The position numbers and the translations under genes were made by a program. Positions 1 to 64,000 of a DNA stretch of 64,000 nucleotides are shown here, one piece after another. The stretch comes from Magnetospirillum sp. Lineage in GTDB: Bacteria; Pseudomonadota; Alphaproteobacteria; CACIAM-22H2. Each line of letters opens with the position of its first letter. The stretch's first letter is position 1. The stretch spans positions 521,565 to 585,564 of the forward strand of contig JAPZUA010000001.1 of assembly GCA_027532905.1 (NCBI GenBank), read 5' to 3'. The notes below the pieces were generated by a model. It was not told the origin of the DNA. It searched no databases and saw only the letters and a list, made by a program, of their open reading frames with translations.

Positions 1-717
1 GATGCCGTTTTCGACCGCGCGCAGAATCGCCGACACATTGTTGACCATCAAAGTCGGCGTGCGCTTCTTGCCGCCGGACGTGCCGACCTCAAGCAGCCAG
101 TTCACGTTCGGAAACGGCGGGTTGGGATCGTCGCCGTAGACGATCAGGCGATGGCGATCGAGATCGGCGGCCGTCTTGGGCGCGCCATGTTTGGCAAGAT
201 ACGCTTCCGACGCGAACACGTGCACATGCACCGACAGAAGATGGCGCTGGATCAGATCGGCCTGCCGCGGCGGGTGCATGCGGATGGCGCAGTCCGCCTC
301 GCGCATGCCGAGATCGAGTTCGCGGTCGTCGACGCGCATGCTGAATTGCATGTCGGGATAGAGCTCGGCGAATTCGCGCAAGCGCGGTGCCAGCCACACC
401 GAGCCGAACGCGACGGTCGTTGTCACGCGCAGCAGCCCCGAGGGGCGCTCCTTGGTTTCGGCAAGCTGCGCTTCGACCAGCGCCAACTTGTCGAACACGT
501 CGCGCACCGTGTTGAACAGCAATTCGCCCTGCTCGGTGAGGATGAGGCCGCGCGCATGGCGATGGAACAGCGAGGCACGCACCGATTCTTCGAGCGCCGA
601 AATCTGGCGGCTCACGGCCGACTGGCTCAGATTGAGCTTTTCGCCCGCATGCGTGAACGAGCCCGCTGCCGCCACTGCATGGAAGATCCGCAGCTTGTCC
701 CAATCCATCGCCGACAT
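1..717 (-). CDS. LysR-family transcriptional regulator (C-terminus cut by window edge)
   Basis: The N-terminal 239 residues of a LysR regulator read without a stop to base 1. Family members are about 300 aa, so roughly 60 C-terminal residues lie outside. The start at 717 gives MSAMDWDKL; a second ATG at 708 is possible. Residues 5-65 form the winged helix-turn-helix, with the family-typical segments FHAVAAAGSFTHAGE and LSQSAVSRQISALE. The co-inducer-binding domain follows. It lies 12 nt downstream of trxB on the same strand, and an AGGA Shine-Dalgarno overlaps the trxB end, so co-transcription is likely. The effector cannot be inferred. Confidence 0.93.
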   Translation of the reverse strand, partial: MSAMDWDKLRIFHAVAAAGSFTHAGEKLNLSQSAVSRQISALEESVRASLFHRHARGLILTEQGELLFNTVRDVFDKLALVEAQLAETKERPSGLLRVTTTVAFGSVWLAPRLREFAELYPDMQFSMRVDDRELDLGMREADCAIRMHPPRQADLIQRHLLSVHVHVFASEAYLAKHGAPKTAADLDRHRLIVYGDDPNPPFPNVNWLLEVGTSGGKKRTPTLMVNNVSAILRAVENGI

Positions 718-729
718 GATCTTGGAATC

Positions 730-1701
730 CTACTCGGCTGCAGCCGATTGATGGCCCGCTTCGGCGTGGGCGATGAATTTTTCGGCTTCGAGGGCGGCCA
801 TGCAGCCCATGCCGGCCGCCGTTACGGCTTGGCGGAAGATCTTGTCCTTCACGTCGCCCGCCGCATAGACGCCGGGAAGGTCCGTCGCGGTCGAATCGGG
901 CTTCGTCAGAATGTAGCCCTCGGCATCGAGGGCGAGCTGGCCCTTGAAGAGTTCGGTTGCCGGCACGTGGCCGATCGCCACGAACAGCCCGTCCACGGCC
1001 AGCGTGCTGCGCTCGCCCGTGACGAGATTCTTGAGGGCGAGCCCCGTGACGGTGGCAGGCGTGCCCGTACCCAGCACCTCGTCGACCGCCGAGTTCCACA
1101 CGACCTCGATCTTCGGATGCTTGAGCAGGCGCGCCTGCAGCATCTTTTCGGCGCGCAAACTGTCGCGGCGATGGATCAGCGTGACCTTGGCGGCATGGTT
1201 GGTGAGATAGAGCGCTTCTTCGACCGCCGTGTTGCCGCCGCCGACCACGGCGACGTTTTTGCCGCGGAAGAAAAAGCCGTCGCACGTGGCGCAGGCCGAA
1301 ACGCCCGTACCGCGAAATTTGGTTTCCGACTCGAGCCCGAGCCAGCGCGCTTGCGCACCCGTGCAGATCACCAGCGTATCGGCAATGTACGTGTCGCCCG
1401 AGTCGCCGGTCGCAACATAGGGGCGCTTGGAGAGATCGACTTTGACGATGATGTCTTCAAGGATCAGCGTGCCCACATGGGTGCACTGCTTGTACATCTG
1501 CTCCATCAGCCACGGGCCTTGGATGGCCGTCTCGAAACCCGGATAGTTTTCGACGTCGGTCGTGATCGATAATTGACCGCCGGGCTGGATGCCGCGGACC
1601 AGAATGGGTGCGAGATTGGCGCGCGTGGCATAAATCGCCGCCGTGTAGCCCGCAGGCCCAGAACCAAGGATCAGCATTTTGGTGCGATGGGTCTGCGGCA
1701 T
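730..1701 (-). CDS. trxB: Thioredoxin-disulfide reductase
   Basis: Cytosolic FAD enzyme that transfers electrons from NADPH to thioredoxin. At 323 aa it matches the usual length of about 320. The FAD dinucleotide motif GSGPAGY is at residues 13-19, the redox-active CATC pair is C137/C140, and the NADPH fold motif GGGNTA is at 154-159. The ATG at 1701 has an AAGG ribosome site just upstream. It sits between an ELM1-family gene (82 nt upstream, same strand) and the LysR regulator. It is the general disulfide reductase that could serve thiol proteins elsewhere, although the window's TlpA-like protein is predicted to be exported. Confidence 0.97.
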   Translation of the reverse strand: MPQTHRTKMLILGSGPAGYTAAIYATRANLAPILVRGIQPGGQLSITTDVENYPGFETAIQGPWLMEQMYKQCTHVGTLILEDIIVKVDLSKRPYVATGDSGDTYIADTLVICTGAQARWLGLESETKFRGTGVSACATCDGFFFRGKNVAVVGGGNTAVEEALYLTNHAAKVTLIHRRDSLRAEKMLQARLLKHPKIEVVWNSAVDEVLGTGTPATVTGLALKNLVTGERSTLAVDGLFVAIGHVPATELFKGQLALDAEGYILTKPDSTATDLPGVYAAGDVKDKIFRQAVTAAGMGCMAALEAEKFIAHAEAGHQSAAAE

Positions 1702-1783
1702 CGGGCAACCTTTTTGGTTTTTGGCTATGCGTCTGGCGCAAGCCTAGCAGGCATGCCTCAGCGTTGGGAAGCAGGTGCCGGTC

Positions 1784-2761
1784 TTATCCCCAGCCAAATT
1801 TTTGTTGCAGCAGCCGGGCGGCCCGCGCCGTGTCGTCGGGCGGGGCATAGGTCCAATGCTCGAACCGGCCCTCGAATGGGCGCGTGAAGCCCTTTGCCTG
1901 CAGACCCGCCTGGAAGGCGGCAATGCGGCCCGAGCGGCCCTCGAGGGCTGCCACAAACACCGGCTTGCCGGTCGATAGGGCCTCGCTCGTCATCGACACA
2001 GAATCTTCGGTCACAACGATGCCGTCGGCCACCGCGAGCAGCCCCAAATAAGGGTTATCGCCCTCGCCGTCCCAGGCATAGCCGCCCAGATCGCGCACGG
2101 TTTTGACGAGCTTTTCGCGGGCAGGCGGGTCGGTCCGGCGCGACGGCGTAAGGGCAAGGCCGCAGCCCGACGCTGCCAAAGCTTTGAGCCCGGAAGCGAG
2201 CCTTTCGACGGCGGCCTCCGTCATCTGGAAGCGGCGCCAACCATTCGAGCCGCCCAAGATCACGGCGATCAACGGCCTTTTGAGCCCTGCCAATTTCGGT
2301 GCCCAAAGCTCAGCCGCGGCGGCGAGTTTTGCCGGCGTCACGTGGTGGAGGGCGACTTGCGTTTCGATGACGTTGGCGCCGACCACTTCGTCGTGCGCCG
2401 GGGCGACTACCGCATCGAGCCAGGCAACCGGCACGGCCGGGCGCTGCACATGCAGGGCAAACACTTTGCCACCACTGCGGCGCTTCATGGCAACGCCGAT
2501 CGGCGCACAGCGCGAGCCCAGTGTAATCGCCACGTCCGGCCACGGGGCCGACAGATTTGGGCTTTCGGCCGTCAGCATCGCCAGCGGATCGCCGTGCACC
2601 AACGCGACCTCCGGCAGCCACGAATATGGCGGGCGGAACGCCACGTCCTTGAATTCGAAGGCAAGGCCTAACGCTTCCGCAATGCCGCGGCATTGGGCCT
2701 TCATGCCGACCTGCCCCGGGCTGATGATCCAGGCAGTTTTGGGGGCGGTGGGGGTTGTCAT
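1784..2761 (-). CDS. ELM1-family protein (DUF1022, mitochondrial-fission ELM1-like)
   Basis: A 325-residue protein matching the bacterial ELM1/DUF1022 family, common in alphaproteobacteria and sometimes annotated as a nucleoside-diphosphate-sugar epimerase-like protein. Visible family-like segments are the N-terminal SPGQVGMKAQC, the central VILGGSNGW and the C-terminal VTEDSVSMTSEAL. The last resembles the donor-binding end of GT-B glycosyltransferases. The biochemical role is not established and I infer none. It reads in the same direction as trxB and diverges from the Lrp-type gene across a 119-bp intergenic region. Confidence 0.85.
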   Translation of the reverse strand: MTTPTAPKTAWIISPGQVGMKAQCRGIAEALGLAFEFKDVAFRPPYSWLPEVALVHGDPLAMLTAESPNLSAPWPDVAITLGSRCAPIGVAMKRRSGGKVFALHVQRPAVPVAWLDAVVAPAHDEVVGANVIETQVALHHVTPAKLAAAAELWAPKLAGLKRPLIAVILGGSNGWRRFQMTEAAVERLASGLKALAASGCGLALTPSRRTDPPAREKLVKTVRDLGGYAWDGEGDNPYLGLLAVADGIVVTEDSVSMTSEALSTGKPVFVAALEGRSGRIAAFQAGLQAKGFTRPFEGRFEHWTYAPPDDTARAARLLQQKFGWG

Positions 2762-2880
2762 TGCGGGCGGGACTATGGCCGCGCCGTGCCGCTTTGCGCA
2801 ATTTTTTTAGCCTTGCAGCTTGCGTCGGCCTGCATATTGCTAATATTATTTCAACATCATCGGAATTCAGGACCTTAAAA
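2762..2880. promoter_or_regulatory. Divergent intergenic region upstream of ELM1-like and Lrp-type genes
   Basis: This 119-bp region separates two divergent genes. Its right half (about 2835-2880) is strikingly AT-rich for this genome, with TATTGCTAATATTATTTC, and ends in AGGACC, a plausible ribosome site before the regulator ATG at 2881. Lrp/AsnC proteins usually regulate their own promoters through such AT-rich sites. No exact -35/-10 pair could be chosen with confidence. Confidence 0.4.
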
Positions 2881-3384
2881 ATGCGCGGGCACAAGCTTGA
2901 CGACGTCGATCGCCAGATTCTCCACGATCTCCAGAATGACGGGCGGATGACCAATGTCGAGCTTGCGCGCCGGGCGGGGGTTTCGGCCCCGCCCTGTTTG
3001 CGCCGCGTTCGCGTGCTCGAAGAGGCCAAAGTCATCCGCGGCTTCCATGCCGACATCGACCCGCATGCGCTGGGTTTCGGGGTGACGGTGTTCGCGTTCG
3101 TCAGCCTCAAGAGCCAAGCCGACGCGGATTTGCGCGCCTTTCAAGCGATCATCGATTCGTGGCCCATGGTCCGCGAATGCCACATGCTGACGGGGGAAAC
3201 CGATTTCCTCATCAAGGTCGTGGCGCAGGATTGGGACGCGTACGAAAAATTCCTCACGACGCAGCTCACGGCCGCCCCCAACGTCAGCAACGTCAAATCG
3301 GCGCTGACGATCCGCACGACCAAAAACCAGCCCGGCGTGCCGATCGAGACCAAACAGTCCGACGCCAAAGCGGCGCGCAGCTAG
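2881..3384 (+). CDS. Lrp/AsnC-family transcriptional regulator
   Basis: A 167-aa feast/famine regulator. Residues 8-65 form the AsnC helix-turn-helix (DDVDRQILHDLQNDGR, then VELARRAGVS and CLRRVRVLE). A RAM ligand-binding domain follows, with the typical segment ECHMLTGETDFLIKV around residues 99-113. The reading frame is open further upstream, but the ATG at 2881 fits the family start and has an AGGACC site. These proteins form octamers or higher assemblies and respond to amino acids; the ligand here is unknown. It converges on the PAS_5 gene with only 3 nt between stops. Confidence 0.93.
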   Translation: MRGHKLDDVDRQILHDLQNDGRMTNVELARRAGVSAPPCLRRVRVLEEAKVIRGFHADIDPHALGFGVTVFAFVSLKSQADADLRAFQAIIDSWPMVRECHMLTGETDFLIKVVAQDWDAYEKFLTTQLTAAPNVSNVKSALTIRTTKNQPGVPIETKQSDAKAARS

Positions 3385-3387
3385 GCT

Positions 3388-3915
3388 TCAGCCGCGCGGC
3401 GTGAGCACGCGCAAATCGCTTGAGACGTGGCGAATGCCCTCGCGTGCGAGCAGAAAGTGCCGTTCGCCCCGCAGGCGATAGCCGACCACGGCAAACAGCG
3501 AAAACGAGCCGTTGTTGTCGAGCGGATAGATGAGCCGTTCGTAGGCGACGCTTTTGCCGTCGCCCAATTCGAAGCGGACATTCTCGTAGACAACGGCACC
3601 GCCCGCCGCGCGCGCGTAACCCGCCAGCAGCTGCTCGGCGACGGCACCGGGCAAGACGTCGCGCAGTTTCTGGCCGGTCAAGTCGCGGCCGTAGATGTCG
3701 GTCATGCCGGTCCCGAACAGCCGCACGCGCAGATCCCCGCTTTCCGCGTCGCGCTCGATGATTTTCATCTGGGCTGCCCAGCGCGCCACCGCTTCGAGCG
3801 GCAGGTCGCTGCGCGCAAGGCGGCGCCCCAGCGTCTCGGCGCGCCCTTCGGCCCAGGCGAAAAACGCGGCGATGTTGGGCGACGCTTCTTTAAACGAGAT
3901 CGGGTCGCCGGTCAT
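3388..3915 (-). CDS. PAS_5-domain protein
   Basis: A 175-aa soluble protein made almost entirely of one PAS_5-type domain, a family abundant in Rhodospirillales and usually of unknown role. Diagnostic stretches are RVRLFGTGMTDIYGRDLTG in the middle and VYENVRFELGDGKSV later. There is no output domain, so it may bind a small molecule or modulate a partner. Its stop is 3 nt from that of the Lrp-type gene (convergent). A perfect TATAAT hexamer lies on its strand upstream. Confidence 0.8.
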   Translation of the reverse strand: MTGDPISFKEASPNIAAFFAWAEGRAETLGRRLARSDLPLEAVARWAAQMKIIERDAESGDLRVRLFGTGMTDIYGRDLTGQKLRDVLPGAVAEQLLAGYARAAGGAVVYENVRFELGDGKSVAYERLIYPLDNNGSFSLFAVVGYRLRGERHFLLAREGIRHVSSDLRVLTPRG

Positions 3916-4032
3916 TTCAGCAGAACCGCATTTGCTGCGACGCGTGCAAGCATAAGTCTAAGCCTTGATGGACAAAAACTGGAAACTGCCTTGCGAGAAT
4001 GGCGAAGGGTCGGCGCGCGAATCAATGGATAA

Positions 4033-4038
4033 ATTATA
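4033..4038 (-). promoter_or_regulatory. Possible -10 element for the PAS_5 gene
   Basis: The minus strand reads TATAAT here, inside the 155-bp gap between the cyclase and PAS_5 genes and about 120 nt before the PAS_5 start. Only a poor -35 match lies at the right distance, so this is tentative. The rest of the gap (3916-4070) holds no recognisable gene. Confidence 0.3.
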
Positions 4039-4070
4039 CGGACCACCCGGCCTGCACATCGAGATACCAC

Positions 4071-5738
4071 CTACGCGAGCTTAGTCGCGTCCTTGACGAT
4101 GCGCACGGCGAGCACGCCCTGGCGACCGCGAATGTCGGTCGTGTCTTCGGGGAAGGCGGAAAAATCGAGGCCGCTGGCGCTTGCGGCATCGCTCGAGACC
4201 AGCAGGTCGGCGGCGTATTTTTTGGTAAGCGCTTCGAGGCGGCTCGCCGTATTGACCGTGTCGCCGATGGCGGTGAATTGGCGCGCCTGGCTGTAGCCCA
4301 TCTCGCCGACGATGGCTTGGCCCGTATGGATGCCGATGCCAATGCGCAAGGGCGCGTCGAGATCGTGCGCAAGGGCGGCATTGAGAGCGGCGAGGCGCTC
4401 GATCATGGCGCGGGCACCCGCAAGCGCTTCGCGCGTGCCTTGCTCGGGCCCGCTTTCGACGCCGAACAAAGCAACAATGCCGTCGCCGACGAACTTGTCG
4501 ATGCGCCCGCCCGAAGCTTCGATCGCTGCGCCCATTTCGGCGAAATAGCGATTGAGGAGGAACACGACGTCGAACGGCAATTTGCTTTCCGACAAGGTCG
4601 TGAAGCCGCGCAGATCGGCGAACATCACGGCGATGGTTTTTTCGGCCCCTGCACTTTCGCGCTCGCGGCGCTGGACGAGGGCCGCCGCGCCGATCGAGGC
4701 CGGCAGCAGCGGCACGATCGCGACGTCGCCGATGGCGTGCGCTTGGCAGGCCAGGCGCACGCCGGGCGGGGCCGCGACGCGCGCCAGCACGGCCAATTCG
4801 TCGGCCGCCGCCGGCGACAGATTTTCGGCCCCGCGCTCGACCCGCACGCGGCAGGTCGAGCAGCGCCCGCGCCCGCCGCACACGGACGCATGCGCAATAC
4901 GGCCCTGGCGACTTGCCTCGAGCAGCGTGGTGCCAAGGGCGACTGCGACCGTCGCGTCGCCCGGATATGCCACGATCGCGCGCCCGCCGCGATGGGCATG
5001 CCATGCGCGCACGCGGCGTGCCGCGAACACGGCGGCGATCGCCAGCGCCCAGAATGCCAACACGCCGGTCTGGATGCGGTCGAGCGTTGCCGCGCCGGCC
5101 GCATCCGGGAAGCGATGGCGCCCGGCAAAGCCGGCACGCCATTCAGGATCGGCAAACAAAGCGGCCGCCTCGCGGCTGCCGGCGAGATAACCCGCCAACG
5201 CGAGAACGCCGAGAGCAACGGCCGCCGCCAGCAGAACCGGCTGCCAGCGCGCGTAAAACGGTTTCAAGCGCAGCCAGTAATGTACGCCCGCACAGCCATG
5301 CAGCCAAACCAACAGCATGCCTGCGAGCAGCAGAAGCCCGCCGGTCATGTCGAACTGCGTCGTTGCGACGGTGACACTCGTATGCGCCGGCAACGTGCCG
5401 AACAGCAGTACGCCGAAACGCACCGGCACCACGTGGCCCGTGAGCATCGGCACCACCAACATACCCGCGACGAGTTGCACGATTTCGCCGCGCGACAGCG
5501 TGGCCAAATCGCGCCGCCGGTAGACGGCCCACAGCGCAAGCGCGAAATGCGCGGCAAGCGAACAATAAAGAAGCACCCGCACCGGCGGCAGTGCGACGAC
5601 CGCGAACATCGCGGACGCATAGGCCTCGGCGGCCGCGAGCGACACGTTCATCAGCACGTGGTTCGTCAAATGGAATGCCACATAGACGAACAGCACGAGG
5701 CCGGAAGCCAGCCGCACGCGGTGCGAGGAAATCTTCAC
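4071..5738 (-). CDS. Membrane adenylate cyclase with cytochrome-b-like anchor and [2Fe-2S] ferredoxin domain
   Basis: A 555-aa three-module protein. Residues 1-245 hold about six membrane segments of succinate-dehydrogenase-anchor character, with membrane-region histidines H23, H27, H64, H102, H147 and H153 that could ligate heme. Residues 250-345 are an adrenodoxin-type ferredoxin with C287, C293, C296 and C331. Residues 365-555 are a class III cyclase with metal aspartates D375 and D419, adenine-selecting K415, and N496/R500. The second base-selecting position is T489, in FTAIGDTVN, as in class IIIb (soluble-AC-like) enzymes. The catalytic set looks complete. Similar SdhC-type anchored cyclases (CyaC) are known in rhizobia. 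It is the last gene of the ftsE operon, and its ATG overlaps the preceding stop (ATGA). Confidence 0.9.
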   Translation of the reverse strand: MKISSHRVRLASGLVLFVYVAFHLTNHVLMNVSLAAAEAYASAMFAVVALPPVRVLLYCSLAAHFALALWAVYRRRDLATLSRGEIVQLVAGMLVVPMLTGHVVPVRFGVLLFGTLPAHTSVTVATTQFDMTGGLLLLAGMLLVWLHGCAGVHYWLRLKPFYARWQPVLLAAAVALGVLALAGYLAGSREAAALFADPEWRAGFAGRHRFPDAAGAATLDRIQTGVLAFWALAIAAVFAARRVRAWHAHRGGRAIVAYPGDATVAVALGTTLLEASRQGRIAHASVCGGRGRCSTCRVRVERGAENLSPAAADELAVLARVAAPPGVRLACQAHAIGDVAIVPLLPASIGAAALVQRRERESAGAEKTIAVMFADLRGFTTLSESKLPFDVVFLLNRYFAEMGAAIEASGGRIDKFVGDGIVALFGVESGPEQGTREALAGARAMIERLAALNAALAHDLDAPLRIGIGIHTGQAIVGEMGYSQARQFTAIGDTVNTASRLEALTKKYAADLLVSSDAASASGLDFSAFPEDTTDIRGRQGVLAVRIVKDATKLA

Positions 5739-6475
5739 TTCGCGTCGTCGGCCAAAGCGTGCCCCTCTTCAAGGCGCCGCGTCGCCGTTTCGATGCGCGT
5801 TTCGAGCTCGTGCATGAATTCGGCGCGCTTGAGACCGGCCGGAATCGCGTCGAGCACTTCGACCGTGATGAGGCCGGGCTTTTTGGCGAAGGTGCGCCTA
5901 CCCCAGAACAGGCCCGAGTTTAGGGCGACCGGCACGCACGGCAGATCGAGCTTGTTGTAAAGCGCCATGACGCCGGGATGGTAGGGCCAGTCCTTGGCGT
6001 CGCTGCGCACCGGCGTGCGCGTCCCTTGCGGAAAAATCACGATCTGGCGGCCCTCGGCGATCGCTTCCTGCGCCATCGCCAGCATGCGTTTCAAAGCCGC
6101 CCCGCCGCCTTTGCGGTCGACCGGGATCATTTTCTGCTTTTGCGCATGCCATCCGTAGAGCGGGATCGACAGCAGCTCTTTTTTCATCACATAGGTGGGA
6201 TCGCTGCACAGCGCGTAGAAAATCAGCGTGTCCCACGCCGATTGGTGCTTGCACGCGACCAGTGCCGGGCCTTCGAGCAGATCGACGCGACCGACCAGGC
6301 GGTGTTCGAGCCTGCAGATATGTTTCAGACCCCACACGATGGTCTTGGTCCAGATGCGCGCGATGAAATGCACGCCGCGCCTGTCCATGAAATGGCACGG
6401 CAGCGAAGCGATCAGCAGCAGCGCCGTGGCGCCGAAAAACCAAATGTTGAACAGAAACGAGCGCACCTGAATCAT
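5735..6475 (-). CDS. PlsC-type lysophospholipid acyltransferase
   Basis: A 246-aa membrane acyltransferase of the 1-acyl-glycerol-3-phosphate family, expected to acylate a lysophospholipid at the cytoplasmic membrane. The catalytic HX4D motif is H77-Q-S-A-W-D82, and the acceptor-binding motif FPQGTR is at residues 148-153. An N-terminal membrane helix spans about 7-25. The start at 6475 is preferred over longer frames because its ATG overlaps the upstream YdcF stop as ATGA. Its own stop overlaps the cyclase start in the same way, indicating translational coupling. Confidence 0.93.
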   Translation of the reverse strand: MIQVRSFLFNIWFFGATALLLIASLPCHFMDRRGVHFIARIWTKTIVWGLKHICRLEHRLVGRVDLLEGPALVACKHQSAWDTLIFYALCSDPTYVMKKELLSIPLYGWHAQKQKMIPVDRKGGGAALKRMLAMAQEAIAEGRQIVIFPQGTRTPVRSDAKDWPYHPGVMALYNKLDLPCVPVALNSGLFWGRRTFAKKPGLITVEVLDAIPAGLKRAEFMHELETRIETATRRLEEGHALADDAK

Positions 6476-7068
6476 AGATTGGCATCCGCAAAAGCAAGAT
6501 AGGGGCGCAGGAGCGCGCCGAGATATTTGTGGTACTCGGCCTGCAGCAGCGCATAAGTGCCGGGCCAACGCCACCATTCGTCGATGTGGAAATTCTCGGG
6601 ATAGACGGGCTGGGCGACGAGATCAATGTCCGGCATCGCGCGGCGGAATTCGAGCGTTGCGCGCCGCAGGTGGTAGTTGGCCGTGACGAGTCGCAGCGAG
6701 GCGATCTTCTCGCGCGCGACGAACGCAGCGGCTTCGCGCGCATTGCCTTGGGTCGAGTCCGCGTCGTAGCCGAGTTCGACGCAGCATTCGAGCGCCCCCG
6801 GCCCTTGCCGCGCCACGCGCAGCAGCTCCTGCAGCTCAACATTACGGTTCACGCCCGAGACCAGCAGCTTCTTGGCCTTGCCCTCAGCCATCAGCCGCAA
6901 CCCTTCGCGCAAGCGCAGCTGGCCGCCGGTCAGCACCACGATCGCGTCGGTCGCGCGCGCGTCGACCGGACCCTCGCGCGGGATCGTCGCGGCAAACCAC
7001 ACGAGCCCACCTAGATAGAGTAAGCCGAGCACCGCCGCCGCCGCACCCAAACGCAGGAGTGCCGCCAT
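6472..7068 (-). CDS. YdcF/DUF218-family membrane-anchored protein
   Basis: A 198-aa protein of the DUF218 (YdcF/SanA/ElyC-like) family. One N-terminal membrane helix (about 7-27) precedes the conserved domain. Family landmarks are DAIVVLTGGQLRLREGL, KKLLVSGV, the STQGNA turn and VTANYHLRRA. Homologues such as SanA and ElyC affect envelope integrity, but the reaction is unknown. It lies between the HAD phosphatase (6 nt gap) and the acyltransferase (4-nt overlap) in the ftsE operon, consistent with an envelope role. Confidence 0.9.
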   Translation of the reverse strand: MAALLRLGAAAAVLGLLYLGGLVWFAATIPREGPVDARATDAIVVLTGGQLRLREGLRLMAEGKAKKLLVSGVNRNVELQELLRVARQGPGALECCVELGYDADSTQGNAREAAAFVAREKIASLRLVTANYHLRRATLEFRRAMPDIDLVAQPVYPENFHIDEWWRWPGTYALLQAEYHKYLGALLRPYLAFADANL

Positions 7069-7074
7069 GTCGCG

Positions 7075-7617
7075 TCAGCCCAACAGCGCGGCAACTGCCG
7101 CGCCGAGATCTTCGTGGACGGCAACGGGAAGCACGACATCGGGCAGGCCTGCCGCCAAGGTCTTGGCACCGTGGCCGGTGCGCACGAGGTGGCGCGGGCA
7201 GTCGATCGCAGCAGCCGCCTGCAGATCGCGCAGACTGTCGCCGACGAAGGGCGTCGCAGGCGCATCGGCCGCGAACATCGCAAGCGCTTCGATCAGCATC
7301 CCGGGGGAGGGCTTGCGGCGCGTCGAATGCGGGCCGGGGGCGTCGGGGCAATGGAAGATCGCATCGAGTTTCGCACCCTCGCGCGCAAGCCCCTCGCGCA
7401 AGGCCTCGTGGATGCGCGCAAGCATTGCTTCGTCGAAAATACCGCGCCCGATCGGCGACTGGTTCGTGCACACGGCCACGGCATAGCCCGCCCGATTGAG
7501 GCGCGCCACGGCCGCAGCAGCGCCGGGCAGCAGCACAAGTTCGCCCGGGTGCTTCACATAGTCGGCACGATCGACGTTCAAAACGCCGTCGCGGTCGAGG
7601 AGGACGAGTCGGGCCAT
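7075..7617 (-). CDS. HAD-superfamily phosphatase, GmhB/HisB-N-like
   Basis: A 180-aa HAD IIIA phosphatase. The nucleophile motif DRDGVLN has D8 and D10, motif II is CTNQS (T51), motif III is RRKP with K102, and motif IV is VGDSLRD (D127, D131). The closest characterised family is D-glycero-D-manno-heptose bisphosphate phosphatase. The family's zinc-binding loop normally has four Cys/His ligands; here only C90 remains before RRKP. Substrate assignment to heptose bisphosphate is therefore uncertain. It follows ftsX by 12 nt in the same unit. Confidence 0.85.
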   Translation of the reverse strand: MARLVLLDRDGVLNVDRADYVKHPGELVLLPGAAAAVARLNRAGYAVAVCTNQSPIGRGIFDEAMLARIHEALREGLAREGAKLDAIFHCPDAPGPHSTRRKPSPGMLIEALAMFAADAPATPFVGDSLRDLQAAAAIDCPRHLVRTGHGAKTLAAGLPDVVLPVAVHEDLGAAVAALLG

Positions 7618-7629
7618 GGTTTTTCGAAT

Positions 7630-8499
7630 CTACAGGATACGCGCCAGATTGCGCATCACCGTGCCGTAGGCGGCCGCGGCGGCAACCAAGGTGGCGGCGA
7701 ACGGCACGCTTGCCAGCAGCAGCCAATCGCTCCAGCCCAACGCGGGCAACGGAAAAGCGAGGGTCGCACTGCTGCTGGCGACGGCCGAGGCTGCGACCAG
7801 CACGAGTGCTGCCCCTGCGGCCCCGAGCCCGGCCCCTGCAAAAGCGAGCCGCATCGCCGCACGCGCAAACTGCACGGCGATGTAGCCGTCGGGAGCGCCG
7901 ACAAGATGCAGGAGATCGACCGCCTCGCGATGCATGGCAAGGCCCGCGCGCGTGGCAAAGGCCACGCAGCTCGCCGCCGCCAATCCGACGGCCGCCAGCA
8001 CGATCCCCGCCACAAGTCCCGCCGCGCGTGCGAGGGCGAGAAATCCGCCAAGCCAGCGCCCGTGGTCGTCGATCGCGGCATCGGGAACGGCTGCTTCGAG
8101 ACGCTGACCAAGTGCCGCAAGATTGGGAGCGGCGCCTGCGACAAGCCGCACATCGATCAGCACGGGGATCGGCAGGTCTTGGAGGTTGCCGGCACCGAGC
8201 CACGGGCTCAGCAGCGCTTCGGCAGCCGCGCGCGAAATCTGCGTCGCCGCCGCGACCGATGGGTCGGCGCGCAAAAGCGCCAACACCGGGTCCGGGTCGG
8301 CGCCGGCCGGCAGTTCGACCGTCAGCGTGCCCGCGAAATTCGCCTGCCAGCGTTTGGCCGTCCCCGACAGGGCCAATGCAAGCCCGAGTGCGAGTGTTGC
8401 AAGGAACGCAAGCGCCGCGACGACGGCCGCGATCCAGCGCCGCTCGCGGTCGCGTTCCAACGCAAGCTCGCTGCCGCGCCCGAAGCCGAAGCTCGCCAT
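7630..8499 (-). CDS. ftsX: FtsX, permease-like subunit of the FtsEX cell-division complex
   Basis: A 289-aa protein with the FtsX layout: a short cytosolic N-terminus, one membrane helix (about 24-47), an extracytoplasmic domain (to about 170) and three more membrane helices. FtsEX couples ATP hydrolysis to activation of cell-wall hydrolases at the septum. The sequence is strongly diverged and alanine-rich, as in other alphaproteobacteria. The ATG at 8499 lies 5 nt after the ftsE stop, which supports both the start and the identity. The frame is open far upstream, but that part is antisense-like shadow of ftsE. Confidence 0.9.
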   Translation of the reverse strand: MASFGFGRGSELALERDRERRWIAAVVAALAFLATLALGLALALSGTAKRWQANFAGTLTVELPAGADPDPVLALLRADPSVAAATQISRAAAEALLSPWLGAGNLQDLPIPVLIDVRLVAGAAPNLAALGQRLEAAVPDAAIDDHGRWLGGFLALARAAGLVAGIVLAAVGLAAASCVAFATRAGLAMHREAVDLLHLVGAPDGYIAVQFARAAMRLAFAGAGLGAAGAALVLVAASAVASSSATLAFPLPALGWSDWLLLASVPFAATLVAAAAAYGTVMRNLARIL

Positions 8500-8504
8500 C
8501 GCCC

Positions 8505-9173
8505 TTACGCCGCCTTCGCGATTTGCACGAGCGCACCGTCTTCCAAGCGCAGCTCGGGATGGCGCGATTCGCGCACCAATTGCATATTGTGCGTCGCGAC
8601 GACGATCGTGGTGCCGAGGCGATTGAGCTCCTCGAACAGCCGCATCAAACGAAGTGCGATGCGATCGTCGACGTTGCCGGTGGGTTCGTCCGCGATCAGC
8701 AGTTTGGGCCGGCCGATAACCGCGCGCGCGATGGCAACACGCTGCTTCTGCCCGCCCGACAGGGTCGGCGGCAACGCGTCGAGATGGTCGCCCAGACCGA
8801 CCCAGACCAACAATTCGGCCGCGTGTTCGCGCAGCTGCCCTTCGTCCGCACCCTGCACGCGCAGCGGCAGGGCCACATTGTCGATGACCGACAGATGGTC
8901 GAGCAGTCGGAAATCCTGGAACACGGTGCCGATGCGGCGGCGCAAGCCCGGCAGATCGCGCCGCGCCATGCGCGCCACGTCGCGCCCGAACATATGCACA
9001 GTGCCGCGGCTTGGCAGGCGCGCCAAATAAAGCAGCGACAGCAGCGACGATTTGCCGGCACCCGAAGCACCGGTCAGAAAATGGAAACTGCCTGGCTGCA
9101 GCGCGAAGGTGACGTCGCGCAGCACTTCCGGCCCCAGGCCGTAGCGCAAGCCCACTTGTTGGAAGACGATCAT
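8505..9173 (-). CDS. ftsE: FtsE, ATPase of the cell-division FtsEX complex
   Basis: ABC ATPase that partners FtsX at the division site. With the ATG at 9173 the protein is 222 aa, the same length as E. coli FtsE; a GTG at 9194 would add seven residues. Walker A is GASGAGKSS (35-43), the signature LSGGQ (138-142), and Walker B LLIADEPTGNVD (about 158-169). It is the first gene of a six-gene minus-strand unit (ftsE-ftsX-HAD-YdcF-PlsC-cyclase) and diverges from the zinc-ribbon gene across 79 bp. Confidence 0.96.
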   Translation of the reverse strand: MIVFQQVGLRYGLGPEVLRDVTFALQPGSFHFLTGASGAGKSSLLSLLYLARLPSRGTVHMFGRDVARMARRDLPGLRRRIGTVFQDFRLLDHLSVIDNVALPLRVQGADEGQLREHAAELLVWVGLGDHLDALPPTLSGGQKQRVAIARAVIGRPKLLIADEPTGNVDDRIALRLMRLFEELNRLGTTIVVATHNMQLVRESRHPELRLEDGALVQIAKAA

Positions 9174-9252
9174 TGGCAGAGCGGATGCTGGCACGCGCGG
9201 GCAAGACGGCGCAAGCTTGCCCCCGTGCCGTCTAAGGCCCTATAAAAGCCTT

Positions 9253-10152
9253 ATGATTCTGGCGTGCCCGACTTGCTCTACGCGCTTTCGCGTGCCCGAC
9301 GAGGCCCTCGGCAATACCGGGCGCACCGTGCGGTGTGGCAATTGCGGCCATAGTTGGCACCAAAAACCGCGCCAGGCGATCCTCGAAGTCAATCCGCGCT
9401 TCCCCAAGACCGCCAAGCGCATGCGCCAGTCTTTCGGCGACGACGAACAGCTCGACATGCCGGAAGCACCGGGACGCGGCTATACCCCGCCCCCGCCGCC
9501 CCCACCCGCGCCACCGCCCCCTCCGCCGCCACCCATGCCGATGCCGGCCGCCCGGCCGCTGCCGCCGATGGAGGAGCCCGAAGATCCCATCCCGGCCGCC
9601 CAGAGTTTCCAGCGTACGATGGACGCGGTGCGCGAAACGCTCGCCGCCGAGTCCGACCCGATGCCGGCTGCCCTCAAGCCGGCGGACGCGATGGCAACAC
9701 CGGCACCAAAGCGCCGCTCGATCGCAGCCGCGATCGGCTGGCTGCTGTTTGCGCTGACCACATCGGTGCTCGGGGTCGGCATCTTCGCACAGACCGAAAT
9801 CATGGCGCGCTTCCCCGAGACGCGCCCGATCTACCAAGCTTTGCAGTTTGCAGTACCCCTGCCCGGCGAAGGGCTCGAGGTCGTCGCGCCCGTGCCCACA
9901 CGCGGCACGCTCGACGGCGCACCTGCGCTGCTCGTGACGGGCCGCGTTCGCAACGCAACCGATCTGCCGCGCAACGTGCCGCAAATGCGCGCGGTCTTGC
10001 GCGATGCCAGCGGCACGGAAGTCGCCGGTTGGGAATTCGCCGCCGAAATCGCGCGGCTGGAGCCGGGTGCGGAAGCGATGTTCGCAACCCAGCTTGCGAA
10101 CCCGCCCGCCGGTGCGAACCAGCTTCAGATTCAGTTCTTGGACAAATACTGA
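9253..10152 (+). CDS. MJ0042-type zinc-ribbon membrane protein (DUF3426-like)
   Basis: A 299-aa protein with four parts. An N-terminal MJ0042 zinc ribbon has C5-x2-C8 and C28-x2-C31. A disordered linker contains long proline runs (about 79-103). One membrane helix lies near 156-178. The C-terminal extracytoplasmic domain of about 110 residues resembles DUF3426. This architecture is widespread in proteobacteria and has no agreed function. The ATG at 9253 starts directly with the zinc ribbon. Its 3' end overlaps the convergent tlpA-like gene by 22 nt. Confidence 0.85.
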   Translation: MILACPTCSTRFRVPDEALGNTGRTVRCGNCGHSWHQKPRQAILEVNPRFPKTAKRMRQSFGDDEQLDMPEAPGRGYTPPPPPPPAPPPPPPPPMPMPAARPLPPMEEPEDPIPAAQSFQRTMDAVRETLAAESDPMPAALKPADAMATPAPKRRSIAAAIGWLLFALTTSVLGVGIFAQTEIMARFPETRPIYQALQFAVPLPGEGLEVVAPVPTRGTLDGAPALLVTGRVRNATDLPRNVPQMRAVLRDASGTEVAGWEFAAEIARLEPGAEAMFATQLANPPAGANQLQIQFLDKY

Positions 10153-10703
10153 CGCAGCAAGCGCTCGGCGGCGGGGCTATCCCACGCAGCCGCCCCCTCG
10201 AGCCGCCCGCGCTCGAACCCGTCGGGGTCGATCACGATCGTGGTCGGCAGACCGCGCACTGCAAAGGCGCGCATCGAAGCCCCCGACGGATCGAGATAGA
10301 CGGGCAGATTGGCAAGCGTATTGGCCGCGAAAAACGGTGCGACTTGGCGCATCCCGCCGCGATCGACCGAGATCGCCAGCACAGCCACACCCGCTTTGCC
10401 CATCTGCGCCTGCAGACGGTCGAGCGACGGCATCTCTTCCACGCACGGCGCGCACCATGTCGCCCAATAGTTCAGCACCACGACGCGGCCGCGAAAATCG
10501 CCGAGCCCGAGCGTACGCCCGTCGGCATCCTGGAACGAAATTTCCGGCGGGCGCACCGGCTCGCGATGCGCCTTGAACGGCCCCATCTTGCCGGCAAAGC
10601 CCGACGCCTGGGCGAAAACACTTGATCCCTTTGCGCCAAGCGCTAGGGTCGCGCCCGCCGCCAGGGCCAGGACCGTTCGCCGGTTGGTCTTCGCGTTTTG
10701 CAT
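10131..10703 (-). CDS. TlpA-like exported thioredoxin-fold protein
   Basis: A 190-aa thiol-disulfide oxidoreductase predicted to act in the periplasm. An N-terminal export signal has a twin arginine (TNRRTVLALAAG), suggesting Tat or Sec export. The AhpC/TlpA domain follows, with redox-active WCAPC (C84/C87) and the cis-proline region RGLPTTIVID. The ATG at 10703 is chosen because an upstream in-frame ATG at 10724 would overlap the argH start. It diverges from argH by 19 nt. A TlpA-like gene beside argH recurs in alphaproteobacteria, but its partner is not known. Confidence 0.9.
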   Translation of the reverse strand: MQNAKTNRRTVLALAAGATLALGAKGSSVFAQASGFAGKMGPFKAHREPVRPPEISFQDADGRTLGLGDFRGRVVVLNYWATWCAPCVEEMPSLDRLQAQMGKAGVAVLAISVDRGGMRQVAPFFAANTLANLPVYLDPSGASMRAFAVRGLPTTIVIDPDGFERGRLEGAAAWDSPAAERLLRQYLSKN

Positions 10704-10722
10704 GCTGTTAATATAGGTCGCC

Positions 10723-12156
10723 ATGGCCCGCCCGACAAAGACTTCCCGCCCTAAAAACAAAACCGCCACGAAGCCCCCCGCCAACCCAATGTGGGGCGGG
10801 CGCTTCGGCGTCGCCCCCGACGCGATCATGCAGAAGATCAATGCGTCGATCGACGTCGACCGGCGGCTCTATGCCGAAGACATTGCGGGCTCGACTGCGC
10901 ACGCCAAGATGCTGGCGCGCACGAAGATCCTGAAGGCCAAGGACGTCGCCGCGATCGTGCGCGGCCTCGAAGAAGTACGCCGCGAAATCGAGCAAGGCGA
11001 ATTCCTGTTCAAGACCGAGCTCGAAGACATCCACATGAACGTCGAATCGCGGTTGGCCGACCTGATCGGGGAACCCGCCAAGCGGCTGCATGTGGCGCGC
11101 TCGCGCAACGACCAGGTCGCTCTCGACTTCAAAATGTGGGTGCGCGCGGCGTGCGACCGCGCAGAAGCGGCGTTGCGCGAATTCCAGCGCGCGCTTATCG
11201 ACAAAGCCGCCCTCCATGCGGGCACGGTCATGCCGGGCTTCACGCATCTGCAGCCCGCCCAGCCCGTCACGTTCGGCCACCATCTGATGGCCTATGTCGA
11301 AATGGCGGGCCGCGACCGCGCGCGTTTTGCCGATGCGCGCCGCCGCATGAACGAATGCCCGCTGGGGGCCGCTGCCCTTGCCGGCACTTCGTTCCCGATC
11401 GACCGCGAGTTTACAGCGCGCGAGCTGGGCTTCGAGCGGCCGACCGCCAACTCGCTCGACAGCGTGGCCGATCGCGATTTCGCCCTCGAGTTTCTGGCCG
11501 CAGCCGCGATCGCGGCCTTGCATCTGTCGCGGCTCGCCGAAGAAATCGTGTTCTGGACCGGCCCGCAATTCGGCTTCGCGCGCCTGTCGGATGCATGGAC
11601 GACCGGCTCCTCGATCATGCCGCAGAAGCGCAATCCGGACGCAGCCGAACTCGTGCGCGCCTCCACGGGTCGCCTGCTCGGCTCGTTCATCGGGCTTGCC
11701 ACCGTCATGAAGGGGCTGCCGCTCACCTATTCCAAAGACATGCAGGAAGACAAAGCGCGCTGCTTTGCCGCCGCCGACGCGCTGATGCTTGGGATCGGCG
11801 CTATGACCGGCATGATCGACGACATCTCGGTCGATGCCGCGCGCATGAAGGCAACGGCAAGTGCGGGCTTCACGACCGCGACCGACTTGGCCGACTGGCT
11901 CGTGCGCGTGCTCGGCATGCCGTTCCGCGAGGCGCATCACGCGACGGGCCGCATCGTGCGCCGGGCCGAGGAAAAAGGCTGCGACATCGCCGATCTTTCG
12001 CTCGCCGACATGCAGGCGATCGAACCGCGCATCGACAAGTCGGTGTTCAAAGTTCTGGGCGTGGAAAACTCCGTCGCCAGCCGCACGAGTTTCGGCGGTA
12101 CGGCACCCGTCAATGTCAAGAGAGCCGTGGCAGCGGCGCGCCGGAGGTTCCTGTGA
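10723..12156 (+). CDS. argH: Argininosuccinate lyase
   Basis: Last enzyme of arginine synthesis, splitting argininosuccinate into arginine and fumarate in the cytosol. It has 477 aa, slightly longer than E. coli ArgH because of a basic 22-residue N-terminal extension before MWGGRF. The superfamily signature [12 protein letters not shown] is near residue 295-307, and the catalytic loop is intact. An AGG site lies 5 nt before the ATG at 10723. It begins the argH-lptM-lysA operon: its TGA overlaps the GTG start of lptM. Confidence 0.97.
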
Positions 12157-12347
12157 AGCGTCTGCTCACGGCTCTTCTGGCCCTGGCGCTGGTGTTCGCC
12201 GTCGCTGCGTGCGGCCGCAAAGCCGATCCGGAAGCGCCGGCCAATGTCGATCCGCGTTTTCCGCGCGCCTATCCCGGCAACGCGCCACGCGCACCGGCAC
12301 CGGCCCCCACCATCGACGACAATTTCATCCCGAGAACAACGCCATGA
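12153..12347 (+). CDS. lptM: LptM-like small lipoprotein
   Basis: A 64-aa lipoprotein. The signal peptide ends in the lipobox AVAAC with the lipidated cysteine at residue 20, followed by GRKADPEAP and a proline-rich tail. This fits LptM/YifL, an outer-membrane lipoprotein that assists maturation of the LptDE lipopolysaccharide translocon. It starts at a GTG overlapping the argH stop, with a strong GGAGG 7-8 nt upstream, and ends inside the lysA ATG (ATGA). In E. coli the homologue likewise precedes a lysine-pathway gene (dapF). Confidence 0.9.
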
Positions 12348-13624
12348 ACATCGGCTTTACGCGCAAAAACGCTGCCCTTTACTGCGACGGGCTGGCGGTC
12401 TCCAAACTCGCCGCCGAGTACGGCACGCCCTTGTGGCTCTACAGCCAGTCGGTGCTGGAAGCGCGCTACAAGCTGTTTGCGGCGAGCTTGGCCGATCTCA
12501 AGCCCACCATCTGCTATGCGCTCAAAGCCAACTCGAACCAGGCCGTGATCGCCACCTTCGCGAAACTGGGGGCGGGTGCGGACATCGTGTCGGCGGGCGA
12601 ATTGCTGCGCGCGCTGCAGGCGGGCGTGCCGCCGCACAAGATCGTGTTTGCAGGCGTGGGCAAGTCGGCCGAGGAAATGGCGCTCGCCCTCGATGCCGGC
12701 ATTCTCCAATTCAACGTCGAATCGGGCGAGGAACTCGCACGCCTGTCGGCGGTGGCGCAGGCCCAGCATGGCGTTGCGCGCGTGGCCTTGCGCGTCAATC
12801 CGAACGTCGATGCCAAGACGCACAAGAAGATCACGACCGGTAAAACCGAAAACAAATTCGGTATCGAAATCGCGCATGCAATGGCGCTTGCCGAACAAGC
12901 GCGTAGCCTCAAAGGCATCGCCATCGAGGCGATCTCGACGCATATCGGCAGCCAGATCACGGACGTGACCCCCTATCGCGCGGCCTTCAAACGCATGGCG
13001 GACATGGCAACGGCCTTGCGCGCGCAAGGACATGCACTGAAGCGCATCGATTTCGGCGGCGGGCTCGGTGTCGTCTACAAGGACGAAACGCCGCCCGATC
13101 TCAAGGCCTATGCGTCGGCCGTGCGTGCGGCTGTGAAGGGCTTGGGCCTCGACCTGATCGTCGAACCCGGGCGCTGGCTCGTGGCCGATGCGGGCGCGCT
13201 CGTCGCGCGCGTCGAATACGTCAAAAAAGGCTCGGCCAAGAGCTTCGCCATTCTCGATGCGGCGATGAACGATCTCATCCGACCCACGCTCTACGAAGCC
13301 TGGATGCCGATCGAACCGGTCGCAGCTCCGCGCAAAGGCAAAAAGCGCCTCTACGACGTGGTGGGGCCTGTCTGCGAGTCCGGCGACTTTTTCGCGCATG
13401 ACCGGCTGCTGCCGCTGCTCGACCAGGGCGATCTTGTGGCCGTGCGCCAGGCGGGTGCTTACGGTGCCGTGATGTCGTCGACCTACAATGCGCGCCCGCT
13501 CGCCCCCGAAGTGCTTGTGAAGGGCAAACGGCACGCAGCCGTGCGCGCGCGCCAGACGCTGGCCGAGCTCATCGGCCAGGATGCGCTTGCACCCTGGCAG
13601 ACCAAGCCCAAACCCAAGCGCTAG
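12344..13624 (+). CDS. lysA: Diaminopimelate decarboxylase
   Basis: PLP enzyme converting meso-diaminopimelate to lysine. It has 426 aa, the normal length. The PLP lysine is K61 in CYALKAN, with HIGSQI and GGGLG phosphate-binding segments, and the partner-subunit active-site motif CESGD has its cysteine at residue 344. Its ATG overlaps the lptM stop. Its TAG stop and the stop of the convergent giant repeat gene share one CTAG tetranucleotide. It completes a three-gene amino-acid and envelope operon. Confidence 0.97.
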   Translation: MNIGFTRKNAALYCDGLAVSKLAAEYGTPLWLYSQSVLEARYKLFAASLADLKPTICYALKANSNQAVIATFAKLGAGADIVSAGELLRALQAGVPPHKIVFAGVGKSAEEMALALDAGILQFNVESGEELARLSAVAQAQHGVARVALRVNPNVDAKTHKKITTGKTENKFGIEIAHAMALAEQARSLKGIAIEAISTHIGSQITDVTPYRAAFKRMADMATALRAQGHALKRIDFGGGLGVVYKDETPPDLKAYASAVRAAVKGLGLDLIVEPGRWLVADAGALVARVEYVKKGSAKSFAILDAAMNDLIRPTLYEAWMPIEPVAAPRKGKKRLYDVVGPVCESGDFFAHDRLLPLLDQGDLVAVRQAGAYGAVMSSTYNARPLAPEVLVKGKRHAAVRARQTLAELIGQDALAPWQTKPKPKR

Positions 13625-16600
13625 CCGTAGATAAAGTCGCCCGACATCGACGAGAGGTCGGCGACGCTCTTGCCGAGGATCGTGACCGAGGCGCCGGTCG
13701 CAAGACTCAGCAGCAAGCCGCCCGAGACGTCGCTCGCGACGTCGGCAACGCTTGCCAGCGAATTGAAGTCCTTGAAGCCGCTGAGGTCGATCTTGTCGCC
13801 GGCCGTGTAGTCGGCGATCGTGTCGGCACCGGCCGAGGCGGCGAACGTGTCCACGCCCGCCCCGCCGCTCAGATAGTCGTTGCCGTTGCCGCCGTCGAGA
13901 TAGTCGCGGCCCGAGCTGCCGTAGAGCTGGTCGGCCCCGCCGCCGCCGAGGATGGCGACGTCGAGATTGCCCGTGACGATGACCGTATCTGCACCGCTGC
14001 CGCCGACGATCGCTTCGATGTTGGCGACCGTAACGGTGTTGGTGCCGTTGGCCAGGATCAACGTGTCGCTGCTGCCGCCCAGATCCATTGTGCCGGACGT
14101 GACGACCGTGCCGAGCGAAACCGTGTCGTCGCCGCTGTTGCCGATGACCGTTTCCACGCTCGTGAGGGTGACGGTGTTGCCGCCCGCGCTCAGCGTGACG
14201 CGGTCGTTGCCGTTGCCGAGATCGATGCGCTGGCCAGCCGTGTAGGAGGTCGTCAGGTGCACATCGTCGTTGCCGTTGCCGCCGACGATGATTTCGATGT
14301 TCGCGACCGTGATCGTGTTGTCGAAGTCGCCCAGCACCAGGCGGTCCGCACCGCCGCCCAAATCGATGGTGCCTTGCACGAGCGCGTCGCCGAGCGTCAG
14401 CGTGTCGTTGCCGTTGCCCGCGACCAGGGTTTCGACGTTGAAGATGGTGACCGTGTTGTTGCCGGTCCCGAGCGTCAACGAGTCGTAGCCCGCCCCCATG
14501 TCGACGACGCTGCGCAAGGTGGAAGCGCCCAGCGTGATCGAGTCCGCACCGGTCGAGCCGTAGATCGACTCGGCGTTGGCGACGGTGAGCGTGTTGCCGC
14601 CCGCCGCAAGCGTGAGCGTGTCCGTACCCGCCCCGAGATCGAACGTCTCGCCGCCGGTGAAGACGGTGCCGAGCGTCACGTTGTCGGTCGAAGCGCCGCC
14701 GGTCAGCGCTTCCACGTTGAAAAGCGTGACCGTGTTGACGAAGTCGCCGAGCACGACGCGGTCGTTGCCGACGGCAAGATCGATCGTCGCACCCACGAGG
14801 GCGGTGCCGAACGTGACGACGTCAGCACCCGAGCTGCCGACCAGCGTTTCGACATTGAGCACCGTGAGCGTGTTCGCGAAGTTGCCGAGCACGAGGCGGT
14901 CGTTGCCGACGCCGAGATCGACCGTGCCGCTCTGGAAGGCCGCTCCCAAGACCACCGTATCGGCACCCGAACCGCCGACCAGCGTTTCGATGTTCACGAG
15001 CGTGATCGTGTTGCCGCCGTCGGCGAGCGTGAGCTTGTCGCCGCCCGCACCCAGATCGAACGTGTCGCCGGTGATGTAGGTGGTGCCGAGCGTGATGTCG
15101 TCGCCGAACGAACCGCCGACGATCGTCTCGACGTTCGAAACCGTGATGGTGTTGGCGAAATTGCCGAGCGACAGGCGGTCGTAGCCGCTGCCGAGGTCGA
15201 AGAAGCCGCTCGTGATCGCCGTGCCGAGGGTGATCGTGTCGGTTCCGGTCGAACCGGTCAGCGTTTCGACCCCGCCCACGGTCAGCGAGTTGTTGCCGGC
15301 CGCAAGGATAAGCGCGTCGCGTCCCGAGCCCAGATGCACGGCACCGTTGGTCATCACCGAGCCGAGCGTGACCGTATCGTCGCCGTTGCCGCCGGCCAAA
15401 GCCTCGACATTCGTGACGGTGATGCGGTTGCCGCTGTCGGCGAGCGTGAGCGTGTCGGAGCCGTTGCCGAGATTGAAGGTCTCGCCGCCGGTGTAGGACG
15501 TGCCGAAGGTGACGTTGTCGCTGCCCGTCCCGCCGACCAGAGCTTCGACGTTCGTCACGGTCAGCGTGTTGGCGAAGTTGCCGAGCACGAGCCGGTCGCT
15601 GCCGGCCCCAAGATCGATCGAACCTTGCGTGATCGCGGTCGCCAGCGTGACGGTGTCGGCGGCCGTTCCGCCGGTGACCGTGTCGATGTTGCGGATCGTG
15701 ATCGTGTTGGCCGCATTGGCGAGCGTGAGCTCGTTGAGGCCCGCACCGAGATCGAACGGATCGCCCGAATTGTAGGCGGCCGACAGCGTCACATTGTCGT
15801 TGCCCGAGCCGCCGACGACGGTCTCGACATTCACGAGCGTGACGCTGTTGTCGAAATTGCCGAGGATCAGGCGGTCGCTGCCCGCACCCAAATCGATCGC
15901 ACCGCTGGTGATGGCCGAACCGAGCGTGATTGTGTCCGCACCCGAGCCCGCGACGATCGTTTCGACGTTCGACAAGGTCAGGCGGTTGGTGCCCGACACG
16001 AGCGTGACGCGGTCGTTGCCGAAGCCCAAATCGATGTTGCCGTTGGTCATGGCGCCGGTCAGCGTCACCGCATCGTCGCCTGAACCGCCGTAGATCGTCT
16101 CGATATTGGCCACACGGATCGTGTTGGTGCCGTCGGCAAGGGCAAGCTGGTCGCTGCCGTTGCCGAGATCGAAAAGCTCGTTGCCGCTGTAGGCGGTGCC
16201 GAGCACGATGTTGTCGGCGCCGGTGCCGCCGACCAGCGTTTCGACATTCGTGATCGTCAGCGAGTTGGCGTAGTTGCCGAGCACCAGGCGGTCGTTGCCG
16301 GCCGCCAGATCGATGCTGCCGTCGGTCATGGCGGTGCCGAGCGTGACCGTGTCGGCACCCGTACCGCCGACGATGGTCTCGACGTTCGTAGCCGTGATCG
16401 AGTTCGCGGCGTCCGCCAGCAGGAGCTGGTCGTTGCCGCCCCTGAAATCGAAGGTCTGGCCCGACGCGAAGCCCGAAACCAGAGACACCGTATCGTCGCC
16501 CGAACCGCCGACGACGGTTTCGATGTTGACGATGGTGACCGTGTTCGTGAAATCGCCCAGCACCAGGCGGTCGCTGCCGCCGCCGAGATCGAGCTGGCCC

Positions 16601-19600
16601 GACGTGACGGCCGAACCCAGCGTGATCGTGTCGGCACCCGCACCCGCAACGAGATTTTCGACATTGGCGACCGTTAGGCGATTGTCGCCCGCGGCCAGCA
16701 CGAGGCGATCGGTACCTTCGCCCAAATCGACGAGGCCGTTGGTGAGCACGGTGCCCATCGTGACCGTGTCGTAGCCGCCTTGGCCGACGATCGTTTCGAC
16801 GTTGGTGACCGTGACCGTGTTGTCGGCGTCGGCCAGCACGAGGCGGTCGCTGCCGCTGCCGAGATTGAAGGTTTCGCCCGCAACGAAGCCTGTACCCAGC
16901 GTCACGCTGTCGTTGCCGGTTCCGCCGATGATCGCCTCGACATTGGTGACGGTCAGCGAATTGGCGTAGTTGCCGAGCACGAGCCGGTCGGTGCCCGTGC
17001 CGAGATCGATCGAGCCGTCGACGATGCCCGTGCCCAGCGCCAGCGTGTCGTTGCCGGTACCGCCCGTGACGAGTTCGACGTTCAGAATCGTAAGCGTGTT
17101 GGCGGCACCCGCCAACGTCAGCATGTCGCGCCCGCCGCCGAGATCGACCGTGCGTCCGTCGGTGATGGCGGCCGTCAGCGTCACGTCGTCGGCACCCGTG
17201 CCGCCGACCACCGTCTCGACATTGACGAGCGTGAGCGTGTTGTTGAAGTTGCCGAGGATTAGACGGTCGCTGCCCACGCCGAGATCGACCGTGCCGGTCT
17301 CGATGGCCGAGCCCAGCGTGATCGTGTCGGCACCCGAACCCGCGACGATCGTCTCGACATTGGTGACCGTCAGGCGGTTGCCGCCCGAGGACAGGATCAG
17401 CGCATCCGAACCGTCGCCGAGGTCGATGAGGCCGCTCGTCGTCGCCGAAGCCAGCGTGACCGTGTCGTAGCCGTAGCCGCCGACAATGGTTTCGATGTTC
17501 GCGGCCGTAATCGTATTGCCCGAGTCGAACAGCACGAGGCGGTCGTTGCCGGCCGCGAGATTGAAGGTTTCGCCGGCCGTGTAGCCGGTGCCGAGCGTGA
17601 CGTTGTCGTTGTTGGTGCCGCCGACGAGGCTTTCGACGTTCGTGACGGTCAGCGCATTGGCGAAATTGCCCAAGACGAGCCGGTCGGTGCCGTCGCCCAG
17701 ATCGACCGAGCCGCCGGCAACGGCCGAGGCCAGCCACACCGTGTCGTTGGCCGTGCCGCCCACGACCGTTTCGACATTGAGCGCGGTCATGTTGTTGGCG
17801 GCGTCCGCGAGCGTAAGCTTGTCGCTGCCCGAGCCCAGATCGACCGTCTGGCCGGCATTGAAGGCGTTGGCCAAGGTCACGTCGTCGGCGACCGTGCCGC
17901 CGACCACCGTTTCGACGTTCACGGCCGTGACCGTGTTGGCGAAATTGCCGAGGATGAGGCGGTCAGCACCGGCACCCAGATCGACCTGGCCCGACGTGAT
18001 CGCCGAACCGAAGGTAATCGTATCGGCACCCGAATTGGCGACGATCGTTTCGACGTTCGAGACAGTGATGCGGTTGCCGCCCGCCGCCAGAATCAGCGTG
18101 TCCGACCCGCTGCGCAGATCGATAAGGCCCGCCGTCATGCCGGCACCCAGCGTCACCGTATCGTCGCCAGCAGCGCCGATCACGGTTTCGATGTTGACGA
18201 CCGTGATGGTGTTTTCGCCGTCGGCCAGCACCAAGCGGTCGTTGCCGGCACCGAGATTGAAGTTCTGGCCGCCATTGTAAGCGGTGCCGAGCGTGATGTT
18301 GTCGGTGTTGGTGCCGCCGACGATGCTTTCGACGTTGGTGATGGTGAGCGAGTTCGAGAAATTGCCGAGCACCACGCGGTCTGTGCCGTCGCCCAAATCG
18401 ATCGAGCCGAAGCCCATCGCGGCACCGGTCGAAACCGTGTCGTTGGCCGTACCGCCGACGACCGATTCGACGTTGACGATGGTCAGCGTGTTGGCATTGT
18501 CGGACAGCGTGAGCTGGTCGTTGCCGCCGCTGAGATCGACCGTCTGGCCGGCCGCGTAGGCGTTCTGCAGCGTGACGTCGTCCGCACCCGTGCCGCCGAC
18601 CACGGTCTCGACATTGACGAGCGTGACCGTGTTGGCGAAATTGCCGAGGATTAGACGGTCGTTGCCGCCCGCAAGATCGATATTGCCGGTCGAAACAACC
18701 GAACCCAGCGTGACTGTGTCGTTGCCCGTACCTGCAACCAGCGTCTCGACGTTGGACACGGTGAGGCGGTTGTTGCCGTTGGCAAGCGTGAGTTGGTCGC
18801 TGCCGCCGCGCAGATCGACGAGACCCGCCGTCATCACGGCCCCCAGCGCGACCGTGTCGTTGCCTGCCCCGCCGATCGTGGTTTCGATGTTGACGAGGGT
18901 CAGCGAATTGTCGCCGTCGTCGAGCACGAGGCGGTCGGCACCGGCACCCAGATTGAAAGTCTCGCCGCTCTGGTAGGCCATGCCGAAGGTGATGCTGTCG
19001 GCCCCTGTGCCGCCGACCAGCGTTTCGACGTTTGTGACGGTGAGCGTGTTCGAGAAATTGCCGAGCACGAGGCGGTCGGAGCCGCCCCCGAGATCGATAG
19101 AGCCCGTCGACTGGGCGGTCGCCAGCGTGACCGTGTCGTCGCCCGCACCGCCCATGATCGATTCGATGTTGAAAGCCGTCACCGTGTTGCCGGTGTCGGC
19201 GAGCGTCAGATGGTCCGAGCCTGCCTGCAGGTCGATGCGCTCGCCCGCGAGATAGCCCGAGGCCAGCGTGACGCTGTCGGCGGCCGAGCCGCCCACGACG
19301 GTTTCGACATTGACGACCGTCAGCGTATTGGCCGTGTTGCCGAGGATCAGCCGGTCGGCGCCGCCGCCGAGATCGACCGTGCCGTCGGTGAACGCCGTGC
19401 CGAGCGTGATCGTGTCCGCACTCGAGCCGGCGATCAGGGCTTCGACGTTCGAAACCGTGATGCGGTTGGTGCCTGCAGCCAGCACCAGCGTGTCGGTGCC
19501 GCCGCGCAGATCGACGAGGCCGCCGGTCATGACGGCGCCGAGCGTGACCGTATCGTCGCCGGCAGCCCCGATGATCGTTTCGATATTGGCGAGGGTCACA

Positions 19601-20613
19601 GCGTTGTCGCCGTCGGCGAGCGTCAAACGGTCGCTGCCCGCGCCCAGATTGAAGCTTTCGCCGCCCATATAGACGGTGCCGAGCGTGACGCTGTCGGCCC
19701 CCGTGCCGCCGATCAGCGTTTCGACGTTGGTGACCGTGAGCGTGTTCGCGAAATTGCCGAGCACCAGGCGGTCGGCCCCATCGCCGAGGTCGATCGAGCC
19801 GTTGGCGATGACGGCGGCAAGGGCAACCGTGTCGGCATTGACGCCGCCGACGATCGTTTCGACGTTAGCGGCCGTTACCGTGTTGGCGAAATCGCCGAGG
19901 ATAAGCGTGTCGCTGCCGCTGCCGAGATCGATGGTGGCCGTGCCGGAATAGGCGGTTGCGAGAGTCACATTGTCGGCCCCGCCGCCGCCGACGATCACCT
20001 CAATATTGGCGAGCGTCACCGTATTGGTGAAACCGCCGAGGATCAGGCGGTCGTTGCCGGCTCCCAGATCGATCGAACCGTCGACGATCGCAGCCCCGAG
20101 CACCACCGTGTCGATCGCCGTGCTGCCGGTGATCGTCTCGACGTTCGAGACCGTCACGCGGTTGCCGTTGCCGCCGAGCGCCAGCGCGTCGCTGCCGGCG
20201 CGCAGATCAACCGAAGCGCCGAGCATGCCGATGCCGAACGTGACCGTGTCGTTGCCGGCCGCGCCGACGATGGTTTCGACGTTCGTGACCGTCAGCGTGT
20301 TGTCGGCGTCCGACAGCACGAGCCGGTCGTTGCCAGTGCCCAGATCGATCGAGCCGCCGACAAGGGCGCTGTCGATCGTGACCGAGTCGGCACCCGAACC
20401 GCCGGTGATGGCCTCGACATTGGAAATGGTCAGGCGGCTGCCTGCGTTGCTCAAGATGATTGCGTCGAACCCGTCGCCCAGATCAACCGTGCCGCCGGTG
20501 AGCGCAGCCGTGAAGGTCACCGTGTCGTCGGCGGCGTCCCCAACCATGGTCCCCAGGCTCGAATAGCTGTAGCTGCCGCCGGTCGAGGGGAGCGTCACGA
20601 TGGATGTCGACAT
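13621..20613 (-). CDS. Giant secreted RTX-type beta-strand-repeat protein
   Basis: A 2330-aa protein, the largest here. Residues 1-64 are a cap with a partial repeat, and 65-2197 are 46 tandem repeats. Residues 2223-2257 hold four glycine-rich RTX nonapeptides, and the last ~70 residues form a tail ending DFIYG, typical of type I secretion substrates. No N-terminal signal peptide is seen. I see no cysteine in the mature sequence and very few lysines; the protein is Asp/Gly/Thr-rich. It probably forms a Ca2+-stabilised beta-solenoid at or outside the cell surface, possibly in adhesion. No type I exporter genes are in the window. The ATG at 20613 is chosen over a longer frame because an AAGGA site precedes it. 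Confidence 0.85.
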   Translation of the reverse strand: MSTSIVTLPSTGGSYSYSSLGTMVGDAADDTVTFTAALTGGTVDLGDGFDAIILSNAGSRLTISNVEAITGGSGADSVTIDSALVGGSIDLGTGNDRLVLSDADNTLTVTNVETIVGAAGNDTVTFGIGMLGASVDLRAGSDALALGGNGNRVTVSNVETITGSTAIDTVVLGAAIVDGSIDLGAGNDRLILGGFTNTVTLANIEVIVGGGGADNVTLATAYSGTATIDLGSGSDTLILGDFANTVTAANVETIVGGVNADTVALAAVIANGSIDLGDGADRLVLGNFANTLTVTNVETLIGGTGADSVTLGTVYMGGESFNLGAGSDRLTLADGDNAVTLANIETIIGAAGDDTVTLGAVMTGGLVDLRGGTDTLVLAAGTNRITVSNVEALIAGSSADTITLGTAFTDGTVDLGGGADRLILGNTANTLTVVNVETVVGGSAADSVTLASGYLAGERIDLQAGSDHLTLADTGNTVTAFNIESIMGGAGDDTVTLATAQSTGSIDLGGGSDRLVLGNFSNTLTVTNVETLVGGTGADSITFGMAYQSGETFNLGAGADRLVLDDGDNSLTLVNIETTIGGAGNDTVALGAVMTAGLVDLRGGSDQLTLANGNNRLTVSNVETLVAGTGNDTVTLGSVVSTGNIDLAGGNDRLILGNFANTVTLVNVETVVGGTGADDVTLQNAYAAGQTVDLSGGNDQLTLSDNANTLTIVNVESVVGGTANDTVSTGAAMGFGSIDLGDGTDRVVLGNFSNSLTITNVESIVGGTNTDNITLGTAYNGGQNFNLGAGNDRLVLADGENTITVVNIETVIGAAGDDTVTLGAGMTAGLIDLRSGSDTLILAAGGNRITVSNVETIVANSGADTITFGSAITSGQVDLGAGADRLILGNFANTVTAVNVETVVGGTVADDVTLANAFNAGQTVDLGSGSDKLTLADAANNMTALNVETVVGGTANDTVWLASAVAGGSVDLGDGTDRLVLGNFANALTVTNVESLVGGTNNDNVTLGTGYTAGETFNLAAGNDRLVLFDSGNTITAANIETIVGGYGYDTVTLASATTSGLIDLGDGSDALILSSGGNRLTVTNVETIVAGSGADTITLGSAIETGTVDLGVGSDRLILGNFNNTLTLVNVETVVGGTGADDVTLTAAITDGRTVDLGGGRDMLTLAGAANTLTILNVELVTGGTGNDTLALGTGIVDGSIDLGTGTDRLVLGNYANSLTVTNVEAIIGGTGNDSVTLGTGFVAGETFNLGSGSDRLVLADADNTVTVTNVETIVGQGGYDTVTMGTVLTNGLVDLGEGTDRLVLAAGDNRLTVANVENLVAGAGADTITLGSAVTSGQLDLGGGSDRLVLGDFTNTVTIVNIETVVGGSGDDTVSLVSGFASGQTFDFRGGNDQLLLADAANSITATNVETIVGGTGADTVTLGTAMTDGSIDLAAGNDRLVLGNYANSLTITNVETLVGGTGADNIVLGTAYSGNELFDLGNGSDQLALADGTNTIRVANIETIYGGSGDDAVTLTGAMTNGNIDLGFGNDRVTLVSGTNRLTLSNVETIVAGSGADTITLGSAITSGAIDLGAGSDRLILGNFDNSVTLVNVETVVGGSGNDNVTLSAAYNSGDPFDLGAGLNELTLANAANTITIRNIDTVTGGTAADTVTLATAITQGSIDLGAGSDRLVLGNFANTLTVTNVEALVGGTGSDNVTFGTSYTGGETFNLGNGSDTLTLADSGNRITVTNVEALAGGNGDDTVTLGSVMTNGAVHLGSGRDALILAAGNNSLTVGGVETLTGSTGTDTITLGTAITSGFFDLGSGYDRLSLGNFANTITVSNVETIVGGSFGDDITLGTTYITGDTFDLGAGGDKLTLADGGNTITLVNIETLVGGSGADTVVLGAAFQSGTVDLGVGNDRLVLGNFANTLTVLNVETLVGSSGADVVTFGTALVGATIDLAVGNDRVVLGDFVNTVTLFNVEALTGGASTDNVTLGTVFTGGETFDLGAGTDTLTLAAGGNTLTVANAESIYGSTGADSITLGASTLRSVVDMGAGYDSLTLGTGNNTVTIFNVETLVAGNGNDTLTLGDALVQGTIDLGGGADRLVLGDFDNTITVANIEIIVGGNGNDDVHLTTSYTAGQRIDLGNGNDRVTLSAGGNTVTLTSVETVIGNSGDDTVSLGTVVTSGTMDLGGSSDTLILANGTNTVTVANIEAIVGGSGADTVIVTGNLDVAILGGGGADQLYGSSGRDYLDGGNGNDYLSGGAGVDTFAASAGADTIADYTAGDKIDLSGFKDFNSLASVADVASDVSGGLLLSLATGASVTILGKSVADLSSMSGDFIYG
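13843..13947 (-). repeat. RTX nonapeptide block (four copies)
   Basis: Encodes residues about 2223-2257 of the giant protein: GGGGADQLY, GSSGRDYLD, GGNGNDYLS and GGAGVDTFA. These match the calcium-binding consensus GGxGxDxUx and support type I secretion with folding on Ca2+ outside the cell. Confidence 0.85.
14023..20421 (-). repeat. 46 tandem coding repeats of 138 or 141 bp in a 696-bp higher-order array
   Basis: Every repeat runs from one N-(V/I)-E motif to the next: NVExxVGG, then GADTVTLG, then a turn, then DLGxGxDRLxLG, then NTLTVT. I count 46 repeats: 29 of 46 residues and 17 of 47, which sums exactly to the 2133 residues between positions 65 and 2197. Types recur in a fixed order of five (types A to E, with C and E the 47-residue ones), giving 232 aa or 696 bp per block. 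In protein order the register holds from repeat 2 to repeat 40. Confidence 0.88.
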
Positions 20614-20875
20614 TTGCGGGCAATCCTTGAAATGGTGATCTGCTGCATCCCCCATCGCAAGCCCTGGACCATGTAACAAACAAATAAAATCAATAGGTTG
20701 GAATGTTTCAGCGGGCACTTTAGATGCCGACCGGCAGGAACAGACCGGCAGAATCTGCCGGGACCCGCCACGCCGTGACGGTAGACACCTTGCATTTGGC
20801 CGCGCATGATTGTTGCAAGGTCTTTCTCTACGACTCGTTTTTGCGACGCCGCGTTCTACCTTCGATGGGGTGCAA
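20614..20875. promoter_or_regulatory. Divergent intergenic region between the giant repeat gene and the TIGR02302 gene
   Basis: At 262 bp this is the longest gene-free stretch in the window. It holds an AT-rich patch at about 20671-20712, the likely promoter zone of the giant gene on the minus strand. A duplicated GACCGGCAG and a perfect inverted repeat are at 20745-20761. I could not fix a convincing -35/-10 pair. Confidence 0.4.
20745..20761. promoter_or_regulatory. Perfect 7-bp inverted repeat
   Basis: CCGGCAG, then AAT, then CTGCCGG. The left arm and its flank (GACCGGCAG) also occur as a direct repeat at about 20728. No T-run follows on either strand, so a regulator-binding site is more likely than a terminator. 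Confidence 0.4.
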
Positions 20876-23455
20876 ATGCCTCAAACGCCGCAAGTGCCGC
20901 CGACCGGTCCGGGCCTTCCCCGGGTCCCCGCTCTTTTGTGGCGTGCACGGCTCGCATTGGCCTGGGAAAAATTGTGGCCCGCTTTGTGGCCAACTTTTGC
21001 GGTCCTCACCCTCTTCATAGCCGTCGCCCTGTTCGATCTGCTGCCGCGGCTGCATTGGTTCGGCCACGGCGCTGCCTTGCTGCTGTTCGGTGCGGCCCTC
21101 GGCACAGCCTTGTGGCACGCGCGCGAGGCCTTCCGCCTGCCGGACCCAGCCGCCGCACGGCGGCGCGTGGAAACCGCGAGCGGCCTTGCCCATCGCCCGC
21201 TCGCCACGCTCGACGACCGTCTGCCGCCCGGCTCGAACGATGCGATGGCGCAGGCTTTGTGGGCCGCCCACCGCGCCCGCGTCGCACGCATGCTGGCCAG
21301 CCTGCGCGCCGGATGGCCGCATCCCGGCATGGCGATGCGCGATCCGCTGGCTCTGCGCGTCGTGTTGGGTTTGGTGCTGATCGTGGCGATTGCCGTTGGC
21401 GGCGACCGCGCCGGGCGGAATTTTGCGCGCGCTTTGTCGCCGGGCGTGGAAACGATCGCAGCGCTGCCCGGCACGCTCGACCTCTGGATCACACCGCCGG
21501 CCTATACGGGCCTGCCACCCGTGCTGCCGCGCCTTGAGGTCAACGAAATCGCAGTGCCCGTCGGCAGCCAGGTGATCGCCCAGGTCGCCGGCGGCAAGGG
21601 CCAGCCGCGGCTGGTCGTCGATACGACCGTGCAGGCTTTTGCTCCAATGGAAAATGCGGCCCTTACAGCGACTACCCCGGCCGGGCCCGCAAGCCTGCAG
21701 GCTTGGCGCGTCGCCGCCGACCTCAAAGAGGGCCAGCGCCTGACGATCGAACAGGGCAACGGCACGCTTGCCTCGTGGGCGCTGCGTTTGATCCCCGATG
21801 CGCCGCCGACAGTCGAGTTCGTTGCCCCGCCGCAGCGCAATCCGCGCGCGGCCGTGCGCATGGAATATCGCGCGCGCGACGATTACGGCCTATCGGGCGT
21901 GGTCGCCGAAATCCGCCGCCCGGCCGATGCAAAGCCTGGCCCGGGTGCGCCCATCGATCTTGCCTTGCCGCTCTCGGCCCTGCGCGCCAAAGACAGCACG
22001 GCTATCAGCCTGCACGATCTCACGAGCCACCCCTGGGCCGGCCTCGACGTGCGCGTGACCTTGCGTGCGTCGGACGAAACCGGCCAATCGGGCGTGTCCG
22101 AAACGCTCGACTGGGTGCTGCCCGAGCGGCTGTTCGAACATCCGGTGGCGCGCGCCGTGATCGAGCAGCGCAAATTGCTGATCGGCAATCCGGAACTTCG
22201 CACCGGCGTTGCCCGCGCCCTCGCCGCCATCGGCCTCAACCCCGCCCAATATGCCGACGACCAGACCGTATTCTTGAGCCTGCGTATCGCCTCGCTGCGC
22301 TTGCTGCGCGCCGATCCCGCCAACCTGGGCGACGTGCTCGAAGACGTGCAAGGGTTGATGTGGGAAACGGCCTTGCGCATCGAAGACGGCCGCCAATCCG
22401 GCACTGAGCGCGAATTGCGCGCGCTCATGGAAAGGCTGCAGGAAGCGCTCGCCAAAAACGCGCCCGACGCCGAAATCGAGCAGCTGATGCGCGAATTGCA
22501 GGCGGCGATCGACCGGCATCTGCGCGCCATGCTCGAGCAGGCCCTGCGCAACCCCGACCAAAGCCGCCAGCCGCCGGATCGCAACGCCCAGCGCATGGAG
22601 CGCCAGGATCTGCAGAAGCTGCTCGACCAAGCACGCCAGCTCGCGCGCACGGGGGCGCGCGACGCGGCCCGCGATCTGCTGTCGCGGCTCCAGCAGATGC
22701 TCGAAAATCTGCGCGTGCAGCAGGCCCAGCGCGAAGGCAATCAGGACGGCCAGCCCGGCGATGGCCAGGCGCAGGAAATGATGAAAAGCCTGCAGGAGAT
22801 GATGCGCCGCCAGCAGAGCCTGATCGACCGCACTTTCCGCCGTTCGCAGCAGAACCGGCCCGGCCAGTTTCGTCCCGGCCAGCAGGGCCAGCAAGGGCAG
22901 CAGGGTCAACAAGGCCAGCAGGGTCAACAGGGCCAGCAAGGCGAGGGCGAAGGGGACGGCGAAGGCGATGCCGCAGAGCAAGAAGCGCTGCGCGGCGCCC
23001 TTGCCGATCTCATGGGCCAGCTCGGCGACATGATGGGCCAGGTGCCCGACGGGTTCGGGCGCGCCGAACGTTCGATGCGTGACGCGCAAGGCCAATTGCA
23101 GCGTGGGGCCCCCTCGCGCGCACTCCGCCCGCAGATGGAAGCGCTCGACCAGATGCGCTCGGCCGCGCGCGACGCCATGCGCCAGATGATGGAACGGTTC
23201 GGCCAGGCCGAGGGCGAAGGTGCGGGCGACGACGCCTTCAACCAGCAACAGGCCGACGACCGCGATCCGCTGGGCCGCGGCCCCGACGGCAACAATGGCA
23301 CCTTGTCGGACAGCTACCAGCGTGTTCCCCAGGTCGGCGAAGGCCAGCTGTTGCGCTCGCAGGAAATTCTCGACGAGCTGATCCGGCGCCTGGGCGAACG
23401 CAGCCGCCCGACGGTCGAGCGCGACTATCTCGAACGCCTGCTGCGCCGCTTCTAG
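20876..23455 (+). CDS. TIGR02302/DUF4175-family membrane protein
   Basis: An 859-aa protein of the TIGR02302 (DUF4175) family, largely confined to alphaproteobacteria and of unknown function. Two membrane helices lie near residues 35-80 and a third near 160-180. A large extracytoplasmic region follows, then a long helical segment with heptad-like patterns (about 500-660) and a glutamine-rich tract of seven GQQ triplets. The ATG at 20876 has GGGG 5 nt upstream and is preferred over a longer frame. The LysE gene follows by 7 nt, suggesting an operon. Confidence 0.85.
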   Translation: MPQTPQVPPTGPGLPRVPALLWRARLALAWEKLWPALWPTFAVLTLFIAVALFDLLPRLHWFGHGAALLLFGAALGTALWHAREAFRLPDPAAARRRVETASGLAHRPLATLDDRLPPGSNDAMAQALWAAHRARVARMLASLRAGWPHPGMAMRDPLALRVVLGLVLIVAIAVGGDRAGRNFARALSPGVETIAALPGTLDLWITPPAYTGLPPVLPRLEVNEIAVPVGSQVIAQVAGGKGQPRLVVDTTVQAFAPMENAALTATTPAGPASLQAWRVAADLKEGQRLTIEQGNGTLASWALRLIPDAPPTVEFVAPPQRNPRAAVRMEYRARDDYGLSGVVAEIRRPADAKPGPGAPIDLALPLSALRAKDSTAISLHDLTSHPWAGLDVRVTLRASDETGQSGVSETLDWVLPERLFEHPVARAVIEQRKLLIGNPELRTGVARALAAIGLNPAQYADDQTVFLSLRIASLRLLRADPANLGDVLEDVQGLMWETALRIEDGRQSGTERELRALMERLQEALAKNAPDAEIEQLMRELQAAIDRHLRAMLEQALRNPDQSRQPPDRNAQRMERQDLQKLLDQARQLARTGARDAARDLLSRLQQMLENLRVQQAQREGNQDGQPGDGQAQEMMKSLQEMMRRQQSLIDRTFRRSQQNRPGQFRPGQQGQQGQQGQQGQQGQQGQQGEGEGDGEGDAAEQEALRGALADLMGQLGDMMGQVPDGFGRAERSMRDAQGQLQRGAPSRALRPQMEALDQMRSAARDAMRQMMERFGQAEGEGAGDDAFNQQQADDRDPLGRGPDGNNGTLSDSYQRVPQVGEGQLLRSQEILDELIRRLGERSRPTVERDYLERLLRRF
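22877..22942 (+). repeat. GGN-CAR-CAR low-complexity tract
   Basis: Encodes seven consecutive Gly-Gln-Gln triplets followed by an acidic GEGEGD stretch inside the TIGR02302 gene. Third-base differences between triplets show some age, but the tract is a likely site of copy-number variation. Confidence 0.8.
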
Positions 23456-23462
23456 CGCCGCG

Positions 23463-24095
23463 ATGTTCGACCTCGGCAATCTGCTGCTGTTTCTCGCCGC
23501 AGCCCTCGTGATCGCGATCACGCCGGGACCCGGCATCTTCTACGTTGCCGCGCGCAGCCTTGCCGGCGGCCGACGCGACGGGCTTGCCTCGAGCTTCGGC
23601 ACCGGCCTTGGCGGGCTTGCGCATGTCGCCGCAGGTGCTGTCGGCGTTTCGGCGCTGATGCTCGCAAGTGCGCAAGCCTTCACGCTGCTCAAAATCGCCG
23701 GTGCGATCTATCTCGTGTGGCTCGGCGTCCAAACTTGGCGCCAGGCGGGCGAACCTTTGACCGCCCCCGACGGTACTGCCGCCGGAACCGCACGCGCCTT
23801 TCGCGACGGCATCGTCGTGGAGATTTTCAATCCCAAGACGGCGGCCTTTTTCCTCGCCTTCCTGCCGCAATTCGTCGATCCGCAGGCAGGTTCGGTCGCC
23901 CTTCAATTCATTGTGCTGGGCACGATTTCGGTGGCGCTCAATACGGGCGCCGACGTCGTCGTGGCGTTTACGGCATCGCACGCGCGCGACGGCCTTGCGC
24001 GCTATCCCGTCGCCATCCGCCGCATTCGCCGTGCTGCGGGTGCGTCGATCGCGGCCCTGGGGCTTGCCCTCGCTTTCGCGCGTAAGCCCGGCTGA
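23463..24095 (+). CDS. LysE-family amino-acid exporter
   Basis: A 210-aa inner-membrane translocator with about six helices. The family hallmark ITPGPGIFYV is at residues 19-28, followed by RDGLASSFGTGLGGL and, after a hydrophobic stretch, the LKIAGAIYLVWLG segment. RhtB/LysE proteins export amino acids or related metabolites; the substrate here cannot be deduced. The start at 23463 lies 7 nt after the TIGR02302 gene. It converges on fliG with 4 nt between stops. Confidence 0.93.
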   Translation: MFDLGNLLLFLAAALVIAITPGPGIFYVAARSLAGGRRDGLASSFGTGLGGLAHVAAGAVGVSALMLASAQAFTLLKIAGAIYLVWLGVQTWRQAGEPLTAPDGTAAGTARAFRDGIVVEIFNPKTAAFFLAFLPQFVDPQAGSVALQFIVLGTISVALNTGADVVVAFTASHARDGLARYPVAIRRIRRAAGASIAALGLALAFARKPG

Positions 24096-24099
24096 GCTT

Positions 24100-25125
24100 T
24101 CAGAAAATCATATCGTCGTCGCCGCCGCCGCGCCCGCTCAGCACGATTTCGTTGCGCGACGCGAGATCCTTGGCGAGATCGATGATGGCGCGCTGCGCCT
24201 CGCCCACCTCTTTCACGCGCACGGGGCCCAACGCCGCCATGTCGTCGTGCAGCAGCGTGGCCGCACGCTCGGACATGTTGGCGAGGAAAATGTCGCGCAC
24301 CTCTTCGGGCGCACCCTTGAGCGCCAGGGCCAAGCGCCGCTTGTCGATCGCACGCAGCAGCGTCTGCACGCCCGCCGGTGCGAGCCGCGCCAGATCTTCG
24401 AACTTGAACATGCTGTCGCGCACTTTGTCGGCGATTTCGGGGACGCGCTCTTCGAGGGCCCCCATGAAGCGCCGCTCGGTCGCCGTTTCGAGTTCGTTGA
24501 AAATCTCGGCGACCGCCTCGTGGCTGTTTTTGCGCGGCGCTTTGGCGACGTTGCTCATGAATTCGTTGCGCAAGATCGCCTCGATCTCGTCGAGCACGTC
24601 CTTGGGCACCGTGTCGAGACGCAGCATGCGCGTGACGACTTCCATCGCGAAATTGTCGTTGAGCTGCGAGAGCACTTTGGCGGCATAGGCCGGCGTAACC
24701 TTCGACAGCACGACGGCGGCGGTCTGCGGATATTCGTTTTTGAGGTAGGCCGCCAGCATCTGCTCGGGCACGTAGGCGAGCTTGTCCCAGATTGTGCGGC
24801 CGCGGGGCCCGCGAATGTCGTCGAGGATGCCGCCCGCACGCTTGCCGAGCGCTTTGCCCAAAAAGCGCTCGGTGCCTTCCATGGTCCCGGCGAGACCGGA
24901 CGCCTGGCCCATCTGGGCCGCAAAATCGCCGATCAACTGCTCGATGACCTGGGCGCTGACCGCCCCCAAACCCGCCATGACGAGGGAGAGTTCCTTGATC
25001 TCCTCGTCGTCCATCATCGCGAAGATTTTGGTCGCACTTTCCTCGCCGACGGCCAAAAGCAGGATGGCCGCCTTTTCCGAGCCGGTCAAAGTCCGGTAGT
25101 CGTCGACGGTGCGCGATGAAGCCAT
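24100..25125 (-). CDS. fliG: Flagellar motor switch protein FliG
   Basis: A 341-aa C-ring protein that couples stator torque to rotor rotation and switching. It has the three FliG regions: an N-terminal FliF-binding domain (LTGSEKAAILLLAVGEE at 14-30), a middle domain with EYPQTAAVVLS (usual form EHPQ) and the C-terminal torque domain (MFKFEDLARL, then DKRRLALALKGA). A GAGGAT site precedes the ATG. No other flagellar gene is in the window, so it stands apart from any fli cluster, unlike the usual fliF-fliG-fliH arrangement. Confidence 0.96.
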   Translation of the reverse strand: MASSRTVDDYRTLTGSEKAAILLLAVGEESATKIFAMMDDEEIKELSLVMAGLGAVSAQVIEQLIGDFAAQMGQASGLAGTMEGTERFLGKALGKRAGGILDDIRGPRGRTIWDKLAYVPEQMLAAYLKNEYPQTAAVVLSKVTPAYAAKVLSQLNDNFAMEVVTRMLRLDTVPKDVLDEIEAILRNEFMSNVAKAPRKNSHEAVAEIFNELETATERRFMGALEERVPEIADKVRDSMFKFEDLARLAPAGVQTLLRAIDKRRLALALKGAPEEVRDIFLANMSERAATLLHDDMAALGPVRVKEVGEAQRAIIDLAKDLASRNEIVLSGRGGGDDDMIF

Positions 25126-25275
25126 AAGATCCTCAGTTTACGCCGATTCGTCCGCTTGGCAAAACGAGCGGCCGAAACCAGGCCTCGAATATCTTGCAAT
25201 CCGCCGCAGTTCCCCTAAATGGAGGGTCGAACCGGCAGACGCAGAAAAAACGGGTTCTCCAGGGCAGCAGCGGCA

Positions 25276-26220
25276 ATGATCGAGATTCAGGGCCTGAAGA
25301 AATATTTCGGCCATATTCGCGCGGTCGACGACGTGTCGTTTTCGGTCGCGCGCGGCGAAGTGCTGGGCTTTTTGGGCCCCAACGGGGCCGGCAAATCGAC
25401 GACCATGAAAATGGCGACGGGTTTCCTCGCGCCCACGGCCGGGACCGCGCGCATTTGCGGCTTCGACGTGCAGACCGACCCTGTGGCCGCCAAGCGCAAA
25501 ATGGGCTATCTGCCCGAAGGGGCACCCGCCTATCCCGACATGACGGCGGCCGCCTTCCTCGAATTCATCGCCGCCATCCGCGGCTTCGACGGCGCCGAAC
25601 GCTCCAAGCGCGTGGCAGCGGCGGTAGAACGCACGCAGCTAGCGGGCATCCTCAATCAGTCTATCGACACGCTCTCGAAAGGCTTCAAGCGGCGCGTGGG
25701 CCTTGCCCAAGCGCTCTTGCACGACCCCGACGTGCTGATCCTGGACGAGCCCACCGACGGGCTCGATCCCAACCAGAAGCACGAGGTGCGCAACCTCATC
25801 CGCAGCATGGCGGCCGACAAGGCGATCGTGATCTCGACGCATATCCTGGAAGAGGTCGATGCGATCTGCACGCGCGCGATCATCATCGCCAAAGGCCGCG
25901 TGCTGGCCGACGGCACGCCCGAAGCGCTCGAAAAGCGCTCGCGCTGGCACTACGCAGTGTCGTTTGTGACCGATGCCTCGGCAATCGACGCGTTGCAGGC
26001 AGCGCTCGGCGCGCATGCGGGCGTGGGCGGTTTCGAACGTATCGCGGGCGAAGACGGGTTGGCGATGCTGACCGCCTTCCCGCGCGCGGGCATGCCCATG
26101 CTTGCCGAGCTCGGCGCCATTGCGCGCGCCAGCGGCATTCGCATCGACGAAATCCGCGAAGAACGCGGCCGCCTCGACGAGGTATTCCGCACCATCACCA
26201 CCACCGCCCGAGCAGCCTGA
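25276..26220 (+). CDS. ABC-2 type transporter ATPase, GldA-like
   Basis: A 314-aa ATPase. Walker A is GPNGAGKST (34-42) and Walker B LILDEPTDGLDP (154-165). The signature is the variant LSKGFK (133-138), usual in ABC-2/CcmA-type ATPases in place of LSGGQ. A C-terminal extension of about 90 residues follows the nucleotide domain. The ATG at 25276 is chosen because homologues start at MIEIQGLKK. It opens a four-gene module with the permease (4 nt gap), the GldG-like protein and the DUF4340 protein. The set resembles gldA-gldF-gldG of Bacteroidetes, but in proteobacteria the substrate is unknown. Confidence 0.93.
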   Translation: MIEIQGLKKYFGHIRAVDDVSFSVARGEVLGFLGPNGAGKSTTMKMATGFLAPTAGTARICGFDVQTDPVAAKRKMGYLPEGAPAYPDMTAAAFLEFIAAIRGFDGAERSKRVAAAVERTQLAGILNQSIDTLSKGFKRRVGLAQALLHDPDVLILDEPTDGLDPNQKHEVRNLIRSMAADKAIVISTHILEEVDAICTRAIIIAKGRVLADGTPEALEKRSRWHYAVSFVTDASAIDALQAALGAHAGVGGFERIAGEDGLAMLTAFPRAGMPMLAELGAIARASGIRIDEIREERGRLDEVFRTITTTARAA

Positions 26221-26224
26221 CGCC

Positions 26225-26959
26225 ATGCGCAATATCTGGTTCATCTTCAAGCGCGAACTCGGCGGCTATTTCGCCACCCCGGTCGCCTACGTGTTTCTGG
26301 TCATCTTCCTGGTGATGGCCAGCGTCTTCACCTTCTATCTCGGCAATTTCTTCGAGCGCGGCCAGGCCGATCTGCAGGCCTTCTTCTCGTTCCATCCGTG
26401 GCTCTATCTGTTCTTGATTCCGGCCATCGCGATGCGGCTGTGGTCGGAAGAGCGCCGCTCAGGTACGATCGAGCTCTTCTTGACGCTGCCGATCACCGTG
26501 GGCCAAGCAGTCGTCGGCAAGTTCCTCGCGGCCTGGGCCTTCGTGGTGCTGGCCCTCGCCCTCACCTTCCCGATCTGGATCACGGTCAACCGGCTCGGCG
26601 ATCCCGACAACGGCATTGTGCTCGCAAGCTATGTAGGCTCCGCCATGATGAGTGCGGGCTATCTCGCCATCGGCTCGGCGATTTCGGCGACGACCAAGAG
26701 CCAGGTCGTGGCGTTCGTGATCTCGGCGGCCGTGTGCTTCGTGTTCACGGTTGCGGGCACGCCGCTCGTGCTGTCGTTTTTCTCGGGCTGGGCGCCGGGT
26801 GCGCTCGTGGACGCAATCGCGGGCTTCAGCTTCCTCACCCATTTCAACGCGATCTCGCGCGGCGTGATCGACCTGCGCGACGTCGTTTATTTCGTCTCGC
26901 TCGTCGCGGCGTGCCTATTCGTCAATGCCGCGATCGTCGAACTGAAAAAGGCGGGTTGA
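26225..26959 (+). CDS. ABC-2 type permease, GldF-like
   Basis: A 244-aa membrane subunit with six predicted helices, the permease of the preceding ATPase. The N-terminus MRNIWFIFKRELGGYFATPVA matches the ABC-2/GldF pattern of a short cytosolic helix before the first span, and RLWSEERRSGTIELFLTLP is a conserved cytosolic loop. The ATG at 26225 lies 4 nt after the ATPase stop. The GldG-like gene begins 4 nt after its own stop. Confidence 0.93.
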   Translation: MRNIWFIFKRELGGYFATPVAYVFLVIFLVMASVFTFYLGNFFERGQADLQAFFSFHPWLYLFLIPAIAMRLWSEERRSGTIELFLTLPITVGQAVVGKFLAAWAFVVLALALTFPIWITVNRLGDPDNGIVLASYVGSAMMSAGYLAIGSAISATTKSQVVAFVISAAVCFVFTVAGTPLVLSFFSGWAPGALVDAIAGFSFLTHFNAISRGVIDLRDVVYFVSLVAACLFVNAAIVELKKAG

Positions 26960-26963
26960 TCCG

Positions 26964-28871
26964 ATGACAGGCAACGCCCCTTCGAATATCGCCGCCAAGC
27001 GTGCGGCGGCCGCAGGTGCCGGCATCGCACTCGCCGTGCTGCTGTTCGTAGCCGTCAACATGCTGGCCAATCTATTGTTCGCGAGTGCGCGCCTCGATCT
27101 CACCTCGGACCGGCTCTTCACCTTGAGCCAGGGAACGCGCACGATCCTCGGCAAGATCGAAGAGCCGATCGTGCTGCGCTTCTACTATTCCGAGCGTCTG
27201 GGCCGCGAAGTGCCGAGCTACGGCGTCTATGCCCAGCGCGTGCGCGAACTGCTCGAGGAATACCGCAACAATGCGCGCGGCCGTCTGCGCCTTGAAGTGA
27301 TCGACCCCGCCCCCTATTCGGACGAAGAAGACCGCGCAGTCGCTTTCGGCCTGCAGGGCGTGCCGCTCAATCAGCAGGGCGAGACGGTCTATTTCGGGCT
27401 CGTCGGCACCAACGGGGCCGACCGCGAAGAAACCATTCCGTTCTTCCAGCCCGAGCGCGAGCGCTTCCTCGAATACGATCTCACCAAGGCCGTCTACAAT
27501 CTGTCGGTCACGAAGAAGCCGCAGGTCGGCATGCTGTCGAGCCTGCCCATGGAAGGCGAGTTCCGCGGCCGCGGCCAGCCGAGCCCGCCTTGGGCCGTCT
27601 ATACGCAGCTCGGCCAGTTTTTCGACATTCGCCCCGTGGCGCGCGACGCCGCCGAAATCCCGTCCGAGATCGGCGTATTGATGGTCGTGCATCCGAAGAA
27701 CCTGCCCGAGCCCACGCTCTACGCGATCGACCAATTCGTGCTGCGCGGCGGCCGCGCCCTCGTGTTCGTCGATCCGATGTCGGAAGGCGAAATGGCGCGC
27801 GGCGGGCCTGCCGCCATGGGCGGCCCAACCGGCTCGAACCTTGCAAAACTGTTCGACGCGTGGGGCTTGTCGATGGAAGACGACAAACTCGCGGGCGACC
27901 GGGCGGCCGCCCGGCGCGTGAATGCCGGCACCGAGGGCCGCGTACGCGCGGTCGATTATGTGCTGTGGCTGTCTTTGCGCGAGGCGAATTTCGAGCGCAG
28001 CGACGTGCTGCTGACGGAAGCCAGCACGATCCAAATGGCGTCGACCGGGATCCTGGCCAAAAAGGAAGGTGCGACGACCGAATTCGTGCCGCTGCTGCGG
28101 ACGAGTGCGCAATCGCAGGCGATCAGTGTGGACGAAGTACGCACGCAGCCCGATCCGGCGGCGTTGCTCGCGAATTTCAAACCATCGGGCACTTCGTTGG
28201 CGCTGGCCGCGCGCATTCGCGGCCAAAGCAAATCGGCCTTTGCCGAAGCCCCTGCGGTGGCCGAAGGCCAACCGGCCCGCACGGCCGCACATCTCGCGCA
28301 ATCGACCGGCCCCATCAACGTGATCGTCGTGGCCGACACGGACATGCTCGAAGACCGCTTCTGGGTGCAGGTGCAGGATTTCTTCGGCCAGCGCGTGGCG
28401 ACACCGGCCGCCTACAACGGCGATTTCGTGGTCAACGCGGTCGACAATCTGCTGGGCTCGTCGGATCTCATCGGCCTGCGCGGGCGCGGCCTGTCGCAGC
28501 GCCCCTTCACGCTGCTGGCCGACATCCAGCGCGAGGCCGAATTGCGCTTCCGCGCCAAGGAGCGCGAGCTCAGCGAGAAGCTGCGCGAGACCGAGCGGCG
28601 CTTGGCCGAACTGCAGGGCCGCGGCGGCCCGCGCGGCGAAGAAGCACCCCGATCGATCCTGACGGCCGACCAGCAGACCGAGATCGACCGTTTCCGCGCC
28701 GAGCTCATCGGCGTGCGCCGCGAGTTGCGCGACGTGCAGCGCGATCTGCGCCAGGACATCGAGGCCGTGCAGACCTTCACCAAGGCGGTGAATATCGGTG
28801 CGGTCCCGGCTTTGGTCGCCTTGCTGGCGATCGGACTTGGCCTTGCGCGCCTGCGCCGCCGCAGCGGCTAA
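26964..28871 (+). CDS. GldG-family ABC auxiliary protein
   Basis: A 635-aa protein of the ABC_transp_aux (GldG) family. One N-terminal membrane helix (about 16-36) leads into a large extracytoplasmic domain with typical stretches LFTLSQGTRTIL, VLRFYYSERLG and LVFVDPMSEGE. A coiled coil follows (about 520-610, rich in Glu, Arg and Leu), and a C-terminal helix lies near 610-630. It is expected to work with the upstream ATPase and permease. In Flavobacterium the family is linked to gliding, but nothing here suggests gliding as such. Confidence 0.92.
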   Translation: MTGNAPSNIAAKRAAAAGAGIALAVLLFVAVNMLANLLFASARLDLTSDRLFTLSQGTRTILGKIEEPIVLRFYYSERLGREVPSYGVYAQRVRELLEEYRNNARGRLRLEVIDPAPYSDEEDRAVAFGLQGVPLNQQGETVYFGLVGTNGADREETIPFFQPERERFLEYDLTKAVYNLSVTKKPQVGMLSSLPMEGEFRGRGQPSPPWAVYTQLGQFFDIRPVARDAAEIPSEIGVLMVVHPKNLPEPTLYAIDQFVLRGGRALVFVDPMSEGEMARGGPAAMGGPTGSNLAKLFDAWGLSMEDDKLAGDRAAARRVNAGTEGRVRAVDYVLWLSLREANFERSDVLLTEASTIQMASTGILAKKEGATTEFVPLLRTSAQSQAISVDEVRTQPDPAALLANFKPSGTSLALAARIRGQSKSAFAEAPAVAEGQPARTAAHLAQSTGPINVIVVADTDMLEDRFWVQVQDFFGQRVATPAAYNGDFVVNAVDNLLGSSDLIGLRGRGLSQRPFTLLADIQREAELRFRAKERELSEKLRETERRLAELQGRGGPRGEEAPRSILTADQQTEIDRFRAELIGVRRELRDVQRDLRQDIEAVQTFTKAVNIGAVPALVALLAIGLGLARLRRRSG

Positions 28872-28904
28872 GAAGCGACCAACCTTCGGAAAAGAGACGC
28901 CAAG

Positions 28905-29984
28905 ATGCGCACCAAAACGCTTGTCGTGCTGGCCGGCCTGACGCTCGCGGCGGGGGCGGGCGCCTTCTATGCAGCCCAACAGCGCAACGCGCCCGACGCA
29001 AGTGCGGCGATGCAGAACCAGCCCGTGCTGCCGGGCCTGGCCGCGCGCATCGACGGGCTTTCGCGCGTCGAGATCGATCGCGGCGGTGTGTCCTTCGCGC
29101 TCCAACGCGGTGCAGACGGCAACTGGTCGCTGCCCGGCAAGTCCGACTATCCGGTCGCGTTCGAGCCTGTGCGGCGCTTGGCGCTCGACATGGCGAGTTT
29201 GCGCATCCTCGAGGCGCGCACGGCCAATCCGGCCTTGCACGGCGAGATCGATCTCGACGGCGCAGGCGCGGACCAGAAGGCAACCCGCGTGACGTTGTTC
29301 GGCCCGAACAACCAGCCGCTTGCGAGTCTGCTTGTGGGCCGCACGCGCTTCGGCCGCCAGGGGACGGCCGGCGACGGCACTTTCGTGCGCCTCGCCGACC
29401 AGAACCAAGTGTGGCTTGCGCAGGGGCGCGTCGCGGTCGAGCGCGAGGCGGCACGCTGGCTCGACCGGCGCTTGGGCGACATTGCGCGCGAACGCATCGC
29501 TTCGGCCCGCGTCGTCGATGCCGAAGGCACGGTGCTCGCGGTTTCGCGCGAGAAACCGGCCGACGAAGATTTTGCGATTGCCGACCTTCCCGACGACAAG
29601 AAGATCAAGTCGCCCTTCGACGTCAATCTCGTGGCGAGTGCGCTTGAAGGGCTCGAACTCGAAGACGTGCGCAAGGCCGACGGCCTCGCCTTCTCGGCCG
29701 ATGCCGACTATTCGGAATATCGCAGCTTCGACGGCCTCGTCGTGCGCGCCGAGCGTGCGCGCGACGGCGCGGATGTCTGGGTGCGGTTCGACGCCCGCTT
29801 CGATCCCGCCGCCGCCGTCGAGCCTTTGCCCGAGGGTACGAAGCTCAAATCCTCCGACGACGTCGCCAAAGAAGTGGCAGCCCTCAATGCGCGTACGAGC
29901 GGCTGGGCCTATCGCCTGCCCGGCTACAAAATCGAATACATGACCCGCAGCCTCAATGATTTGGTCGAAGACAAAACCCCCTGA
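28905..29984 (+). CDS. DUF4340-domain protein
   Basis: A 359-aa protein with an N-terminal membrane anchor or signal (TLVVLAGLTLAAGAGAFYA) and a DUF4340 domain. Typical elements are DGNWSLPGKSDYPV and LLVGRTRFGRQG, followed by several beta-rich repeats. DUF4340 proteins commonly follow GldG-type genes, as here (33 nt after), so it is probably an extracytoplasmic accessory of the same ABC system. Biochemical role unknown. Confidence 0.85.
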   Translation: MRTKTLVVLAGLTLAAGAGAFYAAQQRNAPDASAAMQNQPVLPGLAARIDGLSRVEIDRGGVSFALQRGADGNWSLPGKSDYPVAFEPVRRLALDMASLRILEARTANPALHGEIDLDGAGADQKATRVTLFGPNNQPLASLLVGRTRFGRQGTAGDGTFVRLADQNQVWLAQGRVAVEREAARWLDRRLGDIARERIASARVVDAEGTVLAVSREKPADEDFAIADLPDDKKIKSPFDVNLVASALEGLELEDVRKADGLAFSADADYSEYRSFDGLVVRAERARDGADVWVRFDARFDPAAAVEPLPEGTKLKSSDDVAKEVAALNARTSGWAYRLPGYKIEYMTRSLNDLVEDKTP

Positions 29985-30039
29985 GTCGGGCGGTCCAAAA
30001 GGCCTCTGTGAGTCCTGGGGATAAGTCGGAAAGTCGCTT

Positions 30040-30059
30040 ACCCACAATATCTTGTGGGT
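30040..30059. promoter_or_regulatory. NrdR-box-like palindrome upstream of nrdJ
   Basis: Perfect 8-bp arms ACCCACAA and TTGTGGGT around TATC. The inner 16 bases CCACAATATCTTGTGG match the published NrdR consensus (acaCwAtATaTwGtgt) at 13 of 16 positions, including most of the core. It lies about 110-130 nt before the nrdJ start. NrdR normally needs two boxes; I found no second clear one. A role as terminator of the preceding operon is less likely because only TTT follows. Confidence 0.55.
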
Positions 30060-30094
30060 TTGGCGGCTGTGGAAACATAGAGAGAACATTTCGA

Positions 30095-30124
30095 TTGAAG
30101 CGGGTGTGCGCTCGGGCTTAGACT
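30095..30124 (+). promoter_or_regulatory. Possible sigma-70 promoter of nrdJ
   Basis: TTGAAG and TAGACT are separated by 18 bp and lie 44 nt before the nrdJ ATG. The NrdR-like palindrome lies just upstream of this -35 element. Matches to consensus are fair, not strong. Confidence 0.4.
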
Positions 30125-30167
30125 GCGGCCATTCGTTGCCCTTTTTCGTCGTCCGAAAGCCCCTTCC

Positions 30168-32594
30168 ATGCGTCCGATCGCTGCCATCTCCCAGCAAATC
30201 TGGGACATGAAGTACCGTTTCAAAACGCCCGACGGTGCGCCCATCGACAAGTCGATCGAGGACACCTGGATGCGCGTGGCGACGTCTTTGGCCGCGTGCG
30301 AGGCGGATCAAGCGGCGTGGACGGCACGCTTCTACGAAGCACTCGACGGCTTCAAATTCATCCCTGCCGGCCGCATTGTCGCAGGCGCCGGCACCGCGCG
30401 CAGCGTCACCCTGTTCAACTGCTTCGTGATGGGCACGGTGCCCGACGACATGGGCGGCATTTTCGCGCATCTGCGCGAAGCGGCCCTCACGATGCAGCAG
30501 GGCGGTGGGATCGGCTACGATTTTTCGACATTGCGGCCCAAAGGTGCAGCCGTCAAAGGTGTCGGTGCCGACGCCTCGGGCCCGCTCACCTTCATGGATG
30601 TGTGGGACGCCATGTGCCGCACGATCATGTCGGCGGGCAGCAGGCGCGGTGCGATGATGGCGACCTTGCGCTGCGACCATCCGGACATCGAAGCCTTCAT
30701 CGAGGCCAAGCGCGAGCCTGGGCGCTTGCGCATGTTCAACCTCTCGGTTCTCGTGACCGACGCCTTCATGACGGCCGTCAAGGAAGACGCGCCCTGGCAG
30801 CTCGTGTTCGGCGGGACGCACTACAAAACGCTGCGCGCGCGCGAACTGTGGGACAAGATCATGCGCGCGACCTACGCGTTCGCCGAACCCGGTGTGATCT
30901 TCATCGACCGCATCAACCGCACCAACAATCTCTGGTATGCCGAGGAGATTGCGGCGACCAACCCCTGCGGCGAGCAGCCGCTGCCGCCCTACGGCGCGTG
31001 CCTCCTGGGTTCGGTCAATCTGGCGGCCTTCGTGACCGACCCGTTCGGCCCCAATGCCGCCCTCGACGAGGCCGAACTGCTGCGCACGATCCCGCTTGCC
31101 GTGCGCATGATGGACAACGTGACCGACGTGTCGCGCTTCCCGCTGCCCGAGCAGCAGAAGGAAGCGCACGACAAGCGCCGCATCGGCCTTGGTGTGACGG
31201 GCCTCGCCGATGCGCTTGCCATGTGCAAGCTGCGCTACGGCACCGATCCGGCCGTCGCCATGACCGAGCGCTGGATGCGCCTCATCCGCGATGCGGCCTA
31301 TGCGGCATCGGTCGATCTTGCGCGCGAGAAGGGCCCCTTCCCGCTCTTCGACCGTGACAAATATCTCGCCGGCCCCACGATCCAGGGCCTCGACGAAGAT
31401 CTACGCGGCCGTATTGCCGAGCACGGTATTCGCAACGCGCTTTTGACGTCGATCGCCCCCACCGGCACGATTTCGCTGATGGCCGACAACGTGTCGTCAG
31501 GCCTCGAGCCAATCTTCTCGCTCTCCTACATGCGCACGGTGCTGATGCCCGACGGCACGCGCCGCCAGGAAGAGGTGAGCGACTACGCCTACCGGCTCTA
31601 CAAGCGCCTGCACGGCGACAATGCGGATCTTCCCGACTATTTCGTCGATGCCCAGCGCTTGAGCCCGTCCGAGCATGTCGTGATGCAGGCGGCCGTGCAG
31701 AAATACATCGACGCCTCGATCTCGAAGACGATCAACTGCCCCGAGGACATGTCCTTCGATGCCTTTAAAGACGTCTATGGCCAAGCCTATGCGCTGGGTT
31801 GCAAGGGCTGCACGACCTACCGGCCCAACGACGTGACGGGCTCGGTCTTGACGGTCAAAAAAGAGGAAACCAAGAAGGCGGTATCGCCCGTGCAGCAGAC
31901 GCTGCCGCTCGGCAAAGCCCCGGTGCGCGCGGCCGACCCCTACGAGGCCGGCGGCATCGTCTACATGACGCGCCCGCTCGACCGGCCCGAAGCGCTGCCG
32001 GGCCAGACCTACAAGATCAAATGGGCCGAAGCCGAACACGCGCTCTACATCACAATCAACGACGTGATCACCGACGGGCGCAGGCGGCCGTTCGAAGTGT
32101 TCATCAACTCGAAGAACACCGAACACTATGCCTGGACCGTGGCCCTCACGCGCATGATCTCGGCCGTGTTCCGGCGCGGCGGCGACGTGTCGTTTGTGGT
32201 CGAAGAGCTCAAGGCCGTGTTCGATCCGCGCGGCGGCCAATGGATGAACGGGCGCTACGTACCCTCGCTGCTGGCCGCGATCGGCGAAGTCATCGAGCGC
32301 CACATGGTGCAGATCGGCTTCCTGCGCGCGGGCGAAGCCTTGGCCGCCGACCCGATGGCCGAACACGCGCCCGTCGCGATCGCGGCAAGCGAACTTGCTC
32401 CGCCCTCGCAAGCCACCGGTGCGGTCGCAAGCCTGTTCGCACAGACCATGTCGTCAGGAACCGTCGGCAAAATCGATTCGGGCCCGGGGCGTCTGGCGGG
32501 TGCGCGCACCTGCCCCAAATGCCAAGCCCCGACGCTCATTCGCCAGGAAGGCTGCGACAGCTGCTCGAGCTGCGGCTATTCGAAATGCGGGTAA
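30168..32594 (+). CDS. nrdJ: Adenosylcobalamin-dependent (class II) ribonucleotide reductase
   Basis: An 808-aa enzyme making deoxyribonucleotides with coenzyme B12 as radical source, so independent of oxygen. Landmarks are the first redox cysteine in LFNCFVMG (C85) and the active-site run NPCGEQPLPPYGAC (C267, C278). APTGTISLMADNVSSGLEP is the phosphate-binding loop, and GCKGCTTYRPND is also conserved. A cysteine-rich C-terminal tail (C796, C799, C802, C807) shuttles electrons from thioredoxin. No N-terminal ATP cone is visible. The ATG at 30168 has a weak ribosome site; an ATG at 30207 is an alternative. Its promoter region carries an NrdR-like box. Confidence 0.95.
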   Translation: MRPIAAISQQIWDMKYRFKTPDGAPIDKSIEDTWMRVATSLAACEADQAAWTARFYEALDGFKFIPAGRIVAGAGTARSVTLFNCFVMGTVPDDMGGIFAHLREAALTMQQGGGIGYDFSTLRPKGAAVKGVGADASGPLTFMDVWDAMCRTIMSAGSRRGAMMATLRCDHPDIEAFIEAKREPGRLRMFNLSVLVTDAFMTAVKEDAPWQLVFGGTHYKTLRARELWDKIMRATYAFAEPGVIFIDRINRTNNLWYAEEIAATNPCGEQPLPPYGACLLGSVNLAAFVTDPFGPNAALDEAELLRTIPLAVRMMDNVTDVSRFPLPEQQKEAHDKRRIGLGVTGLADALAMCKLRYGTDPAVAMTERWMRLIRDAAYAASVDLAREKGPFPLFDRDKYLAGPTIQGLDEDLRGRIAEHGIRNALLTSIAPTGTISLMADNVSSGLEPIFSLSYMRTVLMPDGTRRQEEVSDYAYRLYKRLHGDNADLPDYFVDAQRLSPSEHVVMQAAVQKYIDASISKTINCPEDMSFDAFKDVYGQAYALGCKGCTTYRPNDVTGSVLTVKKEETKKAVSPVQQTLPLGKAPVRAADPYEAGGIVYMTRPLDRPEALPGQTYKIKWAEAEHALYITINDVITDGRRRPFEVFINSKNTEHYAWTVALTRMISAVFRRGGDVSFVVEELKAVFDPRGGQWMNGRYVPSLLAAIGEVIERHMVQIGFLRAGEALAADPMAEHAPVAIAASELAPPSQATGAVASLFAQTMSSGTVGKIDSGPGRLAGARTCPKCQAPTLIRQEGCDSCSSCGYSKCG

Positions 32595-32601
32595 GAGAAG
32601 T

Positions 32602-34329
32602 CTAACCCTCGCGGCTGCCGGGGATCACGGTCAGGGCCGGGCGGCCGACATCGAGGCCGATCTTGTCGAGGTCGAGATTGGCGAGCCACGGGCGTTCCAC
32701 GCTGGGCGTGCCGAACAGATAGCCCTGCAGCAGTTTGACACCCTTGCGCGCGAGGTGCTGGGCTTCCTGCACGCTTTCGACGCACTCGGCCACGGTTTCG
32801 AGCCCGAAGCCGTCGGCAAGGCCCAAGAGCGTGCGGATGAAAAGCTGGTTGTCGACGTTGCTGGCCACGCCGCGCACGAAGCTGCCGTCAATCTTGACGC
32901 TGTCGACCGCGATGGCTTTCAGGTTGCGGAAGCTCGTGTAGCCCGCACCGAAATCGTCGAGCGACACACGGCAGCCGAGTTCGCGCACTTGCGCCACGAA
33001 CTTCGCCGTCTCGTCGATGTCCTGGATCGCCACCGTCTCGGTGATCTCGACCGTCAGGCGCTTGGCAAGGTCGGGGCGCGTCTTGAGCGTGCCCGAAAGG
33101 GCGCGCAGCCACGACGGATCGCCCGCCGTGAGGCCCGAGATGTTGATGGCAAGCTTCACGTCGGGCCAGCGCATCAATTCGCTCATCGCCATTTCCAGCA
33201 CGCGCCGGTCGAGCAGGCGCATGAGGCCCGTCTGTTCGACGACGGGGATGAAAGAGCCTGCCGGTGCAATCGTGCCGTCCATGCGCTGCAACCGAATGAG
33301 GCACTCGTAATGGTCCACGACATGCGTCGTGGCGTCGACGATCGGCTGGAAGGCGAAGATCAGGCGCTCGTCTTTGAGGGCCGCCTGCACGTCTGACGAA
33401 ATCGCCACGAGCCGCTGGTGCAGTTCGCGCTGTGCCGGGCTTGCCGAGAAAATCGCATAGCGATTGCGGCCCGCACGCTTGGCCTCGTGCAATGCGGATT
33501 CCGCGCGCGCCATCACCTCGACGGCCGAAGGACCTTGTTCAAGGAACAGCACGGCACCGGCGGACGCCGTCACATGCAACGGCCCGTCCGGCGTTTCGAT
33601 GGGCGCACTGCGCACGGCCGTGAGCAAGCGGTCGGCGGCAAGGCCGATCTCTGATTCGGGGCACTGGGCGAGGACAAGGCCGAAACGGTCGCCGCCGGCC
33701 CGCCCGATCGTGTCAGACGCGCGCAGACTGCGCTCGAGGCGCTGGCCGATGCCGACCAGGAGTGCGTCCGCCGTCGCCCAGCCGAACGCATCGTTGATCG
33801 CGGAAAGATTGTCCACACCGATCAGCAGGAAAGCGCCGGGTGCTTTGTAGCGCACGGCATATTCGATCGCGTGGTCGAGCGATTCGCGCAAACGCGAAGC
33901 GTTGAAATGGCCGGTCAGCGGATCGTAGTTGGCGAGATATTCGAGGCGCGCTTCCTTTTCCTTGCGCGTCGTGATCGCGCGCAGCGTGCCGACGAGGCGC
34001 AAGGGCTTGCCGTCTTCGGCGAAGGTCGCGCGCCCACGATCGTGCACCCAGATCAAAGCGCCGCCGTCGCCGCGAATGCGGTAGTCGAGATCGTAGGCAA
34101 TGCGGTCGACGAAATGCGCCGACAGCGCCTTCAGCCGCTGCGGCAGATCTTCGGCATAGACGCGGCTCTGGAATATCTGGCCCGATTCCGGAAAATCGGC
34201 ACGGCCACCGAACACGTTGTCGGCCCGGCCGTGCCAGGCGATCGTGTCCGCCGCAAGGTCCCACGCATAGGCGGCATCGCCCGCAGCGTCGAGGGCCGAA
34301 GCCGCGAAGTCGGATGGCTCGCTTGTCAT
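32602..34329 (-). CDS. PAS-GGDEF-EAL protein, probable c-di-GMP phosphodiesterase
   Basis: A 575-aa cytosolic signalling protein: PAS-like domain (about 20-125), GGDEF domain (130-300), EAL domain (320-560). The GGDEF signature is degenerate (AGGDRF, 211-216), so cyclase activity is unlikely. The EAL catalytic residues look complete: ECL (342-344), N396, E428, D458/D459, K479, E515 and Q535. It should therefore hydrolyse c-di-GMP, perhaps with the GGDEF domain sensing GTP. Its ATG overlaps the aminotransferase stop by 1 nt (TGATG), and it converges on nrdJ with 7 nt between stops. Confidence 0.92.
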   Translation of the reverse strand: MTSEPSDFAASALDAAGDAAYAWDLAADTIAWHGRADNVFGGRADFPESGQIFQSRVYAEDLPQRLKALSAHFVDRIAYDLDYRIRGDGGALIWVHDRGRATFAEDGKPLRLVGTLRAITTRKEKEARLEYLANYDPLTGHFNASRLRESLDHAIEYAVRYKAPGAFLLIGVDNLSAINDAFGWATADALLVGIGQRLERSLRASDTIGRAGGDRFGLVLAQCPESEIGLAADRLLTAVRSAPIETPDGPLHVTASAGAVLFLEQGPSAVEVMARAESALHEAKRAGRNRYAIFSASPAQRELHQRLVAISSDVQAALKDERLIFAFQPIVDATTHVVDHYECLIRLQRMDGTIAPAGSFIPVVEQTGLMRLLDRRVLEMAMSELMRWPDVKLAINISGLTAGDPSWLRALSGTLKTRPDLAKRLTVEITETVAIQDIDETAKFVAQVRELGCRVSLDDFGAGYTSFRNLKAIAVDSVKIDGSFVRGVASNVDNQLFIRTLLGLADGFGLETVAECVESVQEAQHLARKGVKLLQGYLFGTPSVERPWLANLDLDKIGLDVGRPALTVIPGSREG

Positions 34330-35660
34330 CACGCGACCCGCAGCAAGGCCGCCGACAGCATCTCGGCCATCCGGTCGATCTGCGGCTTCTCGACGATCAG
34401 GGGTGGCGACAAAGCGACGATGTCGCCCGTGGTGCGGATCAGCAGACCCGCTTCGAAGCAATCGACGAGCACGTCGTAGGCGCGGGTTCCCGGTGCGCCC
34501 GCGCGCGGCTCAAGCTCGATGCCGGCGACCAAACCCATATTACGGATATCGACGACATGACGCGTGCCTTTAAGCGCATGCATCGTCGCTTCCCAATAGG
34601 GGGCAAGCTCGGCTGCGCGCGCAAACAGACCCTCGTCGCGATAGACGTCGAGCGTGGCGATGCCGGCCGCACACGCAAGCGGATGGCCCGAATAGGTGTA
34701 GCCGTGGAAAAACTCGATCGTATTCTCGGGCCCGTTCATGAACGCGTCGTAGATCGCCTTGGTCGCGAACACGGCCCCCATGGGTACTGCCGCGTTGGTA
34801 ATACCCTTGGCGACCGTCATGAGATCCGGCATCACGGCAAAGCGCTCGGCCGCAAACGCCGTACCCAAGCGGCCAAAGCCCGTGATGACTTCGTCGAAGA
34901 TCAGCAAAATGCCGTGCTTGTTGCAGATCGCGCGCAGCTTCTCGAGATAGCCCTTGGGCGGGATCAGCACGCCGGTCGAGCCTGCGACCGGTTCGACGAT
35001 CACGGCCGCGACGGTCGAAGGATCGTGCAGAGCGAGAATGGATTCGAGCCGGTCGGCGAGCTCGGCGCCATGCTCGGGCTGGCCCTTCGAATAGGCGTTG
35101 CGCGCCGGATCGTGCGTGTGCGGCAGATGGTCGACATAGGGCAGTTGCAGCCCGAACTGCTTGCGGTTGGGCGCAATGCCGCCGACCGAAATGCCGCCGA
35201 ACCCAACGCCGTGATAGCCGCGCTCGCGGCCGATGAAGCGCACGCGCTGGGCCTCGCCGCGCGCACGATGGTAGGCGAGTGCGATTTTGAGCGCGGTATC
35301 GACCGACTCCGAGCCCGAATTCGTGAAAAAGACCTGGTTGAGATCGCCCGGCAGCATCGCCTGCAGGCGGGCCGCAAACTCGAACGACAGCGGATGGCCC
35401 ATCTGGAAGCCGGGGGCAAAATCCATCGTCGCGGCCTGTTTCTGGATCGCTTCGACGATCGATTTGCGGCCGTGGCCGGCATTCACGCACCACAGGCCAG
35501 CCGTCCCGTCCAAAACCTGGCGATTGTCGGGCGTGTAGTAGTACATGCCCTCGGCGCGCGACAGCAGGCGCGGCTTGCGCTTGAATTGCCGGTTGGCCGT
35601 GAACGGCATCCACAAAGCTTCGAGATTGTTGGGATCGACCGGCAAGGAAGCGGCAGACAT
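34329..35660 (-). CDS. Class III omega-aminotransferase (beta-alanine:pyruvate type)
   Basis: A 443-aa PLP enzyme of the class III family. The PLP lysine is K285 in TVAKGITNAAVP. The N-terminal LWMPFTANRQFK and the TNSGSESVDTALK phosphate-binding segment match the beta-alanine/omega-amino acid:pyruvate subgroup. The exact amino donor cannot be deduced. The ATG at 35660 is preferred over a longer frame because AGGAG lies about 11 nt upstream. It is translationally linked to the downstream EAL gene, an unusual pairing of amine metabolism and c-di-GMP turnover. Confidence 0.92.
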   Translation of the reverse strand: MSAASLPVDPNNLEALWMPFTANRQFKRKPRLLSRAEGMYYYTPDNRQVLDGTAGLWCVNAGHGRKSIVEAIQKQAATMDFAPGFQMGHPLSFEFAARLQAMLPGDLNQVFFTNSGSESVDTALKIALAYHRARGEAQRVRFIGRERGYHGVGFGGISVGGIAPNRKQFGLQLPYVDHLPHTHDPARNAYSKGQPEHGAELADRLESILALHDPSTVAAVIVEPVAGSTGVLIPPKGYLEKLRAICNKHGILLIFDEVITGFGRLGTAFAAERFAVMPDLMTVAKGITNAAVPMGAVFATKAIYDAFMNGPENTIEFFHGYTYSGHPLACAAGIATLDVYRDEGLFARAAELAPYWEATMHALKGTRHVVDIRNMGLVAGIELEPRAGAPGTRAYDVLVDCFEAGLLIRTTGDIVALSPPLIVEKPQIDRMAEMLSAALLRVA

Positions 35661-35854
35661 CGCTTGTACTCTCCTGGTATGGCCGATGGCGGGACCAACG
35701 GGCCAAGCCAACCCTAAATCCGTCTGAGCCCCAATTGTAAGAGCTAAATCTAATGGAAAATTGACGTTTCTGCATAGTGAGAATTTGGCAATAATTTTAG
35801 TTTAATTGAATATTCCGCTTGCTTTCGATTTGCTTCTAATTTTAAGATAATTTT
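35661..35854. promoter_or_regulatory. AT-rich divergent intergenic region
   Basis: This 194-bp stretch contains, from about 35735 to 35855, the most AT-rich segment of the window (runs such as AATAATTTTAGTTTAATTG). It separates the aminotransferase from a small hypothetical gene. It probably holds promoters for both; I could not define hexamers uniquely. Its composition could also attract a nucleoid protein or mark an old insertion. Confidence 0.4.
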
Positions 35855-36235
35855 ATGGTCGCCGCCCCCAATCTTGTCTTGCTGCCGCCGCCCAGCGCTC
35901 GCCAAAGCGACGGGCCGCGCATCGATGATTCCGCCCAACGCCGCAAAACTGCGCCCAACAACGACAATAATGCGGGCTTCACCGACAATTTTGCGGCGTC
36001 TGCTGCCGGCGCCGAGAGTTTTGCGTCGCGCCAACGGTCGCGGGCACGGAGTTTCGCCGATGAGCTGGTCGGCGAAAGCGGTCGCGCTTCGGGTGCTTTG
36101 ACCTTCGCGACCCAGCGCATCGCCCAGGAACGGCTGCGCAGCGGCGCTTACGTCGAAAACTGGCGCCAAGCGACGGCCGCCTACGCCCAGACCGCACGCA
36201 ACGCCGAACAAAATCTTGGCGGCGTGCGCGCCTAG
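35855..36235 (+). CDS. Small hypothetical protein
   Basis: A 126-aa protein I do not recognise by name. It has a low-complexity N-terminal half (Asn-, Ala- and Arg-rich) and a more conserved-looking C-terminal half with GALTFATQRIAQERL and YVENWRQATAAYAQT. Small proteins with an IAQE-type helix occur in Rhodospirillales and are uncharacterised. No signal peptide or membrane helix is present. The ATG at 35855 follows the AT-rich region with only a weak ribosome site. An opposing frame covers the same bases but has no convincing start. Confidence 0.55.
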   Translation: MVAAPNLVLLPPPSARQSDGPRIDDSAQRRKTAPNNDNNAGFTDNFAASAAGAESFASRQRSRARSFADELVGESGRASGALTFATQRIAQERLRSGAYVENWRQATAAYAQTARNAEQNLGGVRA

Positions 36236-36290
36236 AAATCCGCGCTTCAAACTGCTATCGACACGTCCTGTTCGACGAAAGGACAAGACG

Positions 36291-37811
36291 ATGGCGTTTG
36301 CGACGATGTGGGAGTTGCTGCAGAACGGGGCCGACGGCAGCCCGGCTTTGGGTGCGCCCGAAACGACAGCGCTGACCTTCAAGGATCTGCGCGCCCTTGC
36401 CGCCGATACGGTGGCCACCCTCAATCGCATGGGTATCGGCCGCAACGACCGCGTTGCGATCGTGTTGCCCAACGGACCGGAGATGGCGGCGGCCTTCTTG
36501 TGCGTCGCTGCAGGTGCGACGACAGCGCCCTTGAACCCCGCCTATCGCCAGGAAGAGTTCGAGTTCTACATCGCCGACCTCAAATCCAAGGCCGTGATCG
36601 TGCAGACGGGCGACGACACCCCCGCGCGTGCCGCAGCCGCCAAGCTCGGCGTGCCGCTGATCGAGCTTGCACCGCAGCGCGATCGCGGGGCCGGTGCATA
36701 CACGCTTTCGTCGAGCCTTGCCGGCACGGCCGCCACGCCGGGCTTTGCGGCCGCCGACGATGTCGCCCTCATTCTGCATACCTCGGGCACCACCTCGCGG
36801 CCGAAGATCGTGCCGCTGTCGCAGTCGAACATCTGCGCTTCGGCGCGGCATATCGGCGCCACGCTCGACCTCAAGGGCCACGATCGCTGCCTCAACATCA
36901 TGCCGCTGTTCCACATCCACGGACTTATTGCGGCCGTGCTGTCGTCTTTGGCGGCCGGCGGCCAGACCGTGTGCACGCCGGGCTTCAACGCGCTCAAATT
37001 CTTTGCCTGGCTCGATGAGGTCGCCCCCAGCTGGTACACGGCAGTACCCACCATGCACCAGGCGATCCTCACGCGCGCCGAGCGCAACAAGGAAAGCCTT
37101 GCCAAAGCCAAGCTCCGCTTCATCCGTTCGTCGTCGGCCTCGCTGCCGCCGCAGGTGATGCAAGCGCTCGAAGAGACTTTCGGCTGCCCCGTCGTCGAAA
37201 GCTACGGGATGACCGAAGCCGCCCACCAGATGGCCTCGAACCCGCTGCCGCCGCGCGCGCGCTTTGCGGGCTCGGTCGGCATTGCGGCGGGCCCGGAAGT
37301 GCGCGTGATGGACGAAGAGGGCAATCTCCTCGGCCCCAACACGCTCGGCGAAATCGTGATTCGCGGCCCCAACGTAACCAAGGGCTACGAAGCCAACCCC
37401 GACGCGAACCTGAAGGGTTTCGCCAACGGCTGGTTCCGCACCGGCGACCAGGGCACGCTCGACGACCAGGGCTATCTGCGCATCACGGGGCGCCTCAAAG
37501 AACTCATCAATCGCGGCGGCGAAAAAGTGAGCCCGCTCGAAGTCGACGAGGTGGTGATGGACCATCCGGCCGTGCAGCAGGTCGTAACCTTCGCGATCCC
37601 GCACGACAAGCTCGGCGAAGAAGTGGGGGCCGCCATCGTGCTGCGCGAAGGCGAGACCGCGACCGAACGCGACATCCGCGACTTCGCCGCCAAGCGCCTC
37701 GCCGACTTCAAAGTGCCGCGCAAGGTCGTGTTCCTCGCCGAAATCCCGAAGGGGGCCACCGGCAAACTGCAACGCATCGGCTTGGCCGAGAAGCTGGGGT
37801 TGGGCAAATGA
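36291..37811 (+). CDS. AMP-forming acyl-CoA ligase, resembling oxalate-CoA ligase
   Basis: A 506-aa ANL-superfamily ligase making an acyl-CoA through an acyl-adenylate. The P-loop is HTSGTTSRPKIVPL; YGMTEA is motif A5; WFRTGDQG, GRLKELINRGGEKVSP and the C-terminal catalytic lysine in GATGKLQR complete the set. The SGTTSRPK variant is characteristic of the AAE3/Pcs60 oxalate-CoA ligase group, but substrate is inferred only. An AAGGAC site precedes the ATG at 36291. Its TGA overlaps the reductase ATG (ATGA). Confidence 0.9.
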   Translation: MAFATMWELLQNGADGSPALGAPETTALTFKDLRALAADTVATLNRMGIGRNDRVAIVLPNGPEMAAAFLCVAAGATTAPLNPAYRQEEFEFYIADLKSKAVIVQTGDDTPARAAAAKLGVPLIELAPQRDRGAGAYTLSSSLAGTAATPGFAAADDVALILHTSGTTSRPKIVPLSQSNICASARHIGATLDLKGHDRCLNIMPLFHIHGLIAAVLSSLAAGGQTVCTPGFNALKFFAWLDEVAPSWYTAVPTMHQAILTRAERNKESLAKAKLRFIRSSSASLPPQVMQALEETFGCPVVESYGMTEAAHQMASNPLPPRARFAGSVGIAAGPEVRVMDEEGNLLGPNTLGEIVIRGPNVTKGYEANPDANLKGFANGWFRTGDQGTLDDQGYLRITGRLKELINRGGEKVSPLEVDEVVMDHPAVQQVVTFAIPHDKLGEEVGAAIVLREGETATERDIRDFAAKRLADFKVPRKVVFLAEIPKGATGKLQRIGLAEKLGLGK

Positions 37812-38788
37812 GCCGCGTTCTGATCTTCGGCGCCGGCGCCATCGGCGGCTATATGGGCGTGATGATGGCCAAAGCCGGCGCGCGCGTAACGTTCTTCGCG
37901 CGTGGTGCTCACCTTGCGGCCATGAAGGAAAACGGCATCAAGCTGATTTCCGAGGGCACTGAAACCGTGATCAGCGACGCGGTCTTCACCGACGATCCGG
38001 TCGAAGCAGGCCCGCAGGATTTTGTCGTGGTCGCCCTCAAGGCGCACGGGCTCATCGCGGCTGCCCCGCAGATCGCCAAGCTTTTGGCGCCCGAGACCGC
38101 CATCGTCACGGCGATGAACGGCGTGCCCTACTGGTATTTCTACAAACACGGCGGCCCGCACGACGGGGCGCGCCTCAAATCGGTCGACCCGGACGGCAAG
38201 CTTTGGGACACGCTTGCGCCCGAGCGCGCCATCGGCTGCATCGTCTATCCGGCCGCCAACATCCTCGCCCCCGGCGTCATCGAGCACACCTATTCCAACC
38301 GCTTTACGCTGGGCGAACCCGACGGCACAAAATCCGCGCGAGCGACCAAGCTCAGCGAGATCATGATCGCAGGCGGCCTAAAAGCGCCCGTGCGCCCAAA
38401 GATCCGCGACGACATGTGGGTGAAGCTGTGGGGCAACCTCACTTTCAATCCCGTGTCCGCACTGACGGGTGCCACACTCGACGTGATCACGGGCGATCCC
38501 GAGACACGCAGTGTGGCGCGCGCGATGATGCTGGAAGCGCAGGCCGTCGGCGAAGCGCTCGGCATTCGCTTCGGTATCGACGTCGAAAAGCGCATCGACG
38601 GGGCAAGTGAAGTAGGGGCGCACAAAACCTCGATGCTGCAGGATCTCGAAGCCAAGAAGCCCATGGAAATCGATGCGCTTCTGGGGGCCGTCGTCGAGAT
38701 GGGCGATCTTACGGGCCACGCCATGCCGATCTGCCGCGCTGTGCTGGGCCTTGTGCGCCAGCGCGCGCGCGTGGCCGGCGTCTACTAG
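37808..38788 (+). CDS. Ketopantoate reductase-family protein (2-dehydropantoate 2-reductase)
   Basis: A 326-aa NADPH-dependent reductase of the ApbA/PanE family. The Rossmann motif GAGAIGGYMG is at residues 8-17, the catalytic lysine region DDMWVKLWGNLTFNP near 197-211, and the C-terminal helical domain contains HKTSMLQDLEAKKP. PanE makes pantoate for coenzyme A. The family also includes paralogues with other 2-keto substrates, and coupling to an acyl-CoA ligase leaves either possible. The ATG overlaps the ligase stop. Confidence 0.88.
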   Translation: MSRVLIFGAGAIGGYMGVMMAKAGARVTFFARGAHLAAMKENGIKLISEGTETVISDAVFTDDPVEAGPQDFVVVALKAHGLIAAAPQIAKLLAPETAIVTAMNGVPYWYFYKHGGPHDGARLKSVDPDGKLWDTLAPERAIGCIVYPAANILAPGVIEHTYSNRFTLGEPDGTKSARATKLSEIMIAGGLKAPVRPKIRDDMWVKLWGNLTFNPVSALTGATLDVITGDPETRSVARAMMLEAQAVGEALGIRFGIDVEKRIDGASEVGAHKTSMLQDLEAKKPMEIDALLGAVVEMGDLTGHAMPICRAVLGLVRQRARVAGVY

Positions 38789-38798
38789 ACCCCGCATC

Positions 38799-38999
38799 AT
38801 GGCCGTCGAATCGCCGTGCGTGAATGTCTGCAAGCTCGATGCACACCGCGTGTGCATCGGCTGCGGGCGCAACGTGGCCGAAATCCGCGAGTGGAAAGCG
38901 TCGAGCGACGGTGCCAAGCGCCGTATTGTCGAGCGCATTCGGCGCCAGGGTTATCCGCGTCCCGACGCCGTACTGGCGATAACGGAATCGCAATCCTAG
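38799..38999 (+). CDS. DUF1289 small cysteine-motif protein
   Basis: A 66-aa protein matching DUF1289 across most of its length. The four cysteines C7, C11, C19 and C22 (SPCVNVC then CIGCGRN) are followed by the typical EIREW. Probably binds a metal; function unknown. The ATG at 38799 lies 10 nt after the reductase stop, so it is the third gene of the ligase-reductase unit. Confidence 0.88.
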   Translation: MAVESPCVNVCKLDAHRVCIGCGRNVAEIREWKASSDGAKRRIVERIRRQGYPRPDAVLAITESQS

Positions 39000-39070
39000 C
39001 GTCATAAGTTTGCCGCGCTTGAGCGCTACGCCTCGAGGTCTCGACAACAATCGAACCCGGAGTGATTCGC

Positions 39071-40426
39071 ATGCGCAAGATCCTTGCCACCGCTTCCGTC
39101 CTCGCGCTGATTTCTGGCGCTGCCCTTGCCGACCAGAAATTTCCGGCGACCCTCGCAGGCCACGCCTTGCTGCCTGCCAACACGATGGTGCCGGCCCCCG
39201 CCGACGCGCCGGACATGCTGAAGACGTCCGGCAAATTCGCCGGCCCCGGCAATCTGCGCAATGAGCGCCTCGCGAGCGTGCCCGGCACGACGGGAACGCC
39301 CGCCGCAAGCCGCCCGACGGGCCTCTCCTTTCCGTTCCAGGGCCAGCCTGTGCAGGGCTTCTCCGGCATCAAGCGCATCGGCGACGGCAGCTACTGGACG
39401 CTCACCGACAACGGCTTCGGCAGCAAAGTGAACTCGCCGGACGCGATGCTGATGTTCCATCGCATCCGTCCCAACTTTCAGACCGGTGCGGTCGAGCGCC
39501 TCGAAACGATTTTCCTGCACGACCCCGACAAGTTGCTTCCCTTCCCGATTGCGACCGAGTCGACCGCAAAGCGCTATTTGACCGGAGCCGATCTCGATCT
39601 CGAATCGATCCAGCCGATCGGCGACTCGTTCTATTTCGCCGAAGAGTTTGGGCCGCACCTCGTGCGCACCGACCGTCAGGGCAAGGTTACCGGCTTCTGG
39701 CCGACCGAACTCGACGGCAAGCCCGTGCGCTCGCCCGACAATGCCTGGAACCGCACGCCGGGCCTGCCGGGCGGGGCGTACGAGTTCAACCTGCCGCGCT
39801 CGAAGGGCTACGAAGGCATGGCCGCTTCGCCGGACGGCAAGTTCCTCTACGCGATGCTCGAAGGGCCGGTCTATGCGGACGGCAAACCCGAAATGGTCGA
39901 CGGGCGCGAGTTCCTGCGCGTGATCGAGTTCGACGTCGCCGCGTCCAAATGGACCGGCCGCAGCTTCCGCTACGTGCTCGAAGCCAACGGCTTGGCCATC
40001 GGCGACTTCAACATGATCGACGCCAACCGCGCGCTTGTGATCGAACGCGACAACGGCGAAGGCGATCCGGCGCGCGCGTGCCCGCAGGGGCAAAATGCGC
40101 CCACCTGCTTCGCCACGCCTGCACGCCTCAAGCGCGTCTATGTCGTGAGCTTTGAAGGTGTGGCGTCGGGTGCCTCGTTGCGCAAGCTCGGCCATATCGA
40201 TCTCATGGATATCGCCGATCCGCGCAATCTCGCGCGTCAGGGCGGGGCGAACGGCAAGTTCACCTTCCCGTTCTTCACGATCGAAAACGTGGATGTGGTC
40301 GATGCCGAGCACATCGTCGTCGGCAACGACAACAACCTGCCCTTCTCGGCCGGCCGTTCGCTCGACAAGGCCGACGACAACGAAGTGATCCTGCTGCGCG
40401 TACCCGAACTGCTGAGCGCGCGCTAA
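39071..40426 (+). CDS. Exported esterase-like/phytase-like beta-propeller protein (PF13449 type)
   Basis: A 451-aa secreted protein with a clear signal peptide (MRKILATASVLALISGAALA, cleavage after residue 20). The family segments are FSGIKRIGDGSYWTLTDNGFG, SIQPIGDSFYFAEEFGPHLV and KGYEGMAASPDGKFLYAMLEG. The esterase-like activity of phytase family is expected to hydrolyse phosphate or carboxylic esters in the periplasm; substrate unknown. The ATG at 39071 is preferred over a GTG 9 nt upstream because it begins the signal peptide. It converges on the aryl-CoA hydroxylase gene, 10 nt apart. Confidence 0.88.
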   Translation: MRKILATASVLALISGAALADQKFPATLAGHALLPANTMVPAPADAPDMLKTSGKFAGPGNLRNERLASVPGTTGTPAASRPTGLSFPFQGQPVQGFSGIKRIGDGSYWTLTDNGFGSKVNSPDAMLMFHRIRPNFQTGAVERLETIFLHDPDKLLPFPIATESTAKRYLTGADLDLESIQPIGDSFYFAEEFGPHLVRTDRQGKVTGFWPTELDGKPVRSPDNAWNRTPGLPGGAYEFNLPRSKGYEGMAASPDGKFLYAMLEGPVYADGKPEMVDGREFLRVIEFDVAASKWTGRSFRYVLEANGLAIGDFNMIDANRALVIERDNGEGDPARACPQGQNAPTCFATPARLKRVYVVSFEGVASGASLRKLGHIDLMDIADPRNLARQGGANGKFTFPFFTIENVDVVDAEHIVVGNDNNLPFSAGRSLDKADDNEVILLRVPELLSAR

Positions 40427-40436
40427 GCCCCTGCCC

Positions 40437-42671
40437 CTAACGGCTCTCGCGCGGCGTGAAGCTGCGCGCAGAGCCGTACTGGGGCGGCCACGGCATTTTA
40501 TAGCCCTGCTCGTAGGCGGCGTGGCGCGTCCAGTAGGGATCGTAGAGATGGGCGCGCGCGAGCACGCACAGATCGGCCCGCCCCGCCGCAAGGATCGTGT
40601 TGCAGTCCGCCCACGAGGAGATGTTGCCGACCGTCATGGTCGGCACATCGGCCTCGAAGCGCACGCGGTCCGAGAATGGAGTCTGGAACAGGCGCCCATA
40701 GACGGGCTTGTCGTCGGCAACCGTCTGGCCCGCCGACACGTCGATGATGTCGGCTCCGTGCGCCTTCAGGCGCTTGGCGATTTCGACGGCGTCTTCGGGC
40801 GTATTGCCGCCCTCTTTCCAATCGACCGCCGAGATGCGCACCGATATCGGCCGCTCGGTTGGCCAAACGCTGCGCACCGCATCGAACACTTCGAGCGGGA
40901 AGCGTAGGCGGCCGTCGACATCGCCGCCATATTCGTCGGTACGAACATTCGTGAGCGGCGACAAGAAACTCGCCAGCAGATAACCGTGCGCCATGTGCAC
41001 TTCGACGAGGTCGAAACCCGCTTCGAGCGCGTAGCGTGTGGCTTGGACGAAGTCGGCCTTGACCGCATCCATGTCGGCGCGGTCCATCGCCTTGGGCGTC
41101 TGGCTGTCTTTTTTGTACGGCAGAGCGGAAGCCGACAGGAGCGGCCAATTGCCGTCCGGCAAAGGCTGGTCGATGCCCTCCCAGGCCTTGCGCGTCGAGC
41201 CCTTGCGGCCCGCATGTGCGAGCTGCACGCCGATCTTGGCCGGCGAGTTTGCGTGCACAAAATCGACCGTGCGCTTCCACGCCGCGACATGTTCGGGCGC
41301 ATAGAGCCCCGCACAACCCGGCGTGATGCGGCCATCGGCACTCACATCCGTCATCTCGGTCATCACGAGCCCCGCTCCGCCCAAAGCGCGGCTGCCGAGA
41401 TGTACAAGATGCCAGTCGCCCACGAGCCCGTCGTCGGCCGAATACTGGCACATGGGCGACACGACGATGCGGTTGGGCAGCGTGAGACTGCGCAGTTTCA
41501 ACGGCACGAACATCGGCGGCGTTTCGGCGGCTGCGCCATGACGGACCGCGAACGCCGCGTCGACTTTAGCGACAAGGCTCGCGTCGCGCAGTTTGAGATT
41601 GGCATGCGTGATGCGCATCGAGCGCGTGAGCATCGACATCGCAAAATCGAGCGGTGCGAGCTTGCCTGCGTACCGCTCGGTCTCTTCGAACCATTCGAGG
41701 CTCACTTGCGCTGCGCGCTGGATCGCTTCGGTCTGCGGCTTGCGCTCGGCCTCGTAGGCGGCAAGTGCTTGCGGCACGCTTTTGTGGCGCTTGACCGCAT
41801 CGGCAAGCGCGATCGCGTCTTCCATCGCAAGCTTGGTGCCCGAGCCGATCGAGAAATGCGCGGTGTGCACGGCGTCGCCCATCAGCACGACATTGTCGAA
41901 CGACCATTTGGCGCAGCGCACGGTCGGGAAGGTGCGCCAGATCGAGCGGTTGGCGACGAGGCGATGGCCGTCGAGCTCTTCGGCGAACAGGTTTTCGCAG
42001 AAGGCCAAAGTTTCGGCTTCCGAGGCGACGTCGAGTCCCGCCTTCTTCCAGGTCTCTTCTGTGCACTCGACGATGAAGGTCGAGTTCGTTGCGTCGTATT
42101 GGTAGGCATGCACGCGGAATAGGCCCGTCGCATGCGGCTTGAAATGGAACGTGAAGGCCGGATGCGGGCGCGTGGTGCCGAGCCACACGAATTTGTTGCG
42201 CCGCCAATCGAGCGTGGGCTGCAAGCGGTCGGCGTATTTCGCGCGAATGCCGGAATTGACGCCGTCGGCGGCCAGGATCAGATCGGCGTCCGGAAAGTCG
42301 CTCGGGTCTTTGGCTTCCGTTTCGAACGCGATGCGCACGCCGAGGCTCGCCGCACGGCGCTGCAGGATCTCGAGCAGCTTCTTGCGCGCCATCCCTGAGA
42401 AACCATGCCCGGCCGAGGTCACGACAGCGCCGCCGTAATGGATGTCGATGTCCGTCCAGTGCGAAAACGCGCGCGTGATCTCGGCGTAGCTCTCCGGATC
42501 GGCGGCGGCGAAATTGCCGAGCGTTTCGTCCGAGAACACGACGCCGAAGCCGAACGTGTCGTCCGGCCGGTTGCGCTCGACGACGAGAATGTCGTGCGAC
42601 GGATCGGCCTTTTTGGCCAGGATGGCGAAATAGAGCCCCGCCGGTCCGCCGCCGATGCTGACGATTTTCAT
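40437..42671 (-). CDS. Bifunctional aryl-CoA hydroxylase / Old Yellow Enzyme-type reductase
   Basis: A 744-aa fusion. Residues 1-370 form an FAD monooxygenase with [10 protein letters not shown] (8-17) and the [18 protein letters not shown] second FAD motif. Residues about 377-744 are an FMN Old Yellow Enzyme domain ([36 protein letters not shown]). This layout is known in salicylyl-CoA 5-hydroxylases and in the 2-aminobenzoyl-CoA monooxygenase/reductase of Azoarcus, which hydroxylate then reduce the CoA-bound ring. No dedicated aryl-CoA ligase or ring-opening genes adjoin it; the nearest ligase is at 36.3-37.8 kb on the other strand. It lies 46 nt downstream of the TauE gene. Confidence 0.9.
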
Positions 42672-42717
42672 GGCCTGTAACTCCGGGTCGCTGCGCCTCT
42701 AAGGAATTACTTTAGAC

Positions 42718-43509
42718 CTAAAATATCTCCAGCGGAAGCCCCCCGCGCTGCTGCAGCGCCGCAATGCCGTCCCACAGCAGCTTGGCACCCGTCAGCAGCA
42801 GGAAGACGTTGCACCAGAAGAAAAACGGCTTTTCAGGCACGCGCGCATGCAGCCAGATGCCGAGCGCCATGCCGAGCGGCGCAAGCGGCAGAAGGACAAG
42901 GCTCGTGGCCAGGTTCTCGAACGAAAACAGGCCGAGAAAGATGAACGGCCCGAGCTTCATGGCGTTGATCGCCGCGAAGAACACGACCGTGGTCGCCACG
43001 AAGGCGGTTTTGTCGAGCCGCAGCGGCAGCAGATAGACCTGCAAAGGCGGCCCGCCGGCGTTGGCGACGAAGCTCGTCACACCCGAAACGGCCGACCAGA
43101 AGATGCCCTTGGGCCAGCTCGGCCCTTGCGCCGGGGCGGCCCGCCCGATCGCCGCCACGATCCAATCGTTGGCGGTGAAGATTACGGCGACAGCGCCGAC
43201 GATCACGCGCACCCAGGCCTCGTCGAGATGCTCGAAGGCGAGATAGCCGAAGGCCGTGCCGAGCACGGCGCCCAGCATCAGGATCTTCATGTGCCCGCGC
43301 GCATATTGGGTGCGGTACTTCCACATGCCGATCGCGTCCATGACCATCAGCAACGGCAGCATTATCGCGGCCGCCTGGGGCACGGGGATTGCGAGCGCCA
43401 TCAAAGGCACGCCCATCGAGCCCATGCCCGACCCGAAACCGCCTTTGGAGATGCCGACGACCAGGAACGCCGGAATGGCCAGCGCGTAGAAGAACCAGTC
43501 GGTCAGCAC
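42718..43509 (-). CDS. TauE/SafE-family membrane transporter
   Basis: A 263-aa inner-membrane protein with about eight helices. The first TauE/SafE repeat is marked by VVGISKGGFGSGMGSMGVPLMAL (shortened: GISKGGFGSG), the second by TSFVANAGGPPLQVYLLPL. Family members export sulfite, sulfoacetate or related organosulfonates, or take up other anions; the substrate is unknown here. It starts at a GTG 4 nt after the Anbu gene stop, so it is probably co-translated with the Anbu cluster. Confidence 0.9.
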   Translation of the reverse strand: MLTDWFFYALAIPAFLVVGISKGGFGSGMGSMGVPLMALAIPVPQAAAIMLPLLMVMDAIGMWKYRTQYARGHMKILMLGAVLGTAFGYLAFEHLDEAWVRVIVGAVAVIFTANDWIVAAIGRAAPAQGPSWPKGIFWSAVSGVTSFVANAGGPPLQVYLLPLRLDKTAFVATTVVFFAAINAMKLGPFIFLGLFSFENLATSLVLLPLAPLGMALGIWLHARVPEKPFFFWCNVFLLLTGAKLLWDGIAALQQRGGLPLEIF

Positions 43510-43513
43510 GAAA

Positions 43514-44245
43514 TCAGACTTTCCAGTCGGGATCTGGCACGGTCTGGAAGACCGAGCGCAAACCCTCGGACCAGCGGCGGCGAATGTCGGAGAGATAGAC
43601 GTCCTTTTCGTCGAGCCGGCGGCGCACGGCCAAGCGGCATTCGTCGCGCCGCACGATCGCGATGTCGACCGGCAAGCCGACCGACACGTTTGAGCGCAGC
43701 GTGGAATCCATCGAGATCAGCGCGCATTTGGCCGCTTCGTTGAGCGTGGTCTTGCCCATCACGACGCGGTCGAGGATGGGCTTGCCGTATTTGGTTTCGC
43801 CGATCTGGAAATAGGGCGTTTCGGCCGAGGCTTCGATGAAATTGCCGGCCGAGTAGATCTGGAACAGGCGCAGGCGGCGGCCCTTGAGCTGGCCGCCGAG
43901 GATGAGCGAGATCGAAAACTCGCTGCCCTGCTCCTTGAGGCGGTCGGCATCGAGATCGTAGATCTCGCGCACCGCCCGTCCCACGAGCCGTGCCGCCTCA
44001 AACATCGAGGGCACGTTGGCAAGCGTCTCGGTGCGGTCTTTGCCCATGCCTTCGGTCAGCAGATTGACGACCGACTGCGAGACCGCGAGATTGCCCGCCG
44101 TCAAAAGCACGAGGCAGCGCTCGCCTGGATTTTCCCAGACATGCATCTTGTTGAAGACCGCGACATGGTCCACGCCCGCATGCGTGCGCGAATCCGAACA
44201 CAGAACGAGCCCGTCTTCGAGCAGCAATCCGACACCGTAGGTCAT
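43514..44245 (-). CDS. Proteasome-type protease Anbu (ancestral beta-subunit homologue)
   Basis: A 243-aa Ntn-hydrolase. The protein starts Met-Thr-Tyr-Gly with no propeptide, so Thr2 becomes the N-terminal nucleophile after Met removal. Counted from that Thr, Asp17 (CSDSRTHAG) and a lysine at 32 (FNKMHVWE) match proteasome catalytic positions. Anbu proteins assemble into an open helical ring; the natural substrate is unknown. The usual partners alpha-E and ATP-grasp lie directly upstream, but the transglutaminase-like protease that often sits between alpha-E and Anbu is absent. Confidence 0.93.
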   Translation of the reverse strand: MTYGVGLLLEDGLVLCSDSRTHAGVDHVAVFNKMHVWENPGERCLVLLTAGNLAVSQSVVNLLTEGMGKDRTETLANVPSMFEAARLVGRAVREIYDLDADRLKEQGSEFSISLILGGQLKGRRLRLFQIYSAGNFIEASAETPYFQIGETKYGKPILDRVVMGKTTLNEAAKCALISMDSTLRSNVSVGLPVDIAIVRRDECRLAVRRRLDEKDVYLSDIRRRWSEGLRSVFQTVPDPDWKV

Positions 44246-44246
44246 T

Positions 44247-44282
44247 GGAGTTTCGCTCCCGCATCGGCGCGCTTTGCGCGCC
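44247..44282 (-). promoter_or_regulatory. Intercistronic hairpins before the Anbu gene
   Basis: The 51-nt spacer between the alpha-E stop and the Anbu ATG holds a perfect 7-bp GC hairpin (GGCGCGC, AAA, GCGCGCC; 44266-44282). A second short hairpin (GGAG, CGAAA, CTCC; 44247-44259) has a 5' arm that is the likely Shine-Dalgarno of Anbu. These could lower or regulate translation, or slow transcription. Confidence 0.45.
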
Positions 44283-44296
44283 TGGAAATTTGACGC

Positions 44297-45244
44297 CTAG
44301 AAATCCAGGCCGAAATCTTTGGCGATCGCCTTGCCAATTTCGGCGTTGTTCTCCACGACTTCCGTCAGGAACTCGTGCAGACCCTGCTTGTTGACATTGT
44401 CGATCGTCTCGAATCGCAGGCGATTATACATCTGGTCGGCCAGCCGCGCCGACACATAGTCGCGCCCGAACATTTCGCGCAGCTCGTCGAGCAGGCGCGT
44501 GAGCTCGCGGAAGCACGAGCGCAGCGAGCGCGGCATATCCTCGCGCAGCACCAGCAATTCGGCCACACGGCGCGGCACGATCGCGTCGCGATAGAGGCGC
44601 CGATAGGCCTGGAAGGCCGAGACCGAGCGCAGCAAGGCGCCCCATTGGTAGTAGTCGACCGCCCCACCCACGTCGCGGGTGGAGGGCAGCAGCACGTGGT
44701 ATTTGACGTCGAGCAGGCGGGCGGTCGCGTCCGCGCGCTCGAGGAAGGTGCCCACGCGCACGAAGCGGTAGGCGGCATCGCGCGTCATCGTGCCGTAGCC
44801 CACACCGCGAAAGAGATGGCTGCGCTCCTTGACCCAATCAAAAAACGCACGCAGACCCATCGCCTCGATCTTGGCGTAGTCGAGGGCGCGCATCTCGAGC
44901 CAGGTCGCGTTCAGCGCTTCCCACATCTCGGTCGTGATCTGCGTGCGCATCGCGCGCGCGTTTTCGCGCGCGCTCCACAAGGCCGAACGGATCGAGGAGG
45001 GATTGTCGGCCGCAAGCGCCAGAAACTCGATCACGTTGCGCGCGTCGATCTTCTTGCCCGTCTCCTTGAAAGGGGCTTCGCAGCCCGCCACCACGAGGGC
45101 CGGCTCCCATTGCGTTTGCTGCGAATAGGCGTCGGTCGCGGTCAGCGACATGCGGTAGGAGACGTCGAGCAGGCGCGCCGTGTTTTCGGCGCGCTCCATG
45201 TAGCGGGACATCCAGTAGAGCGAGTCGGCGGCGCGCGAAAGCAT
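44297..45244 (-). CDS. Alpha-E domain protein of the Anbu cluster
   Basis: A 315-aa all-helical alpha-E (DUF403) protein. The start MLSRAADSLYWMSRYMERAEN is the family's signature N-terminus; further helices contain FLERADATARLLDVKYH and MFGRDYVSARLADQ. Alpha-E proteins are nearly always encoded beside a circularly permuted ATP-grasp, and that pair is thought to modify or ligate peptides, but the reaction is unknown. The ATG at 45244 lies 2 nt after the ATP-grasp stop, with GGAGG inside the end of that gene. Confidence 0.92.
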   Translation of the reverse strand: MLSRAADSLYWMSRYMERAENTARLLDVSYRMSLTATDAYSQQTQWEPALVVAGCEAPFKETGKKIDARNVIEFLALAADNPSSIRSALWSARENARAMRTQITTEMWEALNATWLEMRALDYAKIEAMGLRAFFDWVKERSHLFRGVGYGTMTRDAAYRFVRVGTFLERADATARLLDVKYHVLLPSTRDVGGAVDYYQWGALLRSVSAFQAYRRLYRDAIVPRRVAELLVLREDMPRSLRSCFRELTRLLDELREMFGRDYVSARLADQMYNRLRFETIDNVNKQGLHEFLTEVVENNAEIGKAIAKDFGLDF

Positions 45245-45246
45245 GG

Positions 45247-46689
45247 CTATTCCTCCAGCACCCAAGTGTCTTTGGTGCCGCCGCCTTGCGAGGAATTGAC
45301 GACGAGCGAGCCTGCGCGCAAGGCCACGCGCGTGAGGCCGCCAGGCACGAGTTTTACGTCCTTGCCGACCAGCAGATAGGGCCGGAGATCGACATGGCGC
45401 GGCGCCACCCCTTCGTCGACGAAGGTGGGGCAGGTCGACAGCGCCAAAGTGGGCTGGGCGATGTAGTTGTCGGGATTGGCGAGGATGCGCTGGCGGAAAT
45501 CCTCGATTTCGGCCTTGGTCGATTTGGGGCCCACGAGCATGCCGTAGCCGCCCGAGCCGTGCACTTCCTTGACCACGAGCTCGGGCAGATGCTCGAGGGT
45601 ATATTTGAGATCGTCTTTGTTGCGCAGCGTGTAGGTCGGCACGTTGGCGAGCTTGGGCTCCTCGCCCAGATAGAAGCGCACCATCTCGGGCACGTACGGA
45701 TAGACCGATTTGTCGTCGGCAACGCCCGTACCCACCGCATTGGCGAGATTGACGTTGCCGCGGCGATAGGCGTCAAACAGGCCGCGCACGCCAAGCACGC
45801 TTTCGGGATTGAAGGCGGCGGGATCGATGAAGGCATCGTCGAGGCGCCGATAGATCGTATCGACGCGCTTGGGGCCGGCGACCGTGCGCATATAGACGAA
45901 ACCGTCGTCCACGAACATGTCCTGGCCTTCGACGAGTTCCACGCCCATCTGCTCGGCCAGGAACACGTGTTCGAAATAGGCCGAGTTGTAGGCCCCCGGC
46001 GTCATCACCACGACGGTGGGCTCGTCTTTGTTCAGGCAGTTTTCCGGCGGCAGCGAGCGCAGCGATTTGAGAAGCTCGTCGGGATAGTGGCCCACGGGGC
46101 GCACGCGGTTGTAGCTGAAGAGCTCGGGGAAAAGCCGCATCATCGCTTCGCGGTTTTCGAGCATGTAGGACACGCCCGACGGCGTGCGCGCATTGTCTTC
46201 GAGCACGTAGAACTGGTTTTCGGACACGCGCACCACGTCGATGCCCGCGATATGCGTGTAGACATTGCCGGGCAGCGCGACGCCGATCATCTCGGGCCGG
46301 TACTGCGAATTGGCGACGACCAGATCCTTCGGGATCTTGCCCGCACGCACGATGTTCATGCCGTGATAGACGTCGTAGAGAAACGCGTTGAGGGCGCGTA
46401 CGCGCTGCACAAGCCCTTCGGACAAAGCCTGCCACTCGGCACCTGTGATCACGCGCGGAATGAGGTCGAACGGGATCAATCGCTCGGGATCCCCGCCTTC
46501 GCCGTAGACCGCGAAGGTGATACCGAGACGGCGGAACAGCAGATCGGCCTCGCGGCGCTTGGCGTCGGTCTGGCTTGCCGGCATGCGCTCGAGCCAACCC
46601 GCCAGTTCCGCGTAGGCCGCCCGGACCGTTCCGTCGGCGGCACTCATCTCGTCGAAAGCGGCCCCTGCCGAGGACTGCGTCTGCCTCAC
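45247..46689 (-). CDS. Circularly permuted type 2 ATP-grasp protein
   Basis: A 480-aa protein of the circularly permuted ATP-grasp family (DUF404/407 type), predicted to form a carboxylate-amine bond using ATP. Recognisable segments are ALNAFLYDVYHG, FYVLEDNARTPSGVSYMLENR, ANAVGTGVADDKSVYPYVP and the nucleotide-binding VVKEVHGSGGYGM. The GTG start at 46689 has an excellent AAGGAGG site upstream. It is the first gene of the Anbu unit and diverges from the YdjM-type gene across 164 bp. Confidence 0.93.
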   Translation of the reverse strand: MRQTQSSAGAAFDEMSAADGTVRAAYAELAGWLERMPASQTDAKRREADLLFRRLGITFAVYGEGGDPERLIPFDLIPRVITGAEWQALSEGLVQRVRALNAFLYDVYHGMNIVRAGKIPKDLVVANSQYRPEMIGVALPGNVYTHIAGIDVVRVSENQFYVLEDNARTPSGVSYMLENREAMMRLFPELFSYNRVRPVGHYPDELLKSLRSLPPENCLNKDEPTVVVMTPGAYNSAYFEHVFLAEQMGVELVEGQDMFVDDGFVYMRTVAGPKRVDTIYRRLDDAFIDPAAFNPESVLGVRGLFDAYRRGNVNLANAVGTGVADDKSVYPYVPEMVRFYLGEEPKLANVPTYTLRNKDDLKYTLEHLPELVVKEVHGSGGYGMLVGPKSTKAEIEDFRQRILANPDNYIAQPTLALSTCPTFVDEGVAPRHVDLRPYLLVGKDVKLVPGGLTRVALRAGSLVVNSSQGGGTKDTWVLEE

Positions 46690-46853
46690 CCCATCCTCCT
46701 TGGCTTCCCCACCGCTGCAAGCGCTGGTCGCCGCGTATCATGCAACGTCCAGACCAGACTTTGGCAATTCGGCCAGGGCTTTGCAACCGATGGAATCGTC
46801 CAAAAGGATGGGCTAGGGTCCCGCTTTCGCGAATTGCCACAAAAGAGGCCGTT

Positions 46854-47969
46854 TTGGATTCGTTTTCGCAGGCAGCCCTCGGGGCTGCGGTCGGTTATGC
46901 CGTCGCCGGGCGGCGTTTGGGCCGGCGCGCCATCGCTTTCGGCGCACTGGCCGGCACCATCCCCGATCTCGACAACGTCGCTTTGATGCTGACCGACGGT
47001 TGGGCCGAATGGCGCCACCATCGTGGACTCACGCACGGGCTGTTTTTCGCCCCCGTGATGGGGCCGCTGCTGGGCTGGATCGTATGGCGCATGCACAACC
47101 GCACCAAGCCCTTCGAGCCGGCCGGCAGCCACGATGCGGCCCCTGCCTGGATGGCGCTGTTCTTCTTCGCGCTCGTAACCCATCCGCTGCTCGATTTCTT
47201 CACGATCTACGGGACCCAGCTGCTGGCCCCGTTCGACACGACGCGCTTTGCCGTACCCGGCCTCGGCATCATCGATCCCGGCTACACGCTGCCGCTGTTC
47301 GCGGCATTGATCGTCGCCCTTTGGCGCCCGCGCGCCGGGCTCTCGTTCCTCGCCATTTTTGCGGCCCTCTTTGCGACCAGCGCCTATCTGTTCTACGGCA
47401 TCTCGAACAACGCCAAGGTCGAAGCCCGTGCGCGCGCCCAGCTTGTCGCCGAAGCGGTGCAACCTGCAGACGTGCGCGTCTACACGACGATTTTCCAGCC
47501 CTGGCTGCGCCGCATCGTCGTGGACGAGCCCGAGGGCGCGCGCGTCGGCTTTGCAACGGCGGACCAGAAAGACGCGATCGCGTGGCTGTGCTTCGTGCGT
47601 CCCCAACATCCGGCGATCGACGTCGCTTTGGCGACCCCGGAAGGCAAGCTGTTTGCTTGGTTTGCGATGGGCGAGGTGTGGCCGAGCCTCGCTGCAGCCG
47701 ACGACGGCTCGACCGTGGTGCGGCTCACCGATCGGCGCTACGGCGTGCCAGGGCCGACCGCGCAAGGCTGGTGGGGCATCGAAATGCGCATCGCCGCCGA
47801 CGGCAGTATCGCCGAAGCGCCGCGCCGCATCAATCTGCCGCGCGGCGCCGACGGCAACGCGATCGGCCAGCTTTTCGCGGCATCGCGCGGGGAAGCAAAT
47901 GCGTTGTTTGCGCAAGCCGAGAGTGCCGAGGAGGCGGCCGAGAATTGCCGCACGTCGCGCAGCGGTTAG
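46854..47969 (+). CDS. YdjM-family membrane-bound metal-dependent hydrolase-like protein
   Basis: A 371-aa protein of the PF04307 (YdjM) family. Histidine/aspartate motifs around membrane helices include GTIPDLDN (about 33-40), HHRGLTHG (about 55-62) and THPLLDFFTIYG (about 105-116), which could bind metal. About five helices occupy the N-terminal 190 residues; the C-terminal 180 residues are soluble. The start is taken as the TTG at 46854 (giving M-DSFSQAALGAAVG) because homologues begin with MDS-x-TQAALGA and AAGAGG lies upstream. Longer frames extend upstream without support. Function unknown. Confidence 0.85.
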   Translation: MDSFSQAALGAAVGYAVAGRRLGRRAIAFGALAGTIPDLDNVALMLTDGWAEWRHHRGLTHGLFFAPVMGPLLGWIVWRMHNRTKPFEPAGSHDAAPAWMALFFFALVTHPLLDFFTIYGTQLLAPFDTTRFAVPGLGIIDPGYTLPLFAALIVALWRPRAGLSFLAIFAALFATSAYLFYGISNNAKVEARARAQLVAEAVQPADVRVYTTIFQPWLRRIVVDEPEGARVGFATADQKDAIAWLCFVRPQHPAIDVALATPEGKLFAWFAMGEVWPSLAAADDGSTVVRLTDRRYGVPGPTAQGWWGIEMRIAADGSIAEAPRRINLPRGADGNAIGQLFAASRGEANALFAQAESAEEAAENCRTSRSG

Positions 47970-48000
47970 GTCTGCTTTCGCGAGCGAGAGGGCGCACAGA

Positions 48001-48231
48001 ATGGATGAGGCAACCACAGACAAGCGCGTCTGCTTCGATTTCGAGATCGATTTCTCGAACGGCGGCGGCCTTCAAGGGCAAGGGTTCCGGCTCGACATCG
48101 ACGGCGACAACATCACAGACGCAGAGCTGGCCGCCTACATCGTGAAAGACTTGCGGCTGTTGATGGTGGGAAGCGTCCGGATCCTGAAGAAGTCGATCAT
48201 CACCGAGCGGCACAAACGGCGCGCGGACTAA
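48001..48231 (+). CDS. Small conserved hypothetical protein
   Basis: A 76-aa protein without a named domain that I can assign. It begins MDEATTDKRVCFDFEIDFSN and continues with GGGLQGQGFRLDIDG, then a helical part ITDAELAAYIVKDLRLLMVG. I recall similar short proteins beside metal-dependent cyclase (kynurenine formamidase-like) genes, but none lies here. It follows the YdjM-type gene by 31 nt and overlaps the end of the convergent sbtB-like gene by 4 nt. Confidence 0.7.
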   Translation: MDEATTDKRVCFDFEIDFSNGGGLQGQGFRLDIDGDNITDAELAAYIVKDLRLLMVGSVRILKKSIITERHKRRAD

Positions 48232-48527
48232 ACGTATTTATCGCCGCGCAGAACCGACACGTCGCCGAGCCACGCGATCGTCGCGAAACGCGGGAAGTAA
48301 TGCTCCGAAAGCCGGGCCATGATTTTTTCGGCCACGGCTTCGCTGACCACCGCGTCGATGCGCAGATTGAGCTCGCCCACCCGGCCCATGCGCTTGCCGC
48401 GCGAACCTTGGCCGTGTGCTTCGACCATCGTGTAGCCGGAAGCGCCCAGCCGCATCATGTCTTCGGCGATCTTCGGGGCCACGACCTCTTCGGCCACAAC
48501 GGTGATGAGTTTAAGCGCCACAGTCAT
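48228..48527 (-). CDS. sbtB: SbtB-like P-II family regulator
   Basis: A 99-aa P-II-fold protein, shorter than GlnB (112 aa). The N-terminal strand VALKLITVVAEEVVAPKIAEDM and the T-loop base GASGYTMVEAHGQGSRG resemble SbtB, the regulator of the SbtA bicarbonate transporter. The C-terminus ends RGDKYV and lacks the cysteine-containing R-loop of some cyanobacterial SbtB. SbtB binds adenine nucleotides, including cAMP, in cyanobacteria and gates SbtA. The ATG lies 1 nt after the sbtA stop (TGACATG), strongly supporting the pairing. Confidence 0.82.
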   Translation of the reverse strand: MTVALKLITVVAEEVVAPKIAEDMMRLGASGYTMVEAHGQGSRGKRMGRVGELNLRIDAVVSEAVAEKIMARLSEHYFPRFATIAWLGDVSVLRGDKYV

Positions 48528-48528
48528 G

Positions 48529-49497
48529 TCACGGACCTTTCAGCATCTGCGCGAAGGCAAAGTAAAGCGGCAATCCCACCACCAGATTGAACGGAAACGT
48601 GATCGCAAGCGACGCGGTCAGATAGAAGCCCGGATTGGCCTCGGGCAACGCAATGCGCACGGCGGCAGGGGCGGCGATATAGGAGGCGCTCGCCGCGAGC
48701 ACGCCAAGGATCGTCGCCCCGCCGACCGACAGGCCGATCTCGTAGCCCACAAACACGCCGAGAATGCCGTGCAGAACCGGCATCACAATCGCAAACGCAA
48801 TCAGGAACGGGCCGACCTGCTTGAAGTCGCCAAGGCGGCGAGCCGCAACGAGCCCCATATCGAGCAAGAATAGGCACAGCGCCCCCTGGAACGGATCGGC
48901 GAAAAAGGGTGCGACCGATTTGTAGCCGGTAGGCCCGGCCAAAAAACCGATCGCAAGCCCGCCCACCAGAAGCACGATGCTTTTGCCCGCCAGCACTTCG
49001 GGGAGCGCAGAGCGCCAATCGCCGTCGGCCGCACCCTTGAGCTTGGCGAGAAGAAGCGCCACGACGATGGCCGGCACTTCCATGACCGCAAGCACGGCCG
49101 GCATGAAACCTTCGGCCGGCAATCCGGCCGACTGCAGATAGGCCGTGGCCGCAATGAAGGTGACGGCCGAGACCGAGCCGTAGTGAGCCGCGATCGCGGC
49201 CGCGTTCGATGCGTCGAACTTGCCGAGCCTTGTCAGGATGTAGAACGACCAGAGCGGGATCGCCGTGCCGAGCCCGAAGCCTGCGAGCAACGCCAGTATC
49301 ACCGTACCGAACGGTGCAACCGACAAGGCCACGCCACCTTTGAGGCCGATCGCGAACAGCAGATAAATCGACAGGGCCGTATAGACCTGGTCCGGGAATT
49401 TGAGATCGCTGCGCACCAAATGGGCAAGCGCGCCCAGCACGAACGACAGCACCATCGGCGACAGGAGGTTGAGGCGAACAAGTTCGAGCGTCGTCAT
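48529..49497 (-). CDS. sbtA: SbtA-like sodium-dependent bicarbonate transporter
   Basis: A 322-aa inner-membrane protein (about ten helices in two inverted repeats) of the SbtA/DUF897 family, which takes up bicarbonate with Na+. Conserved parts are FAIGLKGGVAL, AAHYGSVSAVTFI and LLDMGLVAARRLGD. The frame continues far upstream, but that part is the antisense shadow of the neighbouring antiporter; the ATG at 49497 begins the family-typical MTTLELVRLNLLSP. It forms an operon with sbtB and diverges from the NhaD-like pair across 111 bp. Confidence 0.88.
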   Translation of the reverse strand: MTTLELVRLNLLSPMVLSFVLGALAHLVRSDLKFPDQVYTALSIYLLFAIGLKGGVALSVAPFGTVILALLAGFGLGTAIPLWSFYILTRLGKFDASNAAAIAAHYGSVSAVTFIAATAYLQSAGLPAEGFMPAVLAVMEVPAIVVALLLAKLKGAADGDWRSALPEVLAGKSIVLLVGGLAIGFLAGPTGYKSVAPFFADPFQGALCLFLLDMGLVAARRLGDFKQVGPFLIAFAIVMPVLHGILGVFVGYEIGLSVGGATILGVLAASASYIAAPAAVRIALPEANPGFYLTASLAITFPFNLVVGLPLYFAFAQMLKGP

Positions 49498-49608
49498 GTC
49501 GGGGAAACTCGCAAGCGCAGAACTACAGCAACGATACGCAGTATGGCCGGGCAATCCGCTCGCCACAATGGCTTGGCTTTCGCCATTCGGGTAGGCATAT
49601 TCGCGCGC
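49498..49608. promoter_or_regulatory. Divergent promoter region between sbtA and the first NhaD-like gene
   Basis: This 111-bp region must carry the start signals of both units. No clear hexamers or palindrome were identified. Its position makes coordinated control of bicarbonate uptake and sodium export possible. Confidence 0.35.
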
Positions 49609-51012
49609 ATGAAAATTCTTCCGATTGCCGTCGCGCTCGTCTTTGCCGCCTTCCCCGCCCTTGCCGCTTCGGCCGACGCGCCCAAGCTCGCCGGCGAATT
49701 GATGGGCCTTGCCTGGGTCTTGCCGTTTGCCGCGATCCTGCTTGGCATTGCGTTGGGACCGCTGCTCGCGGCGCATTTTTGGCATGCGCATTACGGCAAA
49801 TTCGCGGTTGGCTGCGCAGTCGCATTTTTGGCACCGTGCGCCGCGATCTTCGGCGCCGATGTCGCACTCTACGAATTTCTGCACACGATGCTGCTCGAAT
49901 ACATTCCGTTCATCGTGATGCTGTTTTCGCTTTATGTCGTGGCCTGCGGCGTGCGGTTGCGCGGCGATCTGGTCGGAACGCCGGCACTCAATACCGGCAT
50001 GTTGGCCTTCGGCACGTTGATCGCGAGCGTGATGGGCACGACGGGTGCGTGCATGCTGCTGATCCAGCCGATGCTGCGCGCCAATGCGTGGCGCAAAAAG
50101 AACGTGCACGTGTTCGTTTTCTTTATCTTCCTGGTCGGCAATATCGGCGGCAGCCTGACGCCGCTGGGCGACCCGCCGCTCTTCATCGGCTTTCTGGAAG
50201 GCGTGGACTTCTTCTGGACCACAAAGGCAATGCTGGCGCCGATGCTGCTTGTCGCGGTCCCGCTGCTGGTCGCTTTCTACGCGCTCGACAGCTATTTCTA
50301 TCGCGGCGAAGGAACGCCGCCCAAACCATCGGGCGAAGCCTTCGCGGTCGAAGGCAAGATCAATCTGCTTCTGCTGGCGGGCGTCGTCGCGGCTGTGCTC
50401 ATGTCGGGCGTATGGCGCCCGAATCTACCCGTCGAGATCTACTACACGCCGGTCGCCCTCGAGAGCATCGTGCGCTCGGTGCTGCTGCTGGCCCTTGCCT
50501 GGGCCTCGCTCGTGCTGACGGACAACGACAGCCGCATGGCGAACGGATTCAGCTGGGAGCCGATCGCGGAGGTCGCCAAGCTCTTCGTCGGCATATTCGT
50601 GACGATCGTGCCCGTGCTCGCGATCATCCGCTCGGGCCAGGACGGCGCCCTCGGCGGGCTCATCGCCCTGCTCAACAGCAACGGCCAGCCCGACAATCTG
50701 ATGTATTTCTGGATCACGGGGATCCTGTCGGGATTCCTCGACAATGCGCCCACCTATCTGCTGTTCTTCAACCTCGCGGGCGGCGATCCCGAAACGCTGA
50801 TGGGGCCGCTTGCGACCACATTGCTGGCGATCTCCTGCGGCTCGGTCTTCATGGGGGCGCTCACCTATATCGGCAACGCGCCCAATTTCATGGTCAAAGC
50901 GGTCGCCGAAAAAGCCGGCATCAGGATGCCCAGCTTCTTCGGCTATATGCTGTGGTCGTGCGCGTTCCTGCTGCCGCTTTTTGCGCTCGTCACACTGGTC
51001 CACTTTCGCTAG
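49609..51012 (+). CDS. NhaD-like sodium/proton antiporter (first tandem copy)
   Basis: A 467-aa membrane protein with about 12 helices and an N-terminal signal-like segment (KILPIAVALVFAAFPALA). Ion-transporter superfamily landmarks are MGTTGACMLLIQPMLRAN, GGSLTPLGDPPLFIGFL and the C-terminal FLDNAPTYLLFFNLAGG. These features fit NhaD-type Na+/H+ antiporters. The ATG at 49609 starts the signal-like peptide. The next gene is a close paralogue, 30 nt downstream; together they look like a tandem duplication. Confidence 0.88.
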   Translation: MKILPIAVALVFAAFPALAASADAPKLAGELMGLAWVLPFAAILLGIALGPLLAAHFWHAHYGKFAVGCAVAFLAPCAAIFGADVALYEFLHTMLLEYIPFIVMLFSLYVVACGVRLRGDLVGTPALNTGMLAFGTLIASVMGTTGACMLLIQPMLRANAWRKKNVHVFVFFIFLVGNIGGSLTPLGDPPLFIGFLEGVDFFWTTKAMLAPMLLVAVPLLVAFYALDSYFYRGEGTPPKPSGEAFAVEGKINLLLLAGVVAAVLMSGVWRPNLPVEIYYTPVALESIVRSVLLLALAWASLVLTDNDSRMANGFSWEPIAEVAKLFVGIFVTIVPVLAIIRSGQDGALGGLIALLNSNGQPDNLMYFWITGILSGFLDNAPTYLLFFNLAGGDPETLMGPLATTLLAISCGSVFMGALTYIGNAPNFMVKAVAEKAGIRMPSFFGYMLWSCAFLLPLFALVTLVHFR

Positions 51013-51042
51013 GTTCGAAAAAAACCAAGCGGAGCCGGGTCG

Positions 51043-52449
51043 ATGCGCGTTGCTGGATTAGCCGTTGCGTTCCTTCTGATTGCCACACCTGCCCTCGCCG
51101 CCGAAGGCCTCGACGGCTCGAAACTCGGCATCGTCTGGGCCGTGCCGTTCGTCGGCATTCTGCTCTCGATCGCGATCTTGCCGCTCGCTGCCCCGCAGCT
51201 TTGGCACCATCATTACGGCAAAATCGCGCTCGGCTGGGCGCTGGCATTCCTGCTGCCCTTCGCCGCAATCGCCGATCTCGACACAGTCGCGGAGACGACC
51301 GCGCATGTGCTGCTTGGCGAGTACATTCCGTTCATCATACTGATCGGCACGCTGTTCACGGTAGCCGGCGGCGTGCTGCTGCGCGGCAACATCCACGGCA
51401 GTGCGGCCACGAATACGGGCATGCTTGCCATCGGCACGGTGATTGCGAGCTTCACCGGCACCACGGGTGCCGCCATGCTGATGATCCGGCCGATGCTGCG
51501 CGCCAACGACAATCGCCGCCACAACGCGCATGTTTTCGTGTTTTTCATCTTCCTCGTCGCCAATGTCGGCGGCAGCCTCACCCCGCTCGGCGATCCGCCG
51601 CTGTTCCTGGGTTTCCTCAAGGGTGTCGATTTTTTCTGGCCGACCGTGCACCTGTTCTTGCCGATGCTGACGGTGACCGTGCTGCTGCTCGTCGCGTTCT
51701 ATTTCGTCGACAGCTACTACTACCGCTTCGACACGCATCTGCCGCCCAAGCCCGATCCCACGCCGGACACGAAGCTGCGCCTGGAAGGGCGCCTCAATCT
51801 GCTGCTGCTGGGCGGCGTGGTCGGTGCCGTGCTGCTGTCGGGGGCTTGGAAATCGGGCGTCGCATTCAAAGTTCTCGGCGTGGCGCTGACGCTCGAAGGA
51901 CTGGTGCGCGATGTGCTGCTGCTGAGCTTGGCAGCCGTGTCGGTCGCGGCAACCTCGAAGCAGGTGCGCGACGACAACGGCTTCAGCTGGGGGCCGATCC
52001 TCGAGGTCGCCAAGCTGTTCTTCGGCATCTTCGTGACCATCGTGCCGGTCATCGCGATGCTGCGCGCAGGCACGGACGGTGCCTTTGCGGGCCTCGTGCA
52101 TCTCGTGACAAGGCCCGACGGCACGCCCAATGTTGCGATGTATTTCTGGATGACTGGCATCCTGTCGAGCTTCCTCGACAATGCGCCGACCTATCTCGTG
52201 TTTTTCAATCTCGCAGGCGGCGACCCCGAGACGTTAATGGGGCCACTCGCGGCCACGCTTGCCGCGATCTCGGCCGGGGCCGTGTTCATGGGGGCGAATT
52301 CGTATATCGGCAACGCGCCCAATTTCATGGTCAAGGCCGTGGCCGAAGAAGCGGGCGTGCGCATGCCGAGTTTCTTCGGCTACATGGGCTGGGCGTTCGT
52401 GTTCCTGATCCCGTGTTTTGCGCTGACGACCTGGCTCTTCTTCATCTGA
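51043..52449 (+). CDS. NhaD-like sodium/proton antiporter (second tandem copy)
   Basis: A 468-aa paralogue of the preceding gene with the same helix layout and motifs (TGTTGAAMLMIRPMLRAN, GGSLTPLGDPPLFLGFL, SSFLDNAPTYLVFFN). The loop between the two halves differs most, and here reads DTHLPPKPDPTPD. It has its own signal-like N-terminus and a GGAG ribosome site. Retention of two copies suggests different ion affinities or hetero-assembly. It overlaps the convergent RNHCP gene by 8 nt. Confidence 0.88.
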   Translation: MRVAGLAVAFLLIATPALAAEGLDGSKLGIVWAVPFVGILLSIAILPLAAPQLWHHHYGKIALGWALAFLLPFAAIADLDTVAETTAHVLLGEYIPFIILIGTLFTVAGGVLLRGNIHGSAATNTGMLAIGTVIASFTGTTGAAMLMIRPMLRANDNRRHNAHVFVFFIFLVANVGGSLTPLGDPPLFLGFLKGVDFFWPTVHLFLPMLTVTVLLLVAFYFVDSYYYRFDTHLPPKPDPTPDTKLRLEGRLNLLLLGGVVGAVLLSGAWKSGVAFKVLGVALTLEGLVRDVLLLSLAAVSVAATSKQVRDDNGFSWGPILEVAKLFFGIFVTIVPVIAMLRAGTDGAFAGLVHLVTRPDGTPNVAMYFWMTGILSSFLDNAPTYLVFFNLAGGDPETLMGPLAATLAAISAGAVFMGANSYIGNAPNFMVKAVAEEAGVRMPSFFGYMGWAFVFLIPCFALTTWLFFI

Positions 52450-52759
52450 CGCGCGCTTGGGCGGCCGCGCGCGCCACGGCGAGCAGCGCGTCGCGGTCGT
52501 CGGCAGCGGCACTCTTGCAGCGCCGCTCGGTGCCGCAGGTCTCGCAGGTATGCGTCAAGGTCCAGCCGCCGCGCGCGGGCTCGACCGCGACAGGCCGCAT
52601 CGCCCCGCCGCATTCGGCCGCCCGGTCGCCCGGATTGACGTCGACATGGCGCGACCACAGGCAATGCGGGCAATGGTTGGTGTAGCCGTCGCCGACCACA
52701 TGCATGCCGCAATGGCCGCACGCAAAATCCTCGATGCGGCGTTGGAAGCGTTTGCTCAT
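52442..52759 (-). CDS. RNHCP-domain zinc-binding protein
   Basis: A 105-aa protein whose first 45 residues match the RNHCP domain. C14-x2-C17 (CGHC) is followed by TNHCPHCLWSRHVD with C30 and C33; C50, C72, C75 and C81 form a second likely metal site. Function unknown; RNHCP proteins are thought to bind zinc and perhaps nucleic acid. Its ATG overlaps the chrA stop as ATGA, making it the third gene of the SOD-chrA unit. The frame extends upstream but only as chrA shadow. Confidence 0.88.
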   Translation of the reverse strand: MSKRFQRRIEDFACGHCGMHVVGDGYTNHCPHCLWSRHVDVNPGDRAAECGGAMRPVAVEPARGGWTLTHTCETCGTERRCKSAAADDRDALLAVARAAAQARVR

Positions 52760-54060
52760 AGCCCCGACAAATAGCGCGCAAGGCCGAAGGCGGCGCCTGC
52801 GATCACCAGCCAATGGATCGCAAGGCCGACGCGCACAAGCAGAACAAGCGCCACGACCGCCACCGCAATCGCGACGTGATCGATACCGCTTGCGGGCCAG
52901 AATACGGCCTGGCCCAGAAACACGCCGAGATTGAGAATCACGCCCACGACCGCGGCGGTGATTGCCCCCAAGGCGGCCGAAGCGGCCTTGTTCTCGTGCA
53001 GGCCCTCGACGTAAGGGGCACCTGCGAGAATGAACAAAAAGCTCGGCAGGAAGGTGACGTAAGTGGTTAACAGCGCCGCAGCGGCCGCGGTCGTCAACGG
53101 GTCGGCCGCACCGGCGTTCCAGCCCGCGAAGAACCCGACATATTGCAGCACCAGAATGAGCGGCCCGGGCGTGGTTTCGGCGAGTGCCAAACCGTTCAGC
53201 ATGTCGGCGGGCGTGAGCCAGCCATAGAGATTGACTGCCGCGTCCGCGACATAAGGCAGCACGGCATAGGCACCGCCGAACGTGACGAACGCCGCTTTTG
53301 TGAACAGCGCCGCCACGTCGGCAAATGGCTTCGCTCCCATCATGAACAACACGCCCACGACCGGGATCGCCCACAGCACGGCGAACACCGCACAGAGCCC
53401 CGTGAAACGCAACATCGGCCGTGCCGGCAGCAACACATCGTCCGGCACGTCGCCGCCCGCCGCGCTCGCGTGCCCGCCGGCCGCAAAGGGCGAGGTCGCA
53501 TCCCCGCGCGCTGACAGCACGCCCACCAAAGCCGCTGCAGCAACCACCCACGGAAAACCGATGTCGAGAAAATGGATGGCCACGAAGGCTGCGACGGCAA
53601 GCGCCGCCGCTTGCCAGGTCTGCAGCGCCTTCTTGCCGATGCGCCAGACCGCGTGCAGCACGACGGCAACGACGACGGGTTTGAGCCCGTCGAAAATCGC
53701 ACCCACCGCGCCCGTCTCGCCGTGCACGGCCGCAATGTAGGAAAGTACGAGCATGCACAAGGCACCCGGCAGCACGAACAGCGTTCCCGCCGCAACCCCG
53801 CCCCACGTACCGTGCAGGCGCCAGCCGATATAAGTTGCAAGCTGCTGCGCCTCGGGGCCCGGCAGCAGCGTGGCGAAGGAAAGCCCGCGCAAGAAGCTGC
53901 GCTGGCCGATCCAGCGCTGCTTGTCGACGAGATCGTGCTGCATCATCGCGATCTGGCCCGCAGGACCGCCGAAGGACAGGCAGCCGAGCTTGAACCAATA
54001 GGCGAGTGCGGTGCGGTAGCTCGGCCGGTCGCCGAAAGCGGGGGCGGAAGCGTCGGGCAT
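52756..54060 (-). CDS. chrA: Chromate efflux transporter ChrA (long-chain CHR)
   Basis: A 434-aa membrane protein with two homologous halves, typical of long-chain CHR transporters. The N-half carries FKLGCLSFGGPAGQIAMM and FATLLPGPEAQQLATYIG; the C-half carries FVTFGGAYAVLPYV and ALAETTPGPLILVLQYVGF. It exports chromate (or sulfate-like oxyanions) using ion gradients. The ATG at 54060 has AGGAG upstream. It lies 27 nt downstream of the SOD-rhodanese gene and overlaps the RNHCP gene, so a three-gene stress operon is likely. Confidence 0.95.
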   Translation of the reverse strand: MPDASAPAFGDRPSYRTALAYWFKLGCLSFGGPAGQIAMMQHDLVDKQRWIGQRSFLRGLSFATLLPGPEAQQLATYIGWRLHGTWGGVAAGTLFVLPGALCMLVLSYIAAVHGETGAVGAIFDGLKPVVVAVVLHAVWRIGKKALQTWQAAALAVAAFVAIHFLDIGFPWVVAAAALVGVLSARGDATSPFAAGGHASAAGGDVPDDVLLPARPMLRFTGLCAVFAVLWAIPVVGVLFMMGAKPFADVAALFTKAAFVTFGGAYAVLPYVADAAVNLYGWLTPADMLNGLALAETTPGPLILVLQYVGFFAGWNAGAADPLTTAAAAALLTTYVTFLPSFLFILAGAPYVEGLHENKAASAALGAITAAVVGVILNLGVFLGQAVFWPASGIDHVAIAVAVVALVLLVRVGLAIHWLVIAGAAFGLARYLSGL

Positions 54061-54087
54061 ATGCGCTCCTGTGGAATGAAATCGTTT

Positions 54088-54996
54088 CTAGCGTGTTGCG
54101 TCTTTAGCGGTCACGGGCTTGCCCATCGCGCGCCAACCGACGATGCCGGTGTCGAGATAGTCGGCATCGTAGCCTTGCGCGCGCAAGGCGGCAGCCGTGT
54201 CCTGGCTGAAGGAGAATCCGTAGACGCAATAAACCACGAGTTTGCGCCCCTTCGGCAGGCCCGCTTTGGCGCCGTCCGGCTCGGCCGGGTCGATGCGCAT
54301 CGCACCGGGAAGAATGTCGGATGCCGCCACAAAAGCCGGCCCGCGCCTGGCATCGACAAATACGCCATCGAACCCGTCGAGCGCTTCGATCGCCACGGCA
54401 TGCAGGGCAGCGGACGGCATACTGTCGCGCCAGCGCATCGCCGCCCGCGTCCAATCGATCGTCGCCATGAACGCATCGACATAGCGCCCGGCATCAGCAC
54501 CGTAGTCGAGATGGTAGGCATGCTCGTACATGTCGAGGGCGAGCAGCGGTGTCGCACCCGCAAACCCCATCGCATGGTCGGCTCCCCATTGGATCACGAG
54601 GCGCCCGTCGCGATTTTCGCGCGCCAGCACGACCCAGCCCGAACCACCCGCCAACGCTTTGGCGCAGGCCGCAAAACGTGTGTGCCATTCTTCGAAAGAC
54701 CCGAAATCGCGCGCGATTGCCGCACCAAGATCGTTGGGCACCGGTGTCGCCGGTGCCAGCGCCTCGAAATAGATCTCGTGCAGCACCATCGAATTGTAGG
54801 CAATGAGCTCGTGATGCTTGAGGCCGTTCCACTCGAATCCAGGCGCAGCCGGATCGAGTGCCTTGAGCCGTGCGGAGATCGCGTTCAGCCGCTTTACGGC
54901 GCCCGCATAGTTGTTGGCGTAATGGCTGGCGACGAGTTTTTCGCTGAACCCCGGATAGGATTCGGGCTTGGCGGCCAAGGGCTTCAGATAACGCAT
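54088..54996 (-). CDS. Fe/Mn superoxide dismutase fused to a rhodanese domain
   Basis: A 302-aa fusion. Residues 1-195 are an Fe/Mn-type superoxide dismutase with predicted metal ligands H25, H73, D155 and H159 (DMYEHAYHLDYG). Residues about 205-302 are a rhodanese domain (FVDARRGPAF, then YCVYGFS with likely active-site C257). The cysteine loop is intact, so sulfur transfer is possible. The start at 54996 is preferred because GGAG then lies 6 nt upstream; an ATG at 55002 adds two residues. Chromate operons such as chrBACF include an SOD (ChrC), so position before chrA fits oxidative-stress defence during chromate reduction. Confidence 0.9.
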   Translation of the reverse strand: MRYLKPLAAKPESYPGFSEKLVASHYANNYAGAVKRLNAISARLKALDPAAPGFEWNGLKHHELIAYNSMVLHEIYFEALAPATPVPNDLGAAIARDFGSFEEWHTRFAACAKALAGGSGWVVLARENRDGRLVIQWGADHAMGFAGATPLLALDMYEHAYHLDYGADAGRYVDAFMATIDWTRAAMRWRDSMPSAALHAVAIEALDGFDGVFVDARRGPAFVAASDILPGAMRIDPAEPDGAKAGLPKGRKLVVYCVYGFSFSQDTAAALRAQGYDADYLDTGIVGWRAMGKPVTAKDATR

Positions 54997-55148
54997 GTCC
55001 ATCTCCTCTCAAGCCGAACCTGCTTTGCAGGCTCGCTCAAAAGGCAGCGCTTGGACGAGCGGATCGTCTTGGAAAACTCGGGGCGACTGCCGACGGCCCC
55101 GCGTAATTCGGGATATACGCGCAAAAGCCGCGGCAATGCAAGTCTCGC

Positions 55149-55622
55149 TTACTTGAAGCGGACCTTCATGATTTCATAGGCCTTGCTGCCGCGCGGCGTG
55201 GTCACTTCGACCGTGTCGCCGGCCTGCTTGTTGATGAGGGCGCGCGACAGAGGCGAGGTGATCGAGATGCGGCCCTTCTCGACGTCGGCTTCGTCGGCAC
55301 CGACGATCTGGTAGGTGGCCTCTTCGTTCGTGTCGATGTCGGCCAGCGTGACCTTGGCGCCGAACTTGATGTGTTTGCCCGAGAGCGACGCCACGTCGAT
55401 GATCTCGCCGCGGCTCACCTTGTCCTCGAGCTCGCCGATGCGCCCTTCGATGAAGGATTGGCGTTCGCGCGCGGCATGGTATTCGGCGTTTTCCGAAAGA
55501 TCGCCGTGGTCGCGGGCTTCGGCGATGGCGCGAATGACGGCCGGACGCTCGACGGTTTTGAGGTTCTTAAGTTCCGCTTCGAGGCGTTCGTAGCCCTCGC
55601 GCGTCATCGGAATCTTGTCCAT
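55149..55622 (-). CDS. greA: Transcription elongation factor GreA
   Basis: A 157-aa factor that inserts its coiled coil into the RNA polymerase secondary channel to rescue backtracked complexes. The coiled coil spans residues 10-75, with the catalytic tip [14 protein letters not shown] (38-51). The C-terminal domain contains [14 protein letters not shown]. It lies downstream of carB on the same strand after a 153-bp gap that holds no visible gene. This position next to carAB recurs in alphaproteobacteria. Confidence 0.97.
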
Positions 55623-55775
55623 TGCTTGCCGATCCGTGCCCTAACGCTTCCTGTTTTTGCGTCGCCGATTTTGCATCGACGCCAGCCGCCCAAAGCGAGC
55701 CATCAACGCTGGTCCATCGCGGGCGGTCTTCCATGACCGGCCGTCGCGCAAGACCCGCTGGTGAGGGGATCGCCG

Positions 55776-58700
55776 TCAGAAGGCCCCTTTAAAGTACGCT
55801 TGCAGCGGCGCAACTTCAAGACTGCCGGCGCGGAGTGCCGAGATCGCCTCGCCGGCCGCGCGCGCCCCTGCCAAGGTCGTATAGTAGGCAATCCCGCCCA
55901 TCAAGGCGGCATGGCGTAGGCTGAACGAGTCAGCAACAGCCTGCGCGCCGTCGGTCGTATTGAACACAAGGTGAACTTTGTTCGATTTGATGGCGTCCAC
56001 GATATGCGGACGGCCTTCGAGTACCTTGTTCACGTGGACGACGTCGATCCCGTTTTTGCGCAGGAACACGGCCGTTCCCCCGGTCGCCATCACGCCGAAA
56101 CCGAGTGCGACCAATTTTCGCACCGGTGCGAGGATCGCCTTTTTATCGGCATCGCGCACCGACACGAACAACGTGCCGGCGGTGGGGAGCTTCTGCGAGG
56201 CGCCGATCTGCGCCTTGGCAAAGGCGTGGCCGAAATCGGCATCGATGCCCATTACCTCGCCGGTCGATTTCATCTCCGGCCCCAAGATCGTGTCGGAGCC
56301 GGGGAAGCGGGCGAACGGAAACACGGCTTCTTTGACCGCGACATGGTCGAGCTTGCGCTTCTTGAGCTTGAAGCTTGCAAGGCTCTCGCCCGCCATCACG
56401 CGCGCGGCGATTTTGGCGATCGCAACGCCCGTCGCCTTGGCCACAAACGGCACCGTGCGCGAGGCGCGGGGATTGACCTCAAGCACGTAGACGCGCCCCT
56501 CTTTGACCGCGAACTGCACGTTCATGAGCCCGACCACGCCAAGCCCGCGCGCCAGGGCCGCCGTCTGGCGCTCGATCGCGTCGAGAATTTTCTTGGGCAG
56601 CGAATAGGGCGGCAGCGAGCACGCACTGTCGCCCGAATGGATGCCCGCCTCTTCGATATGCTCCATGATGCCCGCCACGTGCACGGTCTCGGCATCGGCC
56701 ACCGCATCGACGTCGACCTCGATCGCGTCCTGCAGATAGCTGTCGATCAGTACCGGGTTTTTGCCCGAAACGCGCACCGCTTCGGCGATGAAGCTGCGCA
56801 GCTGGTCGACCGAATGCACGATCTTCATCGCGCGCCCGCCGAGCACGTAGCTCGGGCGCAGCAACACGGGATAGCCGATGCGTGCTGCTTCCGCTTCCGC
56901 TTCGACGGCCGAAAATGCCGTGCCCGAGGCGGGCTGCTCGAGCCCGAGCTGCGACAAGAGCTTCGCGAAACGCTGGCGATCTTCGGCCAGATCGATCGCG
57001 TCGGGCGTGGTACCCAGGATCGGAATGCCGGCTTCGGCCAACGCATCGGCGAGGCGCAGCGGCGTCTGGCCGCCGAACTGGCAGATCACGCCGAGCACCT
57101 TGCCGTTGCTCTGCTCGCGCCGCACGATCTCGATCACGGTCTCGGGTGTCAGCGGCTCGAAATAGAGCCGGTCGGCCGTGTCGTAGTCGGTCGAGACGGT
57201 CTCGGGATTGCAGTTGACCATGATCGTCTCGAAGCCCGCCTCGCGCAGTGCATAGACCGCGTGCACGCAGCAATAGTCGAACTCGATCCCCTGGCCGATG
57301 CGGTTGGGCCCGCCGCCCAGGATCACGACTTTGGTGCGGTCGGTGGCGTCGTCTTCGCTCTGCGCCGCACCGAATGCGGGCGTTTCGTAGCTCGAATAAA
57401 GATAGGGCGTGAGGCTCGCAAATTCGGCCGCACAGGTGTCGATGCGCTTGAACACAGGCACGACGCCTTGCGCGCGGCGGGCTGCCGTCACTTCCGCTTC
57501 GCTTTTGCGCGCAAGCTGGGCGAGCTTCGCGTCGCCGAAGCCCATCTGCTTGAGCCGCGTCCAACCGGCGGCGTCCTTGGGCAGGCCGGCGGTTTTGATC
57601 GCGGCTTCTTCGGCGACCAGCTCTTCGACCTGGCGCACGAACCACGGATCGAAGCTCGAAATGCGGCAGATGTCTTCGACATTGAAGCCGAAGCGCAGCG
57701 CCTGCGCGATCACAAGCAAGCGGTCGGGCGAGGGCCGTGCGAGGGCCGCCACGATCGCCTCGCGGATCTTGCCCGCATCGTCGTCGGGGATGTCGATCTC
57801 GTCGAGCCCGCTGAAGCCCGTCTCCATCGAGCGCAGCGCCTTCTGCAGCGCTTCCTTGAAATTGCGGCCGATCGCCATCGCCTCGCCGACCGACTTCATC
57901 GAGGTCGACAGCAATTGCGGCGTGCCCGGAAACTTCTCGAACGTGAAGCGCGGCATCTTGACCACGACGTAGTCGATGGTCGGCTCGAAGGCGGCGGGCG
58001 TGACACCCGTAATGTCGTTCTTGAGTTCGTCGAGCGTGTAGCCAACCGCGAGTTTGGCCGCGATCTTGGCGATGGGAAAACCCGTTGCCTTCGAAGCGAG
58101 GGCGGACGAGCGCGACACGCGCGGATTCATCTCGATCACGACCATTCGCCCGGTCTTGGGATCGACCGCGAACTGCACGTTCGAGCCGCCGGTGTCGACG
58201 CCGATCTCGCGCAACGTCGCGATCGAGGCGTTGCGCATGATCTGGAATTCTTTGTCCGTCAGCGTCAGAGCGGGGGCCACCGTCACGCTGTCGCCGGTAT
58301 GGATGCCCATCGGGTCGATGTTTTCGATCGAGCACACGATGATGCAATTGTCGTTGCGGTCGCGCACGACCTCCATCTCGTATTCTTTCCAGCCCAGCAC
58401 GCTTTCTTCGACAAGCGTCGAACCGACGGGGCTTGCGCGCAACGCGCCGAACACGATCTGCTCGTATTCGTCCACGTTGTAGGCAATGCCGCCGCCCGTG
58501 CCGCCCATCGTGAAAGACGGGCGGATGATGGCGGGCAGGCCCACCGCTTCAAGGGCGGCCTTGGCGTCGTCCATGCTTTTGACGAGCACGGATTTGGGAC
58601 TTTCCAGGCCGATCTTCGACATCGCGTCGCGAAAGCGCAGCCGGTCCTCGGCCTTGTCGATCGCGTCGCGATTGGCGCCGATGAGCTCGACGCCGTATTT

Positions 58701-59027
58701 TTCGAGTACGCCTGAATCCGCGAGCGCCATCGCGACGTTGAGCGCGGTCTGCCCGCCCATCGTGGGCAGCAGCGCATCGGGCCGTTCCTTGGCGATGATC
58801 TTCTCGACGATGTCGGGCACGATCGGCTCGACGTAAGTGGCGTCCGCCAGCGACGGATCGGTCATGATCGTGGCCGGGTTCGAATTGACCAGCACGATGC
58901 GGTAGCCCTCTTCCTTGAGGGCGCGACAGGCTTGCGTGCCCGAATAGTCGAACTCGCACGCCTGCCCGATCACGATGGGCCCGGCCCCGATGATGAGAAT
59001 GGATTTGATGTCGGTGCGCTTGGGCAT
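55776..59027 (-). CDS. carB: Carbamoyl-phosphate synthase large subunit
   Basis: A 1083-aa enzyme, standard length. Two homologous ATP-grasp halves make carbamoyl phosphate from bicarbonate, ammonia and two ATP. Landmarks are [20 protein letters not shown] at the N-terminus, [10 protein letters not shown] in the first ATP site, [19 protein letters not shown] at the start of the second half, and a C-terminal MGS-like allosteric domain ([18 protein letters not shown]). It follows carA by 3 nt. It supplies both arginine and pyrimidine synthesis, linking functionally to argH in the same window. Confidence 0.98.
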
Positions 59028-59030
59028 GTG

Positions 59031-60200
59031 TCAGGCCGCCTTCGAGTTGGTCATCAATGCCGTGAAGCGCGCGAACAGATAATGCGCGTCTTGCGGGCCG
59101 GGGCTGGCTTCGGGGTGGTACTGCACCGAGAAGGCCGGGCGGTCGAGGCAGCGCAAGCCTTCGTTGGTCTGGTCGAATAGCGACACGTGCGTAACCTTGG
59201 CCAATGCGGGCAGCGTTTCGGGCAGCACCGCAAAGCCGTGATTCTGGCTCGTGATCTCGACCTTGCCGGTTTCGAGATCTTTGACCGGATGATTGGCCCC
59301 GCGATGGCCGCGCGCGAGTTTTGTGGTCTTCGCACCCAAAGCAAGGGCCAGCAATTGATGGCCCAAGCAGATGCCAAAGATGGGAATACGCTTGTCGAGC
59401 AGCGCCTTGATCGTCGGCACGGCGTACACACCCGTCGCCGCCGGATCGCCGGGGCCGTTCGACAGGAACACGCCGTCCGGCTTGTGGCGCAACACGTCTT
59501 CGGCGGTGGCTTGGGCGGGCAGCACCGTCACTTTGCAGCCGGCTTGCGCCAAGCAGCGCAGGATGTTGCGCTTGGCCCCGTAGTCGAGCGCGACGACGTG
59601 GAACTTGGGTTTCCCCAATTTGCCGTAGCCTTTGCCGAGCGCCCACACGGTTTCGTCCCAGGCGTAGCTTTGGCGCGCGGTCACTTCCTTGGCGAGATCC
59701 ATGCCTTCGAGGCCCGGCCATGCGGCGGCCTCTTCGACCAAGGCACTCGCGTCGATCTTGCCGTCGGGGCGATGAATGAGCGTGCCGTTGGGCGCACCCG
59801 CATCGCGGATATGGCGCGTGAGGGCGCGCGTATCCACGCCGCAAATGCCGGGGATGCCGCTCGCCTTCAGCCATGCATCAAGCGTTTGCGTCGAACGGAA
59901 ATTCGACGGAGCGGTGATGTCTTCGCGCAGCACGAGCCCGCGCGCGGCCGGCACCAAAGTTTCGATGTCTTCGGGGTTGGTCCCGACATTGCCGACATGC
60001 GGGAACGTGAAGGTCACGATCTGGCCCGCATAGGATGGATCGGTCAGAATTTCTTGGTAGCCGGTGATCGAAGTGTTGAAGCACACCTCGCCGGTCTTCT
60101 TCGCGGCGGCCCCGAGCCCCTTGCCCCAGAAGATCGTGCCGTCGGCCAGCGCCAAAGCGGCAGTTGCACCAGGCGGCGGGCTCGATTTGCGGTTGGGCAT
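59031..60200 (-). CDS. carA: Carbamoyl-phosphate synthase small (glutaminase) subunit
   Basis: A 389-aa subunit that releases ammonia from glutamine for CarB. The N-terminal CPSase domain carries TSITGYQEILTDPSY. The class I glutaminase domain has the nucleophile in GICLGHQLLALALG and the catalytic His-Glu in FSVQYHPEASPGP. The ATG at 60200 has GGAG upstream and is preferred over a longer frame. It is the first gene of carAB and diverges from the TetR gene across 197 bp, which shows no clear riboswitch or PyrR-like structure. Confidence 0.97.
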   Translation of the reverse strand: MPNRKSSPPPGATAALALADGTIFWGKGLGAAAKKTGEVCFNTSITGYQEILTDPSYAGQIVTFTFPHVGNVGTNPEDIETLVPAARGLVLREDITAPSNFRSTQTLDAWLKASGIPGICGVDTRALTRHIRDAGAPNGTLIHRPDGKIDASALVEEAAAWPGLEGMDLAKEVTARQSYAWDETVWALGKGYGKLGKPKFHVVALDYGAKRNILRCLAQAGCKVTVLPAQATAEDVLRHKPDGVFLSNGPGDPAATGVYAVPTIKALLDKRIPIFGICLGHQLLALALGAKTTKLARGHRGANHPVKDLETGKVEITSQNHGFAVLPETLPALAKVTHVSLFDQTNEGLRCLDRPAFSVQYHPEASPGPQDAHYLFARFTALMTNSKAA

Positions 60201-60377
60201 CGGCGATCTCCTCGAACGGCGGTGGGCGCGCAATGCGAGCCGTCTACGCAAATCGCCGCCAGCCGGTCAATCGCCGCTTTTCCACAGCCCAAAACCCTGA
60301 TTCAACGACATTTTTCGGCGCATGGTCGCCTAGCGCCATGCTTCCGCCCGCGCGAATCACTGGCGTTTTGTGGACTG

Positions 60378-60403
60378 TTTGGATAAGTCTGTACCAAATG
60401 GTA
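60378..60403. promoter_or_regulatory. Overlapping inverted repeats at the tetR start, candidate operator
   Basis: Two palindromes overlap: TTTGG-N11-CCAAA (60378-60398) and TACCA-AA-TGGTA (60392-60403). The second covers the tetR ATG at 60398. TetR proteins typically bind such sites at their own promoter, so autorepression is plausible. Confidence 0.4.
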
Positions 60404-60955
60404 AAACAAATTGCCGAACGCGCCGATTTGCTGCCAAAGCTCGCCCAGCTCTTCCGTCGGCGCGGCTACGAGGGCACGTCGCTTGCCGCGATCGCGACGG
60501 CAACGGGTTTGGGCAAAGGCAGCCTCTACCATTTCTTCCCAGGCGGTAAGCCCGAGATGGCGCAAGCCGTGCTCGACGAAACGGCCGCGTGGTTCGCGCG
60601 CGAAATCCTTGGGCCGCTGCGCCATCCAGGCCCGCCGCGCGTTGCCATTCGCGAAATGTGCCGTGCGCTCGAGGCGCATCACAAGGGTGGAACGCAGATC
60701 TGCGCCTTCGCACTTTTCGCGGCCGACGAAACGCAAACGCTGTTTGCGGCCCCGTTGCGCGCGCATTTCCAGCAATGGATCGAAGCGTTGGCGCGCGTGC
60801 TCGTGCTTGCGGGCCGCGGTGCGGCTGCCGCGCGCACCGAAGCGTTCGATGCGGTCGCCTGCGTGCAGGGCGCGATCATTCTGGCGCGTGCGGCCGAAGA
60901 CGGGCGCGTCTTTGCAGGTGCCGTGGCACGGCTCGAAGCGCGGCTATGCGCCTAA
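60398..60955 (+). CDS. TetR-family transcriptional regulator
   Basis: A 185-aa repressor. The N-terminal helix-turn-helix has RRRGYEGTSLAAIATATGLG followed by KGSLYHFFPGGKPEMA, as in the LmrA/YxaF-like subgroup; the C-terminal ligand domain is diverged. The upstream frame is open, but MVKQIAERADLLPK at 60398 fits the family. The ribosome site is weak and the start lies within an inverted repeat. It converges with glcF, overlapping by 12 nt. Ligand and targets are unknown. Confidence 0.88.
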   Translation: MVKQIAERADLLPKLAQLFRRRGYEGTSLAAIATATGLGKGSLYHFFPGGKPEMAQAVLDETAAWFAREILGPLRHPGPPRVAIREMCRALEAHHKGGTQICAFALFAADETQTLFAAPLRAHFQQWIEALARVLVLAGRGAAAARTEAFDAVACVQGAIILARAAEDGRVFAGAVARLEARLCA

Positions 60956-62245
60956 CGCGGCTGGCTTCGGCCCGCCGGTCGCCCAATCCATAAGCTCGAC
61001 CGTGTGCACGACCGGCATGTCGGCGGCCGCTGCGATCTGCGCCATGCAGCCGATATTGCCGGCCGCGACGAGGCTCGCACCCGTGGCCGCAAGATTAGCA
61101 ACTTTGCGCGCCTGCAATTGCTTGGCGATTTCGGGCTGCATCAGATTGTAGGTGCCGGCCGAGCCGCAGCACAGATGCCCCTCGGCCGGATCGCGCATCG
61201 CAAATCCGGCATCGGCGAGCAGCTTGCGCGGGACCGAACCCAGCTTCTGCCCATGCTGCAGCGAGCAGGCGGAATGGTAGGCGACGACAAGCGCCTCGGG
61301 CGCCTTTGCCGCCGGCTTCAAATCGCGCAGAACTTCCGAAATGTCGCGCGCCCGGCTTGAGACGGCCTCGGCCATTGCCTTCAACTGCGCGTCTTCGCGG
61401 AACATGAAGCCGTAATCCTTGACCGTAGTTCCGCAGCCCGACGCGTTGACGACGATCGCGTCGGGGCCGCGCCCGCTCCACATTCCCATCCAGGCGCGGA
61501 TATTGGCCGCCGCCGAAGCGTGGCTCGCATCGACATTGCCCATGTGGTGCGTGAGCGCCCCGCAGCAGCCCGAGCCGGGGGCGATCGCGACCTCGCAGCC
61601 AAGCCTTGTGAGCACGCGCACGGTTGCTTCGTTGATCTGCGGGGCCAGCACTTGCTGGGCGCAGCCTTGCAGCAGGGCTACGCGCATTTTTGTTTCGCCT
61701 TGCGCTGGGAAAATCCGCGCGTCGCCGATCTGCGACGGCGACGGAATCGCGGTCGGCGCCATTTCCAACATTGCGCGCAGGCGTGCGAGCGGCCCGGTCT
61801 GCGGCAGCAGTCCCTTCAAAGGCCGCGCAAGCAACGCCCCGACAAGCGCCACGCGAAAACGCTGGGGATGCGGCAGGATTGACGCCAGCACACGACGCAG
61901 CAGCCGCTCGTGCCACGGCCGCACATAGGTCGCCTCGATATGCGCGCGCGCATGGTCGACGAGATGCATGTAGTTCACGCCCGACGGGCACGTCGTCATG
62001 CAAGAAAGGCACGAGAGGCACCGGTCCACGTGCTTGACCGTGCGCGCATCGGCCGGCCGGTTCTTCTCGAGCATGTCCTTGATCAGATAGATGCGGCCGC
62101 GCGGACTGTCGAGCTCGTCGCCGAGCAGCGTATAGGTCGGGCACGTCGCGGTGCAGAAGCCGCAATGCACGCATTTGCGCAAGATGGCTTCCGACGCCTT
62201 CATGTCGGGATCGGCCAACTGCGCGAGGGTGAAATTGGTTTGCAT
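60944..62245 (-). CDS. glcF: Glycolate oxidase iron-sulfur subunit
   Basis: A 433-aa electron-transfer subunit of the membrane-associated glycolate oxidase. Two [4Fe-4S] clusters are bound by C25, C28, C31, C35 and by C76, C79, C82, C86. Two C-terminal CCG-domain motifs follow (GSGCCGALTHH and LCCGSAGTYNLM). The ATG at 62245 begins the family-typical MQTNFTLAQLADP; the open frame above it is glcE shadow. It lies 11 nt after glcE in the glcDEF order. Substrate could be glycolate or D-lactate. Confidence 0.95.
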   Translation of the reverse strand: MQTNFTLAQLADPDMKASEAILRKCVHCGFCTATCPTYTLLGDELDSPRGRIYLIKDMLEKNRPADARTVKHVDRCLSCLSCMTTCPSGVNYMHLVDHARAHIEATYVRPWHERLLRRVLASILPHPQRFRVALVGALLARPLKGLLPQTGPLARLRAMLEMAPTAIPSPSQIGDARIFPAQGETKMRVALLQGCAQQVLAPQINEATVRVLTRLGCEVAIAPGSGCCGALTHHMGNVDASHASAAANIRAWMGMWSGRGPDAIVVNASGCGTTVKDYGFMFREDAQLKAMAEAVSSRARDISEVLRDLKPAAKAPEALVVAYHSACSLQHGQKLGSVPRKLLADAGFAMRDPAEGHLCCGSAGTYNLMQPEIAKQLQARKVANLAATGASLVAAGNIGCMAQIAAAADMPVVHTVELMDWATGGPKPAALGA

Positions 62246-62256
62246 CTGGGGCGCTC

Positions 62257-63462
62257 TCAGTAGGCTTCCGACAGGCGGCCGGGATTGAGGATGCCCTTGG
62301 GGTCGAACTGGGCTTTGACGCCGCGATTGAGGGCGGCCACACCCGCCGACGGCGGCTCGAACACGGGCACGGCCAAGCGCAACGCATCGGGCGCGCGCAT
62401 CAAGGTCGCGTGGCCTTCCGAAAAGCTTGCACGAATGGCGGCGGCGTGCGCATCGCCCGAGGCGGGCACGGCCAGCCACACGAGGCCCCCACCCCAATCG
62501 CAGAACCAATCCGCGTCGGGTGCGGCCGCCGCAACGGCGGGTCCATGCGTGGGGGCGACCGACACACGCCAAATGGCGGCGTTGCGGTCGGGCAGCAGGG
62601 AAGCGACGTCGCGGATCTCGCGCCAGAGTTTGAGGCTGCGCATCGTATGCAGTTCTTCGACAGGTCCGAACGCGCCCAAGTTACGGCACAAGGCTTCGCA
62701 GCGGGCCGCAACCGAAACGGCCGTACCCTCGACGCGGATGGCGGTCACGCTCGCACTTGCCTGCGCCACATGGTCCACACTCGAGCGTGCTGCCGCACGC
62801 TTGGGCAGATAGGCGGCCCCCGACACTTCCCACGGGCTGTTGAGCGCGTCGGCCATCGCAGCGACGGCCTTGGCGGGATCGAGGCCGAAGACGAGCACGT
62901 TGCGCGTCTTGGCACCGGCTGGCATCACTTTGACCGTGACGCGGTCGAGAACGGCAAGCGTGCCCATCGAACCTGCCACGATCTTCGGCAGATCGTAGCC
63001 GGTCACGTTTTTTACGACTTTGGACCCGGCCTTGAATTCCTCGCCGCGCCCCGACACGCCCGAGAATCCCAAGAAATGGTCGCGCGCCGCGCCCATCTTG
63101 ATGCGCCGCGGCCCGCCGAGATTGGCGGCCAAAGCGCCGCCGATGCTGCCGCTGTCGGCCTCCGCGATCCCGTAGAGCGCACCCAGATCCGGCGGCTCGA
63201 AGGCCAACATTTGCGCGCGCTGTTCGAGCAGCAGCAGAATGTCGCGCATCTTGGTGGCGGCGTTGCAGGTCAGCACGAGCTCTTCGGGCTCGTATTCGAC
63301 GTCGCCCGCGAGTGCGGACAAATCGAGCGTGCGCGCGGCCTTCGTCGGCCGGCCGAGCGATACCTTGGTGCCGAGACCCTGCACGCGCAGCGTCTCGCCT
63401 TCGGCGGCCGCGTAGGCGACGCACTCTTGCAGCTGTTTGGCGTTTGTCGGTTTGAAATCCAT
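62257..63462 (-). CDS. glcE: Glycolate oxidase FAD-binding subunit
   Basis: A 401-aa PCMH-type flavoprotein subunit. The FAD-binding region has RVQGLGTKVSLGRP, the glycine-rich ADSGSIGGALAANLGGPRR and VVKNVTGYDLPKIVAGSMGT. The C-terminus NPKGxLNPGR-like motif reads DPKGILNPGRL. GlcE pairs with GlcD to oxidise glycolate to glyoxylate. It starts 15 nt after the glcD stop and ends 11 nt before glcF. Confidence 0.95.
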   Translation of the reverse strand: MDFKPTNAKQLQECVAYAAAEGETLRVQGLGTKVSLGRPTKAARTLDLSALAGDVEYEPEELVLTCNAATKMRDILLLLEQRAQMLAFEPPDLGALYGIAEADSGSIGGALAANLGGPRRIKMGAARDHFLGFSGVSGRGEEFKAGSKVVKNVTGYDLPKIVAGSMGTLAVLDRVTVKVMPAGAKTRNVLVFGLDPAKAVAAMADALNSPWEVSGAAYLPKRAAARSSVDHVAQASASVTAIRVEGTAVSVAARCEALCRNLGAFGPVEELHTMRSLKLWREIRDVASLLPDRNAAIWRVSVAPTHGPAVAAAAPDADWFCDWGGGLVWLAVPASGDAHAAAIRASFSEGHATLMRAPDALRLAVPVFEPPSAGVAALNRGVKAQFDPKGILNPGRLSEAY

Positions 63463-63477
63463 TGGCGGATACAGCCG

Positions 63478-64000
63478 TCAGAATCGCGGCAGATCGGGGA
63501 ACGGCACTTGGCCCTTGTGCACGCGCATGCGGCCCATCTCGGCGCAACGATGCAACTGCGGGAATACTTTGCCCGGATTGAGCAGCCCGTCGGCGTCGAA
63601 CGCGCATTTGAGGCGCATCTGCGTGGCGAGATCGTCTTCGTCGAACATCGCGGGCATGAGGTCGCGCTTCTCGATGCCAACGCCATGTTCGCCGGTCAAC
63701 ACGCCGCCCGCCGCCACGCACAGGCGCAGAATATCGGCCCCGCACGCTTCGGCCGCCAACAACTCGCCGTCCTTGTTGGCGTCGAACAGAATGAGCGGAT
63801 GCAGATTGCCGTCGCCCGCATGGAACACGTTGGCGACACCCACGCCGTGCTTGGCGGCAATGTCGGAAATGCCGCGCAGCACGTCGGCTAGGCGTTTGCG
63901 CGGGATGGTGCCGTCCATGCAGATATAGTCGGGGCTGATGCGCCCCACCGCCGGGAACGCCGCCTTGCGCCCGGCCCAGAAGCGCATGCGCTCCTCCTCC
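63478..64000 (-). CDS. glcD: Glycolate oxidase catalytic subunit (5' end beyond window)
   Basis: The C-terminal 174 residues or so of GlcD; the frame is open to base 64000, so the N-terminal two thirds are missing. Family segments are WAGRKAAFPAVGRISPDYIC, NVFHAGDGNLHPLILFD, GGVLTGEHGVGIEKRD and the terminal DADGLLNPGKVFP, which hold the substrate and FAD contacts of this vanillyl-alcohol-oxidase-type enzyme. It is the first visible gene of glcD-glcE-glcF. Confidence 0.95.
   Translation of the reverse strand, partial: EEERMRFWAGRKAAFPAVGRISPDYICMDGTIPRKRLADVLRGISDIAAKHGVGVANVFHAGDGNLHPLILFDANKDGELLAAEACGADILRLCVAAGGVLTGEHGVGIEKRDLMPAMFDEDDLATQMRLKCAFDADGLLNPGKVFPQLHRCAEMGRMRVHKGQVPFPDLPRF

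Follow-up and report, generated by a model that had tools for sequence, protein, structure and literature searches.

The question raised by this 64,000-nucleotide stretch of Magnetospirillum sp. DNA (hereafter, the window) is what a single protein that joins a membrane anchor of the succinate dehydrogenase type, a ferredoxin and a nucleotide cyclase does at the end of a run of genes headed by ftsE, and whether such a combination is new. A complete, GTG-initiated open reading frame of 555 codons coincides exactly with positions 4071-5738, where the sequence-only reading had placed the cyclase, and lies on the minus strand, which that reading had left unstated. The domain matches fall on the minus strand, and for this reason a 653-aa plus-strand frame spanning the gene (3999-5960) was not retained. 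Pfam Guanylate_cyc matched residues 367-541 (E 3.4e-19) and Pfam Fer2 residues 262-334 (E 3.8e-9), both exceeding the gathering score, and the ferredoxin cysteines (287, 293, 296 and 331) are spaced C-x5-C-x2-C-x34-C. These matches, with the anchor fold described below, bore out the earlier proposal of an SdhC-like anchor, a [2Fe-2S] ferredoxin and a class III cyclase in one protein, and the residues then named (D375, K415, D419, T489, N496, R500 and C287) were all found where their numbers put them. The model of the whole protein had a mean pLDDT of 92.8, the only segment of three or more residues below 50 being residues 356-359, in the linker between ferredoxin and catalytic domain.

Table 1. 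The cyclase gene, its parts and its neighbours in the window (all on the minus strand).
Feature	Positions	Strand	Remarks
CyaC-type adenylate cyclase CDS	4071..5738	(-)	555 aa, GTG start
SdhC/FrdC-like anchor, residues 1-250	4989..5738	(-)	six long helices
Putative heme-ligand codons H23/H64/H102/H147	starts 5672, 5549, 5435, 5300	(-)	
[2Fe-2S] ferredoxin domain, residues 253-343	4710..4982	(-)	C287, C293, C296, C331
Linker, residues 344-362	4653..4709	(-)	between ferredoxin and catalytic domains
Class III cyclase catalytic domain, residues 363-548	4095..4652	(-)	D375, K415, D419, T489, N496, R500
PAS_5-domain protein	3388-3915	(-)	155 bp downstream of cyclase, same strand
plsC-like acyltransferase	5735..6475	(-)	upstream of cyclase; likely true start 6475
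DUF218 protein	6472..7068	(-)	Pfam
gmhB-like heptose bisphosphate phosphatase	7075..7617	(-)	NF006506, 180.2 bits vs cut-off 178
Probable ftsX, start approximate	7630..8550	(-)	Pfam FtsX E 0.0023, below cut-off
ftsE	8505..9194	(-)	TIGR02673, 273.7 bits vs cut-off 264.85

Since sequence similarity to SdhC is weak, the assignment of the anchor leans on fold and on ligand spacing. TIGR02046 reached E 0.044 against the whole cyclase and E 0.0086 against the anchor alone; among 66 family anchors it matched 29 at E up to 1 (best 3.1e-5) and Pfam Sdh_cyt matched three (best E 0.0077), and a PDB profile search with the anchor returned only 6lum_C, at E 0.72. Modelled alone, the anchor had a pLDDT of 96.6 and six helices of at least 24 residues (5-31, 51-74, 83-113, 131-156, 162-195 and 213-250). 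Fumarate reductase anchor chains occupied the top four ranks in Foldseek, at E 0.3-0.5, and the best six entries in VIA-align were without exception anchors of fumarate reductase or succinate dehydrogenase, with Z from 11.6 to 14.1 (W. succinogenes 13.4-14.1, D. gigas fumarate reductase 13.6, Chloroflexus succinate dehydrogenase 11.6), the next row being cytochrome b561 at Z 6.6. Because a VIA-align Z below about 13 can reflect an arrangement common among helical models, the argument is carried by the margin over that next row and by the ligand pattern. The SdhC-like character of the anchor is thus barely visible by sequence and clear in the predicted structure. The closest fold, Wolinella succinogenes FrdC (2bs3_C and 1qlb_C, Z 13.4-14.1 over 195-200 residues), shares 15-16% identity with the anchor and, unlike the window protein, is an enzyme subunit without fusion to a ferredoxin or a cyclase. 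No gene for a flavoprotein or iron-sulfur subunit lies beside the cyclase, the Pfam-scanned neighbours being plsC, DUF218, gmhB, ftsX, ftsE and PAS_5, and the Sdh_cyt matches of the genome sit on contigs other than that of the cyclase. The anchor fold is all that the cyclase and succinate dehydrogenase or fumarate reductase have in common.

We then followed the candidate cofactor ligands through the family, in a census of 160 matching loci that contracted to 144 different proteins, of which 136 were full-length members, the window protein included. Six paralogous cyclases of the same genome (L002-L007), duplicates and eight partial or split rows (L034, L036, L058, L060, L062, L087, L088 and L166) were left out of it, and smaller sets of 85 rows (A1) and 66 rows (A2) served for structure prediction and anchor scans. 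Family identities to the window protein reached down to about 33-35%, and the most common residue at an anchor position had a mean frequency of 0.52; against this background H23, H64, H102 and H147 were present in 136 of 136 members, as were C287, C293, C296 and C331. The sequence-only reading had pointed to six membrane-region histidines. The anchor is indeed histidine-rich (positions 6, 23, 27, 64, 102, 119, 147 and 153), but only the four above are invariant ligand candidates: H153 was found in 85 members and H119 in 17, and H27 (133 members) was, with Q88, near-invariant. In the anchor model the four histidines are placed one per helix on the first four long helices. One histidine per helix in the first four helices is what is expected for two b hemes, as in complex II. 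Outside the class Alphaproteobacteria, nine full-length anchored matches were listed, and the seven examined all keep the four cysteines and, H27 included, the five histidines; two of these seven carry Q in place of K415.

The catalytic domain proved, at some of its residues, more variable than the ligands. Its model superposed on Spirulina platensis CyaC (1wc1_C) with Z 26.7 and rmsd 1.5 over 186 residues; full-length fold searches mainly reflect this domain, and the S. platensis protein is a cyanobacterial enzyme whose name coincides only by chance with that of the rhizobial CyaC. Across the 136 members D375, D419 and R500 were universal, N496 was kept in 132, T489 in 129 and K415 in 119, and 116 members were standard at all 15 key residues. 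Three of the 20 exceptions (L106, L118 and L162) deviate solely at H27, and in every one of the remaining 17 K415 is replaced while heme and cluster ligands are intact. On a quick tree these 17 rows formed five groups, one of nine members with low support (0.211). The replacement is Q in 12 rows, a change that, judged from sequence, may alter specificity rather than abolish activity; in the other five (L159, 4998-6656; L161, 4995-6632; L163, 4968-6641; L164; and L165, 1195-2964) it is A, S or G and comes with a second change, at T489 or N496, all cofactor ligands being kept. With K415 replaced in 17 of 136 members, a redox role does not have to go together with cAMP synthesis throughout the family; the window protein keeps K415. 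One genome (G051) holds two of the double-changed copies, L159 and L165, which might form a heterodimer or sense redox state without making cAMP. Two other genomes (G160 and G240) have two matches each.

An architecture of this kind has been described before. Cluster 1 of an eLife 2016 paper (PMC4821796) groups 30 class IIIb cyclases from alpha- and beta-proteobacteria, in which an SdhC-like six-helix membrane region with four histidines, predicted to bind two hemes, is followed by a ferredoxin and a catalytic domain. The window protein has the same domain order as its members (e.g., Rhodopseudomonas palustris Q132R4) and shows the six-helix SdhC/FrdC-like anchor, the four spaced histidines, the ferredoxin with four cysteines and the class IIIb residues; compared by description, it does not differ in any feature given there. 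The characterised relative is Sinorhizobium meliloti CyaC (SMc01818), presented in PMC10463352 as a six-helix membrane cyclase with two hemes B that are oxidised or reduced by ubiquinone, with effect on cyclase activity, which goes up on oxidation by quinones; the legend of Fig. 6 of that article also names a [2Fe-2S] cluster. It is therefore like the window cyclase in being a class III enzyme with a hexahelical di-heme-B anchor and a [2Fe-2S] cluster, and its K410, T484, N491 and R495 correspond, as residue numbers, to K415, T489, N496 and R500 of the window protein at a constant offset of 5 (PMC10463352). The genes differ in setting: S. meliloti cyaC adjoins the TetR-type cycR and a LysR-type gene (PMC10463352), whereas the window cyclase ends a run of ftsE, ftsX, gmhB, DUF218 and plsC. 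Acinetobacter CavA, considered as a further ferredoxin-cyclase, was dropped, the main text of PMC11410210 giving membrane regions and PF00211 and containing none of the terms 2Fe-2S, iron-sulfur and redox.

Relatives are also common. Among the 387 alphaproteobacterial genomes sampled, 123 had a match at E 1e-50 or better; with a family profile, 46 of 299 genomes across the phylum reached E 1e-60 or better, a count that includes anchor-less and partial matches. The cyclase matched 588 plasmid records, and in 131 of these the alignment spanned 80% or more of the query. The 15 key residues were complete in the three named rhizobial plasmid copies that were examined; for the plasmid cyclases of R. 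lentis (WP_207245740.1) and R. leguminosarum (WP_105009263.1) the alignment takes in 98% of the query, with 40-42% identity and 15 of 15 key residues identical, and their genes, unlike that of the window, are followed by an FkbM methyltransferase gene and have no plsC neighbour annotated. This spread (123 of 387 genomes) and the descriptions in PMC4821796 and PMC10463352 lend no support to the earlier view of an unusual three-part combination with more to it than rhizobial CyaC. That the window cyclase belongs to the already described CyaC-type redox cyclases, in an operon setting encountered within the genus only, is well supported.

On these grounds we read the protein as a CyaC-type adenylate cyclase of class IIIb, homodimeric and anchored in the membrane, whose activity would be set by the redox state of the quinone pool through the heme anchor and the ferredoxin, and we give this reading a probability of roughly 85%. 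The anchor would hold two b hemes through H23, H64, H102 and H147 and exchange electrons with respiratory quinone; the cytosolic [2Fe-2S] ferredoxin, lying between anchor and catalytic domain, would relay the redox state, and the catalytic domain would make more or less cAMP, more when quinones are oxidised if it behaves as S. meliloti CyaC does. Cofactor binding, quinone contact, the dimer, the direction of the response and the cAMP product are here taken over from the family by analogy. The suggestion that the protein reports quinone or redox state was already part of the sequence-only reading and appears the best one, given the invariant ligands, the match of the modelled anchor to complex II anchors and the precedent of CyaC. 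The cAMP would work through CRP-like receptors. The window's genome (G000) has 16 cNMP-binding-domain matches, and 6 of the 15 whose loci were examined carry a GE..R(S/T)A cassette, which we take to be a cAMP-receptor-type motif, so that such receptors are plausible.

Some relatives lack one of the three parts or are interrupted. Ferredoxin-cyclases without an aligned anchor were collected at 12 loci (L200-L211, of 14 such matches), most of them about 300 aa long; the four cysteines aligned in 11 of the 12, the twelfth being probably trimmed by the chosen start. D and A replace the adenine-specifying K and T in 6 of the 12, so their nucleotide preference may differ. The converse case, from a complete genome (L199, 3944-5068, minus strand), is a 374-aa anchor-ferredoxin protein without a cyclase domain, whose gene overlaps by 4 bp that of a 735-aa MscS-family mechanosensitive channel (1740-3947, minus strand); here, possibly, a channel has been coupled to the redox sensor known from the cyclases. 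A match was present in 11 of 100 sampled genomes of its family, and the ten besides this one occupy open frames of 560-590 aa, with room for a cyclase domain, which, judged by frame length, makes it a single case among 11. Three loci (L087, L088 and L089) that might have passed for two-gene cyclases were rejected as such, no new start being evident at the joints; their interruptions, two of which fall close to the linker between ferredoxin and catalytic domain, look like frameshifts and are probably assembly errors or signs of decaying genes.

The truncated and altered relatives are also what speaks for a different emphasis, in which anchor and ferredoxin would serve mainly to carry electrons between quinone and a partner in the cytosol, or to give regulators a place to dock, with cAMP synthesis being secondary. 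Five of the 136 members combine loss of K415 (to A, S or G) with a change at T489 or N496 while keeping every ligand, the 9-kb locus of the cyclase-less anchor-ferredoxin protein contains no cyclase match elsewhere, and CyaC is reported to form a complex with CycR and Clr (PMC10463352). The window protein, in contrast, has the full catalytic set, and 116 members carry standard residues at all 15 key positions, so that we regard an electron-transfer or docking role as unlikely to be the main one here. At the opposite extreme, the anchor could be a plain, cofactor-free membrane tether of a constitutive cyclase; the complete invariance of four histidines and four cysteines in 136 members, at identities down to about 33-35%, makes this hardly credible.

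The sequence-only reading had also raised a response to CO2. A cyclase whose threonine sets a bicarbonate response, with the redox domains merely tuning it, seems to us very improbable. T489 is present and kept in 129 of 136 members, but it is the family default and the class IIIb threonine is also an adenine-recognition residue, and for both reasons it carries little specific information. The best fold match of the catalytic domain, S. platensis CyaC, was crystallised with bicarbonate, and PMC3383692 presents the threonine as a presumed predictor of regulation by bicarbonate among sAC-like cyclases; the sAC of non-mammalian sperm is nevertheless described as being under the control of pH and not of bicarbonate (2026 PNAS, PMC12867704). 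The redox-controlled CyaC-type cyclase remains our preferred reading.

We finally considered whether the genes around the cyclase say anything about its role. The cyclase start overlaps the plsC stop by 4 bp (GTGA), the plsC start overlaps the DUF218 stop (ATGA), and gaps of 6 and 12 bases precede DUF218 and gmhB. Between 3300 and 9400 of the window no promoter-like site was found, and terminator-like sites numbered 8 against 6.5 expected, a result that carries no information either way. The ftsEX operon of the sequence-only reading stood as a tightly packed run from ftsE to the cyclase, with the qualification that FtsX is weak by Pfam, its probable identity resting mainly on the position after ftsE, and that the arrangement was seen only within the genus. 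There, plsC and DUF218 adjoin the cyclase in 11 of 11 genomes (G000-G010), and ftsE and ftsX were seen in the window and in the six same-genus loci with 8-kb flanks (L008-L013; G002-G004 and G006-G008), the flanks of G001, G005, G009 and G010 being just 1.5 kb; the PAS_5 protein follows the cyclase in L008-L010 and had no match in L011-L013. Searches for plsC, DUF218, gmhB and ftsX at E 1e-5 gave no match in 23 other named loci (L014-L036, four of them with less than 1 kb upstream) and none in the loci of 14 other-genus genomes (flanks up to 1.5 kb), and weak FtsE matches at these loci were, where examined, a different, divergently transcribed transporter of the ABC-2 type. A functional link to ftsEX across the family thus gained no support.

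Other neighbours recur elsewhere in the family, as named from one representative each. No single conserved partner gene emerged from 108 loci longer than 6 kb (104 of which extend 1 kb or more upstream; some contigs counted twice). At 28 of the 108, some of them duplicates, a divergent ABC-2 ATPase gene lies within 600 bp of the cyclase (L014-L018, L020, L023-L029, L031, L032, L035, L091, L095, L098, L100, L101, L103, L120, L125, L126, L135, L144 and L145), and single representatives show a Gld-like cluster with ABC_tran, ABC2_membrane and ABC_transp_aux. A disjoint set of 18 has, on the cyclase strand and no more than 400 bp upstream, a pfkB-family kinase gene (L094, L099, L108, L110, L112, L116, L117, L123, L127, L130-L132, L134, L136, L139, L142, L143 and L150); by its sequence this kinase looks to be of the adenosine-kinase type, and a link of cAMP turnover to adenosine salvage is possible. 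With the ftsEX arrangement seen in one genus and other neighbours elsewhere, the general mechanism does not include the division operon. Within the genus, a respiratory redox sensor could still be wired into a division and envelope operon, quinone-state cAMP helping to set division or envelope synthesis to the respiratory state: the 4-bp overlap with plsC at the end of the run would deliver the cAMP signal in fixed proportion to FtsEX and the envelope enzymes. We consider this unlikely.

As these data indicate, the three-part cyclase is no isolated case. It represents an enzyme type widespread in proteobacteria, probably one that converts redox state into cAMP, and in this CyaC-type family the cofactor ligands vary less than do some of the catalytic residues. 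The census provides a ligand map for mutating CyaC-type enzymes (H23, H64, H102 and H147; C287, C293, C296 and C331; and, in addition, H27 and Q88), and the part-deletions found in nature, ferredoxin-cyclases without an anchor and an anchor-ferredoxin protein without a cyclase, could reveal the role of the ferredoxin itself.
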